Shown here in pieces: positions 1-64,000 of a DNA stretch of 64,000 nt. Position numbers and translations under genes: made by a program. Below the pieces are notes generated by a model. That model searched no databases and was not told the DNA's origin. It saw nothing but the letters and a program-made list of their open reading frames with translations. This DNA comes from an uncultured SAR86 cluster bacterium. GTDB lineage: Bacteria > Pseudomonadota > Gammaproteobacteria > Magnimaribacterales > D2472. Positions within the stretch are counted from its first letter, which is position 1. The number at the start of each line of letters is the position of its first letter. The stretch lies in assembly GCA_902520495.1 (NCBI GenBank), contig CABYNW010000001.1, positions 1 to 64,000 on the forward strand, given 5' to 3'.

Positions 1-2
1 TT

Positions 3-524
3 GGACCACTGATTTCTGGAATAAGTTATAACTCAATGCAAGAAACTTTAAATACACTCAGAAGCAGAGGAATTGAGGTTATAGGAGGAGAGAGACTTAA
101 AATAGAAGATCCTAAAGAATATTATGTGAAGCCTGCCCTAGTACTTGTTAAAGGTATCGAAGATGAAATGCTCTCAGAAACTTTTGCGCCTATTTTGTAT
201 GTAAAGAAATATGAAGATCTTAAAGATGCAATATTTATGCAAAATAATGTATCTCAAGGATTAAGCAGCTCTATTTTTACAAATGACATGAGAGAATCAG
301 AATTATTTTTGAGTAATTCTGGAAGTGATTGTGGAATTGCTAATGTAAACATTGGTACAAGCGGGGCTGAAATTGGAGGCGCTTTTGGAGGAGAGAAAGA
401 CACAGGGGGCGGAAGAGAATCTGGCTCTGATGCTTGGAAAAATTATATGAGAAGAATGACCGTAACTATAAATTATGGTGATGAGTTACCGCTTGCTCAG
501 GGAGTTGAATTTGATGAAAGCTAA
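3..524 (+). CDS. Aldehyde dehydrogenase, ALDH7 / alpha-aminoadipate semialdehyde dehydrogenase type, C-terminal part (5' truncated by window edge)
   Basis: Frame open from base 3 ([13 protein letters not shown]...); C-terminal [41 protein letters not shown] is typical of ALDH7. Confidence 0.88.
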
Positions 525-1521
525 AATAGCAATTGTTGGAAGTGGAAATATTGGATGGGCTTTAAAAAAGTTATTAGAGGATGACTACGAAATAAGGCAA
601 GGAGACATCACAGATGGCTTTGATGCTGGAGATATTTCTCAGGTAAAACAGTTTCTTAAAGGCATTGATGCTGTAATTTCAGCAGGCCCATTCGCTGTTA
701 ATAAAAATATTGCAAAAATAGCATCAGATGAAGGCATAGGTTATTTTGACCTGACTGAAGATGTTGAAACGACAGAATTTATTAAATCCTTAAAATCTTC
801 AAATATTCTAATGCCACAATGTGGATTAGCTCCGGGAGCTATTAATATATGCGCTGCTGGCATGATGGAACATTTTGATAGTGTTAATGAAGTAATGATG
901 AGGGTTGGCGCTTTACCAAGATTCACTACAAATGAAATGAGTTACTATCTTAGCTGGTCTACCAATGGACTGATAAATGAATATTGTAATGAGGCAGATG
1001 CAATTTATGAAGGTAAGTCAATTAAAGTAATGCCTCTTGAAGGAGCTGAAAAAATTGTTATTGATGGTGAAAGCTTTGAAGCATTTAATACAAGCGGAGG
1101 TTGCGCAACTATGTGTGATACTTATGAAGGTAAAGTAGAAACTCTTTCGTATAAAACTATTAGATATCCTGGCCATCTTAATCACATGAAATTCTTATTC
1201 AATGATCTGCATCTTAAGAAAAATAAAGAAGTTCTCGAAAAATTATTTGATAAGGAAGTTCCAAGAACTAAAAATGATGTCATTATTTTTTTTGTAAAAG
1301 TAATTGGACTTATTGATGACGTTCTTCAAGAAAAAACTTACCTACGTAAAATTTATGGCAATGATAAATATAGCGCAATACAATTAACAACAGCATCAGG
1401 TGTTTGTAGCGTTTTAAAGATGTACCTTGATGGAAAGATATCTAATGAAGGTTTTATTAAGCAAGAGTCTTTATCATGGGATGATTTTATTGAAAATAAA
1501 TTTGGTCAGGTATATGCTTAA
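514..1521 (+). CDS. Saccharopine dehydrogenase family protein
   Basis: N-terminal Rossmann motif [18 protein letters not shown]; overlaps the ALDH7 gene by 11 bp. Start placed at internal Met (ORF track 475). Confidence 0.82.
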
Positions 1522-1555
1522 CATATTGAACTTTAATAAATTATCAAAAATACAT

Positions 1556-2047
1556 ATGAATATTAAAACATTGTCCTCAGCGCTTATTTTGTTAATCTTT
1601 TTTTCTGGTTGTGCTCTTGTTACAGATGAATACCAAGCAAATCAAAGAAAAGTTATTGCCTATTTATTAGAAGATTTGCCCTTGCCGGATGATGCCCAAA
1701 TTGTTAAAGCTCCAACAGTATTACTTGGAACAGGCGAAGCAATTTCAGGAAGAATTATTTTAACCTCTGGTTTTAGTCCAGCCGAAAACCTCATATTTTA
1801 TGGAACTGAAACCCTTACAACCGGTTGGCAGTTAATATCTTCTAAAGTTGGTGAAGAGATCACTCTTGTGTATGCGAAGTCTGGTAGGTTTGCAACAATA
1901 TATATTGCACCTAGAGGAACTTTTGCAGGATTTTTTGCTGGTGATTATGGAAGCGATATTGATATTTCTGTGGTTCATCCAGATGCTATAGGCATTCAAA
2001 ATCCATATGAAAGCCTTAATTACGAAAATTTGCCTGAATCACCCTAG
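1556..2047 (+). CDS. Putative lipoprotein, unknown function
   Basis: Signal peptide/lipobox MNIKTLSSALILLIFFSGCALV; start moved from ORF track 1427. Confidence 0.6.
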   Translation: MNIKTLSSALILLIFFSGCALVTDEYQANQRKVIAYLLEDLPLPDDAQIVKAPTVLLGTGEAISGRIILTSGFSPAENLIFYGTETLTTGWQLISSKVGEEITLVYAKSGRFATIYIAPRGTFAGFFAGDYGSDIDISVVHPDAIGIQNPYESLNYENLPESP

Positions 2048-2061
2048 GAAATTTTACATAA

Positions 2062-2754
2062 ATGATTGACTTCAGTCTTTCAAGCTCGTCGCATATTATT
2101 TTTACAATCATCTGTGTATCAGTTATTGTTTTTTTACCAAGAATATTTGTTAACAAAAATAACTCCAGTAAAAATATTCTAATAATTGGAATTATTTCTT
2201 TAATTCTTATTAATCAAGGTATGGATTTTTTTAGAGAAGGTTACGGTGCAAATAATTGGAAGCTTGGACTCCCACTTCATTTATGCGATTTTTCATCAGC
2301 ATCCATAATCCTATACTTCATAACAAAGAGAAGAGAATTTTTTTTATTTGCTTTTTTTGCTGGAATAGCAGGAGCAGGAATGGCCATATTAACACCCGAT
2401 GTGCTGTATTCGTTCCCGCATATTGATTATTTAAGACATATGATAGGACACTCAATGATTCTTCTTGGGGTGACATATGCAATCATCATTGATAATCAAA
2501 GGCCTCAATTAAAAGATGTACATAGAATTTTGGCTGTTTTATCAGTATTTTTATTAATGATGTATCCTATAAACACCTGGTTAGGACCTCCTGCTAACTA
2601 TTGGTATGTAATTGAGAAGCCACCAGGATTCAACGTGACTGATCTTATGCGCGATGCTCCATACCATATGATTGATATTTACATACTTGCAGTTATTGTT
2701 TGTTATTCAATATATTTACCATACTTTATAAAAGATAGGCAAAATAAGAATTAA
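2062..2754 (+). CDS. YwaF/TIGR02206-like integral membrane protein
   Basis: Multiple TM segments; LPLHLCDFSS motif and overall pattern resemble the TIGR02206 family. Confidence 0.6.
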   Translation: MIDFSLSSSSHIIFTIICVSVIVFLPRIFVNKNNSSKNILIIGIISLILINQGMDFFREGYGANNWKLGLPLHLCDFSSASIILYFITKRREFFLFAFFAGIAGAGMAILTPDVLYSFPHIDYLRHMIGHSMILLGVTYAIIIDNQRPQLKDVHRILAVLSVFLLMMYPINTWLGPPANYWYVIEKPPGFNVTDLMRDAPYHMIDIYILAVIVCYSIYLPYFIKDRQNKN

Positions 2755-2760
2755 TCTATT

Positions 2761-3363
2761 ATGGCAAGTGTATCTAATAAACAAATTCCCAAGAGTTTTA
2801 GAGCAAATAGACCGAAGGCTCTTCAATGGCTTGGCAGAACTGTTTTAACCCTATTTGGATGGAAAGTTAAAGGCGGCATAGATCAAGAATATGATAATAA
2901 GAAGCTGGTTGTAATTGTTGCTCCGCATACTTCAAACTGGGATGGTATTTTTGGAGTAGCTGCAGTTGCCGGATTAGATGCTCGTATAACTTTTATAGGA
3001 AAGCATACTGTATTTAGATATGGGCTTGGTGCTTTCTTAAGATATATGGGAGGCATACCAGTTGATAGATCTAAACCAGGTGGGATCATTCAAGATGCTA
3101 TTAATCAAATAAAAGGTATCGAGGGCTCATTGATTGCTATGTCTCCAGAAGGAACCAGATCAAAAGTTAAAGAATGGAAAACAGGGTTTCTTCGAATAGC
3201 CAAAGAGATAAATGCACAAATTGTTCCAGCTTCTTTAGATTTTTCTAAAAAGGAAATCCTGCTTGGAAATGTTTTTAAACTGTCTGGCGACAACAAAAAA
3301 GATATTTTAGATCTTAAAAAATATTACAGCGTTTTTACTGCCAAACATCCTGAAAAATATTAG
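2761..3363 (+). CDS. 1-acyl-sn-glycerol-3-phosphate acyltransferase family protein
   Basis: APHTSNWD and SPEGTRSK acyltransferase motifs. Confidence 0.85.
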   Translation: MASVSNKQIPKSFRANRPKALQWLGRTVLTLFGWKVKGGIDQEYDNKKLVVIVAPHTSNWDGIFGVAAVAGLDARITFIGKHTVFRYGLGAFLRYMGGIPVDRSKPGGIIQDAINQIKGIEGSLIAMSPEGTRSKVKEWKTGFLRIAKEINAQIVPASLDFSKKEILLGNVFKLSGDNKKDILDLKKYYSVFTAKHPEKY

Positions 3364-5207
3364 TTATTGGATTCCTCAATCATTTTTTCTACCATCTCTT
3401 CAACTATAAATAGAGGGGGGTTTCCATGATCGAGAACAGCCGAATGAAAATCTTTAATGTTAAATTTATTGCCTAATTCATTCATAGCTTTTTCTCTTAG
3501 CTCTAAAATTTTAATCATCCCAACTTTATAACTTAGCGCTTGTCCTGGCCAAACAATATATCTTTCTATTTCAACCCTCACCTCAGTATCTGACATACCT
3601 GTTTTAGACTTCATATATTCCATTGCTTCTTCTCTAGTCCATCGTTTGTAATGCATTCCAGTATCAACAACTAATCTAACAGCTCTAAATATCTCACTTT
3701 GTAATATCCCAAGCTCATCATATGGGTTTTCAGCAAGCCCAACCTCTAGAGCCAGTCTTTCAGCATAAAGCGCCCACCCCTCAGAGAATGCCGAGGTTCG
3801 ATATCCAAATCTTCTGTACATTGTAAGACTGTCATTTTCTAAAGAATGAGCAATTTGATGATGATGGCCTGGTGTTGCTTCATGATAGGCAAGAGTTCTC
3901 ATGCTATAGGTTGGTGTTTGCTTTATATCATATAAGTTTGCATAAAAAACTCCCGGCCTGCTTCCATCCAAGGCTGGCGCTTGATAATAACCACCTGCTG
4001 CAGTTTGTTCAGAATATTCTGGAATAGCTTTTACAATAACATCAGCTTCAGGCATTGTATGAAAATAATCTGTCATAACTTCAATAGCTTCATTTACCAT
4101 TTCCATATAATCATTAACAACTATATCCTTTCTATCAGGAGTGTCCGGATATAAAAATTCTGGACTCTCATTAAGTTCATTCATTAATACACCAACAGTC
4201 TTATTTTCATCATAACCAAGCATTACTAGAATCTCCTTCATTCTTGTTGAAATTCGATCGACTTCACTAAGACCCATTTGGTGAATTTCTTCAGGAGAGT
4301 ATTCAGTTGTCGTATAAGATCTTATTCTAAGTTTATAATACTCATCGCCATTCGGTTGTGACCATATTCCGTGATTTTTATTAGCACTCTTTTGTGTCTT
4401 TACCATAAAATCTTTTAATAAAATAAAGCCAGGTGTGACACTTTCGTCTATTCCTCTTTTTATTGCTTCTTCAAAAAGAAACTCTTTTTCGCTATCAAGA
4501 TTTAAATCTTTAACTTTTTTCATAAATTGAGTAAAAAGAGGGTGTTCTTCGTAATTAAAGTTAATAAATTCATTAAGCTGTTCAATAACATGCTTATAAA
4601 CAAATTCAGGGGGAAAGATGCCTGCATCAGCCTGTCTTTCAAGATCTTTTACAGTACCTTCATAAACTTCTTTAACTAAATTTACTCTACTTATAAAACC
4701 TTCTGCTTCAGAAATGCTCCGGACTGGATGCATATCGCTTAAAAACTGAATTGTGTTTAAATGGGTACCACCAATTTGGTTTAAAGGATAATCATGATAT
4801 GGAAATTGCTTCAACTCTTTTAAATTATTTTCATAATCAAAAATAGCAATTTTTTTTGTATTTTTTTGGATGTCTGTAAGTCTGGAATCTTTATATTTAT
4901 ATAAAGTCTTAATAGATTTTTCTAGTTCCTTTATTCCCTCTTCAATGTCATCATCTCTGGGGATAGATAATCTAGAGTTGTGTTTAGTAATCCAGTCAAA
5001 TCTATCAAAAATTCCTATGTAAGTTAATGCTTCCGGTGATTCAACAAGCCCAACAACTAACTCTTTGCCTAAAAAGTGATCAATTGAAACTGGCTTCATG
5101 AAAAATAGATTTACAAGATATAACGAAGAAATTCCAATAATTAGGACAAAGATTCTTCCAACGTACTTAAGTATTTTTTTAATCATGATAGAATTCCTTT
5201 TTAACAA
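3360..5207 (-). CDS. DUF885 family protein (putative metallopeptidase)
   Basis: 615 aa; YHEATPGHHHQIAHSLE motif; N-terminal membrane anchor. Confidence 0.85.
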   Translation of the reverse strand: MLKRNSIMIKKILKYVGRIFVLIIGISSLYLVNLFFMKPVSIDHFLGKELVVGLVESPEALTYIGIFDRFDWITKHNSRLSIPRDDDIEEGIKELEKSIKTLYKYKDSRLTDIQKNTKKIAIFDYENNLKELKQFPYHDYPLNQIGGTHLNTIQFLSDMHPVRSISEAEGFISRVNLVKEVYEGTVKDLERQADAGIFPPEFVYKHVIEQLNEFINFNYEEHPLFTQFMKKVKDLNLDSEKEFLFEEAIKRGIDESVTPGFILLKDFMVKTQKSANKNHGIWSQPNGDEYYKLRIRSYTTTEYSPEEIHQMGLSEVDRISTRMKEILVMLGYDENKTVGVLMNELNESPEFLYPDTPDRKDIVVNDYMEMVNEAIEVMTDYFHTMPEADVIVKAIPEYSEQTAAGGYYQAPALDGSRPGVFYANLYDIKQTPTYSMRTLAYHEATPGHHHQIAHSLENDSLTMYRRFGYRTSAFSEGWALYAERLALEVGLAENPYDELGILQSEIFRAVRLVVDTGMHYKRWTREEAMEYMKSKTGMSDTEVRVEIERYIVWPGQALSYKVGMIKILELREKAMNELGNKFNIKDFHSAVLDHGNPPLFIVEEMVEKMIEESNN

Positions 5208-5219
5208 TTACTTAGTATT

Positions 5220-5915
5220 ATGTCAGAAAAAATAGCCACTTTTAAAAAGGAAGAGGATATATCAATAATTACATTAGATGATGGAAAGGCTAATGTTTTT
5301 TCTTCTGAAATGTCTCAACAAGTAAACGATTGCTTAGATCAAGTTGAAACAGAAAAAGGTTGTTTGATAATTACAGGAAAAGAAGGGATGTTCTCTGCAG
5401 GCTTAGATCTAAAAACTATTCAAAGTGGTGATATGGAAAAAATTCTAGACATGTCTTCAAGCGCTTTTAAATTATTAGCAAGAATATTCTCATTTCCAAG
5501 GCCAGTTATAGCTGCATGCTCTGGTCACGGAATTGCTCTAGGCACATTTTTAATATGTTGTTGTGATTATAGAATTGGTATAAAAGGTGATTTTATGTTG
5601 GGCGCTAACGAGATGAGAACAAATATGGTTATTCCCACCCCAATATTAGAATTAATTAAATTTAGAGTAAATAATTCACATAAATACAGAGCTGTTCTTG
5701 GAGCAGAGATGTATACTCTTGAAAAAGCAAAAGAAGCAGGCTTAATGGATGACGTAGTAAATCCAGAAGACTTAATGCAGGCTGCAATGGAAAAAGCTAA
5801 GGATTTAGCAACAATGGGTCACCCAAGCTACACCCTAACCAAAGAACTCTTTATTGCTGAACCAATGTCTAAAATTAATGAAGCTATGAAGGAGTACGAA
5901 AAGGAGACTGACTAA
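5220..5915 (+). CDS. Crotonase/enoyl-CoA hydratase family protein
   Basis: SAGLDLK and crotonase-fold pattern. Confidence 0.85.
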   Translation: MSEKIATFKKEEDISIITLDDGKANVFSSEMSQQVNDCLDQVETEKGCLIITGKEGMFSAGLDLKTIQSGDMEKILDMSSSAFKLLARIFSFPRPVIAACSGHGIALGTFLICCCDYRIGIKGDFMLGANEMRTNMVIPTPILELIKFRVNNSHKYRAVLGAEMYTLEKAKEAGLMDDVVNPEDLMQAAMEKAKDLATMGHPSYTLTKELFIAEPMSKINEAMKEYEKETD

Positions 5916-5925
5916 ATAATTTTTA

Positions 5926-6429
5926 GTGAAAAAACAACCATCTTACATCATTAAAAAATTTTCTAATCTCATAGAAAAGAATTTTTTAGAACAAATTTTT
6001 CTAATAAATCAGGAAAATACACCCGAAGTTGGAAGCTTATCTTCAATCACAGAATTAAAAAATTTAATCAAATTGAGCTCAATAAATTACTATGTCATTT
6101 TTGAAAACACGGTTATTGGCTTCATGATTTGTTTTAGAGAAAGATCTGATTATAAATCTATGAACTATAAATTTTTTTGTAAGAAGGAAACAAAATTTTT
6201 ATACATTGACAGGATTGCGATTAAAAATGAATACAGAAGAAAAGGGATTGGAAAAAGTCTTTATAAAAAATTAGATTCAATAGCAAATGATAAAAAACTT
6301 CCCTTATGCTGTGAAGTAAATACAGAACCGTTAAATGATATCTCAATAAGGTTTCATAAAGACTTTGGATTTTACGAAGTTGGAGAATATAACTTTAAAG
6401 ATCATAGGGTTGCTTATTTTAAAAAATAA
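5926..6429 (+). CDS. GNAT family N-acetyltransferase
   Basis: IDRIAIKNEYRRKGIGKSLYKKL acetyl-CoA binding motif; GTG start. Confidence 0.8.
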   Translation: MKKQPSYIIKKFSNLIEKNFLEQIFLINQENTPEVGSLSSITELKNLIKLSSINYYVIFENTVIGFMICFRERSDYKSMNYKFFCKKETKFLYIDRIAIKNEYRRKGIGKSLYKKLDSIANDKKLPLCCEVNTEPLNDISIRFHKDFGFYEVGEYNFKDHRVAYFKK

Positions 6430-6470
6430 AGTTTAATCTATGTGTTTTATTAAACTATTTTTTTTCTTGT
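6430..6470 (+). terminator. Putative AT-rich intrinsic terminator after the GNAT gene
   Basis: AGTTTAAT (6430-6437) / ATTAAACT (6449-6456) inverted repeat followed by a T-rich tract. Confidence 0.5.
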
Positions 6471-6511
6471 GTTATGGTTAAGACGCTTTTTTATAAATTA
6501 AGGATGTAGAA

Positions 6512-7165
6512 ATGAATTTTGAAATAGATAAAGCTTTCAATGGAGGATTTGAATTTGCTAAAAAGAACTATTTATTAGTTTGGGTAAATGGTTTCTTAGC
6601 AATACTTTCAACAGTTCTAGCCTCTATAACAATTGTTGGGATTTTAATAGTTCCTGCAATATGGGCAGGTTACATCGAATCTTGTTTAAGAATAAGAAGA
6701 GGTAAAGAAGTTAAGATGGGAGTTTTTTTTAAAGCTGGTTTTAGTCAATGGGGATCATTTTTTATCTTAACGGTTTTATGTTTTCTAGGCTTTGTTTTGG
6801 GATTTCTTCTGTTGATAATTCCTGGAATATATTTAATGATTGCCTGGTATTTTGTATTTTATTTAAAGATAGACAACCCAGAGCTTACTATTTCAGAAGT
6901 CTTTAGTAAATCTATGGAACTTGTATCTAACGTTGGGTGGTTTAAGTTATTTCTATTTGCCTTAATCATAGCGCTGCCAGTTAACATAATTGATATATTT
7001 ACATTCAACCTTGCTTCTGTGATTCTTTTTCCATTTATAGTTATGATTCAAGTCGAGGCATATATCCTTGCTTCAGGCAAAGAAGAGCTTGTGGATAAAG
7101 AGCTAATTGAAGAAATTCGAATTAATGAAGATTTAATCAATGCAATCAATGACATAGATAATTAG
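6512..7165 (+). CDS. Hypothetical integral membrane protein
   Basis: Several hydrophobic TM segments; ORF well preserved. Confidence 0.65.
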   Translation: MNFEIDKAFNGGFEFAKKNYLLVWVNGFLAILSTVLASITIVGILIVPAIWAGYIESCLRIRRGKEVKMGVFFKAGFSQWGSFFILTVLCFLGFVLGFLLLIIPGIYLMIAWYFVFYLKIDNPELTISEVFSKSMELVSNVGWFKLFLFALIIALPVNIIDIFTFNLASVILFPFIVMIQVEAYILASGKEELVDKELIEEIRINEDLINAINDIDN

Positions 7166-8025
7166 TGGAAACTTCATTACTTTTTAAAACGCTCATAATA
7201 CTTTCGGCTCAATTAGGCATTATTTTGATAATGTGTTTTTATACTTTAAAACAGGCAAGGCTAGCATATGAGAACAATACAACTCTATTTGGAACATCTT
7301 TTAGAGGCTCTGTAAATATGAAGAACCAGCTTAATCTAATTCCTTATATTCAAATAAAAGAAACTTTTCCAAAACCAATGTATAAGAACATAGACAAGAA
7401 TACGAATCTTCATGAACAAGCTAATAATCAAGATGAGGTAATCAAATTACTTAAAGATGGTTATTCTCATCAAATTGAAGGAAGTAATTTCATTGTTGGA
7501 TTAATGATTTTTTGGTTTTGTAATTTATTAGGCACATCAATATTAACATCATTTATTGATATTAATATTTGGATAGGAATGACTCTTTTTACTTTATGTA
7601 GTTTAAGTTTTGGGCCATTACTAGCGTGGATTATGCTAGAAATGGATGAAAATGATGGATTTACTGGAATGAAAATAGTTCTTGTAGTTACTATTTTAAC
7701 TGGTTTCATAGGTTATGGAGACTTTATTTCCTTTGCAGATAGTACCTTATTTGCAATTTTGCTGTTTTTCTCTCTAATTGCTCTTTTATTATTTAATTTC
7801 GCCCGTTTTTTTATGCAAATTAGTAGAGCAACAACAAGAGCTGCAGCAATTTTTGGCTCCTTCCTTTTTTCATTATTTTTACTTTATGATTTTAACTATA
7901 TTAAGAAACAATCAGTCTTATCTTCATCAAATAATTGGGAAACCGCTCTAGATATGGCCTTTATACTTTATTTGGATATCATCAACTTGCTACTTGAAAT
8001 ATTAGATGCAATGGGTAACTCTTAA
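7165..8025 (+). CDS. Hypothetical membrane protein
   Basis: Multiple TM segments; shares one base with the preceding gene's end. Confidence 0.6.
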   Translation: METSLLFKTLIILSAQLGIILIMCFYTLKQARLAYENNTTLFGTSFRGSVNMKNQLNLIPYIQIKETFPKPMYKNIDKNTNLHEQANNQDEVIKLLKDGYSHQIEGSNFIVGLMIFWFCNLLGTSILTSFIDINIWIGMTLFTLCSLSFGPLLAWIMLEMDENDGFTGMKIVLVVTILTGFIGYGDFISFADSTLFAILLFFSLIALLLFNFARFFMQISRATTRAAAIFGSFLFSLFLLYDFNYIKKQSVLSSSNNWETALDMAFILYLDIINLLLEILDAMGNS

Positions 8026-8034
8026 AAGTGAATC

Positions 8035-8727
8035 TTAAAAATTTAATTGATAACCAATTTTCATCGAAGAATCAAAGATCTTGCTTGAAGACATTTCAAA
8101 AGAGACAGCACTTCTTTTATTAATATTATATAAAACACCAATACCAAACTTTCGATCTGTATCGTCCTCTAACTCATATTCAATTGATTGATTACAAACT
8201 TGTCCGGGTGGACATGATTTTACTTTTAGTTCTGAGTCCTTGGATAGGTCTACAAAAAATTTTCCCTCCCAACCAGAGTTGTTACCAAATCTAATACCTG
8301 CAATAACATTTGCTTGAGCATCGTCTTCAGAAAAAGAATTAATATCACTTTCATATGCTGTACTTTTTATACCAAGCTCTGCATATACATCAAAAATGTT
8401 TTTAACACTTAACTTTAATCCTTTTGCAGAAACTGAGCTAAAAATGTCTCCTATGCCGGCATGAATGCCTAATCTTGCTGCATTAATAATACGATCATAT
8501 GAATCATCAGATGTATCAATGCCTTCAGCCTTTCTTTCTATTACAACATATAGGCCGCCTGGTAAAGGGAATGATGCTTTGGCACCAATTGCCGTTTTAT
8601 CTGTTTGAATTAAATCAACACTTAAAGAAGAATATTTAAAGCCATCTGACTCTTCTTCTTTTTTGTCATCAGAAAAAGAAAATAATGAAAATCCAAACAA
8701 TACAGTGATTAAAAAAAGGTTTCGCAT
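8035..8727 (-). CDS. Putative outer-membrane beta-barrel protein
   Basis: Signal peptide; alternating strand pattern; C-terminal ...KIGYQLNF ends in aromatic residue. Confidence 0.6.
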   Translation of the reverse strand: MRNLFLITVLFGFSLFSFSDDKKEEESDGFKYSSLSVDLIQTDKTAIGAKASFPLPGGLYVVIERKAEGIDTSDDSYDRIINAARLGIHAGIGDIFSSVSAKGLKLSVKNIFDVYAELGIKSTAYESDINSFSEDDAQANVIAGIRFGNNSGWEGKFFVDLSKDSELKVKSCPPGQVCNQSIEYELEDDTDRKFGIGVLYNINKRSAVSFEMSSSKIFDSSMKIGYQLNF

Positions 8728-8840
8728 TCTTTATCTTATCAAAATCATGAAAACATTGGGAATATTGGGTACCAATCTTTTATAAAACTATTTTCTATTT
8801 ATATTATTTGCCAAGTTATTTATTTATAATTATTTAGACT

Positions 8841-10154
8841 ATGAAAAATTTTATTATATTTATTCTCTTAACAGCCTCATTTAACGGAATGGCAGATCTT
8901 AAAAATAATTTAGATCAAGACATAGATTCTCTAATGGAGAAAGTTATAGAGTGGCGACATGATATTCATGAACATCCAGAATTAGGCAATAGAGAATTTA
9001 GAACAGCAAAAAAGATAGAAGATCATCTAAGATCATTAGGAATTAAAGTGGAAACCAAAATTGCGTATACAGGCGTGGTTGGCTTGCTTGAAGGCGATTT
9101 GCCTGGGCCAACTATGGCTTTGAGAGCTGACATGGATGCATTGCCTGTAGAAGAAAAAACAGGTCTTCCTTTTGCTTCAAAAGTAAGAACCACATATCTT
9201 GGAAATGATGTTGGAGTCATGCATGCATGCGGTCATGATGCTCACGTAGCAATACTAATGGGAGTTGCAGAGTTCTTAGCAAAAAATAAATCGAGTCTAA
9301 AAGGTAAGGTTATGTTTATTTTTCAGCCTGCCGAAGAAGGTCCACCAGAAGGCGAAGGCGGAGGAGCTGAAATGATGTTAGCTGAAGGAATTTTTGATAA
9401 ATATGATCCAGAGGTTATATTTGGGCTTCACGTTACAAATATCCCCAACGGAGTTCTTTCAGTTAAATCAGGACCAGCTATGGCAGCAGCATCTGCCTAC
9501 AGAATTAAAATAAAAGGTGTTCAGGCTCATGGCTCTACTCCTTGGTCTGGAATTGATCCAATAATGGCAACCGCAGAGTTGATAGAAGCATTGAATACCA
9601 TTGTAAGCAGAAGAATAAATATTATTAATAATCCAGCCGTGATTTCTGTTGGTTTAGTAAGAGCAGGAACAAGGAATAATATTATTCCAGAAGATGCTGA
9701 AATAATGGGGACTATAAGAACTTTTGATCCTGTGTTAAGAACAGAAATATATGAAGAGATAGAGCAGATAGCAAGAGGTGTTTCTGTTGGAACTGGAACA
9801 GATATATCAGTTGAATTTGATGTTGGCGGTTTTTATCCAGTCACCTTTAATGCACCAAAATTAGTTAATACAATGAAAGAATCTCTAATGAAAGCTTCCC
9901 CAGGAAGATTTTATGAATCAAACACCCCAGTAACTGGAGCAGAGGATTTTTCCTATTTTTCTCAGGAAATACCCGGCATGTATTTTTGGTTGGGTATTAA
10001 TAAGCCCGGAGTTGGTTTAGAATCAGCTAATTTTGGAGAAAGGACAGATGTTGCAGGAAATCATTCACCATACTTTTATGTTGATGATTCAGCATTAGAT
10101 GAAGGTGTGAGAGCTTTTGTCTATTTAATAGACGATTATCCATCAAAATTTTAA
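8841..10154 (+). CDS. M20 family amidohydrolase/peptidase, secreted
   Basis: Signal peptide; RADMDALPVEE, MHACGHDAHVA, PAEEGPPEGEGG motifs. Confidence 0.92.
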   Translation: MKNFIIFILLTASFNGMADLKNNLDQDIDSLMEKVIEWRHDIHEHPELGNREFRTAKKIEDHLRSLGIKVETKIAYTGVVGLLEGDLPGPTMALRADMDALPVEEKTGLPFASKVRTTYLGNDVGVMHACGHDAHVAILMGVAEFLAKNKSSLKGKVMFIFQPAEEGPPEGEGGGAEMMLAEGIFDKYDPEVIFGLHVTNIPNGVLSVKSGPAMAAASAYRIKIKGVQAHGSTPWSGIDPIMATAELIEALNTIVSRRINIINNPAVISVGLVRAGTRNNIIPEDAEIMGTIRTFDPVLRTEIYEEIEQIARGVSVGTGTDISVEFDVGGFYPVTFNAPKLVNTMKESLMKASPGRFYESNTPVTGAEDFSYFSQEIPGMYFWLGINKPGVGLESANFGERTDVAGNHSPYFYVDDSALDEGVRAFVYLIDDYPSKF

Positions 10155-10181
10155 TAACGAATATTAATAAGGAGTTTTATA

Positions 10182-11156
10182 GTGGCTATTCACAAACATA
10201 TTGAAGACAATATTTCCATGCCGGTTATTGGAGCACCTCTTTTTTTAGTTTCTGGGCCCGACTTAGTAATTGCACAATGTAAGGCTGGAATAATAGGTTC
10301 TTTCCCAGCCCTTAATGCAAGACCACAACATGTTCTTGAAGAGTGGATTGTTAGAATAAAGACAGAGCTAGCTGAATATCAAAAACAAAATCCTGATGCA
10401 AAAGTAGCTCCTTTCGCCGTTAATCAGATTTGTCATGGATCAAATGATAGATTAATGCAAGATATGGAAACATGTGTGAAACATGAAGTTCCAATAATTA
10501 TTACTTCATTAAGACCACCGGCTGAAGTCGTTGAAGCAGCACATAGCTATGGAGGCCTTGTTTATCATGATGTCATTAGTGTTAGGCATGCTAAAAAGGC
10601 TGCTGAACAAGGAGTAGACGGATTAATTTTAGTTTGTGCTGGGGCTGGAGGTCATGCAGGCGCACTATCACCATTCGCCTTACTTAGAGAAGTCAAGAAA
10701 TGGTTTGATGGAACGCTAATACTTTCTGGATCAATCGGTGACGGTCATGCAGTAGCTTCTGCAATTGCACTAGGTGCAGATTTTGCTTATTTAGGAACAA
10801 GATTTATTGCAACCGAAGAAGCCAATGCTGATCCAGAATACAAGAAAATGCTAGAGGCTAGCGCTGCAGAGGATATTGTCTACTCTTCATTATTTACAGG
10901 TGTTCACGGAAATTATCTAAAACCATCTATTAAAAATGCTGGATTAGATCCAGACAATCTCCCTGATGCAGATAAAGCATCTATGAATTTTGGGTCAGGT
11001 GGAAATACAGACTCAAAGGCTTGGAAGGATATTTGGGGTTCGGGTCAAGGTATTGGCGCTATTAAAGACTCTCCATCTGTTGCAGAGCTTGTTGGCAGAA
11101 TTAAATCTGAATACCAGTCTGCTTTTGAAGCTTTTAAAACTAAAATAGGCAAATAA
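10182..11156 (+). CDS. Nitronate monooxygenase family protein (FMN-dependent)
   Basis: GAPLFLVSGPDLVIAQCKAGIIGSFPALNAR and GAGGHAG motifs; GTG start. Confidence 0.85.
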   Translation: MAIHKHIEDNISMPVIGAPLFLVSGPDLVIAQCKAGIIGSFPALNARPQHVLEEWIVRIKTELAEYQKQNPDAKVAPFAVNQICHGSNDRLMQDMETCVKHEVPIIITSLRPPAEVVEAAHSYGGLVYHDVISVRHAKKAAEQGVDGLILVCAGAGGHAGALSPFALLREVKKWFDGTLILSGSIGDGHAVASAIALGADFAYLGTRFIATEEANADPEYKKMLEASAAEDIVYSSLFTGVHGNYLKPSIKNAGLDPDNLPDADKASMNFGSGGNTDSKAWKDIWGSGQGIGAIKDSPSVAELVGRIKSEYQSAFEAFKTKIGK

Positions 11157-11165
11157 AGAATTCTT

Positions 11166-11333
11166 ATGTTAGAAATCATAATTATAGTCCCGATTATGTG
11201 GATAGTAATGGCAGTAATCTATTCACTCTTGTTAAAAAATGTTGAAGGCACAAAAGGCATTACCTCTGAATATCAAACCAAAGACGGAGTAAAAAGAACT
11301 GCTAAAAAAGATAGAGAAGATTTTATAGTATGA
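11166..11333 (+). CDS. Small membrane protein, 55 aa (absent from ORF track)
   Basis: Own translation MLEIIIIVPIMWIVMAVIYSLLLKNVEGTKGITSEYQTKDGVKRTAKKDREDFIV*; ATGA overlap with the next gene. Confidence 0.55.
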   Translation: MLEIIIIVPIMWIVMAVIYSLLLKNVEGTKGITSEYQTKDGVKRTAKKDREDFIV

Positions 11334-12205
11334 ATAAAGCCTTAGGCTTTATAGGTTTGGGTGTTATGGGATTCCCTATGGCAGGTCATCTTTCCATGCA
11401 AAATAAAAATATTTTTGTTTTTAATAGAACAAATGAAAAATCTAAAGCATGGAATAAAAAATATAATGGAACGATATGTAATTCATTAGAAGATGTTGCT
11501 AAATCATCTGATGTAATAATTCTTTGTGTAGGAAATGATAACGATGTTAGAAAAATCATTTGCGGCGATTGCGGGATTATTAATTACCTAAAGCAGGGAT
11601 CTATAATAGTCGATCATACGACAACATCCGCAGAACTATCTGAGGAAATGAATAAATTACTCAGTACAAAAAATATTCCTTACATTGATGCTCCAGTTTC
11701 TGGAGGTGAGGCAGGAGCACAAAAAGGACAACTATCTATCATGGCTGGCGGTGATAAAGAATCGTATGATTTGGTAAAAAAAATATTAGCATCCTACTCA
11801 AAGCATACTAAATACATGGGTCCAAGTGGTTCTGGACAACTTACAAAGATGGTTAATCAAATATGTATAGCGGGCTTGATTCAGGCTTTAGCAGAAGGGA
11901 TAAATTTCTCAAAAAAGGTAGGTTTAAATAGCGCCGATGTGCTTGAAGTTGTATCAAAGGGTGCAGCTCAATCATGGCAAATGGAAAACAGATGGAAGTC
12001 TATGTTAGAAGATGATTATGATCATGGTTTTGCAGTAGATTTAATGAGAAAGGACCTAGATATTGTTATAAATAAGGCAAAAGAACAAAACATTAGTATT
12101 GATATTACAAAAACTATTAATGATTTCTATAAAGACATTCAAAAAGCAGAAGGGGGAAGGTGGGATACTTCAAGTCTTCTAAGAAGACTCGAGAAATTAA
12201 CCTAA
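11330..12205 (+). CDS. NAD(P)-dependent oxidoreductase, 3-hydroxyisobutyrate dehydrogenase family
   Basis: GFIGLGVMGFPMAGHL and DAPVSGGEAGAQKGQLSIMAGG motifs. Confidence 0.9.
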   Translation: MNKALGFIGLGVMGFPMAGHLSMQNKNIFVFNRTNEKSKAWNKKYNGTICNSLEDVAKSSDVIILCVGNDNDVRKIICGDCGIINYLKQGSIIVDHTTTSAELSEEMNKLLSTKNIPYIDAPVSGGEAGAQKGQLSIMAGGDKESYDLVKKILASYSKHTKYMGPSGSGQLTKMVNQICIAGLIQALAEGINFSKKVGLNSADVLEVVSKGAAQSWQMENRWKSMLEDDYDHGFAVDLMRKDLDIVINKAKEQNISIDITKTINDFYKDIQKAEGGRWDTSSLLRRLEKLT

Positions 12206-12565
12206 GAATAGCTTAGATGAATAAACAAAAACTCCATACCCAATAACAATCATTGCTGATCCAACCTCAAGTGAATCTATGTCTGCAGAATTTGTACTTA
12301 TCATTGAATAGTAGTTCTCAGGATTTAATATTAACCAGAATATTCCAGCCATATGTGTAAACATAATCAAACCAACTATCCAGTTAAAAGGCTGAGCGGT
12401 AAATACAATAAAAGAACATAAAATAATAAATATAAGCTCAATACTTAGAACTACATTAATATTTTTTCTTTTCAACAAATATCTTAAAAGGCTATAACCT
12501 TTGTTGTAGGTAAAAAAAAGTATAAACCCGTATATAAAATACAATGAGGCAAGAAAGTTAATCAT
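12197..12565 (-). CDS. Hypothetical membrane protein
   Basis: 122 aa, about four hydrophobic segments. Confidence 0.5.
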   Translation of the reverse strand: MINFLASLYFIYGFILFFTYNKGYSLLRYLLKRKNINVVLSIELIFIILCSFIVFTAQPFNWIVGLIMFTHMAGIFWLILNPENYYSMISTNSADIDSLEVGSAMIVIGYGVFVYSSKLFLG

Positions 12566-12616
12566 AATAATATCGTATAGTATTAATATTTTTTTATTCC
12601 TATATATTAGTAATTA

Positions 12617-14125
12617 ATGATTACTAAAACAAATTTTATTGACGGCATGCAATGTCAAAGATGCTTTTGGTTTAAATATAATAACTATAAGGACTCCAAA
12701 GAAGATGACCCGCTGGCTAAACAAAGATTAAAAGATGGAGAAGAGGTTGGTCAAAAAGTAAAAGAGATATTTCCAAAAGGCGTAGATATTCCATTTTTAG
12801 GTGGAGATTATTTAAAAATGCATGATTTAACTCTGGAAGCTATCAATCAGGGAGCAGAGGTTATTTTTGAAGGTTCTTTTTTGATTGATGGAATCTTTAT
12901 AAGAGTTGATGTCATGAAAAAAACACCAAATGGATGGGATATTTATGAAGTAAAATCTTCATCAAGTTTAAAACCAGAACATAAAGAAGATGTAGGCATT
13001 CAATGGTTTGTTCTCAATCAGATTAAAGAGATTAAACTTCAAGATGTGTATGTAATCATTTTAAATAAGGAGAACAGCAAAAGAGATAATTATCAACTAA
13101 AGGATTTTTTTAGAGAAAGATGTTTAACCGAGGAAGTTATATTAAATCAACAGAATATTTCAGAAACTTTAAATAACTTAATTAAAGTAACCAGCATGGA
13201 TTCTCCCCCCAAGCTCAGAAAAACCAATCATCCTGATAAGCCTCACAAATGTACTTTTCAAGAGCATTGCTGGCCAGTAGGCTCAAATGAAAAAGATTCT
13301 ATTTTTAAGCTTTATAGAATGCGAAGTAAAAAAAAGCTTTCCTTATATGATCAAGGCATAGATACTTTTAGCAAAATAAGAAATCTTTCAGATTTCTCTG
13401 ATATCCAAAAAATTCAGATAAAATCGACAGTAAACAATAGAGAAATTGTTAATAAAAAAATTATAGAAAAATTTATTTCAACTATATCTTATCCTATAAG
13501 TTATCTCGATTTTGAAACATACACGGAGCCATTGCCTTCATATAACAACCAACGACCAAATGAAAGAATGCCATTCCAATTTTCGCTTCACATTCAAGAA
13601 GACGAAAATACTATTATAGATGCAAAAACTGAAAGCATAGAATTTCTTGCTAACCACTTAAAAGATCCCAGAAGAGATCTAGCTGAGGCATTGTTAAAAG
13701 ACATTCCTGTAAAGGGAACTATCATTACATATCATAAAAGCTTTGAGAAAGGGGTTATAGAAGAATTAGCAAACTTTTGCTCAGATTCAGATATTTCATC
13801 ACAGCTTAGGGCATTAAACAATAGAATCGTAGATCTAAAAGACCCTTTTGCAGAGGGTGGATATTATCATCCAGATTTCGCTGGCAGCTTTTCAATCAAA
13901 AAAGTACTGCCCGCACTATGCAAAGGAGATAAAAATTTAAAATATGATAATTTAAATATTAAAAATGGTGGAATGGCATCAACTGCTTTTAGAGAGCTAA
14001 AACATATGAATAAAAATGAAATACAAATACTTCGAGAAGATTTAAAAAAATATTGTTGGTTAGATACTTACGCAATGTATGCAATATATGAAAAATTGCT
14101 AGAAACTATTAAAAAGAATAGTTGA
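12617..14125 (+). CDS. DUF2779 domain protein: RecB/Cas4-like nuclease region plus DEDD exonuclease-like region
   Basis: N-terminal C..C (MQCQRCFWFKYNN), DVMKK..GWDIYEVKSS nuclease motif, later C-x5-C (KCTFQEHC), C-terminal LDFETY, YHKSFEKG and YCWLDTYAM. Confidence 0.75.
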   Translation: MITKTNFIDGMQCQRCFWFKYNNYKDSKEDDPLAKQRLKDGEEVGQKVKEIFPKGVDIPFLGGDYLKMHDLTLEAINQGAEVIFEGSFLIDGIFIRVDVMKKTPNGWDIYEVKSSSSLKPEHKEDVGIQWFVLNQIKEIKLQDVYVIILNKENSKRDNYQLKDFFRERCLTEEVILNQQNISETLNNLIKVTSMDSPPKLRKTNHPDKPHKCTFQEHCWPVGSNEKDSIFKLYRMRSKKKLSLYDQGIDTFSKIRNLSDFSDIQKIQIKSTVNNREIVNKKIIEKFISTISYPISYLDFETYTEPLPSYNNQRPNERMPFQFSLHIQEDENTIIDAKTESIEFLANHLKDPRRDLAEALLKDIPVKGTIITYHKSFEKGVIEELANFCSDSDISSQLRALNNRIVDLKDPFAEGGYYHPDFAGSFSIKKVLPALCKGDKNLKYDNLNIKNGGMASTAFRELKHMNKNEIQILREDLKKYCWLDTYAMYAIYEKLLETIKKNS

Positions 14126-14867
14126 AGTTTGTAACAAAAGATTGATCTGATTCTTCGGCAAAATCTGGAGGATCACTATCAAAGGACTCAGTTATTTTAA
14201 AATTAATAAAAAACTTCTCCGATACAGGTATTGAGTAACTAAAAGATAAAGAGTATTTATAATCATTACTAAAATTATTCAAAGATGGTTGGAAAAAAGA
14301 TGAAATAGATACAAAAGAGCTATTTTCAAAACTAAAATCTTTAAAAAGATACAAGTTTACTCTTTCAGTTTTTTTCTTTATGCCGTTCAAGCTTTCTTCA
14401 TCTTCATGCAAAATACTTACACTTAACTTAATTTTTTCAAGTTCAGAGAATCGGATACCTGCGCCAAATAGGTTTCTTGTTTTATAGCTTTGAAACGGGT
14501 TTTCACTACTTTGAAAGTAGGCTTCAAGGTCATAAGATTTATTATTTAATTGGCGCAACAATCTTGCATGTAAAAATGTTGATTCGTCCTCAGTGATATC
14601 ATCTTTGGTTCTTTCAGATTTCTCAAAGACAAATAATCTTTCATACTTTTTTGAATTATTTACTAAAGATAAACTTATATCATAATTATCACGATCTTCA
14701 TTCCCACGAGAACCCGAGTAGCCAAATGCTATATTTCTAAATTGACCAATCTCCTCAGATTTTCTAACACTTTCAATATCAACTATAGGCGAAGAAATTA
14801 TATTTAATGTAAAAAAAATAGAAAATGTAATTAGAACACTATTGGTATGAATAAATTTAATATCCAT
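14109..14867 (-). CDS. Putative outer-membrane protein, DUF481-like
   Basis: N-terminal hydrophobic segment; repeated amphipathic strands; C-terminal Phe. Confidence 0.45.
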   Translation of the reverse strand: MDIKFIHTNSVLITFSIFFTLNIISSPIVDIESVRKSEEIGQFRNIAFGYSGSRGNEDRDNYDISLSLVNNSKKYERLFVFEKSERTKDDITEDESTFLHARLLRQLNNKSYDLEAYFQSSENPFQSYKTRNLFGAGIRFSELEKIKLSVSILHEDEESLNGIKKKTERVNLYLFKDFSFENSSFVSISSFFQPSLNNFSNDYKYSLSFSYSIPVSEKFFINFKITESFDSDPPDFAEESDQSFVTNFNYSF

Positions 14868-14883
14868 CTTTAATAATTAATTA

Positions 14884-15180
14884 TTATCTAATAAATGTTT
14901 GCCAAATTGCTGCAATAAAAACATCTGAAAGAGATTCTGAACCCTTAATCATTCTCTTTACATCTCTGACTTTTGCTTTTCTGCTGGTTCCGGTTCCGTC
15001 CCTTATATCGCCATTTTTTACATTACATAATGCAGAGGTTCCAGTACCGCGTCTAACTTTATCATCTCTTACGTTACATAGTGTAGAGGTTCCAGTTCCC
15101 TTTCTTAGATTATCTCCTCTAATATTAGCAATGGTTTTACTCCCATCTTTAAGCTGCTCTCTTCTATACTCTAATTTCAT
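14884..15180 (-). CDS. Small tandem-repeat protein, resembling '5-fold beta-flower' type repeats
   Basis: Repeats NIRGDNLRKGTGTSTLC / NVRDDKVRRGTGTSALC / NVKNGDIRDGTGTSRKA. Confidence 0.6.
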   Translation of the reverse strand: MKLEYRREQLKDGSKTIANIRGDNLRKGTGTSTLCNVRDDKVRRGTGTSALCNVKNGDIRDGTGTSRKAKVRDVKRMIKGSESLSDVFIAAIWQTFIR

Positions 15181-15208
15181 GCCTTCTTCCTAAACTTTCA
15201 TGTAAAGT

Positions 15209-15241
15209 TAATATACATAATCAATCCTGTTATGTATATTA
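15209..15241. promoter_or_regulatory. Perfect 12-bp inverted repeat in divergent intergenic region
   Basis: TAATATACATAA (15209-15220), 9-nt spacer, TTATGTATATTA (15230-15241). Confidence 0.5.
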
Positions 15242-15249
15242 TTATATCA

Positions 15250-17124
15250 ATGCAGTATTTAAAAAAGATTAGATATTATATCGATAAAAGTTTAGCAAGA
15301 AGCTTTATTTATGTTGTTTATCTTTTGGCTGTAATAGTTTGCTTTGTAGTCGCATGTATAACTGCGATGGATATCTACTTTGGGGATGGAGAGCTAAGAA
15401 ATTTCTTACAAATCTTTTTAGATTATTTTTTTGCTGCTATAAGGGGAGAGGGCGAGAACACAAACTCAACTTTTATTAACATCCTTATTAACACACTTAT
15501 AATGCTAACAGGTCTTTTTGTGTCTTCAATCGTAATAGGTATATTAGTTAATAGTATTGCTGAAAGCATAGACAATGTAAGAAGCGGCAAGTCCTTTATT
15601 GATGAAAAAAATCATCAATTGATTTTAGGTTGGTCAAATGGAATTTCATTGGTATTTAGAGAGTTTTTACTCGCTAACTCAAATAATAAAGATTCAAATA
15701 TCGTTTTTTTAGATGAAATCAATCCGGTTGAAGCAAATGAAAAAATAATGACAATGTTTCCAAATAAAGAAGATTATCAAAAGATAATACCCAAACAAGG
15801 AAGGATTTCAGATAGGAAATATCTAGAAATGGTTAATGTTGACGAGGCAAGATCGATCCTAATTAATCATGATGATGATATGGAGTCTATCAAAGCAATT
15901 GCTGCGATAGTTAATAACCCTGAAAGAAAAAAGGATAAATATAATATTGTTTCAAAAATGAATATTAAAGAGAATTATGAGCTTGCAAAGATAATTGGAG
16001 GTGAGGAAACAAAAGTATTATTCTTTGGAGATATGCTAGCAAGAGTTGGTGCACAAAGCTGTCTGCAATCAGGACTTGCAAATGTCTATTTAGATTTGGT
16101 GAATTTTGATGGAGATGAAATTTATTTTTATAAAGAGGATTCTTTAGTTGGAAAAACATATGAGGAGGCTATTCTTTCCTATGAAACATCAAGCATTATT
16201 GGTATTGAAAGAGAAGGAGATGTTTTAATCAATCCAAAGCGGGAAAAGATAAAGACAGATGATTCCTTAATAGCTATCTCTATGGATGATGATACTGTAA
16301 TCAAAGATGGGGTTGAAAATGTTTTAGTTGATCAAAAGAAAATTATTAAGACCACTCCGAATAAAAATAAAGTAGATACCATATACATCTTTGGATATTC
16401 CGAAGGAGAGTTGTCAAAGCTCGAAGTAATATGTAGTCATTTAATAAATTATTTAGATGATGGATCTAAAATATTCTTAGTTAATGATAATAAAGATTCA
16501 GCAAATATTGAAAGTAAGATTAATCCCGCCAAAGATATTCAAATCTCTTTTATTGAGGGCAACTGCAGATCAAGGGATTTTCTAGAACAGATGGATATAG
16601 AGTCTGGAGATAAGTTATTAATTCTAAGCTCTTTTAATGGATCTAATGATATTAACAAATGTGATGCTCAGACGTTATTTACATTAATAAATCTTAGAGA
16701 TATAGAAAAGAAAAAGAATAAGAATTTTGTTTTAACGACTGAATTAATCAATTCTCATAATGCTGAAATATTTGCATCTAATTCAGATGATGATTATTTG
16801 TACAGTGAAGACATCGTCCAGTCAATGCTTGTACAAATCGCTGAAAACCCATTCTTAAGTAAATTCTTTGATGATTTAGCTTCACCTGAGGGGTCAGAAA
16901 TTTACTTTAAACCAATAACAGAATATGTTGATGCCTCAGAACCAATTGATTTTTATACAATCTGCCAATCTGCTAGCTTCAAAGGAGAAACCGCTATCGG
17001 ATATCAAACATCAGAAAGAGAAGATTTAAAGACCCTAAATGCTGGGGTTAATATAAATCCATTGAAATCTAAAAAGAGACTATATAACCCGGATGATAAA
17101 TTAATCGTTTTTGCCGACGATTGA
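15250..17124 (+). CDS. CASTOR/POLLUX-like ion channel protein
   Basis: TM segments, then NHQLILGWSNGISLVFREFLLANSN..IVFLDE, with a second domain TIYIFGYSEGELSKLEVI; start placed at internal Met (track 15232). Confidence 0.75.
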   Translation: MQYLKKIRYYIDKSLARSFIYVVYLLAVIVCFVVACITAMDIYFGDGELRNFLQIFLDYFFAAIRGEGENTNSTFINILINTLIMLTGLFVSSIVIGILVNSIAESIDNVRSGKSFIDEKNHQLILGWSNGISLVFREFLLANSNNKDSNIVFLDEINPVEANEKIMTMFPNKEDYQKIIPKQGRISDRKYLEMVNVDEARSILINHDDDMESIKAIAAIVNNPERKKDKYNIVSKMNIKENYELAKIIGGEETKVLFFGDMLARVGAQSCLQSGLANVYLDLVNFDGDEIYFYKEDSLVGKTYEEAILSYETSSIIGIEREGDVLINPKREKIKTDDSLIAISMDDDTVIKDGVENVLVDQKKIIKTTPNKNKVDTIYIFGYSEGELSKLEVICSHLINYLDDGSKIFLVNDNKDSANIESKINPAKDIQISFIEGNCRSRDFLEQMDIESGDKLLILSSFNGSNDINKCDAQTLFTLINLRDIEKKKNKNFVLTTELINSHNAEIFASNSDDDYLYSEDIVQSMLVQIAENPFLSKFFDDLASPEGSEIYFKPITEYVDASEPIDFYTICQSASFKGETAIGYQTSEREDLKTLNAGVNINPLKSKKRLYNPDDKLIVFADD

Positions 17125-17154
17125 TGTATTTGTTAATTACAAAAAATTAATTAT

Positions 17155-17583
17155 CTATAAATCGCCTTCTTTACGGATTTCACTTCTATCAATTTCAAAT
17201 TTTTCGCCATATCTTGCTGCTAACTTTTCTTGATTTTCACTTATTACTTCATAAGGATCTAAGTTTAGAGCTGCGCAAGCAGTAACCCAGTACCACATAA
17301 TATCTCCAAGCTCTCTTTTCATATGAAAAACGTTGTCATCTGAAGGAGGCTTACCCTGTAAAAACATTTTTTTTACAATTTCTACAAATTCACCTGTTTC
17401 ACTTCCAAGACCTAGTGCCGCAGTTATTAAACGCGGTGTTTTAATATCAGATTTTTCTTCTATGTCATTAAAACTTTTTTTTAGTGCATCTAGTTCAATA
17501 CTCGGATCGCTTGTAACCTTGGTTACAAAATCAGTGTAAGTTGTAAAAAATTTTTTGATTTCTTCGCTCATTTTTTTCTCCAA
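17155..17583 (-). CDS. MazG-like nucleoside triphosphate pyrophosphohydrolase family protein
   Basis: LGLGSETGEFVEIVKK..... MKRELGDIMWYW motif. Confidence 0.82.
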   Translation of the reverse strand: MEKKMSEEIKKFFTTYTDFVTKVTSDPSIELDALKKSFNDIEEKSDIKTPRLITAALGLGSETGEFVEIVKKMFLQGKPPSDDNVFHMKRELGDIMWYWVTACAALNLDPYEVISENQEKLAARYGEKFEIDRSEIRKEGDL

Positions 17584-17665
17584 ATATAGTTAATAATTTT
17601 AACATCTGAATTGTCAAGTTTTTTAAAAAGGTGTTTTACCCCATCATAATGATGAAATAAATTTG

Positions 17666-18514
17666 CTATTCGTTGTCTACTTTAAGAGATCTTTGACTGT
17701 CAGCAATATTATATAAGTGCTCTTGCGCTTCTGGTTTTAGTTGAGCCACCCCCATAGTCAAAACATCAATCACCGCAGTATAGGCAATTCTTGATGTGAC
17801 AGGCTTTGATATTCTATTATTTATTCCAACGTCGATAGTTAATGGAAAATCACATATATTTGCTAAAGGTGAGTTGCCAGGCATTATTCCTATAACTTTA
17901 ACCCCATTTTTTCTAACAATCTTTACGCTATCAATTAAAGCAGCAGTTGTTCCTGACTGAGAGATTGCTACAACTACGTCATTTTTTTCTAATGAATTTG
18001 CAGACATAAATTGAAGATGTGGGTCAGATATATATGAAGATGGTATTTTTAGCCTAAAGAATTTATGCTGTCCATCCATAGCAACAGGTGCCGAGCCTCC
18101 AAATGCATAAAATTCTACTCTTTCTGCATTCACAAGTGTTTCAATGGCATTTTCTAGTATATCTTGATCAATTTGAGACCTAACATTAAGGATTTCACTG
18201 ATAGTAGTGTCAAATACTTTTTCACATAATTCATGAATAGAATCATCTTCTTTTATTTCATACATAACAAAATAATCATCAGCAGCTAATTGTTGAGATA
18301 GATTTATTTTAAGTTCTTGAAAACCTGTGAACCCAATTGCTTTACAAAATCTGATAAGAGTAGGTTCGCTGATACCCATAGCCTGAGAAGCCTCAGCAGT
18401 TTTCATTGTAATAACTGACTTAGGATCTTTTAAAATGAATTCGCCAACAGTTTTTTCAGATTTTCTTAAATCAGGAAGTGAATTTTTAATTTGTCTCAAT
18501 AATTTTGTCGACAT
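17666..18514 (-). CDS. MurR/RpiR family transcriptional regulator (HTH + SIS domain)
   Basis: ASQAMGISEPTLIRFCKAIGFTGFQELK HTH; SIS-domain pattern VVVAISQSGTTAALID. Confidence 0.9.
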   Translation of the reverse strand: MSTKLLRQIKNSLPDLRKSEKTVGEFILKDPKSVITMKTAEASQAMGISEPTLIRFCKAIGFTGFQELKINLSQQLAADDYFVMYEIKEDDSIHELCEKVFDTTISEILNVRSQIDQDILENAIETLVNAERVEFYAFGGSAPVAMDGQHKFFRLKIPSSYISDPHLQFMSANSLEKNDVVVAISQSGTTAALIDSVKIVRKNGVKVIGIMPGNSPLANICDFPLTIDVGINNRISKPVTSRIAYTAVIDVLTMGVAQLKPEAQEHLYNIADSQRSLKVDNE

Positions 18515-18556
18515 AAGGTTAGAATATCTAACTTAAACAAAAAAATGAATCCCTAA

Positions 18557-20731
18557 ATGGATGTATCTCATATTTTAGACAATTTAAACGATGACCAGAG
18601 AAAAGCTGTAACCTCTGAAAAGCAGCATTTGCTTGTTCTAGCTGGTGCTGGTTCGGGTAAAACAAGAGTTTTGGTTCATAAAATTGCATGGCAGGTTGAG
18701 GCTTTGGGAATAAGCCCTTCAGCTATCATGGCAGTTACATTTACAAATAAAGCTGCAAATGAAATGCGCTCGAGAATAGAATCTTTGTTACAAGCACCCA
18801 TGTTAGATTCTTGGGTTGGCACTTTTCATGGCCTATCTCATAAGCTCTTAAAAAGATTTCATAAAGAAGCAGGCCTATCTAGTGGTTTTACGATAATTGA
18901 TTCTGATGATCAGTTGAGAATTATTAAAAGAATTTCAAAAGAATTAAGTTTAGATGAAGCAACCTGGCCTGCTAGACAAAGTCAGTGGCAAATAAATAAC
19001 TGGAAGGATGATGGGCTACGAAGTAAGGATGTGAATGATAACGGAGATTTTTATACCGAAACAGTAAATAAGATTAACAAAGAATACGAAGAAGTTTGCC
19101 AAAGAGATCACTTGGTAGATTTTGGTGAATTATTACTAAAATCTTATGAAACCATAGTAAATTCTCCGTCTGTTAAAACTTTCTTTCAAACAAGATTTAA
19201 GTCTGTATTGATAGATGAGTTTCAAGATACAAATACCATTCAATACAAATGGCTTCAAGAAATAGCATCTGACAATACAAATGTAGCAGCTGTAGGAGAT
19301 GATGATCAATCTATATACGGATGGAGAGGTGCAAAAGTTGAGCATGTAAATTCATTTACAGAAGATTTCAAAGATACCGAAGTTGTAAGGTTAGAACAAA
19401 ACTATAGGTCAACAAATATAATTCTTAATGCTGCTAACGCCCTTATTGGAAATAACAAAGAAAGGCTTGGCAAGAATTTATGGACAGAAAAACTAGAAGG
19501 CGAACAAATAATTCTGTATCAAGCATATAACGAACAAGACGAAGCAAGATTTGTCGCAGATATTTTAAAAGACTGGATGAATAATGGTGGGGCATATGAA
19601 GAGACAGCAGTCTTATATAGATCAAATGCTCAATCAAGGGCAATAGAAGAGGCCTTATTAAGATCTAGCATTCCATATAGGATTTATGGCGGACTAAGAT
19701 TTTATGAAAGACTTGAAATAAAAAATGCGATAGCTTATCTAAAAGTTATATTTAATAACAACGATAACCCATCTTTTGAAAGGTCTATTTCTAATCCTAC
19801 AAGAGGAGTTGGAGAAAAGACTCTTGCAAAAATCCGAAATACTGCAAAGCAATATAATATTTCTTATATAAAAGCATCAGCTAAAATGATTGACGAAGGT
19901 TCAATTGGAGGCAGAGGTGGCGCAGGTCTCAGAGACTATTTAGAATTTATTGTGGGATGTAAATCATTCATTGAAGAAAATTTATTATCAGAACTTATGG
20001 AGCTGATCATTAAGGAAACTGGACTCTATGCATACCATGCCAAGGAACCAGGAGAAAAGGGCAAAACCAGAACAGAAAATTTAGAAGAACTAATCACGGC
20101 AACTAAAAATTTTGAGCAGAGTATTACTGATGATAAGTCTAATTTAGAGATTGCAGAAAGTTATTTAGATATTATTTCTTTAGATTCAGGTGATAGACAA
20201 GCATCAGAATATGACGATGCAGCTCAGTTAATGACTATGCACTCAGCAAAAGGATTAGAGTTTAAATTGGTATTACTTACTGGACTTGAAGAAAGTTTAT
20301 TTCCTCATGGGAGGTCTATGGAAAGCGCTGCTCAGTTAGAGGAAGAAAGAAGACTATGTTATGTTGCAATTACTAGAGCTATGGAAAAGTTATATATTAC
20401 TCATGCCGAATCAAGAAGATTGCATGGTACAGATACTTTCAATCCTGCCTCAAGATTTCTTCGTGAAATACCAAAAGAACTTATTGATGAAATAAGGCCT
20501 AGAGCACAAACTAATATTCCTTATAATAGAAAAGACTTTGATGTAACAAAAACAGAGTTTGAGGAGGAAATAGGGATTGCACTTGGCCAAAAGGTCCAAC
20601 ATAAAAAGTTTGGTGAGGGAATTGTTTTAAATTTTGAGGGCTCTGGCGATTCTGCAAGGGTTCAAGTAAATTTTGAAGATTCTGGCAGTAAATGGTTAGT
20701 TGTGACATATGCAAATCTAAAAAAACTATAA
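18557..20731 (+). CDS. uvrD: UvrD/Rep superfamily DNA helicase II
   Basis: LNDDQRKAVTSE, AGAGSGKTRVL, VGDDDQSIYGWRGA, TMHSAKGLEFKLV motifs; 724 aa. Confidence 0.93.
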   Translation: MDVSHILDNLNDDQRKAVTSEKQHLLVLAGAGSGKTRVLVHKIAWQVEALGISPSAIMAVTFTNKAANEMRSRIESLLQAPMLDSWVGTFHGLSHKLLKRFHKEAGLSSGFTIIDSDDQLRIIKRISKELSLDEATWPARQSQWQINNWKDDGLRSKDVNDNGDFYTETVNKINKEYEEVCQRDHLVDFGELLLKSYETIVNSPSVKTFFQTRFKSVLIDEFQDTNTIQYKWLQEIASDNTNVAAVGDDDQSIYGWRGAKVEHVNSFTEDFKDTEVVRLEQNYRSTNIILNAANALIGNNKERLGKNLWTEKLEGEQIILYQAYNEQDEARFVADILKDWMNNGGAYEETAVLYRSNAQSRAIEEALLRSSIPYRIYGGLRFYERLEIKNAIAYLKVIFNNNDNPSFERSISNPTRGVGEKTLAKIRNTAKQYNISYIKASAKMIDEGSIGGRGGAGLRDYLEFIVGCKSFIEENLLSELMELIIKETGLYAYHAKEPGEKGKTRTENLEELITATKNFEQSITDDKSNLEIAESYLDIISLDSGDRQASEYDDAAQLMTMHSAKGLEFKLVLLTGLEESLFPHGRSMESAAQLEEERRLCYVAITRAMEKLYITHAESRRLHGTDTFNPASRFLREIPKELIDEIRPRAQTNIPYNRKDFDVTKTEFEEEIGIALGQKVQHKKFGEGIVLNFEGSGDSARVQVNFEDSGSKWLVVTYANLKKL

Positions 20732-21816
20732 TGAAAAAATTTATTTTCTTACCTCTAATAATCTTTATAGCTGGTTGTTCAGAACAAAGTATCGATTCTG
20801 AAAACGAGCTTATTGATAAAGACAAAACCTATAATTGGCGATTGGTTACGTCTTGGCCTAAAAATTATCCTGGTTTAGGGATGGCCCCAGAGCGAATTGC
20901 AGATCTGGTAGAACAAATGAGTGATGGCCAAATGAAAATAACTGTGTATGGAGCTGAAGAGCAAGTTCCAGCGTTTGGAGTTTTTGATGCGGTCTCTAGT
21001 GGCTCTCATCAAATGGGGCACAGCGGTGGTTATTTTTGGAAAGGAAAGGTTCCAGCTGCACAATTTTTTACCAGTGTCCCATTTGGACTAACCGCTGATG
21101 AAATTAATGCATGGGTAAATAGAGGTGGCGGTTTAGAGCTTTGGAGAGAAATATATGCTCCATTTAATATTTATCCAATTCCAGCAGGCAATACTGGAAC
21201 ACAAATGTTTGGTTGGTTTAATAAAGAGATAAATTCTCTTGAAGATATTAAAGGCTTAAAGATGCGTATTCCTGGAATTGGTGGAGAAGTACTTAAAGAA
21301 GCAGGCGGAATACCTGTGACACTTCCAGGTGGAGAGCTTTTCACAGCACTTCAAACTGGAGTTATTGATGCTACAGAATGGGTGGGTCCTTATAACGATT
21401 TAACTTTTGGATTTCACCAAGCAGCTAAATATTATTATTATCCTGGCTGGCATGAACCCGGCCCTATGCTTGAGCTATTAATTAATATAGATGCATGGAA
21501 CTCATTACCCAAACATCTTCAAGTGATTATTGAAACTGCTTCAAAAGCTGTGAATCAAGATATGCTTGATGAATATCTGGCTAAAAATAATCAAGCCTTA
21601 ACAGAGCTTGTTGATGTCCATGGAGTAGAGCTAAGAAAATTACCTGATGACGTTATTGAGGAATTTAGAAAAATTTCTAACAAGATTCTAGATGATTTAG
21701 CAAAAGAAGACGAAACAATTGCCAAGGTATATAACTCATATCTAAATTTTAAAAATAATGTATCTGCTTATCATGAGATTTCAGAAGATGCATTTGTTGA
21801 ATCAAGAAATAAGTAG
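20731..21816 (+). CDS. dctP: TRAP transporter substrate-binding protein (DctP-like), lipoprotein
   Basis: Lipobox IFIAGCSEQ; TSWPKNYPGLG, IKGLKMRIPG, GVIDATEWVGPYND motifs; start at internal Met overlapping the uvrD stop. Confidence 0.88.
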   Translation: MKKFIFLPLIIFIAGCSEQSIDSENELIDKDKTYNWRLVTSWPKNYPGLGMAPERIADLVEQMSDGQMKITVYGAEEQVPAFGVFDAVSSGSHQMGHSGGYFWKGKVPAAQFFTSVPFGLTADEINAWVNRGGGLELWREIYAPFNIYPIPAGNTGTQMFGWFNKEINSLEDIKGLKMRIPGIGGEVLKEAGGIPVTLPGGELFTALQTGVIDATEWVGPYNDLTFGFHQAAKYYYYPGWHEPGPMLELLINIDAWNSLPKHLQVIIETASKAVNQDMLDEYLAKNNQALTELVDVHGVELRKLPDDVIEEFRKISNKILDDLAKEDETIAKVYNSYLNFKNNVSAYHEISEDAFVESRNK

Positions 21817-22418
21817 TGCTTGATGATCTAACTTTTAAGTCTCTTGGCATTGTTAATTACCATGAGACCCTTGAGCTGATGAAATCTCATATAAATAAAG
21901 AAAATTTTAATAATGAGATATGGTTACTCGAACATCCTCCAATATTTACTCTTGGAACAGCAGCAGATAAAAATCATGTATTAAATGCAAAAGATATTCC
22001 TGTTGTTCAATCGGATAGGGGTGGAGAGGTCACTTATCATGGACCAGGCCAATTAGTTATTTATTTTTTGCTAGATATAAAAAAATTAAATTTTGGTCCT
22101 AAGAAATTAGTTATCACTATTCAAAATTTTGTTAAAGACTTGCTCGCAACCATATCTATAGACTGTAACTTTATTGAAGGTGCGCCTGGGGTATATGTAG
22201 ATAAGAAGAAAATTGCTTCAATAGGGTTAAGAATTTCTAAAGGTAAGTCATATCATGGTATTAGCCTTAATTTTGATATGGATTTATCACCATTTAAACA
22301 AATTAATCCATGCGGATATGAGGGGCTAGAAGTAACACAGATAAAAGATTTAAATAAGGATATTTCTAAATTACAATTAGAGAAGTTAGTAATAGATTTA
22401 CTAAGAAAAGTATTTTAA
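21816..22418 (+). CDS. lipB: Lipoyl(octanoyl) transferase
   Basis: [54 protein letters not shown]. Confidence 0.95.
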
Positions 22419-22420
22419 TT

Positions 22421-23383
22421 ATGGAAATAATAACGACTACAAAAATTACCAATAGAGATGGCATTAAAGCTATTAAAAATGGCCAAAAGCTTAATAAATA
22501 CGCTGATATACCTACACCAAAGAAACCAAGTTGGCTAAAAGTTAAAGCAGAATTTAATCCAAATTTTCATAAGGTAAAGGAACAAGTTCAAAGCAAACAA
22601 TTGTACACAGTTTGTGAGGAAGCGCATTGTCCAAATATTAGTGAGTGTTGGTCTGCTGGAACAGCTACTTTTATGTTGATGGGATCGGTTTGTACAAGAG
22701 CGTGTAAGTTTTGTTCTGTAGATACTGGAAATCCAAACGGCTGGCTTGATAAAGATGAGCCAATGAATACTGCAAAAGCTGTTGAGATAATGAAATTAAA
22801 ATATGTTGTGCTTACTTCTGTTAATAGAGATGATCTTTTAGATGGAGGTGCTCAACATTTTGCTGATACTGTAAAACTTATAAAAGAATTAAATCCAAAT
22901 ACTGCTGTTGAGGCCTTAACTCCAGATTTTAAAGGACTATCTTCTTCTATAGATACATTAGTCAATTGTGGTTTAGAAGTATTTGCACAAAACATTGAAA
23001 CTGTTGAAAGGCTAACGCATCAAGTAAGAGATATTAGAGCAGGGTATCAACAGACATTAGATGTGCTAGCAGAATCAAAACGCATTAATCCAAAAGTGCT
23101 TACTAAAACGAGCATCATTCTTGGCTTAGGAGAAACTGATTTAGAAATAGAAGAAACTATGGATGATCTTATTGCTAATAAAGTTGATATCTTAACCATT
23201 GGTCAATACTTAAGACCAACTATCAACCATCATCCAATTGAAAGATGGGTAACTCCAGAAGAATTTGAGAAATATAGACAAATTGGATTAACAAAAGGCT
23301 TTCTTGAAGTTGTGTCTGGTCCTATGGTTCGCTCTAGTTATAGAGCGGAGAGAGCATTAGAAAAAAATAATGCAGGTTTATAG
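22421..23383 (+). CDS. lipA: Lipoyl synthase (radical SAM)
   Basis: [35 protein letters not shown]. Confidence 0.97.
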
Positions 23384-23432
23384 GATTTAGGCTTGATCTT
23401 TTAAATTTTTTTTAGTTTTTAATCTAGCTACT

Positions 23433-23500
23433 AATCTACCCAATCTTCCAATCTTCCAATCTTCCAATCTACCCAATCTACCCAATCTACCCAATCTCCC
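23433..23500. repeat. Tandem array of eight 8/9-bp units (AATCTACCC / AATCTTCC / AATCTCCC)
   Basis: Read directly: ACCC, TTCC x3, TACCC x3, TCCC variants; minus strand has four GGG runs in 23472-23500. Confidence 0.95.
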
Positions 23501-23581
23501 AGCAATCTGACTTTACTTTGACATCCCAAAAAACGGCAGTTAAGGTATATCGCTTTTTTAAAAATTATAGGAGGAAGATGA

Positions 23582-24310
23582 ATGGAAAAAGAGATTTTGA
23601 AATATTATTCAAAGTTTAGGGAGATTTATAATGAAGAAAATTATCCAGAATGGTTTAAATTTCTTAAATATCACAACATGCAGTTTGGTAAAAAGGGATA
23701 TAACAATCAAGAACACGAATTAGGCCATTATGCGATATTACAATCTAGTATTCCTAAAAATCCAATAGTCGTAATGGTAGGCAAAAATAACTCTTGGTTT
23801 ATTCCTAAAAACATGGAAAAGAGTTTAGAGGCAGTAAAATGCCTAGAGAAAAATATACCGGATCAAGATTGGCTTGCAAAAGAAAGTAATTTTGCAAATA
23901 GATTAAACTCCCAAATAAATAAAATTAGCGCCATAGATCCAGAAGCAGCTGATATTTTAGTTAATAAAAGAGTTGGCATGAACAGGTTCTGGCTTCAAAC
24001 TGGTGATAAATGCCCCCACGATAAATTAAAGGAAGCGATGGACGAAAACTATAAGCTTAAATCCGAATGGTTTGCTCTCAAAAAGATCTGTCATAAATGG
24101 ACAGAAGATATCATTAGAACTATAAATCCTGGATTAGTAATACTATTTGGTAGACGGAATGATAATGATTGTGCATGGAACCTATTTGATAAAAGGGAGG
24201 ATGGAGAAAAATTTGTGATTAAACATTGCCCTCATCCTGTTGGACCAAATAATGGTGAAAATTTCAATAAATTCCAAGAGGCGATAAAAGATTGGAAAAA
24301 GAAAATTTAA
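23582..24310 (+). CDS. Hypothetical protein; possible uracil-DNA glycosylase-like fold
   Basis: VVMVGKNNSWF near N-terminus, C..W..DIIRTINPGLVILFGR, and HCPHPVGPN near C-terminus resemble UDG-superfamily layout (inference). Confidence 0.6.
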   Translation: MEKEILKYYSKFREIYNEENYPEWFKFLKYHNMQFGKKGYNNQEHELGHYAILQSSIPKNPIVVMVGKNNSWFIPKNMEKSLEAVKCLEKNIPDQDWLAKESNFANRLNSQINKISAIDPEAADILVNKRVGMNRFWLQTGDKCPHDKLKEAMDENYKLKSEWFALKKICHKWTEDIIRTINPGLVILFGRRNDNDCAWNLFDKREDGEKFVIKHCPHPVGPNNGENFNKFQEAIKDWKKKI

Positions 24311-24516
24311 ATTATTATAAAGTCGATCATAAGTTAGCAGTTGAAATTTGGGGAGTGCTACATAAAGAGGGGTACCGATATATTGCCAATAGTTTATCTG
24401 AGACTATGATTGAACAAGGGTGCCAAGAAATCGAAGTGAAAGATGCTTCTCAGGTTCTAGCTTTCTGGAAAGACTATTTAGAAAAAAATAAGATTATTAA
24501 AATAGAACACGAATGA
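24292..24516 (+). CDS. Hypothetical protein, 74 aa
   Basis: Overlaps both neighbours (19 bp and 4 bp), so likely co-translated. Confidence 0.5.
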   Translation: MEKENLNYYKVDHKLAVEIWGVLHKEGYRYIANSLSETMIEQGCQEIEVKDASQVLAFWKDYLEKNKIIKIEHE

Positions 24517-24866
24517 GACAGGGTCAACTTTTTCCCCTTCTTGTCGATCAAAACGACATTGAAGAATATATTGTCACACAAGAAAGATTAAATTATTGGA
24601 AGGAAGGCGCAATAAGAACCCAAAAGCAGATAAATGATTGCAGAAGTTTATTAAGAGAAGCACAAAACCTTAAAGACAAAATAAGAGAACAAGTATTTGT
24701 AAAGAATAAATTCGGGGCAGACTTCTCAGAAATCAAGATACAAGGTTTTGTCAATCAAGCAAAAAAAGGCATACAAGAAAACAAGAATTTGTTATCTGAC
24801 TATGAATATAATATTAGTGTCTGTGGAGAGCTTTTAAATGAGTATTCTGAATATTTTGCTAAATAG
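24513..24866 (+). CDS. Hypothetical protein, 117 aa, helical/coiled-coil-like
   Basis: ATGA overlap with preceding ORF; charged heptad-like sequence. Confidence 0.5.
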   Translation: MRQGQLFPLLVDQNDIEEYIVTQERLNYWKEGAIRTQKQINDCRSLLREAQNLKDKIREQVFVKNKFGADFSEIKIQGFVNQAKKGIQENKNLLSDYEYNISVCGELLNEYSEYFAK

Positions 24867-24933
24867 TTAGTTTATGTAACACAAGCACAAGCTATCAAAT
24901 AAATATAAAAATAACTTCACCTATATTTATTTG

Positions 24934-26064
24934 TTAGGAAATTTCATTTAACAGATCTAACAATTTCTTTTTAAATTCCTGTTTTTCTGAATTTGATAAT
25001 TCATTTAGGGAATATTTTTCTTTAATTGCTTCAATGCTTTGAAAAATATTAATTTCTTTATCCAAAATCTGCTCTTTGTTAACTTTTTTATCTACCGGCA
25101 CTCTCTGTTTATTTGCAGTTACAAACAATGTACTAAGTTCATCGAGGTCTTTTGGATAATTAATATCGTTCTCTCTAAATTCAAAGTTAAAACCATCTTT
25201 TCCAAGGGCATTTTTAAGCCTTAACCATTTAAGCGCATCATCATATGTATACCCAAATTCCAGTTTTGATTTTCTTTTTGGTCTATTTTCTACATCATTA
25301 AAATATGCTCGTTTAGTACCACCCCATAGCAATAAAAGATCCTCATCACGATAGCTGTAATTTTGAGTATCATGCAACCATAATCTATTTAAGATTTCAA
25401 TTAGCTTTGCACCTTCGGCAAAAGAGCTTAATAAAAATTCAAATGCCTTAACGCATTGCTTAGCCTCAAGACCAAAATAATGAGTTTCAGATTGGTTTTT
25501 GAGTATTGGAATAACCCCCTGACAATAATGACTAAAGCTTTGTATTTCAAAATTAAGCCTATTAGTAACTATTGTTAACATTTCAGCTCTAGAAGAATAT
25601 TCAACTTCCTCAGCAAAAAATCTTACATTATTTTTTTTAAACAAATCCTTTCCGTATGGATTTTTACCCATCAAGAAATAAATTAATCTTGAAATTATTG
25701 ATTTTCCATATAGATAGTTGGTATTAAAATTTACTTTGGGAAGGTCAGAGTTTTGATAGCAATGGTCATAAAACTCAATACAACTTGAATAAACTTCTTT
25801 CCAAAAAAAATCATCAGCCAACAAAGTAATTAGATTCTTTATTCTTTTATCTTTAAATGGTATTAATTTTCTTGATCTCTTATTGAATATAGACCCATAT
25901 TCTTCAACCAAGTTTACATAAATTTTTAATTTGTCCTCAAAATCTTCTGGATATGCATGATCAACTTTGCTCGAGTCAATAGCAAACTTCATTTGATTTT
26001 TCTTCTCCAAAATAGCATCGATGAATACATCATCAAAGGATTTAATTTTTGTGTCAGATGACAT
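24934..26064 (-). CDS. Hypothetical protein, 376 aa
   Basis: Long ORF, no motif recognised. Confidence 0.6.
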   Translation of the reverse strand: MSSDTKIKSFDDVFIDAILEKKNQMKFAIDSSKVDHAYPEDFEDKLKIYVNLVEEYGSIFNKRSRKLIPFKDKRIKNLITLLADDFFWKEVYSSCIEFYDHCYQNSDLPKVNFNTNYLYGKSIISRLIYFLMGKNPYGKDLFKKNNVRFFAEEVEYSSRAEMLTIVTNRLNFEIQSFSHYCQGVIPILKNQSETHYFGLEAKQCVKAFEFLLSSFAEGAKLIEILNRLWLHDTQNYSYRDEDLLLLWGGTKRAYFNDVENRPKRKSKLEFGYTYDDALKWLRLKNALGKDGFNFEFRENDINYPKDLDELSTLFVTANKQRVPVDKKVNKEQILDKEINIFQSIEAIKEKYSLNELSNSEKQEFKKKLLDLLNEIS

Positions 26065-26203
26065 TAAATATTTCCGCTATTTTTAAGATAAATTTCATAA
26101 CTTGCACTCATAAACAATATATGTATATAATACAACATAATTAGTACACAATTTCAAAAGGTGTATAAATTATTAATTACTATAACACAACACAGAGTAA
26201 AAA

Positions 26204-26353
26204 ATGATAAAGGAAATTTTAAATAAGCTGCTAAAAACAAATAATTATTTAAACAACGCTTTTAGCAATAAAAGTATTAAATCCACTAATAAGTTTACCA
26301 AAATTAACAAGCGTGAGATACGTGTAATTTTTGACATGTACACTGAGAGTTAA
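26204..26353 (+). CDS. Possible small ORF, 49 aa (absent from ORF track)
   Basis: Own translation MIKEILNKLLKTNNYLNNAFSNKSIKSTNKFTKINKREIRVIFDMYTES*. Confidence 0.3.
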   Translation: MIKEILNKLLKTNNYLNNAFSNKSIKSTNKFTKINKREIRVIFDMYTES

Positions 26354-26354
26354 G

Positions 26355-26495
26355 ATGAGATATGGATATATTGTGATGCTGAAAATGAGTTCATCAGATG
26401 GTAGTTGGGTCAAAGCCTTTGGTCCCTCGAGCTACGAAATGTGTGCTTCTTTTGCAGCTAAGAGGCGAGAACCCTGTCAGATTCTCCCCGCTTAG
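26355..26495 (+). CDS. Possible small ORF, 46 aa (absent from ORF track)
   Basis: Own translation MRYGYIVMLKMSSSDGSWVKAFGPSSYEMCASFAAKRREPCQILPA*; locally higher GC than surroundings. Confidence 0.35.
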   Translation: MRYGYIVMLKMSSSDGSWVKAFGPSSYEMCASFAAKRREPCQILPA

Positions 26496-26500
26496 ATAAA

Positions 26501-26908
26501 ATGATTTCACAATTCTTCTTAAAGAAAAAAATCTTTAAATACCTAGATAAATTTTCTAAGGAATCTACAAAGGCGGAAATGTTTATGAGTTGGGCAGATG
26601 TAATAGATGTTGCCCAGCATGAATGGAATCAAACGTATATACCTGCAAAACAGTTATACCTATTCGTAAGAGAATGGCATAAAAAAAATAATAGAGCACA
26701 TCTTTTGGATGCGATGAATGAGTTAAATAGATCATTCCAAATTAAAGTGATGGAAGATCTATATAGCGAGTATTTAGATTATTATAGAGAGAGCAAAGAT
26801 CCATCTGATTTAGAATTTGCAAATGATTGCCTTCGAAATGCTTCAAAAATAAGAAGTTTCCCAAAAAAAGATCTTCATATATATCTCTCTAATTATCTTG
26901 GTGGTTAG
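26501..26908 (+). CDS. Hypothetical protein
   Basis: 135 aa ORF directly abutting the next gene. Confidence 0.5.
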   Translation: MISQFFLKKKIFKYLDKFSKESTKAEMFMSWADVIDVAQHEWNQTYIPAKQLYLFVREWHKKNNRAHLLDAMNELNRSFQIKVMEDLYSEYLDYYRESKDPSDLEFANDCLRNASKIRSFPKKDLHIYLSNYLGG

Positions 26909-27106
26909 ATGACATCTTTTTTAATTTTTATATTTGCCGTTGCAGCATTTTTTAAGCACTTTCCAGAAGCTGCAAGTTTTTTACTTACATTAAACTACTT
27001 GATTGTGACAATCATATTGTTGGCATTATTTGGTTGGAATTTCTTTACAGGACTATTGGTAGTGTTATTTTTACTTAATATGTTCGGAATGTTTGACGAG
27101 GCGTAA
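26909..27106 (+). CDS. Small membrane protein, 65 aa
   Basis: Two hydrophobic segments. Confidence 0.5.
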   Translation: MTSFLIFIFAVAAFFKHFPEAASFLLTLNYLIVTIILLALFGWNFFTGLLVVLFLLNMFGMFDEA

Positions 27107-27123
27107 TTGATATAAGAGGATTT

Positions 27124-27612
27124 ATGGAATTTGAAAGAATTAGAGTGACTGATCAAGGGGTTGTAAGACTAAAAAAAATAACAATAGTAATACCTCTTTA
27201 TAATGATAGAGAAAAAGAAATTGAGATTACAACTTCAAACAGAGAATTAATACATATCGCAATCAATAGGCAAGTCTTGCTAAATGATTTTTCAAGAAAT
27301 TCAGAGTTTATATATGAAAGAATTTTACAAATACTTTTAAGAAGTAAGGATATTTCGATGGATGACAAATGTTTGTTTGAGGATTGGAACTATCATTCAA
27401 TTAGGTTTAAGAATTATGAAGGTAAAAAATGTAACAGCAAAGAGAAAAAGCTTTTTTATACAAACAAATCAGATAAAATTTTTGAACGCATTAATGGCAA
27501 TAGAGATGCAACTTGGCGAGAGTACATGGATATTATAAGCTATGATCCTTGTATGCAAATTAATGCTTCAGTGAATAATATTATGGGGATAGATAAAAAT
27601 TATGACAAATGA
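27124..27612 (+). CDS. Hypothetical protein, 162 aa
   Basis: ORF in series with preceding genes; no motif recognised. Confidence 0.5.
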   Translation: MEFERIRVTDQGVVRLKKITIVIPLYNDREKEIEITTSNRELIHIAINRQVLLNDFSRNSEFIYERILQILLRSKDISMDDKCLFEDWNYHSIRFKNYEGKKCNSKEKKLFYTNKSDKIFERINGNRDATWREYMDIISYDPCMQINASVNNIMGIDKNYDK

Positions 27613-27657
27613 TGTTCAACAAATGGATATAACTATAGCTTAGTTAAGCTCTTTCCC

Positions 27658-28995
27658 TTATAAAACAAAAGCAGGAAAAATGATTACTATCAAGAGCACA
27701 AATAATTGGATTAAAATAAAAGGAACAACACCACTATAAATATCTGAAGTTTGAATACTTCGATTAGCTACACCTCTTAAATAAAATAGAGAAAATCCAA
27801 AGGGAGGCGTTAAAAATGATGTTTGAAGGTTAATTGCAAACAGTATAGCCAGCCATACTGGATCAAAGCCCATCATAAGAAGTGGTGGCGCTATTAAAGG
27901 CACTATTACATAGCAAATTTCTATAAAGTCTAAGATAAAACCTAATAAAAATATTACAAGCAATACAAAGATCAATGCAGTGTATGAACCACCAGGTAGA
28001 GAACTAAATATAAGATTTATTAATTCGTCTCCGCCAACACCCCTAAAAATTAATGAAAATATTGAAGCACCTATAAGAATAGTAAAAATCATTGTAGATA
28101 CAACAGCAGTCTTTTCAGATGTTTCTTTGATAAAAGTTAGATTAATTTTTCTATTTATAAATGCTATTACCAGTGCTCCAAAAGCTCCAATGGCTGCTGC
28201 TTCTGTAGGAGTAGCAATCCCAGCAAAAATTGATCCTAGAACAAGAAAAATTAAAGTAATTGGAAGTGCAAGAGTTTTAAGTAAATCTATTTTATTAATG
28301 TGTTTTTCATCTGAGTAATTTTTAATATTTAAATTAGTTTTATTTTTATAAATTGTGTAAAAAAGATAACCAAGACAGATCATTATTCCTGGAACAATCG
28401 CACCTATAAAAAGATCACCAACTGTAACTGTTTGTTGAGAAAAGATACCCATATCGTTTTGAGCTCTTTGATAGGCATTAGACATAACATCACCCAAGAG
28501 AACCAAAGCAATGGATGGAGGTATGATTTGGCCTAACGTTCCTGTTGAGGCAACAAGACCTGCTGAAAAACTTTTTTTGTATCCTTGTTTGATAAGAATT
28601 GGTAGAGACATAAGCCCAATAGTTACAACAGTTGCTCCAACGATACCTGTGCTAGCTGCTAAGAGAGCTCCAACAATTATTATTGATATTGATAAACCGC
28701 CTTTAGTATTCCTAAAAGCAGCCGCCATGTTCTCTAACATTTTTGCTGCAATACCTGACTTTTCTAAGATAGTTCCCATGAAGATAAATAGTGGTACAGC
28801 AAGTAACGTTACATTATTCATGATTCCAAAAATTCTTATGGGTATGCTTTTAAAAATAGTTGGATCAAATATTCCAAATGGGATACAAATCAATGCAAAG
28901 AGTATTGATACTCCTGCAAGGGTAAATGCAACAGGATAACCAATTAATAATGCGGCACATATTAATAGTAATAAAAGTAGGGGTATTAGTTCCAT
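27658..28995 (-). CDS. dctM: TRAP transporter large permease subunit (DctM)
   Basis: Hydrophobic DctM pattern with GTLGQIIPPSIALVLLGDV and TPTEAAAIGAFGALV. Confidence 0.93.
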   Translation of the reverse strand: MELIPLLLLLLICAALLIGYPVAFTLAGVSILFALICIPFGIFDPTIFKSIPIRIFGIMNNVTLLAVPLFIFMGTILEKSGIAAKMLENMAAAFRNTKGGLSISIIIVGALLAASTGIVGATVVTIGLMSLPILIKQGYKKSFSAGLVASTGTLGQIIPPSIALVLLGDVMSNAYQRAQNDMGIFSQQTVTVGDLFIGAIVPGIMICLGYLFYTIYKNKTNLNIKNYSDEKHINKIDLLKTLALPITLIFLVLGSIFAGIATPTEAAAIGAFGALVIAFINRKINLTFIKETSEKTAVVSTMIFTILIGASIFSLIFRGVGGDELINLIFSSLPGGSYTALIFVLLVIFLLGFILDFIEICYVIVPLIAPPLLMMGFDPVWLAILFAINLQTSFLTPPFGFSLFYLRGVANRSIQTSDIYSGVVPFILIQLFVLLIVIIFPAFVL

Positions 28996-29459
28996 CTGTT
29001 TTTAATAAACTGATAAAAAAGAGTAATTAATAGCGTGATTGGAAATAATGCAATCAAAGTTTTTTGAATATATACAAATCCTAGACCACCTGCCTCAGTA
29101 GAAACCTCTTTAATCTTCCACGCCATATTAATTAACTCAATTGAGTAATAACCAACAACAAAACATAAAGGCAATAAGAAAAGAAGACTAAGGAAAAAAT
29201 TTATTTTAGTTTTGTATGAATTTGATGATTCTCTATAGAAGATATCAACTCTTACGTGCTCATCTTTATATTGAACATATCCAGCGCATCCTAAAAAGAC
29301 CAATGCATGCATATACATTACTAATTCTTGAATGCCTGTTAATCCGATTCCTAGGAAATATCTAGCCACAATTATAACTATCATCAATATTGTCATAGTG
29401 GGAATCATCAATGATATGAATTTTCCTAAAGAATTTATTATTTTTTCGATGTTTATCAT
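28986..29459 (-). CDS. dctQ: TRAP transporter small permease subunit (DctQ)
   Basis: GIQELVMYMHALVFLGCAGYVQYKDEHVRVDIFY; start placed at internal Met (track 29492). Confidence 0.85.
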   Translation of the reverse strand: MINIEKIINSLGKFISLMIPTMTILMIVIIVARYFLGIGLTGIQELVMYMHALVFLGCAGYVQYKDEHVRVDIFYRESSNSYKTKINFFLSLLFLLPLCFVVGYYSIELINMAWKIKEVSTEAGGLGFVYIQKTLIALFPITLLITLFYQFIKNRWN

Positions 29460-29494
29460 TGAATATGTCTTTATATATTCGTTAGAATACACTC
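29459..29494 (+). promoter_or_regulatory. Candidate sigma70-type promoter for yaaA
   Basis: TTGAAT (29459-29464), 18-nt spacer, TAGAAT (29483-29488), 6 nt before ATG at 29495. Confidence 0.5.
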
Positions 29495-30265
29495 ATGATT
29501 ATAGTACTTTCTCCAGCAAAAACACTTGATTACGAATTTGAGACTGATGGAAACCATTCGGTGCCGTCCTTCTTAAGTCAGTCGTCTAAACTTATAGGTC
29601 AATTAAAGAAAAAAGAACCTAAAGATATTGCATCACTAATGGGACTAAGCGATAAGCTGGCAACATTAAATTATGATAGATATCAATCCTGGACAGCTTC
29701 TAAAAAAGCCTCTAATGATTCAAAGCCATCTTTGCTTGTTTTTAAGGGTGATGTTTATCAAGGACTTCAGGCAGAAGACTTAACAAAGAAAGAAATGAAT
29801 TTTGCTCAAAAGCACATTAGGATTTTATCTGGGCTATATGGGATTTTAAGACCATTAGACCTTATGAAGCCATATAGATTAGAAATGGGAACAAAACTTG
29901 AAACCTCAGAAGGTAAAAATCTTTATGAATTTTGGGGTAACAAGATTCAAAAAAATGTCTTAGAAGAACTAAAAAAACAAAAATCTGATCTTTTAATCAA
30001 TTTAGCTTCAAAAGAATACTTTACAGTTTTAGGTAAATTGCCTGAAGACCTTAATCTTGTATCTCCAACATTTAAAGATTATAAGAATGGTAAGTATAAG
30101 ATTATTAGTTTTTATGCAAAAAAAGCTAGAGGTCTTATGGCTCGATGGATAATACAAAACAAAGTTACAGATTTTGAAGATCTTAAGAAGTTTAGTGTAG
30201 ATGGATACAAATATTCAAAAGCTGAATCTACAATTACGGTACCTGTTTTTCTTAGAAAGCCTTAA
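29495..30265 (+). CDS. yaaA: Peroxide stress protein YaaA (UPF0246)
   Basis: MIIVLSPAKTLDYE start; FKGDVYQGL; RILSGLYGILRPLDLMKPYRLEMGT. Confidence 0.95.
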   Translation: MIIVLSPAKTLDYEFETDGNHSVPSFLSQSSKLIGQLKKKEPKDIASLMGLSDKLATLNYDRYQSWTASKKASNDSKPSLLVFKGDVYQGLQAEDLTKKEMNFAQKHIRILSGLYGILRPLDLMKPYRLEMGTKLETSEGKNLYEFWGNKIQKNVLEELKKQKSDLLINLASKEYFTVLGKLPEDLNLVSPTFKDYKNGKYKIISFYAKKARGLMARWIIQNKVTDFEDLKKFSVDGYKYSKAESTITVPVFLRKP

Positions 30266-31128
30266 GAATCTGATTCGTTAAATTTTTTTACGTCAACCAT
30301 TTTATTGAATTCAGCTTCTCTTTTTTCCATATTGGCTGTCATTGCCTCAGCCATATCTTTTTGACTTAACATAGCTCCGCTCCACAAGGCATTATATTCT
30401 AGACTATCCTTAACAGAGTGATCTCTTGAATAGTTCATAACAGCTTTTAATCCATAAATAGCAACAGGTGATTTTGAAGCAATTTCTTTAGCTAAACTAT
30501 TTGCAGCTTCAAGCAATTTCTCTTGTGATTCATATGTATCACTTACTAATCCAGTATCTTTTGCCTCTTCCGCATACATTCTTCTACCTGTATAGGCCAT
30601 TTCTCGCATTTTAGAATCTGGAATAATTTTAGGAAGTCTTTGCAGCGTTCCTACATCCGCAGCCATTCCAATATTGATTTCTTGGATACAGAAAAATGCA
30701 TCATCAGATGCTAATCTAATATCACACGCAGTAACAAGATCAACTGCACCACCAATACAGCCTCCATGAATTGCGGCAATGACAGGCACTCTTATCTTTT
30801 CTAGGGTACTAATATATTCTTGTAGTTCTTTAGCGACTCTGTATACAGCTTCACCAATTCGAGCATGATCTGGCTTCTTATCATCAGGAATATTATCAAC
30901 TCCATTAGAGAAAGCATTTAAATCCATGCCAGCACAAAAATGTTTACCCGTAGATGACATAACAACGACTCTTACTTCTGAGTCTTTATTAATTTCTTTT
31001 AAAACATCACCAAGCTCAACCCAAAAATCTCTAGACATAGTGTTTAGTTCATCAGGTCTCGATAAAACAAGATTTGCTATATGATTTTCAACATCAACTT
31101 TGAAACATTTATATTGTTTCTTGTTCAT
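30262..31128 (-). CDS. Crotonase/enoyl-CoA hydratase family protein (dienoyl-CoA isomerase-like)
   Basis: KHFCAGMDLNAF, VIAAIHGGCIGGAVDLVTACDIRLAS. Confidence 0.9.
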   Translation of the reverse strand: MNKKQYKCFKVDVENHIANLVLSRPDELNTMSRDFWVELGDVLKEINKDSEVRVVVMSSTGKHFCAGMDLNAFSNGVDNIPDDKKPDHARIGEAVYRVAKELQEYISTLEKIRVPVIAAIHGGCIGGAVDLVTACDIRLASDDAFFCIQEINIGMAADVGTLQRLPKIIPDSKMREMAYTGRRMYAEEAKDTGLVSDTYESQEKLLEAANSLAKEIASKSPVAIYGLKAVMNYSRDHSVKDSLEYNALWSGAMLSQKDMAEAMTANMEKREAEFNKMVDVKKFNESDS

Positions 31129-31286
31129 GATCTGTTTGCCATTTCAATTGATTCGTTAACAATTGTTCGCATTTTTTCAACATGTTCAAACGTTTTATGG
31201 TGAGATAGGACAACCTTTCTATCTTCACTTAATAGGACCAACATTTTTTTTAGTTGCTCTAAATTTTCTAGTATCTTATTTTCCAT
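31125..31286 (-). CDS. Small ORF, 53 aa (absent from ORF track)
   Basis: Own translation MENKILENLEQLKKMLVLLSEDRKVVLSHHKTFEHVEKMRTIVNESIEMANRS*; ATGA overlap with downstream crotonase. Confidence 0.55.
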   Translation of the reverse strand: MENKILENLEQLKKMLVLLSEDRKVVLSHHKTFEHVEKMRTIVNESIEMANRS

Positions 31287-31341
31287 AAATATAATTTTCT
31301 AACTAAATTGTAATGAATAAGCATTATAATGCTCTTGAGCT

Positions 31342-32175
31342 ATGAAATCACTAAGACAAATTTTTTTAATTGTAGTTATTTCTTTAAATAACAACGTATT
31401 TTCATCCGAAGATGACAAAACTTTTCAAGAGCAGTCTATGTTATCAGTTTTATATGCTCAGACTGCTGCTGAATTTTCTGCAAATAATATACAAGTCTAT
31501 AACAATGCCAAAATTTATTTAGATATGGCTTTAATTGATAAGTCTTGGACAGCCGCCCTTGAACAAAAGCTTGAGTACAGTTCTAAAAAGCCAGCAATCA
31601 TATTAGATATTGATGAAACAGTTCTTGATAATACGCCTTTTCAAGCTAGAACAATAATCAAAGGCCTTTCTTATCCAAATGGATGGGTTGATTGGGCTAA
31701 TGAAGGTCAAGCAACTGCTGTGGCAGGCGTGTCTGACTTTTTAGAATATGCAAATAAAAAAGGAGTTAAAATTTTTTATGTTACTAATCGTATTCATATT
31801 CTTGAAAAAGCAACCAAAGAAAATTTGATTAAACTTGGATTGCCATTTGATAATGATATCGATGTTTTATTGATGAAAGAAGAAAATGGTTGGACTAGTG
31901 ATAAAACTTCAAGACGAGAATTAATAGCAAAAGATTATAGAATATTGCTTATGGTCGGAGATCAATTGACTGACTTCATTTCATCAGAGGAAGCATATGT
32001 CCATCATGTCGAAAGAAAAAAAATAGCTGCTAAATACTCAGATATGTGGGGAACAAAATGGTTTGTAATAACTAATCCCATGTACGGAAGATGGGAATAC
32101 TCAATTTATGATAATAAAAGTCCTGAATCTGAAGAAGAGGCTAAGGCTATAAGAATTAATTCACTTCGCCCTTAA
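31342..32175 (+). CDS. HAD-superfamily secreted acid phosphatase, class B / P4-like
   Basis: Signal peptide; ILDIDETVLDNTPFQ; FYVTNR; LMVGDQLTDF. Confidence 0.9.
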   Translation: MKSLRQIFLIVVISLNNNVFSSEDDKTFQEQSMLSVLYAQTAAEFSANNIQVYNNAKIYLDMALIDKSWTAALEQKLEYSSKKPAIILDIDETVLDNTPFQARTIIKGLSYPNGWVDWANEGQATAVAGVSDFLEYANKKGVKIFYVTNRIHILEKATKENLIKLGLPFDNDIDVLLMKEENGWTSDKTSRRELIAKDYRILLMVGDQLTDFISSEEAYVHHVERKKIAAKYSDMWGTKWFVITNPMYGRWEYSIYDNKSPESEEEAKAIRINSLRP

Positions 32176-32179
32176 GAGG

Positions 32180-33322
32180 ATGAAAAACGTAGCTGCAATA
32201 ATTTTTACTTTGCTTGTTTTAATTGCTTGCAGCAAAGAAAAAACTGAAACAGTAAAGATGGGCAGCGAAGATTCAAATTTACTGGAAATAAAAATTTTTT
32301 CAGAATCAGCAAAACCTAAAAACATTATCTTAGCAATTGCAGATGGAGCTGGATTAAATCATATCACTGTATCAAGACTAGCTATTGGAGGCCCGGACCA
32401 CAAACTTTATATAGATCAACTGCCTGTTGCTGGCATTTCTTCAACACATGCATATGAGAACCTTATTACAGACTCCGCTGCAGCAGGCACCGCTTGGGCA
32501 ACAGGTAATAAAACTAAAAATAGATATCTATCAGTTGATAAGGATAAAAAAGAACTTACAACTATTTTTGAGATGTTAGATGACAAAGGATATCTTAAGG
32601 GAATAGTTGCTACATCTTCGGTTACTCATGCGACACCAGCTGCATTTTACGCTCATATTGATTCAAGATATAAAGAAAAAGAAATAGCTGCTCAATTGCT
32701 AAATTCTTCAGTGGATATAGCATTGGGTGGAGGTCAAGAATTTTTTAATTTAGAGGAAGTAGACAAAAATCATTATCTTATGACTAAGAAATCATCTTTA
32801 GAAAAGAATTACGACGGATTAAAAAATATAGTTGGTTTATTTGATGAAGATGGAATGGAAAGAGGGCCTGATATGCCAACCCAAAGAGAAATGACAAACT
32901 ATGCTTTAGATTACTTAGACGATAAGTGCAATGGATTTTTTTTAATGACCGAAGGCAGTCAGATAGATTGGGCAGGACATAGTAATGATATTGAGTACAT
33001 GATCAGAGAATTTAAAGATTTTGATTTAACGATCAAGGATTTAATAAATTTTGTATCAACTAACAAGGATACACTTTTATTAATAACGGCTGATCATGAG
33101 ACGGGCGGACTTCAAGTTATGAAGCAAAAAGACAACTCTTTTATAGTTCAGTGGGGAACAGGCAGCCATACAGGTGTGCCTGTAGGTGTCTATGCCTATG
33201 GACCAGGAAGTCAAAATTTTAATGGCATGATGGATAATACCGATATTTTCTATAAGATTTTAGAGGTCTTAGATTACCAAAATTTAACAAGCTCAATGTG
33301 TGGTTTAAATAATGATCGATAA
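32180..33322 (+). CDS. Alkaline phosphatase family lipoprotein
   Basis: Lipobox VLIACSKE; ITDSAAAGTAWATG active-site motif; TADHETGG. Confidence 0.92.
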   Translation: MKNVAAIIFTLLVLIACSKEKTETVKMGSEDSNLLEIKIFSESAKPKNIILAIADGAGLNHITVSRLAIGGPDHKLYIDQLPVAGISSTHAYENLITDSAAAGTAWATGNKTKNRYLSVDKDKKELTTIFEMLDDKGYLKGIVATSSVTHATPAAFYAHIDSRYKEKEIAAQLLNSSVDIALGGGQEFFNLEEVDKNHYLMTKKSSLEKNYDGLKNIVGLFDEDGMERGPDMPTQREMTNYALDYLDDKCNGFFLMTEGSQIDWAGHSNDIEYMIREFKDFDLTIKDLINFVSTNKDTLLLITADHETGGLQVMKQKDNSFIVQWGTGSHTGVPVGVYAYGPGSQNFNGMMDNTDIFYKILEVLDYQNLTSSMCGLNNDR

Positions 33323-34124
33323 GACATTTATAGATGCTCATCTAGTAGAACTAAAAGAATGTGTTAGAGATGCATCCAAGGCAATATTGGATGTTTATGA
33401 GAGTAGTGATTTCGGCGAGATCAACAAACAAGATGGATCTCCTCTAACAATTGCAGACAAATATGCAAATGAAATTATCTTAAATAGATTAAACCAGTTG
33501 ACTCCAGACATACCTATAATTTCCGAGGAGACCTTTGAAGTATCTGCGCTGAATAGTCTAAATGAAACATATTGGCTTGTTGATCCCCTTGACGGAACCA
33601 AAGAATTTATAAATAAAACTGATGAATTCACTGTAAATATTGCTTTAATTAATAATAAAAGCTCTATATTTGGCATTGTTGCTGCTCCAGTTACTGGAAA
33701 AATTTGGCATGGCTCTAAGTTTGATAAAAAAACTCAAACTAATATAGGCTCAAACAATATTAGGATTATTATGAGTAAGAGTCATAAAAATGAAAATGAT
33801 GAAAAATTTTTAGAATTTTTAGATATGAATAAAGTACCTTATCAAATTGTTGAGAAGGGGAGCTCTCTAAAATTATGCAGCCTTGCTGACAATGAAGCTG
33901 ATATTTATCCAAGATTCGGACCAACATCAGAATGGGATATAGCGGCAGCGCATGCAGTCTTGTCTTCTTATGGCGGGAGCGTGGTAAAGATAAAAGATAA
34001 TGAAGAATTAAACTATGCAAAAGAGTCGTCTATACTAAACCCATACTTTATTGCATTCAGAAATAATTCATTAAAAATTGAATTTTTGCCTGTTTTAAGA
34101 GATTTTTTTAAAAAATTGGTATAA
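33312..34124 (+). CDS. cysQ: 3'(2'),5'-bisphosphate nucleotidase
   Basis: ISEETFE, WLVDPLDGTKEFI, WDIAAAHAVL motifs. Confidence 0.92.
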   Translation: MIDKTFIDAHLVELKECVRDASKAILDVYESSDFGEINKQDGSPLTIADKYANEIILNRLNQLTPDIPIISEETFEVSALNSLNETYWLVDPLDGTKEFINKTDEFTVNIALINNKSSIFGIVAAPVTGKIWHGSKFDKKTQTNIGSNNIRIIMSKSHKNENDEKFLEFLDMNKVPYQIVEKGSSLKLCSLADNEADIYPRFGPTSEWDIAAAHAVLSSYGGSVVKIKDNEELNYAKESSILNPYFIAFRNNSLKIEFLPVLRDFFKKLV

Positions 34125-34142
34125 TTCCCTATTAATAATAAT

Positions 34143-34171
34143 TAATTAGTATAACTAATTATAATTTTTTT
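34143..34171 (+). promoter_or_regulatory. Hairpin plus T-tract just upstream of rpoH
   Basis: TAATTAGT-ATA-ACTAATTA (34143-34161) followed by TAATTTTTTT; TATAAT at 34120-34125. Confidence 0.5.
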
Positions 34172-34178
34172 ATATAAC

Positions 34179-35039
34179 ATGGGCACACAACTTCAACCAT
34201 CACAAATAAATAGTCCTGGTAAGGATATAGAATCCTATTTATCTACTGTGCATGCTATTCCAATTCTTACAAAAGAGCAGGAACAAGAGCTTGCACTCAA
34301 GCTTTATGAAGAAGATGACCTTGATGCTGCAAGACAATTGGTTATTCATCATTTAAGATTTGTTGTCCATATTGCAAGATCATATCAAGGATATGGATTG
34401 CCATTGGGAGATATTGTTCAAGAAGGAAACGTAGGCTTAATGAAGGCTGTTGATAAATACGACCCACACAGAGGCGTTAAATTAGTATCGTTTGCAGTTC
34501 ACTGGATAAAAGCTGAGATCCATGAATATATTCTTAGAAACTGGAGACAGGTAAAGATAGCTACTACAAAAGCTCAAAGAAAACTCTTTTTTAATTTAAG
34601 AAGCAAAAAGAAATCATTAGATTGGCTTACAAAAGAAGAAGCCGAAAAAATTGCAAAAGATTTGAATGTAGAAGTTAAAGACGTTCTTCATATGGAAAAT
34701 AGACTCTCTTCTAACGATTCTTCATTTGATTCTCCAGTATTAACTGGAGACGATGATGAAATGATGTCTCCATCTCAATATCTAGAAGATAAAAGATACG
34801 ATCCAGAAGTGATTGTGTCCAACCAGCAAGCGACAGATGTAAATAGTCAGGACTTGACTCAAGCTTTAAAAGTTTTAGATGATAGAAGTAAGGATATTCT
34901 TCAAAGAAGGTATTTAAGTGATAAAAAAGCAACACTTCATGATCTTGCTGAAGAATATGATATTTCAGCAGAAAGAGTTAGACAGATTGAAAATAGTGCC
35001 CTTAAGAAATTAAAATCTGTCATGGTGGACTTTGCATAG
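34179..35039 (+). CDS. rpoH: RNA polymerase sigma-32 (heat shock) factor
   Basis: QLVIHHLRFVVHIARSYQGYGLPLGDIVQEGNVGLMKAVDKYDP; RNWRQVKIATTKAQRKLFFNLRSKKK. Confidence 0.96.
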   Translation: MGTQLQPSQINSPGKDIESYLSTVHAIPILTKEQEQELALKLYEEDDLDAARQLVIHHLRFVVHIARSYQGYGLPLGDIVQEGNVGLMKAVDKYDPHRGVKLVSFAVHWIKAEIHEYILRNWRQVKIATTKAQRKLFFNLRSKKKSLDWLTKEEAEKIAKDLNVEVKDVLHMENRLSSNDSSFDSPVLTGDDDEMMSPSQYLEDKRYDPEVIVSNQQATDVNSQDLTQALKVLDDRSKDILQRRYLSDKKATLHDLAEEYDISAERVRQIENSALKKLKSVMVDFA

Positions 35040-35054
35040 AATCTCCTATTCTTA

Positions 35055-35708
35055 ATGCGCCTTAAATTTTTACCTTCCTTTGTTAAAAGAAGAGGCCGAA
35101 TAACAAAAAATCAAGAAGAAAATCTAAAATCTATATCAGATTACTCTATAAATAATCTCAACCAAATACTAAAAGAGTTGCCTAATTTTTCATATTGTTG
35201 CCTAGAAATTGGTTTTGGTAATGCAGAGCATCTTCAATTTCAAGCAGTTAACAATCGAGATATTTTATTTGTTGGATCAGAAGTATATATGTCAGGTATT
35301 GGAACTCTTATAGGCAATATTAAAGATAAAAATATTAGTAACATAAGGATCTTTCCTGATGATATTAGGATTTTGCTAGATGAAAAATTGCAGGATAAAA
35401 TTTTTGATGCCGTGAAGATTATATGTCCGGATCCTTGGCCAAAGGAAAGGCATCATAAAAGAAGGTTGATAAATAAAGATTTTTTAAAATCAATTCATAA
35501 TTCAATGAAAGATCAAGCTAACTTATATATATCAACCGATTGGGAAAATTACGCACAGAGTATAAAAGATGTTTTAAAAGACAGCCAATATTTTGAACTA
35601 TCAAAAAGAACTTTTTTAAAAAAAGAATACCTAACGAAGTTTGAACAAAGAGGAAAAGATGAGGGAAGGGAAATTTTTGAATTTAATTATCAAAAAAAGA
35701 ATCAATGA
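35055..35708 (+). CDS. trmB: tRNA (guanine-N7-)-methyltransferase
   Basis: LEIGFGNAEHLQFQA; CPDPWPKERHHKRRLI. Confidence 0.95.
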   Translation: MRLKFLPSFVKRRGRITKNQEENLKSISDYSINNLNQILKELPNFSYCCLEIGFGNAEHLQFQAVNNRDILFVGSEVYMSGIGTLIGNIKDKNISNIRIFPDDIRILLDEKLQDKIFDAVKIICPDPWPKERHHKRRLINKDFLKSIHNSMKDQANLYISTDWENYAQSIKDVLKDSQYFELSKRTFLKKEYLTKFEQRGKDEGREIFEFNYQKKNQ

Positions 35709-36322
35709 TTATTATAGGTTTTTAAAAAATTAGTTGAAGCTATAGCTCTATGACTTATTTTATTTTTAACATCAGAGGCTATTGAGGCCATCGAGCAATT
35801 ATAATTAGAGGGATAAAATATTTTATCGTAACCAAAACCACCATCACCTGAGCTGTTTTTAGATACCTTTCCATGAATTTTTCCTTGAGCAATTAGTGGC
35901 ATTGGGTCGTTATAGCTCTTAATGCCTACCAAGATACATACATAGAATGCATTTAAACTTTCTAGACCAAGCTCATCTAATTTCTTTATTATTTTATCCC
36001 TATTATCTTTATCGCTAGCTTCATTTCCAGCATATCTTGCAGAATAGATTCCAGGTTCAAAATTTAAATCTGGAACAACAAGGCCAGAATCATCTGCAAT
36101 TGTATACTTCCCTGATTTTTTAGCTCCGTGTTTGGCTTTGATTAGTGCATTTTCTAGGAACGAAGTACCGCTCTCTACAGCATCTTCGATATTAAGATCT
36201 TTTAAAGAATATAACTTATGATTTCTGAATATTTTATTAAATTCTTTTACTTTGCCTTCATTTGAAGTAGCTATAAGAATTTCTTTATTCTTTCTCAAGT
36301 AAATAAACTCCTTCAATAGCAA
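35702..36322 (-). CDS. rdgB: XTP/dITP diphosphatase (RdgB/HAM1)
   Basis: ILIATSNEGKVKEF; ADDSGLVVPDL; GDGGFGYDKIFYP; N-terminal start uncertain. Confidence 0.94.
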   Translation of the reverse strand: MLLKEFIYLRKNKEILIATSNEGKVKEFNKIFRNHKLYSLKDLNIEDAVESGTSFLENALIKAKHGAKKSGKYTIADDSGLVVPDLNFEPGIYSARYAGNEASDKDNRDKIIKKLDELGLESLNAFYVCILVGIKSYNDPMPLIAQGKIHGKVSKNSSGDGGFGYDKIFYPSNYNCSMASIASDVKNKISHRAIASTNFLKTYNNH

Positions 36323-36878
36323 GTAAATTTGGACTTATTGCTGCAATTTTGCTTTGTTTTCCTTTGGAATTTAAAAAAACCTTATTTTTTATATTTATGC
36401 TTTCTTCATTACAAAGCGTCTCAAAGTCGTTAATCGTACAAAGATGTATATTATCTGTTTCATGCCAACTTGATGGTAATTCAGGTGTAACTGGCATTTT
36501 GCCAGAAGCTAAGTTTAATCTGCATTTCCAATACCCAAGATTTGGAAGAGTAACCACACATCTTTTAGAGAGCTTAAGCATCCTATTTAAAGCAACACTA
36601 GGTTCTTTAAGGCATTGTATAGATCTTGCCATTATTGAAATATCAAAATTTGAAGACTCAAATTCATTAATACCCTTATCAATATCCTGTTTTATTACCG
36701 GAACAGCTTTGGCTATACATTCCTCAATCTTTTTATCATTTATCTCTACCCCATAGCCTAAAATGTCTTTTGAATCTATTAATTCTTTTAACAAAGAACC
36801 GTCTCCGCAACCAAAATCTATAACCTTACTTTGTTCTGGAACCCAAGCATTAATTATTTTTGATAGTTTATTAGTCAT
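36285..36878 (-). CDS. metW: Methionine biosynthesis protein MetW
   Basis: WVPEQSKVIDFGCGDGSLLKEL; adjacent to metX. Confidence 0.93.
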   Translation of the reverse strand: MTNKLSKIINAWVPEQSKVIDFGCGDGSLLKELIDSKDILGYGVEINDKKIEECIAKAVPVIKQDIDKGINEFESSNFDISIMARSIQCLKEPSVALNRMLKLSKRCVVTLPNLGYWKCRLNLASGKMPVTPELPSSWHETDNIHLCTINDFETLCNEESINIKNKVFLNSKGKQSKIAAISPNLLAIEGVYLLEKE

Positions 36879-37963
36879 TATGATTCTATAAATTTTCTTA
36901 TTATTTGTGAGTATTGATTTGTATGAAATAAAAAACTGTCATGTCCATGCTCGCCTTCTAAAACAACATAGGATGACCTAATATTATTATTTATTGCAGC
37001 AATCTGTATTTCTTTTCCTCTTTCTGGGGGATAAAGCCAGTCCGAGTAAAAACCAATAATTAATAATTGAGCAGAAACTGTTTTTAGAGCATCTTCAAGA
37101 GATTCTTGATTTCCGGCTGCATCATAATCATCCATGGCCTTCGTCATTAAGATATATGTATTAGCATCAAATATTTCAGAAAACTTCTTGCCCTTATACT
37201 GCAAATAATTTTCTACTTCGTAATCCACACCCTTATTAACTTTTGATTCATCATCTTGAAATTTTCTACCAAATCTTGAATCCATATGTTTTTCAGAAAG
37301 ATAGGTTATATGACCTAGCATCCTTGCAGTTTTAATACCATTTTTAGGTATAACCCCATGCTCTATATAGTCTCCACCATGAAAATTTTGATCTTTTCGA
37401 ATTGACTCTCTAGCCACTTCATTCATAGCAATGTTTTGAGTACTTGATTTTGCAGCTGCAGCAAATATTCCTGCTTTTTTTATCTTATCAGGATACGCAA
37501 TTGACCATTGAAGAGCTTGCATACCTCCAAGGCTGCCGCCAAGAACCATATGCCAGTGCGGAATCTTTAATTTATCCATAAGCATTTTTTGAGAATTCAC
37601 CCAATCAACAACACTAACTAAAGGAAAACTACCACCATAAACTTTATTAGTTAAAGGGTTGATACTTGTAGGACCAGATGAACCTGAACATCCACCTAGA
37701 TTATTGCAACAAACGACAAAATATTTATTAGTATCAATTGCTTTATCTGGTCCAATAATCTGATCCCACCAACCGGTAACATCATTATTTTTACCAGCTG
37801 CAACATGGTTACCAGAAAAAGCGTGACAAACCAAAACTGAATTAGTTTTTGATTCATTTAACTCACCATAAGTTTCTACCATTAAATCAAATGCATCCAA
37901 TCTATTGCCTGAATCTAGATCAATACCTTCAGGAAAAGAAATCTTTTGAGTTATTGTCTTCAT
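36878..37963 (-). CDS. metX: Homoserine O-acyltransferase
   Basis: LVCHAFSGNHVAAG; VLGGSLGGMQALQW; GHDSFL. Confidence 0.95.
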   Translation of the reverse strand: MKTITQKISFPEGIDLDSGNRLDAFDLMVETYGELNESKTNSVLVCHAFSGNHVAAGKNNDVTGWWDQIIGPDKAIDTNKYFVVCCNNLGGCSGSSGPTSINPLTNKVYGGSFPLVSVVDWVNSQKMLMDKLKIPHWHMVLGGSLGGMQALQWSIAYPDKIKKAGIFAAAAKSSTQNIAMNEVARESIRKDQNFHGGDYIEHGVIPKNGIKTARMLGHITYLSEKHMDSRFGRKFQDDESKVNKGVDYEVENYLQYKGKKFSEIFDANTYILMTKAMDDYDAAGNQESLEDALKTVSAQLLIIGFYSDWLYPPERGKEIQIAAINNNIRSSYVVLEGEHGHDSFLFHTNQYSQIIRKFIES

Positions 37964-38481
37964 ACAATCGATCTTAAGAGATCAGCCAAGAAACTCTCAA
38001 GAAGATTTATTAAAATTAATACAAATAAAGGAGAAAAATCTAAACCTCCGGCAGAAGGAATATATTTTCTAACTGGTGAGAGAGCTTTATGAGATATTTC
38101 TTCAATCAACTCTATGAAAGCATTTGATCTTTCAGGAGAAACCCAGCTCAAGATAACTCCTCCTATAACTCCAAAGAAAATTATTCTTAGCATTATCATA
38201 AGAGTTTGAATTGCAGCCACACCAATTAAAGCAACTGTTTCATATTGATTGCTAAATAAAATAAACAGAGAAGATAGTTTCAAAATCACAGCAATAATAA
38301 ATATATTTACTGCTTGATTAGGAAAGATACCAAGTATAGATATAGGTTTATATATTTTGACAAAAGTAGCAACAATTGGATTGAAATAATTAACCTTAAG
38401 AAGATTAAATATTAATAAAAATACAAAAAAGTAGTTAGCAACATTCAATAAAAGAACAGCTATTTCAAGACTAGAATTCAT
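37960..38481 (-). CDS. yggT: YggT family membrane protein
   Basis: Hydrophobic; GGVILSWVSPERSNAFIELI..... PVRKYIPSAGGLDFSPLFVLILINLLES; start moved to internal Met. Confidence 0.88.
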   Translation of the reverse strand: MNSSLEIAVLLLNVANYFFVFLLIFNLLKVNYFNPIVATFVKIYKPISILGIFPNQAVNIFIIAVILKLSSLFILFSNQYETVALIGVAAIQTLMIMLRIIFFGVIGGVILSWVSPERSNAFIELIEEISHKALSPVRKYIPSAGGLDFSPLFVLILINLLESFLADLLRSIV

Positions 38482-39262
38482 TTGATATTTCCTTTGATCT
38501 TCTGATTGCAGCGCTAATACCTTCTTCAAATACTTTATCTAAATTATTTGATTTAAAAGATTCTAGACCAGCTTCTGTTGTTCCTTTCTTCGAAGCAACG
38601 GCTGCAATTAGTTTATTAAGATCCTTATTATTTTCTACTGACATTCCTATGCCTTTGACAAGATTTACCATAACATAATTAGCCTTATTTTTATCACCAT
38701 CACATAAAGGTATTAGCTTTTTTTCGTAGGATTTTAGTAAGTAAAAAAAGTATGCAGGACCACTGCCGATCATTCCTGTAAAGTTATCTAATTTAGATTC
38801 TTTTTCTACCTCAATGATGATGCCAATTTTTTTAAAAAGCATAACTATTTTTTTGAAATCACTTCTGCTAAAAGTACAATTGTATAGAGCAGTTATTCCT
38901 AGGTTAAATCTTGATGATGTATTCGGCATTGCTCTAAGAAATTTTATATTCTTATTCATTTCTAAATATTTTTTTGATTTTATTCCAGCTACAAGGCTTA
39001 CAATTTTTGGATTTTTATAGTCTTTTAGTATTTCTTGATATGCACTTAGCGCGTCTTTTGGCTTAACCGCAAGAATAAATAAATCAATCTTCAATGATGT
39101 ATTTTCTTTAAGGCTTCTGATTTTTAATTTCTTTAAGATTTTTTTATTTTTAGGATTTCTGTCGACATAGAAAATATTATTTTTCTGATGTCCTGCATAA
39201 ATTAGACCTTCTACGATAGCTTGAGCTATATTTCCACCGCCAAATAAAACTATATTTTTCAT
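38471..39262 (-). CDS. proC: Pyrroline-5-carboxylate reductase
   Basis: GGGNIAQAIVEGL; AMPNTSSRFNLGITAL; GSGPAYFF. Confidence 0.93.
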   Translation of the reverse strand: MKNIVLFGGGNIAQAIVEGLIYAGHQKNNIFYVDRNPKNKKILKKLKIRSLKENTSLKIDLFILAVKPKDALSAYQEILKDYKNPKIVSLVAGIKSKKYLEMNKNIKFLRAMPNTSSRFNLGITALYNCTFSRSDFKKIVMLFKKIGIIIEVEKESKLDNFTGMIGSGPAYFFYLLKSYEKKLIPLCDGDKNKANYVMVNLVKGIGMSVENNKDLNKLIAAVASKKGTTEAGLESFKSNNLDKVFEEGISAAIRRSKEISNEF

Positions 39263-39945
39263 AATCTTTTACCAAAAATATGTTCACCAATTCTTACCAT
39301 TGTAGATCCATGAACGATTGCATCTTCAAAATCAAGGGTAGTTCCTAATGAAATGCATTTTGCCTCAGGGAAATAATCTTGAAGTTTATTGCTTAGATTT
39401 TTAATTGATTCCATCATTTCCTTTCGTTCATTGCTATCTTTAGTTATTTTTGGGAGAGCCATTATGCCTTGTAAATTTATATTTTCCATAGATTTGATTA
39501 ATTTGGATAAATCTATTAACTCATCTGGACTACAGCCACTTTTGGTTTCTTCAGATGAAATATTTATTTGAATACATGCATTAATTGTTTTTTTGATCTG
39601 CTTACATTCCGAATCCAGTTTCCTAATTATTTTCTCTCTATCTAATGTATGCACCCAGTCAGCATTTTTTGCAATTATTTTGACCTTATTGGATTGAATT
39701 GGCCCGATATAATGCCAAATAATATTATCTGCCTTAATATTTAATGCTTTTTCCTGAAGTTCTTGAGCATAATTCTCACCAAAGTTACTCACACCATTCT
39801 TTAAAGCATTCTCTATCATTAGAATATCCTTTTTCTTGGACACAGCTATTAGCGTAATTTCATTGGGGTCTTTTGAAATAGATGTACAAGCTAAATTAAT
39901 TTTATCTTGAATATTTTTAATATTCTGTTTTATTTCTGTTTGCAT
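39259..39945 (-). CDS. yggS: YggS family PLP-binding protein
   Basis: LIAVSKKK; FGENYAQELQEKA; WHYIGPIQSNK; LGTTLDFEDAIVHGSTMVRIGEHIFG. Confidence 0.95.
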   Translation of the reverse strand: MQTEIKQNIKNIQDKINLACTSISKDPNEITLIAVSKKKDILMIENALKNGVSNFGENYAQELQEKALNIKADNIIWHYIGPIQSNKVKIIAKNADWVHTLDREKIIRKLDSECKQIKKTINACIQINISSEETKSGCSPDELIDLSKLIKSMENINLQGIMALPKITKDSNERKEMMESIKNLSNKLQDYFPEAKCISLGTTLDFEDAIVHGSTMVRIGEHIFGKRL

Positions 39946-40463
39946 GTTTTTCTTAGGCGAGGATCAAAACCTTTGATAGTAATTTTTTCCTTAGCATTAT
40001 TAGCAGCAGATCTATTTTCATAGGGACCTGATATAACACTATTAAGTAATTTACCCGGATTTAGAGAACTGTATACCTCATTTATAGAAATATTTTGAAT
40101 TTCTGTGTCAAGCATATTTTGAGCCTCAATCGCATATTTTTTATTTCCATAAGCTCCAATTTGGACATAATATTCACAAGAAAGTGAGCTCTGCATTTCA
40201 TCTTCTCCAATCAATATAGAGTCATCTAATAATGAGCTTGGAAAATCAATAATTACAGTATTTTTTGAAGTCTTTGGCTTGATTGAAGAGACGTCGGTAT
40301 CAAAATAAAAAACTGAAATAAGAGTGAGAATAAAGCTAATTGATAATAAGAAAAATATTGCATTTTTTGAAATTGTTTTATCAGCAGGCCTATTTGAACT
40401 AAAGGCTTGCCTATTTTTAGTTCCTTTTCTTTTTGATATGTTCCTGTTTGCAAAATCCTTCAT
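39930..40463 (-). CDS. SPOR domain-containing protein
   Basis: Single TM, then YYVQIGAYGNKKYAIEAQNML...GPYENRSAANNAKEKI; start moved to internal Met. Confidence 0.85.
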   Translation of the reverse strand: MKDFANRNISKRKGTKNRQAFSSNRPADKTISKNAIFFLLSISFILTLISVFYFDTDVSSIKPKTSKNTVIIDFPSSLLDDSILIGEDEMQSSLSCEYYVQIGAYGNKKYAIEAQNMLDTEIQNISINEVYSSLNPGKLLNSVISGPYENRSAANNAKEKITIKGFDPRLRKTCKQK

Positions 40464-40467
40464 ATCG

Positions 40468-42210
40468 TTACATTTTTTGCATAGGTGATATACCAAGTAT
40501 ATCTAATCCATTTGAAATAGTTTGTCTTACTGCAGACAAACAAAATACTATAGATTGCATATTTTCATTTGATTCTGAAAGAACGTGATTGTCGTTATAG
40601 TAACTATGAAATAATTGCGATAAATCTCTTAAATAAAAAATAATTAGATGGGGTTGGAGAGTGCGCGCAGATCTTTTAACTACTTCTGGATATTTGGTGA
40701 TTTCATGAATAAGTGCATCACACTCTTTATAGAGATCTTTTTCAACTGCATAAAGGTTAATATCTAGGCTGGGATTCATTTCTTTAAATTTTTGTTCAAG
40801 AGAAAAGATTCGAGCGTGAGCATATTGGATGTAATAAAATATATTTTCTTTACTATCTGACTTTGCTAAATCTAGATCAAAGTCAAGATGTTGATCAGCC
40901 TGTTTTGATAAGTAATAAAATCTTGCTGCATCAGCCCCAATATCCTCAATAAGCTCTCTTAAAGTAAAAAATTCTCCTGACCTTGTAGACATTTTTACTT
41001 TTTTACCGTTTTTAAAGAGATTTGCAAATTGCACAAGCTTCACAATCAATCTTTCTTTTTTGGATCCAAGGGCCTCTATAGATGCTTCAATTCTTTTTAT
41101 ATATCCATGATGATCAGCGCCCCAGATGTTTATCAAGTCATCATAACCTCTATCTAATTTGTTTTTATGATATGCGACGTCAGATGCAAAATACGTTGCC
41201 CTTCCATCATCTCTTACTAGAACTCTATGTTTGTCATCTCCACTGCTTTCAGTGTTGAGCCATATAGCTCCATCTTTTTCATATGCCTTTCCATCTTCTA
41301 TTAATTTTGTTATTGAGTTTGAGATCTCTGAAGAATTATCACTTAGTTTTCCAAGAGAGGATTCATCAAACCAGTTATCAAAATTAACCTTAAAATCTTT
41401 GAGATCATTCTTTATTGAATGGATTATGCTTGAGAGAGAAAAGGATTTCACTTCATTCCATATCACGCTATCTAATTTTTTTAAATTAAGAATGATTTGA
41501 TCTATTTCTTCTTCTGGATCTGACGACAGATCATAGGTAATAGAGTTATAGCTATCGTATTTAATTTTATTATTAGAGATGAATTCCTCACCAATAGATT
41601 CTATATAACCACCCTTATATGCATTTTGTGGGAAGAAATTATCTAGGTCTTTTTGAATTATTTTTATGATGACACTTGCGGTTAAGATATCAATTTGTCT
41701 ACCCGCATCATTAATATAATATTCTTTTTCTACATCTGTTCCTGTAGCTTGCAATATTCTTCCAATAGCATCTCCATATGCTGCACCTCGTCCATGTCCG
41801 ACATGAAGTGGTCCAGTAGGGTTAGCAGATACAAATTCAATTTGAACTTTTTTTCCAGCACCAATATTTGATTTTCCAAACTCACCCTTTTGCTTAACAA
41901 TATTATATAAAACTGCTATGAAGTCCTTTTTATGGAGAGTTATATTAATAAAACCTGGACCAGCTGCCTGAACGCTTTTAAAAAGATCTAATTTATTTAA
42001 AGTTTTTTCAAGCTTTTTTGCTAGTTCTTTTGGATTAAGCTTAAGAATGCTAGCTGCAATCATGCAAACATTCGTTGTTAAGTGGCCCTTATTTAAATCT
42101 TCAGAAATAGAAGTGTTAGATTTATCTAAAATTATTTTAGTTGAATCTTGATTAATCCCATCTATGTTGGTTATAAAAAGCTCTATTTTTTTATTTATAG
42201 TCTCAATCAA
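40468..42210 (-). CDS. argS: Arginyl-tRNA synthetase
   Basis: FVSANPTGPLHVGHGRGAAYGD; KMSTRSGEFFTL. Confidence 0.97.
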   Translation of the reverse strand: MIETINKKIELFITNIDGINQDSTKIILDKSNTSISEDLNKGHLTTNVCMIAASILKLNPKELAKKLEKTLNKLDLFKSVQAAGPGFINITLHKKDFIAVLYNIVKQKGEFGKSNIGAGKKVQIEFVSANPTGPLHVGHGRGAAYGDAIGRILQATGTDVEKEYYINDAGRQIDILTASVIIKIIQKDLDNFFPQNAYKGGYIESIGEEFISNNKIKYDSYNSITYDLSSDPEEEIDQIILNLKKLDSVIWNEVKSFSLSSIIHSIKNDLKDFKVNFDNWFDESSLGKLSDNSSEISNSITKLIEDGKAYEKDGAIWLNTESSGDDKHRVLVRDDGRATYFASDVAYHKNKLDRGYDDLINIWGADHHGYIKRIEASIEALGSKKERLIVKLVQFANLFKNGKKVKMSTRSGEFFTLRELIEDIGADAARFYYLSKQADQHLDFDLDLAKSDSKENIFYYIQYAHARIFSLEQKFKEMNPSLDINLYAVEKDLYKECDALIHEITKYPEVVKRSARTLQPHLIIFYLRDLSQLFHSYYNDNHVLSESNENMQSIVFCLSAVRQTISNGLDILGISPMQKM

Positions 42211-42773
42211 GTTTTTGCTCTCCCAACGTAACTCATATTCCTTGTATCTACCTTGATCACTTCATTTTCGTTTACAAACAATGGAACTTGAATTTCTACA
42301 TTGGTTTCAAGAGTAGCATTTTTAGTTGCCCCTGAAACAGTATCTCCCTTAACACCTGGTTCAGAACTTATAATTCTTAGCTCAACAATTACTGGCGGAT
42401 TAACAGAAATTGGTTGTCCGTTCCACAGAACTATCTCACAAACCTCTTGGCCGACTAACCATTTTTTTGCATTTCCCATCTGTGATGAATTTATTTCAAT
42501 TTGATCAAAGGTAACCGTGTTCATAAAGTGCCATGAATCATTATCGTGATATAGAAACTCCATTTCTGCATGATTAACATCAGCTGCCTCTGCACTTTCA
42601 CCAGATTTAAATGTTTTATCATTTGTATTGCCAGTCAAAAGATTTTTATATTTAACTCTCATTACTGCTTGCCCTTTACCTGGCTTATGGAATTCATGCT
42701 CTACAATGGAGCACGGAGCATTATCAATAATTAACTTAGTACCATTTTTAAATTGGTTTGTTGAAATTTTCAT
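42207..42773 (-). CDS. efp: Elongation factor P
   Basis: HEFHKPGKGQAVMRVKYKNLLTG; full EF-P length. Confidence 0.96.
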   Translation of the reverse strand: MKISTNQFKNGTKLIIDNAPCSIVEHEFHKPGKGQAVMRVKYKNLLTGNTNDKTFKSGESAEAADVNHAEMEFLYHDNDSWHFMNTVTFDQIEINSSQMGNAKKWLVGQEVCEIVLWNGQPISVNPPVIVELRIISSEPGVKGDTVSGATKNATLETNVEIQVPLFVNENEVIKVDTRNMSYVGRAKT

Positions 42774-42815
42774 AATAAATATATTTTTATGTTATTTTAA
42801 TAGTGAGGCACCCAA

Positions 42816-44636
42816 ATGAGAAATTTTTTATATATAACTTTAGTATTTGTAATTGTAACTTCTTGTGTTCCAGGTAGCGAACAAACCATAACAAATCAAG
42901 ACTTAGAAGAGTTTTTATTAACCGTTGAAGAAGAAAATAAAAAGGATGGCCCTGTAATTTATTCAGCATCATGGATAAGTTCAAACTTCATTACTTATGA
43001 TTCTCAAAAAATAATTGCAGATTATGGAACTAAATATACATTGAAATCTTTGGAGCGATCTAGACAGGCATCCTCTTTTGATAACTTTAAAACAACTCCT
43101 GAAAATAAAAGAATGCTTAATATATTAAAGAGTTCTTTTGTAATGCCGCCTCCATTTAATGAAAGCTTAGCAGCAGAACTATCAAAAATTTCAACTGGGC
43201 TTGAGGCGATGTATGGCGCAGGCGAACACTGTTATGAAGATGGATCTTGTTATGAACTTGAAGCATTTGAGTCGATTATTGATAATTCAAGAAATCCTGA
43301 TGAATTATTAAGAGCATGGAAGGGCTGGCATGAAATTGGGAAGCCCATGAAGCCCATGTATATGCGTATGGTTGAAATTGGTAATCAAGGCTCTAAAGAT
43401 CTTGGATACGATGGATTAAGCGATCTATGGTTTAGTAAGTATGATATGCCAGCAAAAGATTTTCTTAGTGAAACTGACAGAGTATGGGAAGAGGTTAAGC
43501 CTTTATATGATGCTCTTCATTGTCATGTAAGAGCTAAATTGAATGAACATTATGGTGATGAAGTTGTGCCTGATTCTGGGCCATTACCAGTTCATATGCT
43601 CGGTAATATGTGGGGACAATCATGGTCAAATATATATGATTTGGTATATACGGAAGAAAGTAACTCTAATTCAATTAACGTAACAAAGATAATTGAAGAC
43701 AAGGAAATTGATGAGATTGAAATGGTTAGATATGCTGAGGATTTCTTTATCTCTATAGGTTTTGATTCTTTGCCAGATACATTTTGGGAAAGATCATTAT
43801 TTGTAAAACCTAGAGATAGGTCAGTTGTTTGTCATGCTTCAGCTTGGAATTTAGATCCAGCAAATAATGATCTAAGAATAAAGATGTGCATTCAAAAAAA
43901 TGAAGAAGACTTTATTACAATCCATCATGAGCTGGGACATATTTTTTACTATCAAGCATATAATCATCTTCCGACTCTTTTTCAAGGAGGGGCAAATGAC
44001 GGTTTTCATGAAGCATTTGGAGATCTATTAACATTATCGATAACACCTGACTATTTACAAAAAATTGACTTTGTTAGTGAAGAGGAGGCAAACCTTGCCA
44101 AGCAAGATCCAATTGGATTGCTTATGAAACAAGCACTAGAGGGAGTTGTTGTAGTGCCATGGGCATTAATGCTAGATAAATGGAGGACGGGAGTATTTAA
44201 TGGAGATATCAAAGAAGATGAACTTAATTCATCTTGGTGGGAGCTAAGAAAAGAATATCAAGGCATTACTACTAGCGAAGAAAGGTCAGAAGAATACTTT
44301 GATCCAGGTGCAAAATATCACATACCAGGCAATACTCCTTATACAAGATATTACTTAGCAAGAATAATGCAATACCAATTTCATGAAGCGCTATGTAATG
44401 AAGCTAATTTTGATGGACCACTTCATGAATGCTCAATATATGGAAACAAAGATGCGGGAAAAAAGATAATCTCTACCATGGCAATGGGTCAGAGTATGCC
44501 ATGGCAAGATGCTTTTGAAAATTTAACCAGCTCAAGACAATTAAGTGGAAAATCAATTTTAAATTATTATGCTCCTCTTAAAGATTGGTTAGATGAGCAA
44601 AACAAAGAAAGAACTTGTGGATGGAACAAAATATGA
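42816..44636 (+). CDS. M2 family metallopeptidase (peptidyl-dipeptidase A/ACE-like), lipoprotein
   Basis: Signal/lipobox VTSCVPGS; zinc motif HHELGHIFYYQAY; NDGFHEAFGDLL. Confidence 0.95.
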   Translation: MRNFLYITLVFVIVTSCVPGSEQTITNQDLEEFLLTVEEENKKDGPVIYSASWISSNFITYDSQKIIADYGTKYTLKSLERSRQASSFDNFKTTPENKRMLNILKSSFVMPPPFNESLAAELSKISTGLEAMYGAGEHCYEDGSCYELEAFESIIDNSRNPDELLRAWKGWHEIGKPMKPMYMRMVEIGNQGSKDLGYDGLSDLWFSKYDMPAKDFLSETDRVWEEVKPLYDALHCHVRAKLNEHYGDEVVPDSGPLPVHMLGNMWGQSWSNIYDLVYTEESNSNSINVTKIIEDKEIDEIEMVRYAEDFFISIGFDSLPDTFWERSLFVKPRDRSVVCHASAWNLDPANNDLRIKMCIQKNEEDFITIHHELGHIFYYQAYNHLPTLFQGGANDGFHEAFGDLLTLSITPDYLQKIDFVSEEEANLAKQDPIGLLMKQALEGVVVVPWALMLDKWRTGVFNGDIKEDELNSSWWELRKEYQGITTSEERSEEYFDPGAKYHIPGNTPYTRYYLARIMQYQFHEALCNEANFDGPLHECSIYGNKDAGKKIISTMAMGQSMPWQDAFENLTSSRQLSGKSILNYYAPLKDWLDEQNKERTCGWNKI

Positions 44637-45487
44637 AAATAGTAATTAACTTATTAATAGCACTTATTGCTTTTGCTATAGCAATTTCAATAGCTTATGC
44701 AACGGGAATAGAATTAGTATTTAGAGCAGTTTTTCTAGCTTTCGCAATTCAATGGATTGCATTTATACCTGCATATATTTTTCAAACTGAAAAATTCTAC
44801 GATCTTACCGGAAGCATCACCTACTTATCTGTAATTTGGTATTCACTAACTTATTCTTCTGAATATTTTGCTAATCTTAATTTAGCAAATCTTTTGATAG
44901 TAATTTTAATAACTTTATGGGCGTTAAGACTCGGATCTTTTTTGTTTATGAGGATTCATAAAGATGGAGAGGATAAAAGATTTCGAACCATAAAGCCATC
45001 AGCATCACAATTTTTTATGACATGGAGTCTACAAGGTTTATGGGTATCACTATGCTCAATGTGCGCATTAACAGCTATTTCAACAGATACTGGACTAATA
45101 GTTAATCCTATATTCTTTATTGGATTGGTTTTATTTGTCTTTGGTTTTTTGCTAGAAATTATTGCGGATAAACAAAAATCAAAATTTCGATCAATTCCTG
45201 AGAATAAAGATAAATTTATAACATCTGGTCTTTGGGCAAGATCAAGACACCCTAACTATTTTGGAGAAATTGTCTTATGGACTGGCATAGCAGTTATGTC
45301 ATTTTCTTCATTAGAAGGACTTCAATACTTAACGTTAATATCTCCAATTTTTACATACTTATTACTTGTTTATATAAGTGGAGTAAGAATGCTAGAAGCT
45401 AGGGGAGATATTAAGTGGGCAGATAATGAAGATTATAAAAATTATAAAAAAAATACCCCAGTTCTATTCTTAAAAATAATAAAATAA
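44633..45487 (+). CDS. DUF1295 / steroid 5-alpha-reductase-like membrane protein
   Basis: GLWARSRHPNYFGEIVLWTGIAV motif; multiple TM; start moved from 44615. Confidence 0.87.
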   Translation: MKIVINLLIALIAFAIAISIAYATGIELVFRAVFLAFAIQWIAFIPAYIFQTEKFYDLTGSITYLSVIWYSLTYSSEYFANLNLANLLIVILITLWALRLGSFLFMRIHKDGEDKRFRTIKPSASQFFMTWSLQGLWVSLCSMCALTAISTDTGLIVNPIFFIGLVLFVFGFLLEIIADKQKSKFRSIPENKDKFITSGLWARSRHPNYFGEIVLWTGIAVMSFSSLEGLQYLTLISPIFTYLLLVYISGVRMLEARGDIKWADNEDYKNYKKNTPVLFLKIIK

Positions 45488-45539
45488 AGAAGATTTAAGT
45501 TTCTTTATAAAAAATATACAATTAACAAAAAAAGATTGC

Positions 45540-45569
45540 TTTTTTATGTATAAAACTATACGTAAAAAA
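45540..45569. promoter_or_regulatory. Near-perfect 13-bp inverted repeat upstream of the TonB2-type cluster
   Basis: TTTTTTATGTATA (45540-45552), AAAC, TATACGTAAAAAA (45557-45569), one mismatch. Confidence 0.45.
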
Positions 45570-45634
45570 GATAAAAATATTTTATTTATTAAGCTGAGAC
45601 TGTTAATATTATCAGACTTTAGGGAGTACATATA

Positions 45635-46396
45635 ATGCTTAAATTAATAAAAGGCATCTCATTGCCTGCACTTTTTTGCTTTAGTACATTTGTTACAGCA
45701 AATGAAATAGAAGTAAACATGGAAAACGTTTTGGAAGTTGGGAGAGAGAATCAAACACTTTCAGCAACTTCACAAGATAAAATTGACCAAACTGAAAGAC
45801 AAACAGACAAAATTGTTAATGAATATAAGGTTGTTTCAAAACAGGTTGAAGGTCTAAAGCTATATAACGAACAGAAAAGAATTCAGATTCAAGCTCAACT
45901 TGATCTTATGGATAAGCTTGATGAGCAACTAGTTCAGGTTGTAGTAATACAAAGACAAATTCCACCGCTTGCCCAGAAAATGCTAGACACCTTAGAAACA
46001 TTCATATCTCTAGATACTCCATTTAGGCAAGAAGAAAGAAGGGGCAGAGTTGATTTGGTAAGGTCGTCATTGTCAAAACCTAAAGTTACTGCCTCAGAAC
46101 AAGTAAGACAGGTATTAGAGGCCTACAATATTGAAGCTGAGTACGGAAGAAAAATTGATACTTATGAAGATAAACTATCAGACGGAACTGTCGTAAACAT
46201 TTTAGTTATTGGAAGAGTAGGGATGTTCTATCAAACCAAGGACGAAAGAACTAGTGGAAGATGGGATAACGAAACTGGTGAATGGGAAGAATTATCTTCA
46301 AGCTACAGAAAGCCAATAAGAGATGCTATTAGAATAGCTAAAAAGTTAGCACCAACAGATATGTTGCTAATGCCAGTAGTTAAAGGAGAAGTATAA
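45635..46396 (+). CDS. DUF3450 domain protein (TonB2 cluster)
   Basis: Signal peptide; coiled-coil; MLDTLETFISLDTPFRQEER; first gene of cluster. Confidence 0.88.
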   Translation: MLKLIKGISLPALFCFSTFVTANEIEVNMENVLEVGRENQTLSATSQDKIDQTERQTDKIVNEYKVVSKQVEGLKLYNEQKRIQIQAQLDLMDKLDEQLVQVVVIQRQIPPLAQKMLDTLETFISLDTPFRQEERRGRVDLVRSSLSKPKVTASEQVRQVLEAYNIEAEYGRKIDTYEDKLSDGTVVNILVIGRVGMFYQTKDERTSGRWDNETGEWEELSSSYRKPIRDAIRIAKKLAPTDMLLMPVVKGEV

Positions 46397-47784
46397 TGAA
46401 GAAATATTTATCAATATTATTTGTATTATCTCTATCTTTTAATAGCTTTGTATTTGCTCAGGATTCTGAAGAAGAGACTGCTGAGATCTCTACAGTTGAA
46501 GCTCTACTAAACCTTGTTAAACAAGGGAAAACAGAGGAACAATCAGAGAATACTAAGAGAGAAGCAAGGTTTATGGCTAATAAGAATAAACAAGCAGAAA
46601 TTCTTGCAGCAGAAAAAAGAGAATTAGCAAGACAAGAAAGAATTGCTGATCAACTTGAAGCTGAATATAAGAAAAATGAAGAAATACTAAGGGTAAAGGA
46701 AGAAGCATATCAAAAAGAACTTGGGTCTTTGGTTGAATTGTTTGGCCATCTTCAAAGTTCTGCTGGTGAAGCTGCAGTCCAGTTCTCTGGATCTTTAACA
46801 AGTGCCCAATATGGACTAGAGAGAGTTGATTTCTTGAATAATCTGACTACAAAAATGTCAGAAACAACAGAACTGCCATCAATCAGAGAGATAGAGGGTT
46901 TGTGGTACGAATTACAAAGAGAAATGGTAGCTAGTGGCCAAGTGGTCTCATTTGATACTACTGTTGTTGATGTTGATGGCGAATCATCAACTTGTAAAGT
47001 TACCAGAGTAGGTTTATTTAATGCTGTATGTGATGGTAAGTATTTAGAATATATATCTGCCACAGGTCAATATGCTTTTTTACCAAGACAACCAGCAGGA
47101 CGTTTTACAAAGACAGCTAAAAAAGTTGGTCAAGCTGATGTTGGCGATCAGGTAAAATTTGGGATAGATCCAACTGGCCCAACAGGTGGAAGTCTCTTAG
47201 CAAATTTAATTCAAACACCATCTTTAGCAGAAAGAGCTGCTCAGGGTAGAGAGGTTGGTTATGCAATCATCTTTGTAGGCTTAATTGGTATTGGAGTGGC
47301 CTTTTGGAAACTCTGGAGCTTATATGTCTTAGGAAGAGCTGTAAGAGCTCAGGCTGGATCCAAGACACTTGATGTAAGAAATCCTTTAGGAAGAGTTCTA
47401 AAAGTTGGTGAAGACAACTTTAAGAAAGATATAGATACACTTGAATTAAAGCTTGCCGAAGCTATTATGGCTGAAAGACCATCTATTGAGAGAGGTATTA
47501 GTGCTGTTAGGATTATTTCAGTAGTAGCCCCTCTAGCAGGGTTACTTGGAACGGTTACAGGTATGATCGTAACCTTCCAAATGATTACGCTTTATGGAAC
47601 AGGAGATCCAAAACTAATGGCTGGTGGTATTTCTCAAGCCTTGGTAACAACTGTTCTAGGTTTATTGGTAGCTATCCCAACTACATTATTACATTCATTT
47701 ACAGCATCATCTGCCAAAGGAATCATTAGTGTGCTTGAAGAGCAAAGTACTGGTATTTTAGCTGAGCGTGCTGAGGGTAAATAG
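46396..47784 (+). CDS. MotA/TolQ/ExbB proton channel family protein with long periplasmic N-terminus
   Basis: Signal peptide and coiled coil; VVAPLAGLLGTVTGMIVTFQ...GGISQALVTTVLGLLVAIPT. Confidence 0.92.
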   Translation: MKKYLSILFVLSLSFNSFVFAQDSEEETAEISTVEALLNLVKQGKTEEQSENTKREARFMANKNKQAEILAAEKRELARQERIADQLEAEYKKNEEILRVKEEAYQKELGSLVELFGHLQSSAGEAAVQFSGSLTSAQYGLERVDFLNNLTTKMSETTELPSIREIEGLWYELQREMVASGQVVSFDTTVVDVDGESSTCKVTRVGLFNAVCDGKYLEYISATGQYAFLPRQPAGRFTKTAKKVGQADVGDQVKFGIDPTGPTGGSLLANLIQTPSLAERAAQGREVGYAIIFVGLIGIGVAFWKLWSLYVLGRAVRAQAGSKTLDVRNPLGRVLKVGEDNFKKDIDTLELKLAEAIMAERPSIERGISAVRIISVVAPLAGLLGTVTGMIVTFQMITLYGTGDPKLMAGGISQALVTTVLGLLVAIPTTLLHSFTASSAKGIISVLEEQSTGILAERAEGK

Positions 47785-47793
47785 TAACTAGTT

Positions 47794-48324
47794 ATGTGGT
47801 TTGCAATTACCGAAGCATTTTCTTCTATAAGAGACTTTATGGAAGCTGGCGGAAGCGTGCTTTGGCTAATCGCTATCCTAGTATTTTTTATGTGGGCGAT
47901 GATATTTGAGAGAATTTGGTATTTTTCTCATGGACATGAATTTTATGTTCAAGATCTTGCCAGTCAATGGAACAATAGAACTGACAAAACTTCATGGCAT
48001 GCCCTACAAATTCGTGAAAAAATGCTATCACAAGCTAAGGTCGAAATTAATCGAAATCTTTCAATAATCCAAACCTGTGTTGTTTTAGCTCCATTATTTG
48101 GACTCTTAGGAACAGTAACAGGCATGATAGAGGTTTTTCAAGTTATGGCTTTTAATGGTGGTGGAGATGCCAGATCTATGGCAGGTGGAGTTTCAAAAGC
48201 AACCCTTCCTACAATGGCAGGAATGGTTGTAGCTCTTTCAGGTGTTTTTGCTACTATATATTTATCTAGTGCATCTGATGGTCATACTAATGATTTAAGA
48301 GAATTAATAAAAAGAGAATTATAG
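47794..48324 (+). CDS. exbB: ExbB family biopolymer transport protein
   Basis: LAPLFGLLGTVTGMIEVFQ...MAGGVSKATLPTMAGMVVAL. Confidence 0.92.
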   Translation: MWFAITEAFSSIRDFMEAGGSVLWLIAILVFFMWAMIFERIWYFSHGHEFYVQDLASQWNNRTDKTSWHALQIREKMLSQAKVEINRNLSIIQTCVVLAPLFGLLGTVTGMIEVFQVMAFNGGGDARSMAGGVSKATLPTMAGMVVALSGVFATIYLSSASDGHTNDLRELIKREL

Positions 48325-48334
48325 GAGAAATTAG

Positions 48335-48745
48335 ATGAGAAGAAATGCTATAAGTTCAGCAGTAAAAGAAGAAGAGAGTGAAATAAATTTAACTCCGATG
48401 CTTGATGTTGTCTTCATCATGCTCATTTTCTTTATTGTTACTGCGAACTTCATTAAAGAGCCTGGCCTTGAAATTAATAGACCAGATTCAGATACTGCTG
48501 AAACTCAAGAAAATGCAGCGATCCTTATTGCGGTAGGCCCAACTGGAGAAGTTTGGATGGATGGAAGAAGAATAGATGTAAGACAGGTAAAAGCTAATGT
48601 AGTCAAAATGTTAGCAGACAATCCAAAAGGATCTGTGGTTATTCAGGCTGATGAAAAAGCTGTTGCTGATACAATAATTAAAGTGATGGATGGTGCAAGA
48701 GAAGCTGGAGTAAGCGCAATATCATTGGCATCAGAACCAAAATAA
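48335..48745 (+). CDS. exbD: ExbD family biopolymer transport protein
   Basis: EINLTPMLDVVFIMLIFFIVTA. Confidence 0.94.
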   Translation: MRRNAISSAVKEEESEINLTPMLDVVFIMLIFFIVTANFIKEPGLEINRPDSDTAETQENAAILIAVGPTGEVWMDGRRIDVRQVKANVVKMLADNPKGSVVIQADEKAVADTIIKVMDGAREAGVSAISLASEPK

Positions 48746-48748
48746 TTT

Positions 48749-49450
48749 ATGAATCAAGTTCTTGCCGCAATTAATACTTTTACTAAACCAATTCATGCGG
48801 TTTATGTAAAAGCATTCAATGTTAATAGATACGCAGCTGGAATAGGATTTTCTTCAATAATTACGCTATTTCTTTTTTTTATTATGGTTATCTTGATATC
48901 CCTTGGAGACAGCGGTCTTAAAGAAGATACATCTGTAAAACTTGCAGATGTTGTGATGCCCGAAAGACAGATTGATACTTTTATGACTGAGGTTGATAAA
49001 CCAGACAAGCCTGAAGAACAACCTGAAGACATTGCTCAGCCTGAACTTGATCTTGCTCCTTTGACAGGCTTGGATGTATCCATAGCAAAACCAAAAGCAA
49101 ACTTTAAAGCTGGAGGATCTTTCTTTAGAGATGGCGAATACATTCCTTTATTTAAAGTGGTTCCTATATATCCAAGAAGAGCTCAAGAAAGAGGGACCAT
49201 GGGTTATGCATTGGTTGAATTTACAATTACTGATACAGGAAGCGTTGAGAATGCGGTAGCGCTTGAAGGGTATTGCTCAAATAGTGATCCAAATGATCCT
49301 GCAACTGAATTTAGGCCTTGTACTATGTTTAACAGCGCATCAGCAAGAGCAGCTCTGAAATTAAAATATAAACCTAAAATTGTAGACGGTAAAGCAGTCC
49401 CAGTAGATGGAGTGCTTCATAGATTTACATATATCCTTGATGAGGGTTAG
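48749..49450 (+). CDS. tonB: Energy transducer TonB
   Basis: PLFKVVPIYPRRAQERGTMGYALVEFTITDTGSVENAVAL. Confidence 0.93.
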   Translation: MNQVLAAINTFTKPIHAVYVKAFNVNRYAAGIGFSSIITLFLFFIMVILISLGDSGLKEDTSVKLADVVMPERQIDTFMTEVDKPDKPEEQPEDIAQPELDLAPLTGLDVSIAKPKANFKAGGSFFRDGEYIPLFKVVPIYPRRAQERGTMGYALVEFTITDTGSVENAVALEGYCSNSDPNDPATEFRPCTMFNSASARAALKLKYKPKIVDGKAVPVDGVLHRFTYILDEG

Positions 49451-49457
49451 AGAAGTT

Positions 49458-50864
49458 ATGAATAAGAAACTTTCAATATATTTATTTTCATTGCTTGCAA
49501 TGTTTTTTGTAATAACACCGCTTACTATTGAAGCTCAATCACAAACAAACAAAAAACCTATAAAATATAAAAAAGCTAGAGCTCTCCAGAGCTCAACTGC
49601 TAAAAAGATGGCTAAAGTTTATGAGGCTCTTGAAGTTGTAGATGACAAAGGCGAGCCTGCTCCAGATATGCAAGTTGTTTTGTCTATTTTGACTGAACTT
49701 AGAAATGATATGGCTAATCTCAAAAGTTATGATCGATCTGTAATGTGGAATGCATGGGCATTTGTTTATTTTAGTGATGGTGATTATCCAAAAGCTATGG
49801 ATGCATATTCAAGATTAATTAACGAACCAGAAGTAACTATTGGATTAAGAGTTGGTGCCTTACTTTCACTTGCTCAATTAAATTTACTTCAAGAAAATTA
49901 TCAAGAAGGAATTAGACTAATTCTTCAATGGATGAGTGAAGTTGAAACAATCACAGCTCAATCATACTCACTTCTTGGCCAAGCATATTATCAAACAGGC
50001 AATTTTAAGAAAGCCCTTTCATCTATGGAAACTGCAGTGACTATGGCTGAAGAGGAGGGCTATAAGCCAAGAGAAAATTGGTATGTAATTATGGCTGCAT
50101 GCATAGGAGAGATGAAAAAAGAAATTGGAGAAAAAGAATCTTTACTTAGACAGATAGATATTTATGAGATTTTAGTTAATTTATTTCCTAAAAAACAATA
50201 CTTTATTCAACTTGGCGGGTCTTATGGGCAACTGGGTAGGGAAAGAGATTATATGATCACTCTTAAAGCCGCCTATCAAAAGGACTTTCTTAACAGGGAG
50301 TCAGAATACTTAGCCTTAACTCAATTACTGCTTTTAAATCAAAATCCATATTGGGCTGCTGAAGTTTTTGAGCACGGACAAAAGAAAATGATTACTTTGG
50401 TTGATGAAAAAACAAAAGAAGAAAAGATAGTTCCAGTAATTAAAGACACTGAAAAAAATTTAAAGCTTCTAGCTGATGCATGGAGAATGGCCCAAGAAAT
50501 TGACAAAGCAATCCCTATTCTTGAGAGAGCAGCCAAGATGTCAAAAGATGGACAGTCATATGTATTACTTGGAAACCTATATTTATCTGAAGACAAGTTA
50601 GATAAGGCTGCGGATGCAATATTAAAAGGCTTAGAAAAAGGAAAGATTAAAAAAATATCTCCTGTACATTTAACGTTAGGCCAGGTTTATTTTGAACTTC
50701 AAAAATTTGAGGATGCTAAGAAAAATTTTAGAATTGCTGCCAGAGACAAGGATAAAAAGATTAAACAACAGGCAAATAACTGGATTAAATATACTGAGAA
50801 TGAAGAGATTAGGGTTAAAAATTTAGCCTTGAGAAGAGACTACATCCAAATGAACTCTACCTAA
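49458..50864 (+). CDS. TPR-repeat protein of TonB2 cluster
   Basis: Signal peptide; tetratricopeptide-like repeats; last gene in cluster; start moved from 49407. Confidence 0.85.
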   Translation: MNKKLSIYLFSLLAMFFVITPLTIEAQSQTNKKPIKYKKARALQSSTAKKMAKVYEALEVVDDKGEPAPDMQVVLSILTELRNDMANLKSYDRSVMWNAWAFVYFSDGDYPKAMDAYSRLINEPEVTIGLRVGALLSLAQLNLLQENYQEGIRLILQWMSEVETITAQSYSLLGQAYYQTGNFKKALSSMETAVTMAEEEGYKPRENWYVIMAACIGEMKKEIGEKESLLRQIDIYEILVNLFPKKQYFIQLGGSYGQLGRERDYMITLKAAYQKDFLNRESEYLALTQLLLLNQNPYWAAEVFEHGQKKMITLVDEKTKEEKIVPVIKDTEKNLKLLADAWRMAQEIDKAIPILERAAKMSKDGQSYVLLGNLYLSEDKLDKAADAILKGLEKGKIKKISPVHLTLGQVYFELQKFEDAKKNFRIAARDKDKKIKQQANNWIKYTENEEIRVKNLALRRDYIQMNST

Positions 50865-51363
50865 CTCTATCGTAGGTAGATACTGTAAAATTAAAATCAT
50901 TATCTGAGTCTTTCATAAAGCTCTTTGAATCTATTTCTGTCCAATCAGTTAAATCTACTTCTGGATAAAATACATCACCATCAATCTCACAATCTACTTT
51001 AGTGAGAACTAATTTATTGGTTATTGAAATAGTATCTCTAAATAAGAAACCGCCTCCAATTATAACTATTTCTTCTAGATTTAATTCAACACAATAAGCC
51101 TTTGCATCACAAATTGCACCATCTATACTATCAAAAACAAAAGCACCTTCAATTTTATCTATAGTTCTTGAAACAACATAATTAATTCTATTAGGCAAAG
51201 GTCTTCCGATAGACTCATATGTCTTTCTGCCCATAATAATTATTTTATTTGTTGTGTATTCTTTAAAGTGTAATAAATCTCTTTTAAGGTTCCAAGGCAG
51301 ATCGTTATTTACACCGATAACATTGTTGTTTGATAGAGCAACGACATGAGAAATTATTTTCAT
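50857..51363 (-). CDS. folA: Dihydrofolate reductase
   Basis: ALSNNNVIGVNNDLPWNLKRDLLHFKEYTTNKIIIMGRKTYESIGRPLPNR. Confidence 0.96.
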   Translation of the reverse strand: MKIISHVVALSNNNVIGVNNDLPWNLKRDLLHFKEYTTNKIIIMGRKTYESIGRPLPNRINYVVSRTIDKIEGAFVFDSIDGAICDAKAYCVELNLEEIVIIGGGFLFRDTISITNKLVLTKVDCEIDGDVFYPEVDLTDWTEIDSKSFMKDSDNDFNFTVSTYDRVR

Positions 51364-52227
51364 TTAAACCGCCATTTTTGCTTTTATAGGAGGATGTGGG
51401 TCATATCCCTCCAAAATGAAATCGTCAATAGAACAACTTTTTAAGTCATCAAGCATATTAAGTTCAGGGATAACTAGTTTTGGCAGTAGTTTTGGTGTTC
51501 TTGATATCTGTTCTTTTACCTGGTCTATAGAATTTTTGTATATATGAGCATCTCCGAATGAATGAATAAATCTTTTTGGTTTGAGACCTAATATTTTTGC
51601 AATTATAGATAATAAAAGAGCATAACTAGCAATATTGAAAGGAACTCCTAAAAACATATCAGCACTTCTTTGATACATATGACAACTTATAGAGTCCTTA
51701 TTTATATAAAATTGTGACATAACATGACAAGGAGGTAATGCCATCTTATCAATTTCACCAACATTCCATGCTGACAATATGTGCCTTCTACTATCAGGAC
51801 TTTTCTTTAATCCTTCAATAAGTTCTTTAATTTGATCTTTTCCAGCCCAGTTCCTCCATTGAACTCCATACACAGGGCCTAGAAGTTTCTTTAAATCATT
51901 ATTCTCATAACCTAATTCTTTTCCTTGTTTATCAGCGTTATCAGTCCAGATTGTTGAATATTTTTCTAAGTCTGTGAGTTCAGATCTATCCCGATTAAAT
52001 CTTATTTCAGCTAATCTTCTTTCATCATCTGAACCTTCAAGAAACCATAGAAGCTCAGAGACAACCCCTTTCCAAGCTAGAGATTTTGTTGTTACTGCAG
52101 GAAAGCCAGACTCTAAATCAAAGTCCAATTGATGACCAAAAGACGATATTGTTCCAGTATTAGTTCTATCATCTTTATTTTCTCCATTTTCTAAAATGTA
52201 CTTTAATAAATCCAAGTATGCCTTCAT
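51364..52227 (-). CDS. thyA: Thymidylate synthase
   Basis: DDRTNTGTISSFGHQLDFDL; ALPPCHVMSQFY; YQRSADMFLGVPFNIASYALL. Confidence 0.97.
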   Translation of the reverse strand: MKAYLDLLKYILENGENKDDRTNTGTISSFGHQLDFDLESGFPAVTTKSLAWKGVVSELLWFLEGSDDERRLAEIRFNRDRSELTDLEKYSTIWTDNADKQGKELGYENNDLKKLLGPVYGVQWRNWAGKDQIKELIEGLKKSPDSRRHILSAWNVGEIDKMALPPCHVMSQFYINKDSISCHMYQRSADMFLGVPFNIASYALLLSIIAKILGLKPKRFIHSFGDAHIYKNSIDQVKEQISRTPKLLPKLVIPELNMLDDLKSCSIDDFILEGYDPHPPIKAKMAV

Positions 52228-53022
52228 GCGTTTTTCCTAGAATATAGCAACATTAAAAAGCCTATAAAGATCATTGGAATACATAACAATTGACCCATAC
52301 TAATAGAATCAAAAGCAATATAACCCATATGAGAATCAGGCTGCCTAAAGAATTCAATTATAAATCTTATTGAGCCATAAAAAATAAGAAATGATGAACA
52401 AACCATACCCTTTACGCTATTTCTTTGACTTATTAATAGAAGTATTAAGAATAAAACCAAACCCTCACCAAAACTCTCGTATAGCTGAGAAGGGTGCCTT
52501 AATAAACCAAAAGGATCAGTAGGAAATATAAAACCCCAGTCTCCATTTGTTGGTTTGCCAAATAATTCCCCGTTTAAAAAATTACCAATCCTTACAAGGC
52601 CAAGTCCGATTGGCATTGCCAAAGCAACACCATCCATAAGTCTTAGAAATTCAATACCTTTTCTTTTACAAAAAAACGATTAAACTTATAACTACCCCAA
52701 GAAGACCGCCATGGAAACTTAGGCCACCTTGCCAAATATAAAAAATTGAAAAAGGATCGTTTATAAGCTGATCAGTTCCGTAAAATAGCATATAACCAAT
52801 CCTTCCACCAATCATGGCTCCAAAAAATAGACCATATAAGAAAACCATGTCATTGACTTCATCATTACTAAGACCTATTTCTTTAATTATTTTGTTTCTT
52901 CTAAGAAATAAAAATATCAAAACAGCTGAAAGAAGCCATGTAACCGCATAGTATTGAATTTTTAATGGACCTATTTCAATTAAACTTGGGTTGTTAAAGA
53001 AATCTGATAGCTCAATAATCAT
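52224..53022 (-). pseudogene. lgt: Prolipoprotein diacylglyceryl transferase, reading frame split in two by an apparent +1 shift
   Basis: ORF 52666..53058 carries Lgt N-terminal half (GGLSFHGGLLGV), ORF 52224..52637 the C-terminal half (RIGNFLNGELFGKPT); joins in frame if A7 at 52670-52676 were A6. Confidence 0.9.
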
Positions 53023-53822
53023 ACTAAAAACATATATGTTGAAATTATACAAAACCATGAAGCCATAAGAATTCTTAAAGTTTTTTGTGATAAATAGTGT
53101 GCAAGTTCAGCACCATATTTTGCTGCAAACATACTAGTTATTGAAACACCAAATAATGCAGGTAAGTATACATAACCTAGACTTAAGTATGGAAGCTCAG
53201 CAATATTAATACCGGCTAATATATATCCAATTGTTCCAAATATTGCTATTGGAACACCACATGCTGCTGATGTTCCTATCGAAGATGTAAGTTTTAACCC
53301 TGATGCTCTAAAGAATGGGACTGAAAAAGTTCCTCCGCCTATTCCAAGTATTGATGATAAAAATCCAATTATTGAGCCAGCAAAAATTGACTTAGGCCTA
53401 TTTGGAGTAATTTTTTTAGAATGAATCTTTATGTCAAATAAAATTTGAATTCCAACAATTAAAAGAAATGAAGCAATAGTTAATTTTAAGAATACTCCTT
53501 TAACTTGAACAGCAAAAAGAGCCCCACCCAATGCCCCAAATATAATTCCAGTTGCAACGGGTTTAAAAAGTCTGAAGTCTATAGATTTTTTCTTTCTATG
53601 TGCATTAGCTGATGCAAGACCAGTAAAGATAATACATGAAATAGCTGTTCCTATTGATAAATGAACAATTATCTCACTATCAAAACCTAAACTTATAAAT
53701 GTGCCTATAAGAACTGGAACGATGATCAAGCCTCCACCTATTCCAAACATACCTGCTAGAAGTCCAGCAGCTATACCAAGAGCAGCAAATATTATGATTT
53801 CATCTAGCATTATTAAATTCAT
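53019..53822 (-). CDS. Sulfite exporter TauE/SafE family protein
   Basis: GLLAGMFGIGGGLIIVPVL; ILGIGGGTFSVPFF. Confidence 0.9.
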   Translation of the reverse strand: MNLIMLDEIIIFAALGIAAGLLAGMFGIGGGLIIVPVLIGTFISLGFDSEIIVHLSIGTAISCIIFTGLASANAHRKKKSIDFRLFKPVATGIIFGALGGALFAVQVKGVFLKLTIASFLLIVGIQILFDIKIHSKKITPNRPKSIFAGSIIGFLSSILGIGGGTFSVPFFRASGLKLTSSIGTSAACGVPIAIFGTIGYILAGINIAELPYLSLGYVYLPALFGVSITSMFAAKYGAELAHYLSQKTLRILMASWFCIISTYMFLV

Positions 53823-54288
53823 TACAAAAAGAATATTTAAGTTTATTTAATGCTTCAGAATAGACTCGCTCCTTAAATGAAATGATAACGCTTAAAGGAT
53901 ACCAATAAGAAACCCATTTATAATCTTCAAATTCATTATCAGGATCATTATCAAAGGATATTTTGACGTCTTCTTTTAATTTAAATAGGAACCATTTTTG
54001 TTTTTGGCCCTTAAATTTCTTATTTAAAAACCTTCTTCGACGACTCTTTTTTGGAACCTCATATTTTAACCAATCTTCAACATCTGAAATAAGTTTTGTT
54101 GATTTTGATTTAATGCCAACCTCCTCAAATAATTCTCTTTTAGCAGCTTTTAGAGCACTTTCTCCATAATCTATCCCACCCTGAGGGAACTGCCAGCTAT
54201 TCATACCTTTCCTTTTACATAATAATAATTTACCTTCTTTATTTGCAATTATTAAACCTACGTTCAATCTATAACCGTCTTCTTTCAT
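53800..54288 (-). CDS. rppH: RNA pyrophosphohydrolase (Nudix)
   Basis: YRLNVGLIIANKEGKLLLCKR...SWQFPQGGIDYGESALKAAKRELFEEVG. Confidence 0.93.
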   Translation of the reverse strand: MKEDGYRLNVGLIIANKEGKLLLCKRKGMNSWQFPQGGIDYGESALKAAKRELFEEVGIKSKSTKLISDVEDWLKYEVPKKSRRRRFLNKKFKGQKQKWFLFKLKEDVKISFDNDPDNEFEDYKWVSYWYPLSVIISFKERVYSEALNKLKYSFCNEFNNAR

Positions 54289-54293
54289 AAAAT

Positions 54294-55847
54294 TTAGAAA
54301 TTATTTTTTAAATCTATATTTTTGTTAATAAAATACACAAAAATTAGACTAAGTATTATTAGTAATAAACTAGGGCTTGCAGCTAGCTCCCATTGCCCCT
54401 CGCTTGTGAAGTTATATATTTTTGTTGAAAGAGTATCAAATCCAACCGGTCTTAATAATAAAGTTGCAGGCTGCTCTTTAATAGATTCTATAAAAACTAT
54501 CATAATGCTTAGAAAGATTGCGGGCTTAACTTGAGGCAAATAAAATAAAGTAAATGCTTTATAGGAATTTTTTGGTTTTGTAGATAATGCTCTTTCAGAT
54601 GACTCTGAAATATTTTCAAGAGATGAGGATATATAGTTAAAAGCAGGAGTCATAAATCTTATGCTCAAACAAATCAGTAGTCCAAATATGCCATATAGAG
54701 TTATAGAGGTACCAAAAATAACATCAAAAACCACCAACAACCCTGCAGCAATAACAGATCCTGGTATCGAATAACCAGAAGAAGAAATGGAGATTATATA
54801 TCTAAGACTATTAGTTCCTCTATAGCTTAAAGAAAGAGAAATCGCAAAGAATACCGTAACCAAAGCTGCACATATTCCAATAAGTATTGAATTTAGAAGT
54901 AAATTAAGATTATTAATTAGATTAAATTCTAGATTATCAAAATGCCAAAATATTAATTGTAAAAAAGGAATACAAAAGATAAAACTAAAAATTATTATGC
55001 AAATCGTCGTTAAAAGAAATTGTTTAAACTTACTTAATTCTATCTTTTCAACAATTTCTGCAGTTTTTGAAGCCAACAAATTAGAGTTGGTTTGAAAATA
55101 CCTACTAATAAAAATTATAAAAAGAACAAATATTAATAAATAACCTGCTAATCTTGCTGCAGAGTAGTAACTTTGATATCCGAACCATGCATCATAAATT
55201 CCAACAGTAAAAGTTTCTATTCTTAATGTAGAAACACCTCCAAAATCAGCAATTGTTTCAAAAATAACCAAAGCCATGCCAGCAAATATCGCAGGCTTTA
55301 ATGAGGGAAAGATAACCTTATATATAGCAGTTAAATCACTATTACCTAATGATTTTGCAGCTTTAAAAATATTTACACCAACATTTGATAATTGAGCCTT
55401 GGTTAAAAGAAAGATATATGGAAACAATGCCATAGACATTATTGCCGATGCCCCAATAAGATTTTTTATTGAAGGCAACACAATATTTATTTGTCTTAGA
55501 TACTCAGATATTGGACTGGAATATTCAAAAATACCTACAAATATAAAAGCATAAACATAAGCAGGAAAGGCAATTGAAAGACTAAGACCCCAACTAAAAA
55601 ATTTGTGACCAGGAAATTTATAAAATGTTACTAATATTGCAAGCGGCACTGCTATTAATGCAGAAAGTATTGCTGTAATAGAAGAAAGCAAAATTGTATT
55701 TAAAAAAAGAGTTACTAAATAATTATTAGTTAAAAATGTATTATCAAGTTGACTAAAGAAAGCAAGAAAGAAAAAATCTATAAAAAAAGTTATTGTAAAT
55801 GCCAGCCATGGCAAAGAAATATAACTCCAAACTTTTAAGTTTTGCAT
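54294..55847 (-). CDS. ABC transporter permease, iron(III)/Fbp type
   Basis: About 12 TM; two permease halves; FETIADFGGVSTLRIETFTVGIYDAWFG. Confidence 0.87.
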   Translation of the reverse strand: MQNLKVWSYISLPWLAFTITFFIDFFFLAFFSQLDNTFLTNNYLVTLFLNTILLSSITAILSALIAVPLAILVTFYKFPGHKFFSWGLSLSIAFPAYVYAFIFVGIFEYSSPISEYLRQINIVLPSIKNLIGASAIMSMALFPYIFLLTKAQLSNVGVNIFKAAKSLGNSDLTAIYKVIFPSLKPAIFAGMALVIFETIADFGGVSTLRIETFTVGIYDAWFGYQSYYSAARLAGYLLIFVLFIIFISRYFQTNSNLLASKTAEIVEKIELSKFKQFLLTTICIIIFSFIFCIPFLQLIFWHFDNLEFNLINNLNLLLNSILIGICAALVTVFFAISLSLSYRGTNSLRYIISISSSGYSIPGSVIAAGLLVVFDVIFGTSITLYGIFGLLICLSIRFMTPAFNYISSSLENISESSERALSTKPKNSYKAFTLFYLPQVKPAIFLSIMIVFIESIKEQPATLLLRPVGFDTLSTKIYNFTSEGQWELAASPSLLLIILSLIFVYFINKNIDLKNNF

Positions 55848-55871
55848 TTTAAACCTTAAGGATATTTTTCT

Positions 55872-56771
55872 TTATTGTTTATCAATACCTTCAGCAATAT
55901 CAACGCCTTTTTTCAGCTCCCTTCCTAAAACATTAATTCTTGTTTGGAGCTCATTTACATCATTCATAGCTGAATTTAATTTTTTTATGACGCCTTCTGT
56001 GCTTTTATCAAATTTTTTGAATTCATCTTCAATAACAAAGATAACTTTAGAAATCTTATCTGCATTTTCATTTAATTTTATGAAAGTGTGACCTATTCTT
56101 ACTATATCTAAAAGCATTGTTAGGGTATTGGGACCAACTATTAACACTTTGTGAACCCGAAGACATTCTTCTCTAAAACCTTCGATTTTATCTACCAAGC
56201 TTACTAATTTTTCAGAGGGCATATATAGAACAGCATAATTAGTGGTTTTATCTTTGAATATATACTTTGCTGAAATGTCTTTTGCGTCTTTTAAAGTTTG
56301 ATCCCTGAATTTTTTTAAACATCCTTCTTTTTCATTTTTACTAGCCGTCTCATAGTTGTCGAATAAACCTTGATAAAACTTTGAGTCTATTGGTATCAAT
56401 AAACCTTCTGAGGTAGTTATAGAACAATCAACTAAGTCACGCGTTTCAGGGTTAATTTGATGCTGAAACTTATATTTTCCCTGAGGAACGATATCTTTAA
56501 CAATGGATTCCAGACTCCATTCCCCTAGTTGACCTGCTCTAGTACTCCCCCCTAAGAATCTGTTCAATTCTATAGATGTTGCTGATATGGCACCCATCTC
56601 TGTGGAAACAGATTGTTTTAGCTCAATAATATGATTAGAAACTTCATTAAGCCTATTTTGAAGATTTTCACTACCACCTTTGTCAGAATTTTCTTTATTT
56701 TTTATTGTTAATATAAGATAAATGAGAATTCCTAGAATAAGAATAAAAGATATTAATATTAGAACTTCCAT
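55872..56771 (-). CDS. rmuC: DNA recombination protein RmuC
   Basis: RAGQLGEWSLESIVKDI; IPIDSKFYQGLFDNYE; ILVGPNTLTMLLDIVRIG-like pattern. Confidence 0.88.
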   Translation of the reverse strand: MEVLILISFILILGILIYLILTIKNKENSDKGGSENLQNRLNEVSNHIIELKQSVSTEMGAISATSIELNRFLGGSTRAGQLGEWSLESIVKDIVPQGKYKFQHQINPETRDLVDCSITTSEGLLIPIDSKFYQGLFDNYETASKNEKEGCLKKFRDQTLKDAKDISAKYIFKDKTTNYAVLYMPSEKLVSLVDKIEGFREECLRVHKVLIVGPNTLTMLLDIVRIGHTFIKLNENADKISKVIFVIEDEFKKFDKSTEGVIKKLNSAMNDVNELQTRINVLGRELKKGVDIAEGIDKQ

Positions 56772-56790
56772 AATGTTATTAGTATAAAAT

Positions 56791-58014
56791 GTGTCTTATA
56801 TTATGCATGAACAAATTATAGCAAAGTTTAATTCACTTAAAGAAAAGCAATTATCAATTGATATAACAAGAGGCAAACCTGACACAGATCAACTCGATCT
56901 TTCAAATGAGTTACTAGACATCTCTATACCAACACATTCTGAGGAGGGTATTGACCTTAGAAATTATGGAGAACCTTTTGGTATTAAAGAAGCAAGAAAA
57001 CTTGGATCTGAATTGCTCGATGCTCCTATTGAAAATATTCTTGCTGGAGAACAGTCAAGCCTATTATTAACTTATCAGACTGTTCTCTCGAACTTTTTAT
57101 TTGCTGATCCAGTACCGTGGAAGAATCTAAACAAACCAAAATTTATATGCCCTGTACCGGGTTTTGATAGACACTTTATGATGCTTGAAGATTTTGGAAT
57201 CGAGGCTGTTCCTATCCCTCTTAATCAAGATGGAATTGATTTAGATGCATTTGAAGAAGTTCTAAAAGAAGATAGTGAATTTGTTGGAATTTTATGTGTT
57301 CCAAAACACTCCAACCCATCTGGAGATACTTATGCAGATGAAAATCTTCAAAAGATGTTTGAAATAGGTTCTAATTTTTCTAATAAATTTCTTTTTCTCT
57401 TTGATCATGCATATTTAGTTCATGATTTTTTACCTACAGCTGAACAAAAACCACTCTGGAGTGTCGCAGTTGAATCAGGAGTTCAAAATCAAACTGTGAT
57501 AACAACCTCTTTCTCAAAAGTAACATTTGGTGGAGGAGGTATCTCGTTTTTGGCAACAGCAGGACATTCACTAGAACTTATTAAAAAGGTAAGAACTACA
57601 ATGATAATATGTCCAGATAAATTGAATCAAAAGAGGCACGTAGAATTTTTTAAAAATGCTGATAACGTAAAATTACATATGAAAAAACATGCTGATTTAG
57701 TAAGACCAAAATTTGAGATAGCCTATTCCTATCTTGAGAAATTACCTAAAGAATGTGGAATTTTTTCAAGGCCCACTGGAGGATACTTCATTACATACTC
57801 AACCACAAAACCAATTGCTACAAAAGTTGTAGAATTATGTAAAGAATTGGGCGTATTGATAACTCCTGCTGGCTCCACTTTTCCTAAAAATAACGATCCA
57901 AAAAATAGTGTTATAAGGCTTGCTCCCACATATGTCTCAAAAGAGGATCTTGAGATTGCTATGGAAGTTTTTATTACTTCTGTAGAAGTTGCTCATTTAG
58001 ACATTGTCATCTAA
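56791..58014 (+). CDS. Aminotransferase class I/II, MocR-type aminotransferase family
   Basis: ITRGKPDTDQLDLS; VPGFDRHF; TSFSKVTFGGGGISFLA; start could be 56803. Confidence 0.85.
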   Translation: MSYIMHEQIIAKFNSLKEKQLSIDITRGKPDTDQLDLSNELLDISIPTHSEEGIDLRNYGEPFGIKEARKLGSELLDAPIENILAGEQSSLLLTYQTVLSNFLFADPVPWKNLNKPKFICPVPGFDRHFMMLEDFGIEAVPIPLNQDGIDLDAFEEVLKEDSEFVGILCVPKHSNPSGDTYADENLQKMFEIGSNFSNKFLFLFDHAYLVHDFLPTAEQKPLWSVAVESGVQNQTVITTSFSKVTFGGGGISFLATAGHSLELIKKVRTTMIICPDKLNQKRHVEFFKNADNVKLHMKKHADLVRPKFEIAYSYLEKLPKECGIFSRPTGGYFITYSTTKPIATKVVELCKELGVLITPAGSTFPKNNDPKNSVIRLAPTYVSKEDLEIAMEVFITSVEVAHLDIVI

Positions 58015-58343
58015 TTCTTTGCTCTTTCATGTGGGATGTAAGATTTTCCATCAAAGTGTGAGAATATCTTTTTAATATCAGGATGGCTTGCAGGACCATC
58101 ATCAAAATCATCAAGTAAATTTTGTTCAGAGACATACGCAATATAAAAAATCTCTTCATTCTCTGCGAATATATGATAGAAAGGTTGATTCTTATTAGGT
58201 CTAAATTCTTTTGGTATTGCTTCATACCACTCATCAGTATTATTGAAGGTGGGATCTAAATCAAAAATAACACCCCTAAAGTTTAGAAATTTATGTTTTA
58301 CAATATTTCCAATTGAAAACTTTGCTTCTACTAATTCTTGCAT
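58011..58343 (-). CDS. hspQ: Heat shock protein HspQ
   Basis: FSIGNIVKHKFLNFRGVIFDLDPTF; QPFYHIFAENEEIFYIAYVSEQNL. Confidence 0.92.
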   Translation of the reverse strand: MQELVEAKFSIGNIVKHKFLNFRGVIFDLDPTFNNTDEWYEAIPKEFRPNKNQPFYHIFAENEEIFYIAYVSEQNLLDDFDDGPASHPDIKKIFSHFDGKSYIPHERAKN

Positions 58344-58379
58344 TATATTTATAACTTAAACCATTATTAGGGAAATGTC

Positions 58380-58718
58380 ATGAGTGAGAATATTAAAGTT
58401 GTTACCACATACGATATTGTTGGTGTCGAAATATTAGAACACATCGGTCTTGTTCAAGGGAGTACTGTCAGAGCAAGAAATTTTGGTTCTGACTTTTTTG
58501 CAACCATTAAGAATCTCATTGGTGGTGAGCTGGTTGGCTATTCAAAACTTCTAGAGATTTCAAGAAACCAAGCTTATGCAAGAATGATAGAAGATGCCAA
58601 ATCAAAAGGGGCAGATGCAATTCTAGGATTCAGATTCCAAACTTCAACAGTTGCTCAAGGAGCTGCAGAAATTTTGGCCTACGGAACTGCGGTAAAAATT
58701 AAAAAGGAAATATTATGA
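58380..58718 (+). CDS. YbjQ/UPF0145 family protein
   Basis: VVTTYDIVGVEILEHIGLVQGSTVRARNFGSDFFATIKNLIGGELVGYSKLLEISRNQAYARM. Confidence 0.92.
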   Translation: MSENIKVVTTYDIVGVEILEHIGLVQGSTVRARNFGSDFFATIKNLIGGELVGYSKLLEISRNQAYARMIEDAKSKGADAILGFRFQTSTVAQGAAEILAYGTAVKIKKEIL

Positions 58719-58939
58719 ATAAAACAGAAAAAATTGCTCTAAGAGAGTCCATTATAGTTGTTCTAATGGGAGCAGTTATAAATTTTCCCTTACAAACCTA
58801 CCTTTTATGGTTAACAATAGATAATTGGCAATGGTCCGATCCTTTAAAGATATCTATATTTATACAAATAATAATAACTATTGTTGCACTATTACGCGTG
58901 TACGCAATTAGAATGAGATTCCAAAGAGGCAAGTTTTAG
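58715..58939 (+). CDS. Small membrane protein, 74 aa
   Basis: Two TM segments; ATGA overlap with YbjQ-family gene. Confidence 0.6.
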   Translation: MNKTEKIALRESIIVVLMGAVINFPLQTYLLWLTIDNWQWSDPLKISIFIQIIITIVALLRVYAIRMRFQRGKF

Positions 58940-58947
58940 TTATTTTT

Positions 58948-59319
58948 TTATTCCTCTTCCTTTTTATGTTTGTGTTTCTTTTTGTCGTCCATAATTCTCA
59001 TTTTCATTCTTTGAGCAATCATGTCTTTGCAGAAAACATCATAAACTTCTGAGTAATTAGCAGCTAAGTCTGCAACCAATGCGACTTCAAGCCATTTTTC
59101 TTCATTTTCTGGATTCATTTCTATTTCTTTCCAGATGCCATCACTTAAGGCTAGCAGACCACCAATACCATCCTTCATTTCTTTACATTCTTTAAAGTCC
59201 ATAAGATGATTTGGATGATTAGCAAATCTATCTTTAGTAGGTTTTTCTGAAGGCTTGTGACCATCAGCAACTAATCCAAAAGACATAAATGTTGCTAGTA
59301 TTATTAATAAATTTCTCAT
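58948..59319 (-). CDS. Secreted hypothetical protein
   Basis: Signal peptide MRNLLIILATFMSFGLVADG; His/Lys-rich C-terminus DDKKKHKHKKEEE. Confidence 0.55.
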   Translation of the reverse strand: MRNLLIILATFMSFGLVADGHKPSEKPTKDRFANHPNHLMDFKECKEMKDGIGGLLALSDGIWKEIEMNPENEEKWLEVALVADLAANYSEVYDVFCKDMIAQRMKMRIMDDKKKHKHKKEEE

Positions 59320-59432
59320 GTTTCTCCCATATATTTAAATAACATGTATTAGATTACATTTTTTTAAGAAAAGTTCAAAAATAATCTTTACATTTAAATT
59401 TAAGTATTCATAATGCTGCGATATTTATACTA

Positions 59433-59720
59433 ATGAGCATATTCCGAATGTTTATTAGTATGAGTATGCTAGAAATTATCCAAATTTTAAGTGTTGTTTT
59501 TGGTACCTTGGTTGCCGCACCTCTTATCGTCTCTAAAAAAGCAAAAAAGAGATTAATTGGTTTATTAGCCGTTATTGCCGGTAGTTCTTTTGCAATAATT
59601 GTTCAGGTCTATCTTGGTTTGTATTACTTCGTATTTGCTAATGCATTTTGGTTACTAAATGCATGTAATGGCATTAAAAAAATTATGAAAACTCAAAGAA
59701 AGAATTCTACGGGTTTGTAA
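59433..59720 (+). CDS. Small membrane protein (MtN3/YgjV-like)
   Basis: Three hydrophobic segments; VFANAFWLLNACNGI. Confidence 0.45.
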   Translation: MSIFRMFISMSMLEIIQILSVVFGTLVAAPLIVSKKAKKRLIGLLAVIAGSSFAIIVQVYLGLYYFVFANAFWLLNACNGIKKIMKTQRKNSTGL

Positions 59721-60372
59721 AATCATCAAAATTAAGGAAGTGAACACCTCTCTCATTACTATTCATTTTTAATACGATAGATTTTGCTACCTTTGATGCA
59801 TTTATATTTCTAAACTTCTTCAAAGGACCAATCATCAAGTAGCCAAAAACATATGTTATTTTTTCAAAAATCGATATTAATAATTTCTCATCCTTTCTTT
59901 TGCCCAGAAGATGGCCTGGTTGCGCAATTACTATCTTTTGGAATCCAAGCGAAATAATTTCCTTTTCTATTTCACCTTTGACCTTAAGATAAGTATTTTT
60001 TGATTTATCATTCGCACCAATTGCAGACACTATACCAATAGATTTAGCTCCGTTTTTTTTTGCAAATAACGCAATACTTCTTATAAAGTCAAAATCTACT
60101 TTTCTAAATGCAGATCTTTCTGATTTCCTTAGATACAGAAGTTCATAAAGTTTTAGTGGTTTGCCAATAGCTACATAAACCTCATCCAACTTGATTTTAT
60201 AGGTCAACGCATCTATTTCATTAAAGTCACATATTATTTCTTCAATATTTGAATCGGAATGAAATTTATTTCTAGCTAGTGATATTATTTTGACATTATT
60301 ATTATCAAGTTCTTCCAATATCTTACTGCCAACCAAGCCTGATGCTCCTGCTAATAAAACTGTTTTAGTCAT
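59707..60372 (-). CDS. NAD(P)-binding oxidoreductase, atypical SDR (Htatip2-like)
   Basis: VLLAGASGLVGSKILEEL; IGIVSAIGANDKSKNTYLKVKGEIEKEI. Confidence 0.85.
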   Translation of the reverse strand: MTKTVLLAGASGLVGSKILEELDNNNVKIISLARNKFHSDSNIEEIICDFNEIDALTYKIKLDEVYVAIGKPLKLYELLYLRKSERSAFRKVDFDFIRSIALFAKKNGAKSIGIVSAIGANDKSKNTYLKVKGEIEKEIISLGFQKIVIAQPGHLLGKRKDEKLLISIFEKITYVFGYLMIGPLKKFRNINASKVAKSIVLKMNSNERGVHFLNFDDFTNP

Positions 60373-60874
60373 TTATGATTTGATTTACCAGCTCTACGAG
60401 TTCATCAATAGATTTAGAGCCGTCTAATATAAATTGAGCGTGATTATCATATAGAGGCTCCCTTTCAGAATATACTTCTGAAATAGATAATCCGTCGGGA
60501 ACAGCTAAACCTCTTTCTTGTCCAGCATCTATACGGTTGATGATAGTCTTAAGCGGAGTTTTTATATAAATAATTTTAGAAAATGTTTTTAAGTGCATCA
60601 TAGATTTCTCTGAATAAACAGCACTACCACCTGTTGAAATAATATCAGATGATGAGTCTAAGCTTAGAATGGCTTTTTCTTCTTGAGATCTAACAAACAT
60701 ATAGCCATACTCTTTTTTAATGTTCTCTAATGAGCAATTAAAGCCATTCTCAATCAGAAGATCTGTATCAATGTAATTTAAATTTAATTTCTTTGAAACA
60801 GCCATACCTAAAGTCGATTTTCCACATCCAGCCATACCTATAAAAGAAATACTATGCATTGCTTCCATATTCAT
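60365..60874 (-). CDS. Shikimate kinase-like protein
   Basis: FIGMAGCGKSTLGMAVSKKLNLNYIDTDLLIE; ISTGGSAVYSE. Confidence 0.82.
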   Translation of the reverse strand: MNMEAMHSISFIGMAGCGKSTLGMAVSKKLNLNYIDTDLLIENGFNCSLENIKKEYGYMFVRSQEEKAILSLDSSSDIISTGGSAVYSEKSMMHLKTFSKIIYIKTPLKTIINRIDAGQERGLAVPDGLSISEVYSEREPLYDNHAQFILDGSKSIDELVELVNQIIND

Positions 60875-61814
60875 TTGTTGAGCTAATAAGGTGGTGAGTT
60901 ATTTCTTTCTCAAAGGCGCTGTGACCAGAAGAGGGCGCAACAATTAATTCAGCCTCAGGCCAATTTTTAGATAATTCCCAAGCTGTCGCCATTGGACAAA
61001 CAATGTCATATCTTCCTTGTATTATTTTTGAAGGAATATGCCTAATTTTATCAATACTTTCTGTTGAAATAATTTGGTTCTCATTCTTTAAAAAACCATT
61101 ATTTATAAAATAATGATTTTCAATAAGGGAAAATGCTAATGCAAATTTTGATTCAGAAAAAGAAGAAACTAATTCTGGTTTATAACTTAGCGTACTTACT
61201 GATGCTTCCCATTTGGACCATGCAACTGCAGCATCAAGCTTTTTCTTTTCATCATTTCCTAAAAATATTTTGTGGTATGCATTCATTAGGTTGCCTCGTT
61301 CATTTTCTTTAATAGGCTTCAAGAATTCATCCCACGCCTCTGGAAATATTTCGCTAGCCCCATATTGATAAAACCAATTAAGCTCCTTTTCTCTTAACAT
61401 AAAAATTCCTCTTAAGATAAGTTCCGAGACTGATTCAGGGTATGTTTGCGCGTAGGCTAGAGATAATGTACTTCCCCAAGATCCTCCAAAAACAAGCCAT
61501 TTACTGACATCAAGTTTGATTTTCAATTTTTCTATATCCTCAACAAGATCCCAAGTAGTATTATTTTCTAAACATCCATGAGGTAAGCTTCTTCCGCAAC
61601 CTCTTTGATCAAATATAACTATTCTATAAATTTCTGGATCAAAGAATCTCCTAACATTTGTGCTACCACCACCGCCAGGCCCGCCGTGCAAAAAAACAGC
61701 TGGCTTACCATTAGGGTTGCCGCATTCCTCAAAATATATCTTATGGTTATCTACATAAAAAAAATCAGTTTTATATGGCTCTATTGATGGATACAATGAG
61801 ATATAATTGTTCAT
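60852..61814 (-). CDS. pip: Proline iminopeptidase
   Basis: FLHGGPGGGGSTNVRRFFDPEIYRIVIFDQRGCGRS; FGGSWGSTLSLAYAQTYPE; start moved to internal Met. Confidence 0.95.
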   Translation of the reverse strand: MNNYISLYPSIEPYKTDFFYVDNHKIYFEECGNPNGKPAVFLHGGPGGGGSTNVRRFFDPEIYRIVIFDQRGCGRSLPHGCLENNTTWDLVEDIEKLKIKLDVSKWLVFGGSWGSTLSLAYAQTYPESVSELILRGIFMLREKELNWFYQYGASEIFPEAWDEFLKPIKENERGNLMNAYHKIFLGNDEKKKLDAAVAWSKWEASVSTLSYKPELVSSFSESKFALAFSLIENHYFINNGFLKNENQIISTESIDKIRHIPSKIIQGRYDIVCPMATAWELSKNWPEAELIVAPSSGHSAFEKEITHHLISSTNEYGSNA

Positions 61815-61850
61815 ATTAATTATTATAGTAAATTTTTTTGAAGGGGTCTT

Positions 61851-62096
61851 ATGAACGCGTTTATATCTAAAATATTTGGTTTTGCACTTGCAATCATGCA
61901 TTTTCTTGTGGTTATTGGTTGTATATTAATTGCTTTTGGAATATCAGAAATGACAGAAAACTATATCGAAGCAAGTGGAGTTGTAGCTGCACTAGTAATA
62001 CTATTTGTATATGCAATTGTTATTGGTTTCATTACTACAATAGTCTCAATTAATGAGAAATTGAGCACATTAATCGAAATAGTTGAAAAAAAATAA
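61851..62096 (+). CDS. Small membrane protein, 81 aa
   Basis: Two hydrophobic segments. Confidence 0.5.
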   Translation: MNAFISKIFGFALAIMHFLVVIGCILIAFGISEMTENYIEASGVVAALVILFVYAIVIGFITTIVSINEKLSTLIEIVEKK

Positions 62097-62158
62097 ATTT
62101 GATAATTTAAGTTAGAATTTCAACATCATTGAGTTAGATAAATAGTGGCATGAATCAG

Positions 62159-63136
62159 TCATAACTCTAACAAGCTTTCTGTAGTTTCCCAAAGTTTTAA
62201 TGCTTCTTCGCTATCAACAGCCCAATCCGCTACTCCAAAATATCTTTGCATAGACTCATCGATTTCTGATTTTCTTTTTGCAATATTACAATCTTCACAG
62301 AAAATCCCACCAAGACCATTTAAATCTGGACTAGTTGCACACCAAAGAGCTGTAGAGGCACCCTGACTAGGTGATTTGAAGAAATTTTTAGCAAGTTCTG
62401 ATGGAGATCCATCTTCATCCATCCATCCTAAGGCAACCATTTCATCTTTTTCTAAGTGTCGTTGAAGAGGTGTGATAATTCCTCCTGGATGAACTGCATA
62501 TCCTTCAACGCCTTTATCCCTCATTCTATTATTAAACTCTATTGCTATTAATGAAGATGCTGTTTTAGATTGACCATAAGCCATCCATTTATCGTATGGA
62601 GTGTTTTGAAAATGGATATCATCCCAAAGAATGCCTGTAAGCGCATGAGCCGATGATGATAAACTTACAAATCTTGCCCCTTCAATATCTATCATCATAT
62701 CCATTAATTCATTGGTAAGTAAAAAATGTCCTATATGATTTATAGCAAACTGACTTTCCCAGTTATTTCCAATTCTTGTTTCAGGACAAGCCATAATACC
62801 TGCATTATTAATTAAAATATTGAGTTGAGAGTATTTATTTTTGAATTTATCTGTAAAAGATTTAACAGAATTTAAGTCCCCCAAGTCCATTTGATAAATA
62901 TTTTCTTTTGTAACAATTCCATCAAGATTGTTTGCTGCAACATCTATTCTTTTTGCAGGAATAATGACATCTGCTCCTGCTAAAGCAAGGCCTCTCGTAG
63001 TTTCAAGACCTATTCCTGAGTAACCACCGGTTACAACAATAACTTTGTCTTGGAGATTGAGTCCATTTAGAACTTCTGATGATTCAGTTTTGGAGTTAAA
63101 ACCAGAATTAATTGGTTTCTGATTTACAGAGAGCAT
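62159..63136 (-). CDS. Short-chain dehydrogenase/reductase (retinol dehydrogenase-like)
   Basis: VIVVTGGYSGIGLETTRGLA; ILINNAGIMACPE; YGQSKTA. Confidence 0.93.
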   Translation of the reverse strand: MLSVNQKPINSGFNSKTESSEVLNGLNLQDKVIVVTGGYSGIGLETTRGLALAGADVIIPAKRIDVAANNLDGIVTKENIYQMDLGDLNSVKSFTDKFKNKYSQLNILINNAGIMACPETRIGNNWESQFAINHIGHFLLTNELMDMMIDIEGARFVSLSSSAHALTGILWDDIHFQNTPYDKWMAYGQSKTASSLIAIEFNNRMRDKGVEGYAVHPGGIITPLQRHLEKDEMVALGWMDEDGSPSELAKNFFKSPSQGASTALWCATSPDLNGLGGIFCEDCNIAKRKSEIDESMQRYFGVADWAVDSEEALKLWETTESLLEL

Positions 63137-63173
63137 ATAAGACTATCAGTTAATGTTCAAAGCAAAGAAATTT

Positions 63174-64000
63174 TTATGTAGCTTCAGCTTCAGTCTTAAA
63201 AGTATCTTCGCAATTATTTTCGAGCGTATATGTCATTTTAAGTCCCCACTCTTTGAAAACACTTGGCCAGATACCACCTTGATTCATCAAACCGATATCA
63301 AAATCTTCGTCAAATTTACATGCTAAATAATATACATGAACATCGGGTGGATTTGCTCCAAAAATTGGTTTGAGATTCATCCATTTTTCATCATTATATT
63401 TTTTTCTGAGTTTGTCATATGTAATACATTTGCCTTTTTGTTTTCCACAAGAAGGAACAAGCTTCATATCAATAGAATTTTGAATCATGTCTGAGAAAAT
63501 TATCAGTTTTCTATATTGATAACCTTGAAGATTATTAAATTCCCATTTTGAATTTTGTGCCAATTGCTGCATAACCTCTAGGATTTGAGAGTAATCGCCT
63601 ATGACATTTCCCATTTCACTAAATTCTTCAGTACTGTTTTTGATCTGATCAACAAACTCCTCATTATTTCCATTTAAAATGCCAGCATTTGTAGAAACTG
63701 GAACGAATTCGTTTATTGGATACATCGATCCCGGTTGCCCTGTTCGAGGTTTACATTCAGAAAAGTTTGGCATAAGTTCTATTGCTTGATCCCCAGTACC
63801 AGCCATTTTCATTATTGAAAGTTTGTCATAAGGACCCATTACTTCTAACATTTGAGGAGAGAGAACTTTATTCATAAGCGCAACATATTGTTCTTCTTTA
63901 TAACCTTCGGTTGTGTCAATTAAGACAAAATAATGGCCATATTTAGCATCTTCTGGACAATAACCGCTACTATCTGCTGTTGGATGGACCTCTCTTAATA
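63174..64000 (-). CDS. Hypothetical protein, 5' end beyond the window (starts outside)
   Basis: Frame is open upstream of the track's Met at 63875 to the window edge (...SSGYCPEDAKYGHYFVLIDTTEGYKEEQYVALMNKVLSPQ). Confidence 0.6.
   Translation of the reverse strand, partial: LREVHPTADSSGYCPEDAKYGHYFVLIDTTEGYKEEQYVALMNKVLSPQMLEVMGPYDKLSIMKMAGTGDQAIELMPNFSECKPRTGQPGSMYPINEFVPVSTNAGILNGNNEEFVDQIKNSTEEFSEMGNVIGDYSQILEVMQQLAQNSKWEFNNLQGYQYRKLIIFSDMIQNSIDMKLVPSCGKQKGKCITYDKLRKKYNDEKWMNLKPIFGANPPDVHVYYLACKFDEDFDIGLMNQGGIWPSVFKEWGLKMTYTLENNCEDTFKTEAEAT

What the first reader, a model, noticed from the sequence alone, without database searches (positions are those of the whole stretch)
23582..24866. 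Three overlapping orphan genes led by a possible UDG-fold protein
ORF 23582..24310 has an N-terminal VVMVGKNNSWF strand-loop, a middle C..W..DII..INPGLVILFGR and a C-terminal HCPHPVGPN, the layout of uracil-DNA glycosylase superfamily members. It overlaps a 74-aa ORF, which overlaps a 117-aa coiled-coil-like ORF by ATGA. A modified-base glycosylase with two small partners in an accessory block could be DNA repair or anti-phage. This is the best candidate here for an undescribed system, but function is inferred only.
Basis: inference. Interest (0 to 1): 0.6.

Follow-up and report, generated by a model that had tools for sequence, protein, structure and literature searches.

The report
Mobile uracil-glycosylase-like gene, new branch
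A small-genome bacterium carries, at a spot where its relatives carry other genes, an unnamed relative of the enzymes that cut abnormal bases out of DNA; its neighbours in other genomes suggest it may protect against viruses with modified DNA, but the two small genes beside it are not a conserved part of it.

Summary
The three overlapping ORFs exist as described and all look coding. The 242-aa protein matches no Pfam, NCBIfam, PHROGs, PADLOC, phage or plasmid entry on its own. Four relatives recovered step by step, three in the same order and one in a Zetaproteobacterium (32% identity, E=7e-26), tie it to the uracil-DNA glycosylase (UDG) superfamily. The Zetaproteobacterial relative sits exactly at Pfam's UDG cut-off; the family profile's next-best hits in 369 genomes are nearly all UDGs; a five-sequence AlphaFold model of that relative finds SMUG1, TDG/MUG and family-4 UDGs as its top 32 solved structures. 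Active-site positions N69, N134 and H218 are present. The gene is accessory: it sits in a variable-cargo lipA-dctM spacer that is empty (15 bp) in one congener, and its genome has a separate Ung and an eroded second family copy. Relatives lie in an integrase island beside another UDG-like gene, near a methylase/helicase cluster, or after guaA. The 74- and 117-aa genes occur beside none of them. So the UDG reading holds and the three-gene system does not. Most likely it is a mobile glycosylase acting on modified phage DNA, Brig1/Brig3-like in action; an accessory repair enzyme is the main rival.

The parts
23384..27657 (.). Variable-cargo spacer between lipA and the TRAP gene dctM
   Evidence: In 13 congeners lipA and dctM are adjacent but separated by 15 to 3483 bp of differing genes; empty (15 bp) in L060; none holds the window's cargo
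23433..23501 (.). Tandem repeat, 9-bp period, about 8 copies, ahead of the operon
   Evidence: TRF score 81; the repeat finder D1
23570..23574 (+). Shine-Dalgarno GGAGG, 7 nt before the ATG at 23582
   Evidence: sequence
23582..24310 (+). UDG-superfamily protein, 242 aa (group A of the new family)
23768..23800 (+). Motif 1: VVMVGKNNSWF, residues 63-73; G67, N69, S71, F73 invariant in five members; N69 at the place of SMUG1 N85 / MUG N18
   Evidence: alignment A5; residue roles from PMC6749576 and PMC5387724; correspondence inferred
23975..24004 (+). Motif 3 region: GMNRFWLQTG, residues 132-141, at the end of the second core strand; G132, N134, R135, Q139, T140 invariant
   Evidence: A5; strand 134-138 in the homologue model
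24128..24151 (+). Third core strand PGLVILFG, residues 183-190; P183, G190 invariant
   Evidence: A5; hhalign A5 vs family-4/5 UDGs, probability 91%, E 1e-6
24224..24253 (+). Motif 2: HCPHPVGPNN, residues 215-224; HP shared with the Zetaproteobacterial homologue (HHPSNRNGG), lost in group B
24292..24516 (+). 74-aa ORF overlapping the glycosylase gene, no family
   Evidence: absent from 17 other genomes
24513..24866 (+). 117-aa helical, coiled-coil-like ORF, ATGA overlap, no family
   Evidence: absent from 17 other genomes
24892..24937 (.). AT-rich hairpin (16-bp arms, 14-nt loop) between the operon and the convergent 376-aa orphan gene; likely two-way terminator

Best explanation
ORF 23582-24310 encodes a DNA glycosylase of a previously undescribed, rare and mobile branch of the UDG superfamily, nearest in fold to SMUG1 (family 3). 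It most likely flips an unusual pyrimidine into a pocket formed by motif 1 (GKNNSWF), motif 3 (GMNR) and motif 2 (HCPHP) and hydrolyses the N-glycosidic bond, leaving an abasic site. Because it is carried beside a normal Ung, at a variable site, and because relatives sit in an integrase island or near a methylase/helicase/nuclease cluster, its likely target is incoming phage or element DNA with modified pyrimidines (such as hmU, hmC, U or derivatives). The abasic sites would block replication, as shown for Brig1 and Brig3. Shown here: real genes, superfamily membership, conserved active-site positions, accessory and mobile distribution. Inferred: catalysis, substrate, defence role. The two small downstream genes are co-transcribed passengers or a lineage-specific addition of unknown role.
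For: Homologue in a Zetaproteobacterial MAG: 32% identity, E=7e-26, at Pfam UDG's cut-off of 24.3 bits, E=3.6e-5. Three more members in the order; for two of them the profile search gives E=7e-51 and 1.6e-47, the third is 25% identical with E=2e-6. Sub-threshold hits of the five-member profile in 369 genomes of the class: five of the six genomes outside its own give family-4/5-type UDG ORFs; three of these as a profile match family-4 UDG 4zbx at 1e-50. Profile-profile comparison with those UDGs: probability 91%, E=1e-6. AF2 model of the homologue: pTM 0.59, strands in UDG order. Foldseek: top 32 PDB hits all SMUG1, UNG, TDG/MUG, family-4 UDG or UdgX, best E=9e-5. Separate Ung in the genome. 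Variable, once-empty site. Mobile or defence-type contexts of relatives. Eroded second copy in the same genome. Precedents: Brig1 PMC11078745, Brig3 PMC13160076.
Against: The window protein itself hits no family model. The AF2 model is of the homologue, with mean pLDDT 55.7 and TM-scores of about 0.34-0.45 to solved UDGs; the window protein's own two-sequence model failed (pLDDT 37). Group B members lack the motif-2 His. Only two of five loci sit among mobile or restriction-type genes; the Zetaproteobacterial copy lies next to oadA and one copy alone after guaA. The lipA-dctM site in congeners holds DUF805-like and SGNH-hydrolase-like genes (named from memory), not known defence genes. No phage data.
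Confidence: 0.5

Rival explanations
1. Accessory DNA-repair enzyme: a SMUG1-like glycosylase that removes deaminated or oxidised bases from the host's own DNA and spreads by horizontal transfer because it adds repair capacity to a streamlined genome.
For: Fold neighbours are repair enzymes; Asn in motif 1 plus His in motif 2 is the SMUG1-type pair (PMC6749576). Single-gene contexts next to guaA and oadA need no defence neighbourhood.
Against: Patchy occurrence: 4 of 203 genomes of the order, none in the congeners searched; decay of a second copy in the same genome; an integrase island and a restriction-type neighbourhood for two relatives; the genome already has Ung.
Confidence: 0.28
2. A dedicated three-gene system in which p74 and p117 are needed partners (sensor, regulator or inhibitor of the glycosylase).
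For: Tight overlaps, shared composition and a terminator-like hairpin after the third gene. Brig3 too has an overlapping partner gene (PMC13160076). The G053 homologue is followed by an unrelated 71-aa helical ORF.
Against: Neither small protein has a homologue in the four genomes that carry a glycosylase homologue, or in 13 congeners. BapA is an ASCH protein of more than 250 residues, unlike these. The Zetaproteobacterial copy has a convergent core gene 93 nt downstream.
Confidence: 0.12
3. A UDG fold without glycosylase activity, used as a DNA-binding or regulatory protein of a mobile element.
For: Divergent motif 1 (KNNS where others have NP) and loss of motif-2 His in group B.
Against: N69, N134 and, in group A, H218 are kept across 20-30% identity.
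Confidence: 0.08
4. Not UDG-related; the resemblance is chance.
For: No direct Pfam or meaningful PDB sequence hit for the window protein.
Against: Homologue at Pfam cut-off, class-wide profile hits to UDGs, and the Foldseek result.
Confidence: 0.02

Closest known systems
SMUG1 (UDG family 3), e.g. Geobacter metallireducens SMUG1 (PDB 5h93, 5h98) and human SMUG1 (9gm2)
   Same: Best fold matches; Asn in motif 1, His-Pro in motif 2, Asn at the end of the second core strand
   Different: No detectable direct sequence similarity to SMUG1 chains in the PDB; GKNNSWF for GMNPG (SMUG1 motif from memory); extra invariant GxNR..xQT block; SMUG1 is usually a repair enzyme
Brig1 and Brig3-BapA anti-phage glycosylases (PMC11078745, PMC13160076)
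   Same: UDG superfamily, similar size (Brig1 is 261 aa), accessory loci, small operon with overlapping genes; Brig3 has N50-P51-S52 where the Zetaproteobacterial homologue has N-P-S in motif 1
Family 4/5 UDG (UDGa/UDGb) and UdgX
   Same: Middle helix and strand (IxxxKPKxxxxxG) match in profile comparison
   Different: No conserved cysteines for an iron-sulphur cluster among the invariant columns; motif 1 is GxN, not GEAPG
MUG/TDG (family 2)
   Same: Asn in motif 1; group B also lacks the motif-2 His
   Different: Group A has the motif-2 His; fold match weaker than SMUG1

Membership tests
UDG superfamily (Pfam PF03167) | Profile match at curated cut-off | tested here: inconclusive
   Window protein no hit; 32%-identical homologue at exactly 24.3 bits, E=3.6e-5; family profile retrieves UDGs in other genomes
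UDG superfamily (Pfam PF03167) | Alpha/beta/alpha fold with a four-stranded sheet and motifs at strand ends | tested here: met
   Model of the homologue, pTM 0.59, strands 69-73, 134-138, 183-187, 209-213; Foldseek top 32 all UDG superfamily. Low mean pLDDT (55.7); transfer to the window protein is by homology
UDG superfamily (Pfam PF03167) | Base-excision activity | not testable with these tools
   needs an assay
SMUG1 (family 3) | Asn in motif 1, His in motif 2, base-contact Asn on the second strand | tested here: met
   N69, H218, N134 in the window protein; correspondence inferred from alignment and strand order (PMC6749576)
SMUG1 (family 3) | Sequence similarity to SMUG1 chains | tested here: not met
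   No SMUG1 chain with phmmer or profile up to E=10; so filed as a SMUG1-like branch, not as SMUG1
Family 4 UDG | Conserved cysteines of the iron-sulphur cluster and GEAPG motif 1 | tested here: not met
   No cysteine among invariant columns; motif 1 GxNxS
Family 1 Ung | Motif 1 GQDPY | tested here: not met
   GKNNSWF instead; the genome's Ung is elsewhere with GQDPY and HPSPLSA
Brig-type defence glycosylase | Location among defence genes | tested here: inconclusive
   G053 copy is about 4 kb from a methylase, SNF2 helicase and NOV_C protein; G130 copy in an integrase island; other three not
Brig-type defence glycosylase | BapA-type (ASCH) partner | tested here: not met
   Partners are 74 and 117 aa without any family match
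Brig-type defence glycosylase | Sequence homology to Brig1 or Brig3 | not tested
   Their sequences were not at hand
Brig-type defence glycosylase | Protection against phages with modified bases | not testable with these tools
   needs plaque assays

The most novel reading that the evidence does not exclude
A new, horizontally moving branch of SMUG1-like glycosylases, with two subgroups that differ in motif 2, serves as immunity of small-genome bacteria against phages that replace or decorate pyrimidines, with base specificity unlike Brig1 or Brig3.
Probability: 0.35. Interest if true: 0.65.

Novelty: new variant of a known kind. Interest (0 to 1): 0.42.

Why it matters
Only a few glycosylases are known to act as anti-phage weapons; Brig1 and Brig3 were found by functional screens of soil DNA. 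A family that standard models miss, found only by walking through relatives, adds candidates with defined active-site residues and a ready assay. If the defence reading is right, it would point to unknown base modifications in phages of small-genome, uncultured bacteria.

Tried and rejected
tblastn in phages and plasmids found nothing, except a chance hit to a microvirus capsid gene. First genome-contig scan: none; second: only the Zetaproteobacterial copy. Zetaproteobacterial relatives: no further copy in 200 genomes. Class search with P0001: scattered short hits, taken as chance apart from the own-genome ones. Weak order-level hits L003-L012: those read (L004, L008) encode other proteins; the rest were dismissed unread. 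AF2 with two sequences failed. PD-Lambda-3, LPD11, DUF7642 and similar weak hits lie below any cut-off. A score test of family members with a UDG profile against 1000 shuffles puts all five on top, but those UDGs had been picked by the family profile, so it is not counted as independent. Direct link of P0002 to this family: hhalign probability 2%, not supported.

Full report
OBSERVATION. The three ORFs are as described: 23582-24310 (242 aa), 24292-24516 (74 aa, TTG start, 19-nt overlap) and 24513-24866 (117 aa, ATGA overlap), with GGAGG 7 nt before the first ATG. All three are coding-like by codon log-likelihood. They share a third-position GC of 0.27-0.28, against 0.18-0.19 in lipA and dctM. 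A hairpin at 24892-24937 separates them from a convergent orphan gene.

SEARCHES WITH THE PROTEIN ITSELF. The 242-aa protein has no match in Pfam, PADLOC, PHROGs or NCBIfam, none of note in the PDB, and none in phages, plasmids or viral contigs. No other genome of its genus among those searched carries it.

WALKING TO RELATIVES. A weak order-level hit led to a 235-aa protein in genome G130 (E=2e-6, 25% identity). A profile of the two found a 240-aa protein in a Zetaproteobacterial MAG (JAJRVG010000219.1), 32% identical to the window protein over 223 alignment columns, E=7e-26. A three-member profile then found two more members in the order: G053 (E=7e-51) and G200 (E=1.6e-47). The five form two groups: A (window, Zetaproteobacterium) and B (G130, G053, G200; 43-54% identical to the G200 protein). 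Eighteen alignment columns are invariant, including G67, N69, S71, F73, G132, N134, R135, Q139, T140, P183 and G190 of the window protein.

UDG SUPERFAMILY. Four lines of evidence agree. (1) The Zetaproteobacterial homologue scores 24.3 bits against Pfam UDG, exactly the curated cut-off, E=3.6e-5. (2) The five-member profile, run over 369 genomes of the class, gives sub-threshold hits in six other genomes; in five of them the ORF is a family-4/5-type UDG. Three of these ORFs as a profile match family-4 UDG 4zbx at 1.5e-50. (3) hhalign of the two profiles: probability 91%, E=1e-6. (4) An AF2 model of the Zetaproteobacterial homologue from the five sequences alone has pTM 0.59 and strands in UDG order. 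Its top 32 PDB matches are all SMUG1, family-4 UDG, UNG, TDG/MUG or UdgX, led by Geobacter SMUG1 at 9e-5 with probability 1.00. The model is of modest confidence (mean pLDDT 55.7) and TM-scores are about 0.34-0.45, so the fold class is supported, not the detail. The window protein's own two-sequence model failed (pLDDT 37).

ACTIVE SITE. In human SMUG1, Asn85 and His239 catalyse, and Asn163 and Phe98 hold the base (PMC6749576). [quoted passage not shown] By alignment and strand order, the window protein has N69 in motif 1, N134 at the end of the second strand, and H218-P219 in motif 2. This is the SMUG1-type combination. Group B keeps the two Asn but not the His-Pro. These correspondences are inferred from alignment, not from superposition.

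SETTING. The genome has its own Ung on another contig. The spacer between lipA and dctM is a variable-cargo site: in 13 congeners it ranges from 15 bp (empty, L060) to 3483 bp, holds DUF805-like, SGNH-hydrolase-like or unknown genes (family names from memory), and never the window's cargo. A 47-aa C-terminal remnant of a group B member lies on contig 9 of the same genome. In G130 the homologue is beside a second, weakly UDG-matching gene in an island with a phage-type integrase, a resolvase and a GIY-YIG protein next to guaA. In G200 it stands alone right after guaA. In G053 it lies about 4 kb from a methylase, SNF2 helicase, NOV_C protein and PD-(D/E)XK nuclease. In the Zetaproteobacterium it is next to oadA (gene name from memory). 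The family is rare: 4 of 203 genomes in the order, one other among 399 in the phylum sample.

PARTNERS. p74 and p117 have no homologue in any fetched locus, nor in the genomes of G053, G130, G200, the Zetaproteobacterium or 13 congeners. The three-gene unit is therefore local to this genome as far as could be seen.

MECHANISM. The best reading is a mobile glycosylase that excises a modified pyrimidine and leaves abasic sites, likely in invading DNA. Brig1 (PMC11078745) and Brig3 (PMC13160076) set the precedent: UDG-superfamily glycosylases that stop phages with glucosyl-hmC or hmC, the second in an operon of overlapping genes. In Brig3, N50 is required for defence and lies at a metal ion close to the bond to be cleaved, within N50-P51-S52; the Zetaproteobacterial homologue has N-P-S in motif 1, the window N-N-S. 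This is a hint only. Direct homology to the Brig proteins could not be tested. The main rival is an accessory repair enzyme.

VERDICT. A real, divergent UDG-superfamily branch in mobile settings; the enzyme claim is well supported, the defence role is plausible, and the three-gene system is not supported.

Noticed in passing
L091:6423-6566 (G000 contig 9, 23423-23566): A 47-aa C-terminal remnant of a group B glycosylase in the window's own genome (profile E=1.4e-7): a second, eroded copy.
   Followed up: yes
L039:7686-8414 (-) and 6531-14542: In G130 a second, different UDG-like gene (Pfam UDG E=9e-4) is directly downstream of the homologue, in an island with integrase, resolvase and GIY-YIG gene beside guaA.
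   Followed up: partly
L081:12423-19250: Cluster of PD-(D/E)XK nuclease, HTH-like protein, N6/N4 methylase, 160-aa and 427-aa unknowns, SNF2 helicase and NOV_C protein: looks like a restriction-type defence system not named as a whole by PADLOC.
   Followed up: partly
window 23384-27657 and L057-L069: The lipA-dctM spacer is a hot spot for cargo exchange among congeners (DUF805-like, SGNH-like, other genes); L057 and L059 share a cassette of about 85-87, 122-127 and 176-180 aa ORFs.
   Followed up: partly
window 23433-23501: Nine-base tandem repeat (about 8 copies, CCCAATCTA/TCCAATCTT) between lipA and the operon; role unknown.
   Followed up: no
window 24934-27612: Four further orphan ORFs (376, 135, 65 and 162 aa) fill the same spacer and match no family or fetched locus.
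   Followed up: partly
L081:9004-9219 (-): A 71-aa helical ORF follows the G053 homologue on the same strand; unrelated in sequence to p74 or p117.
   Followed up: no
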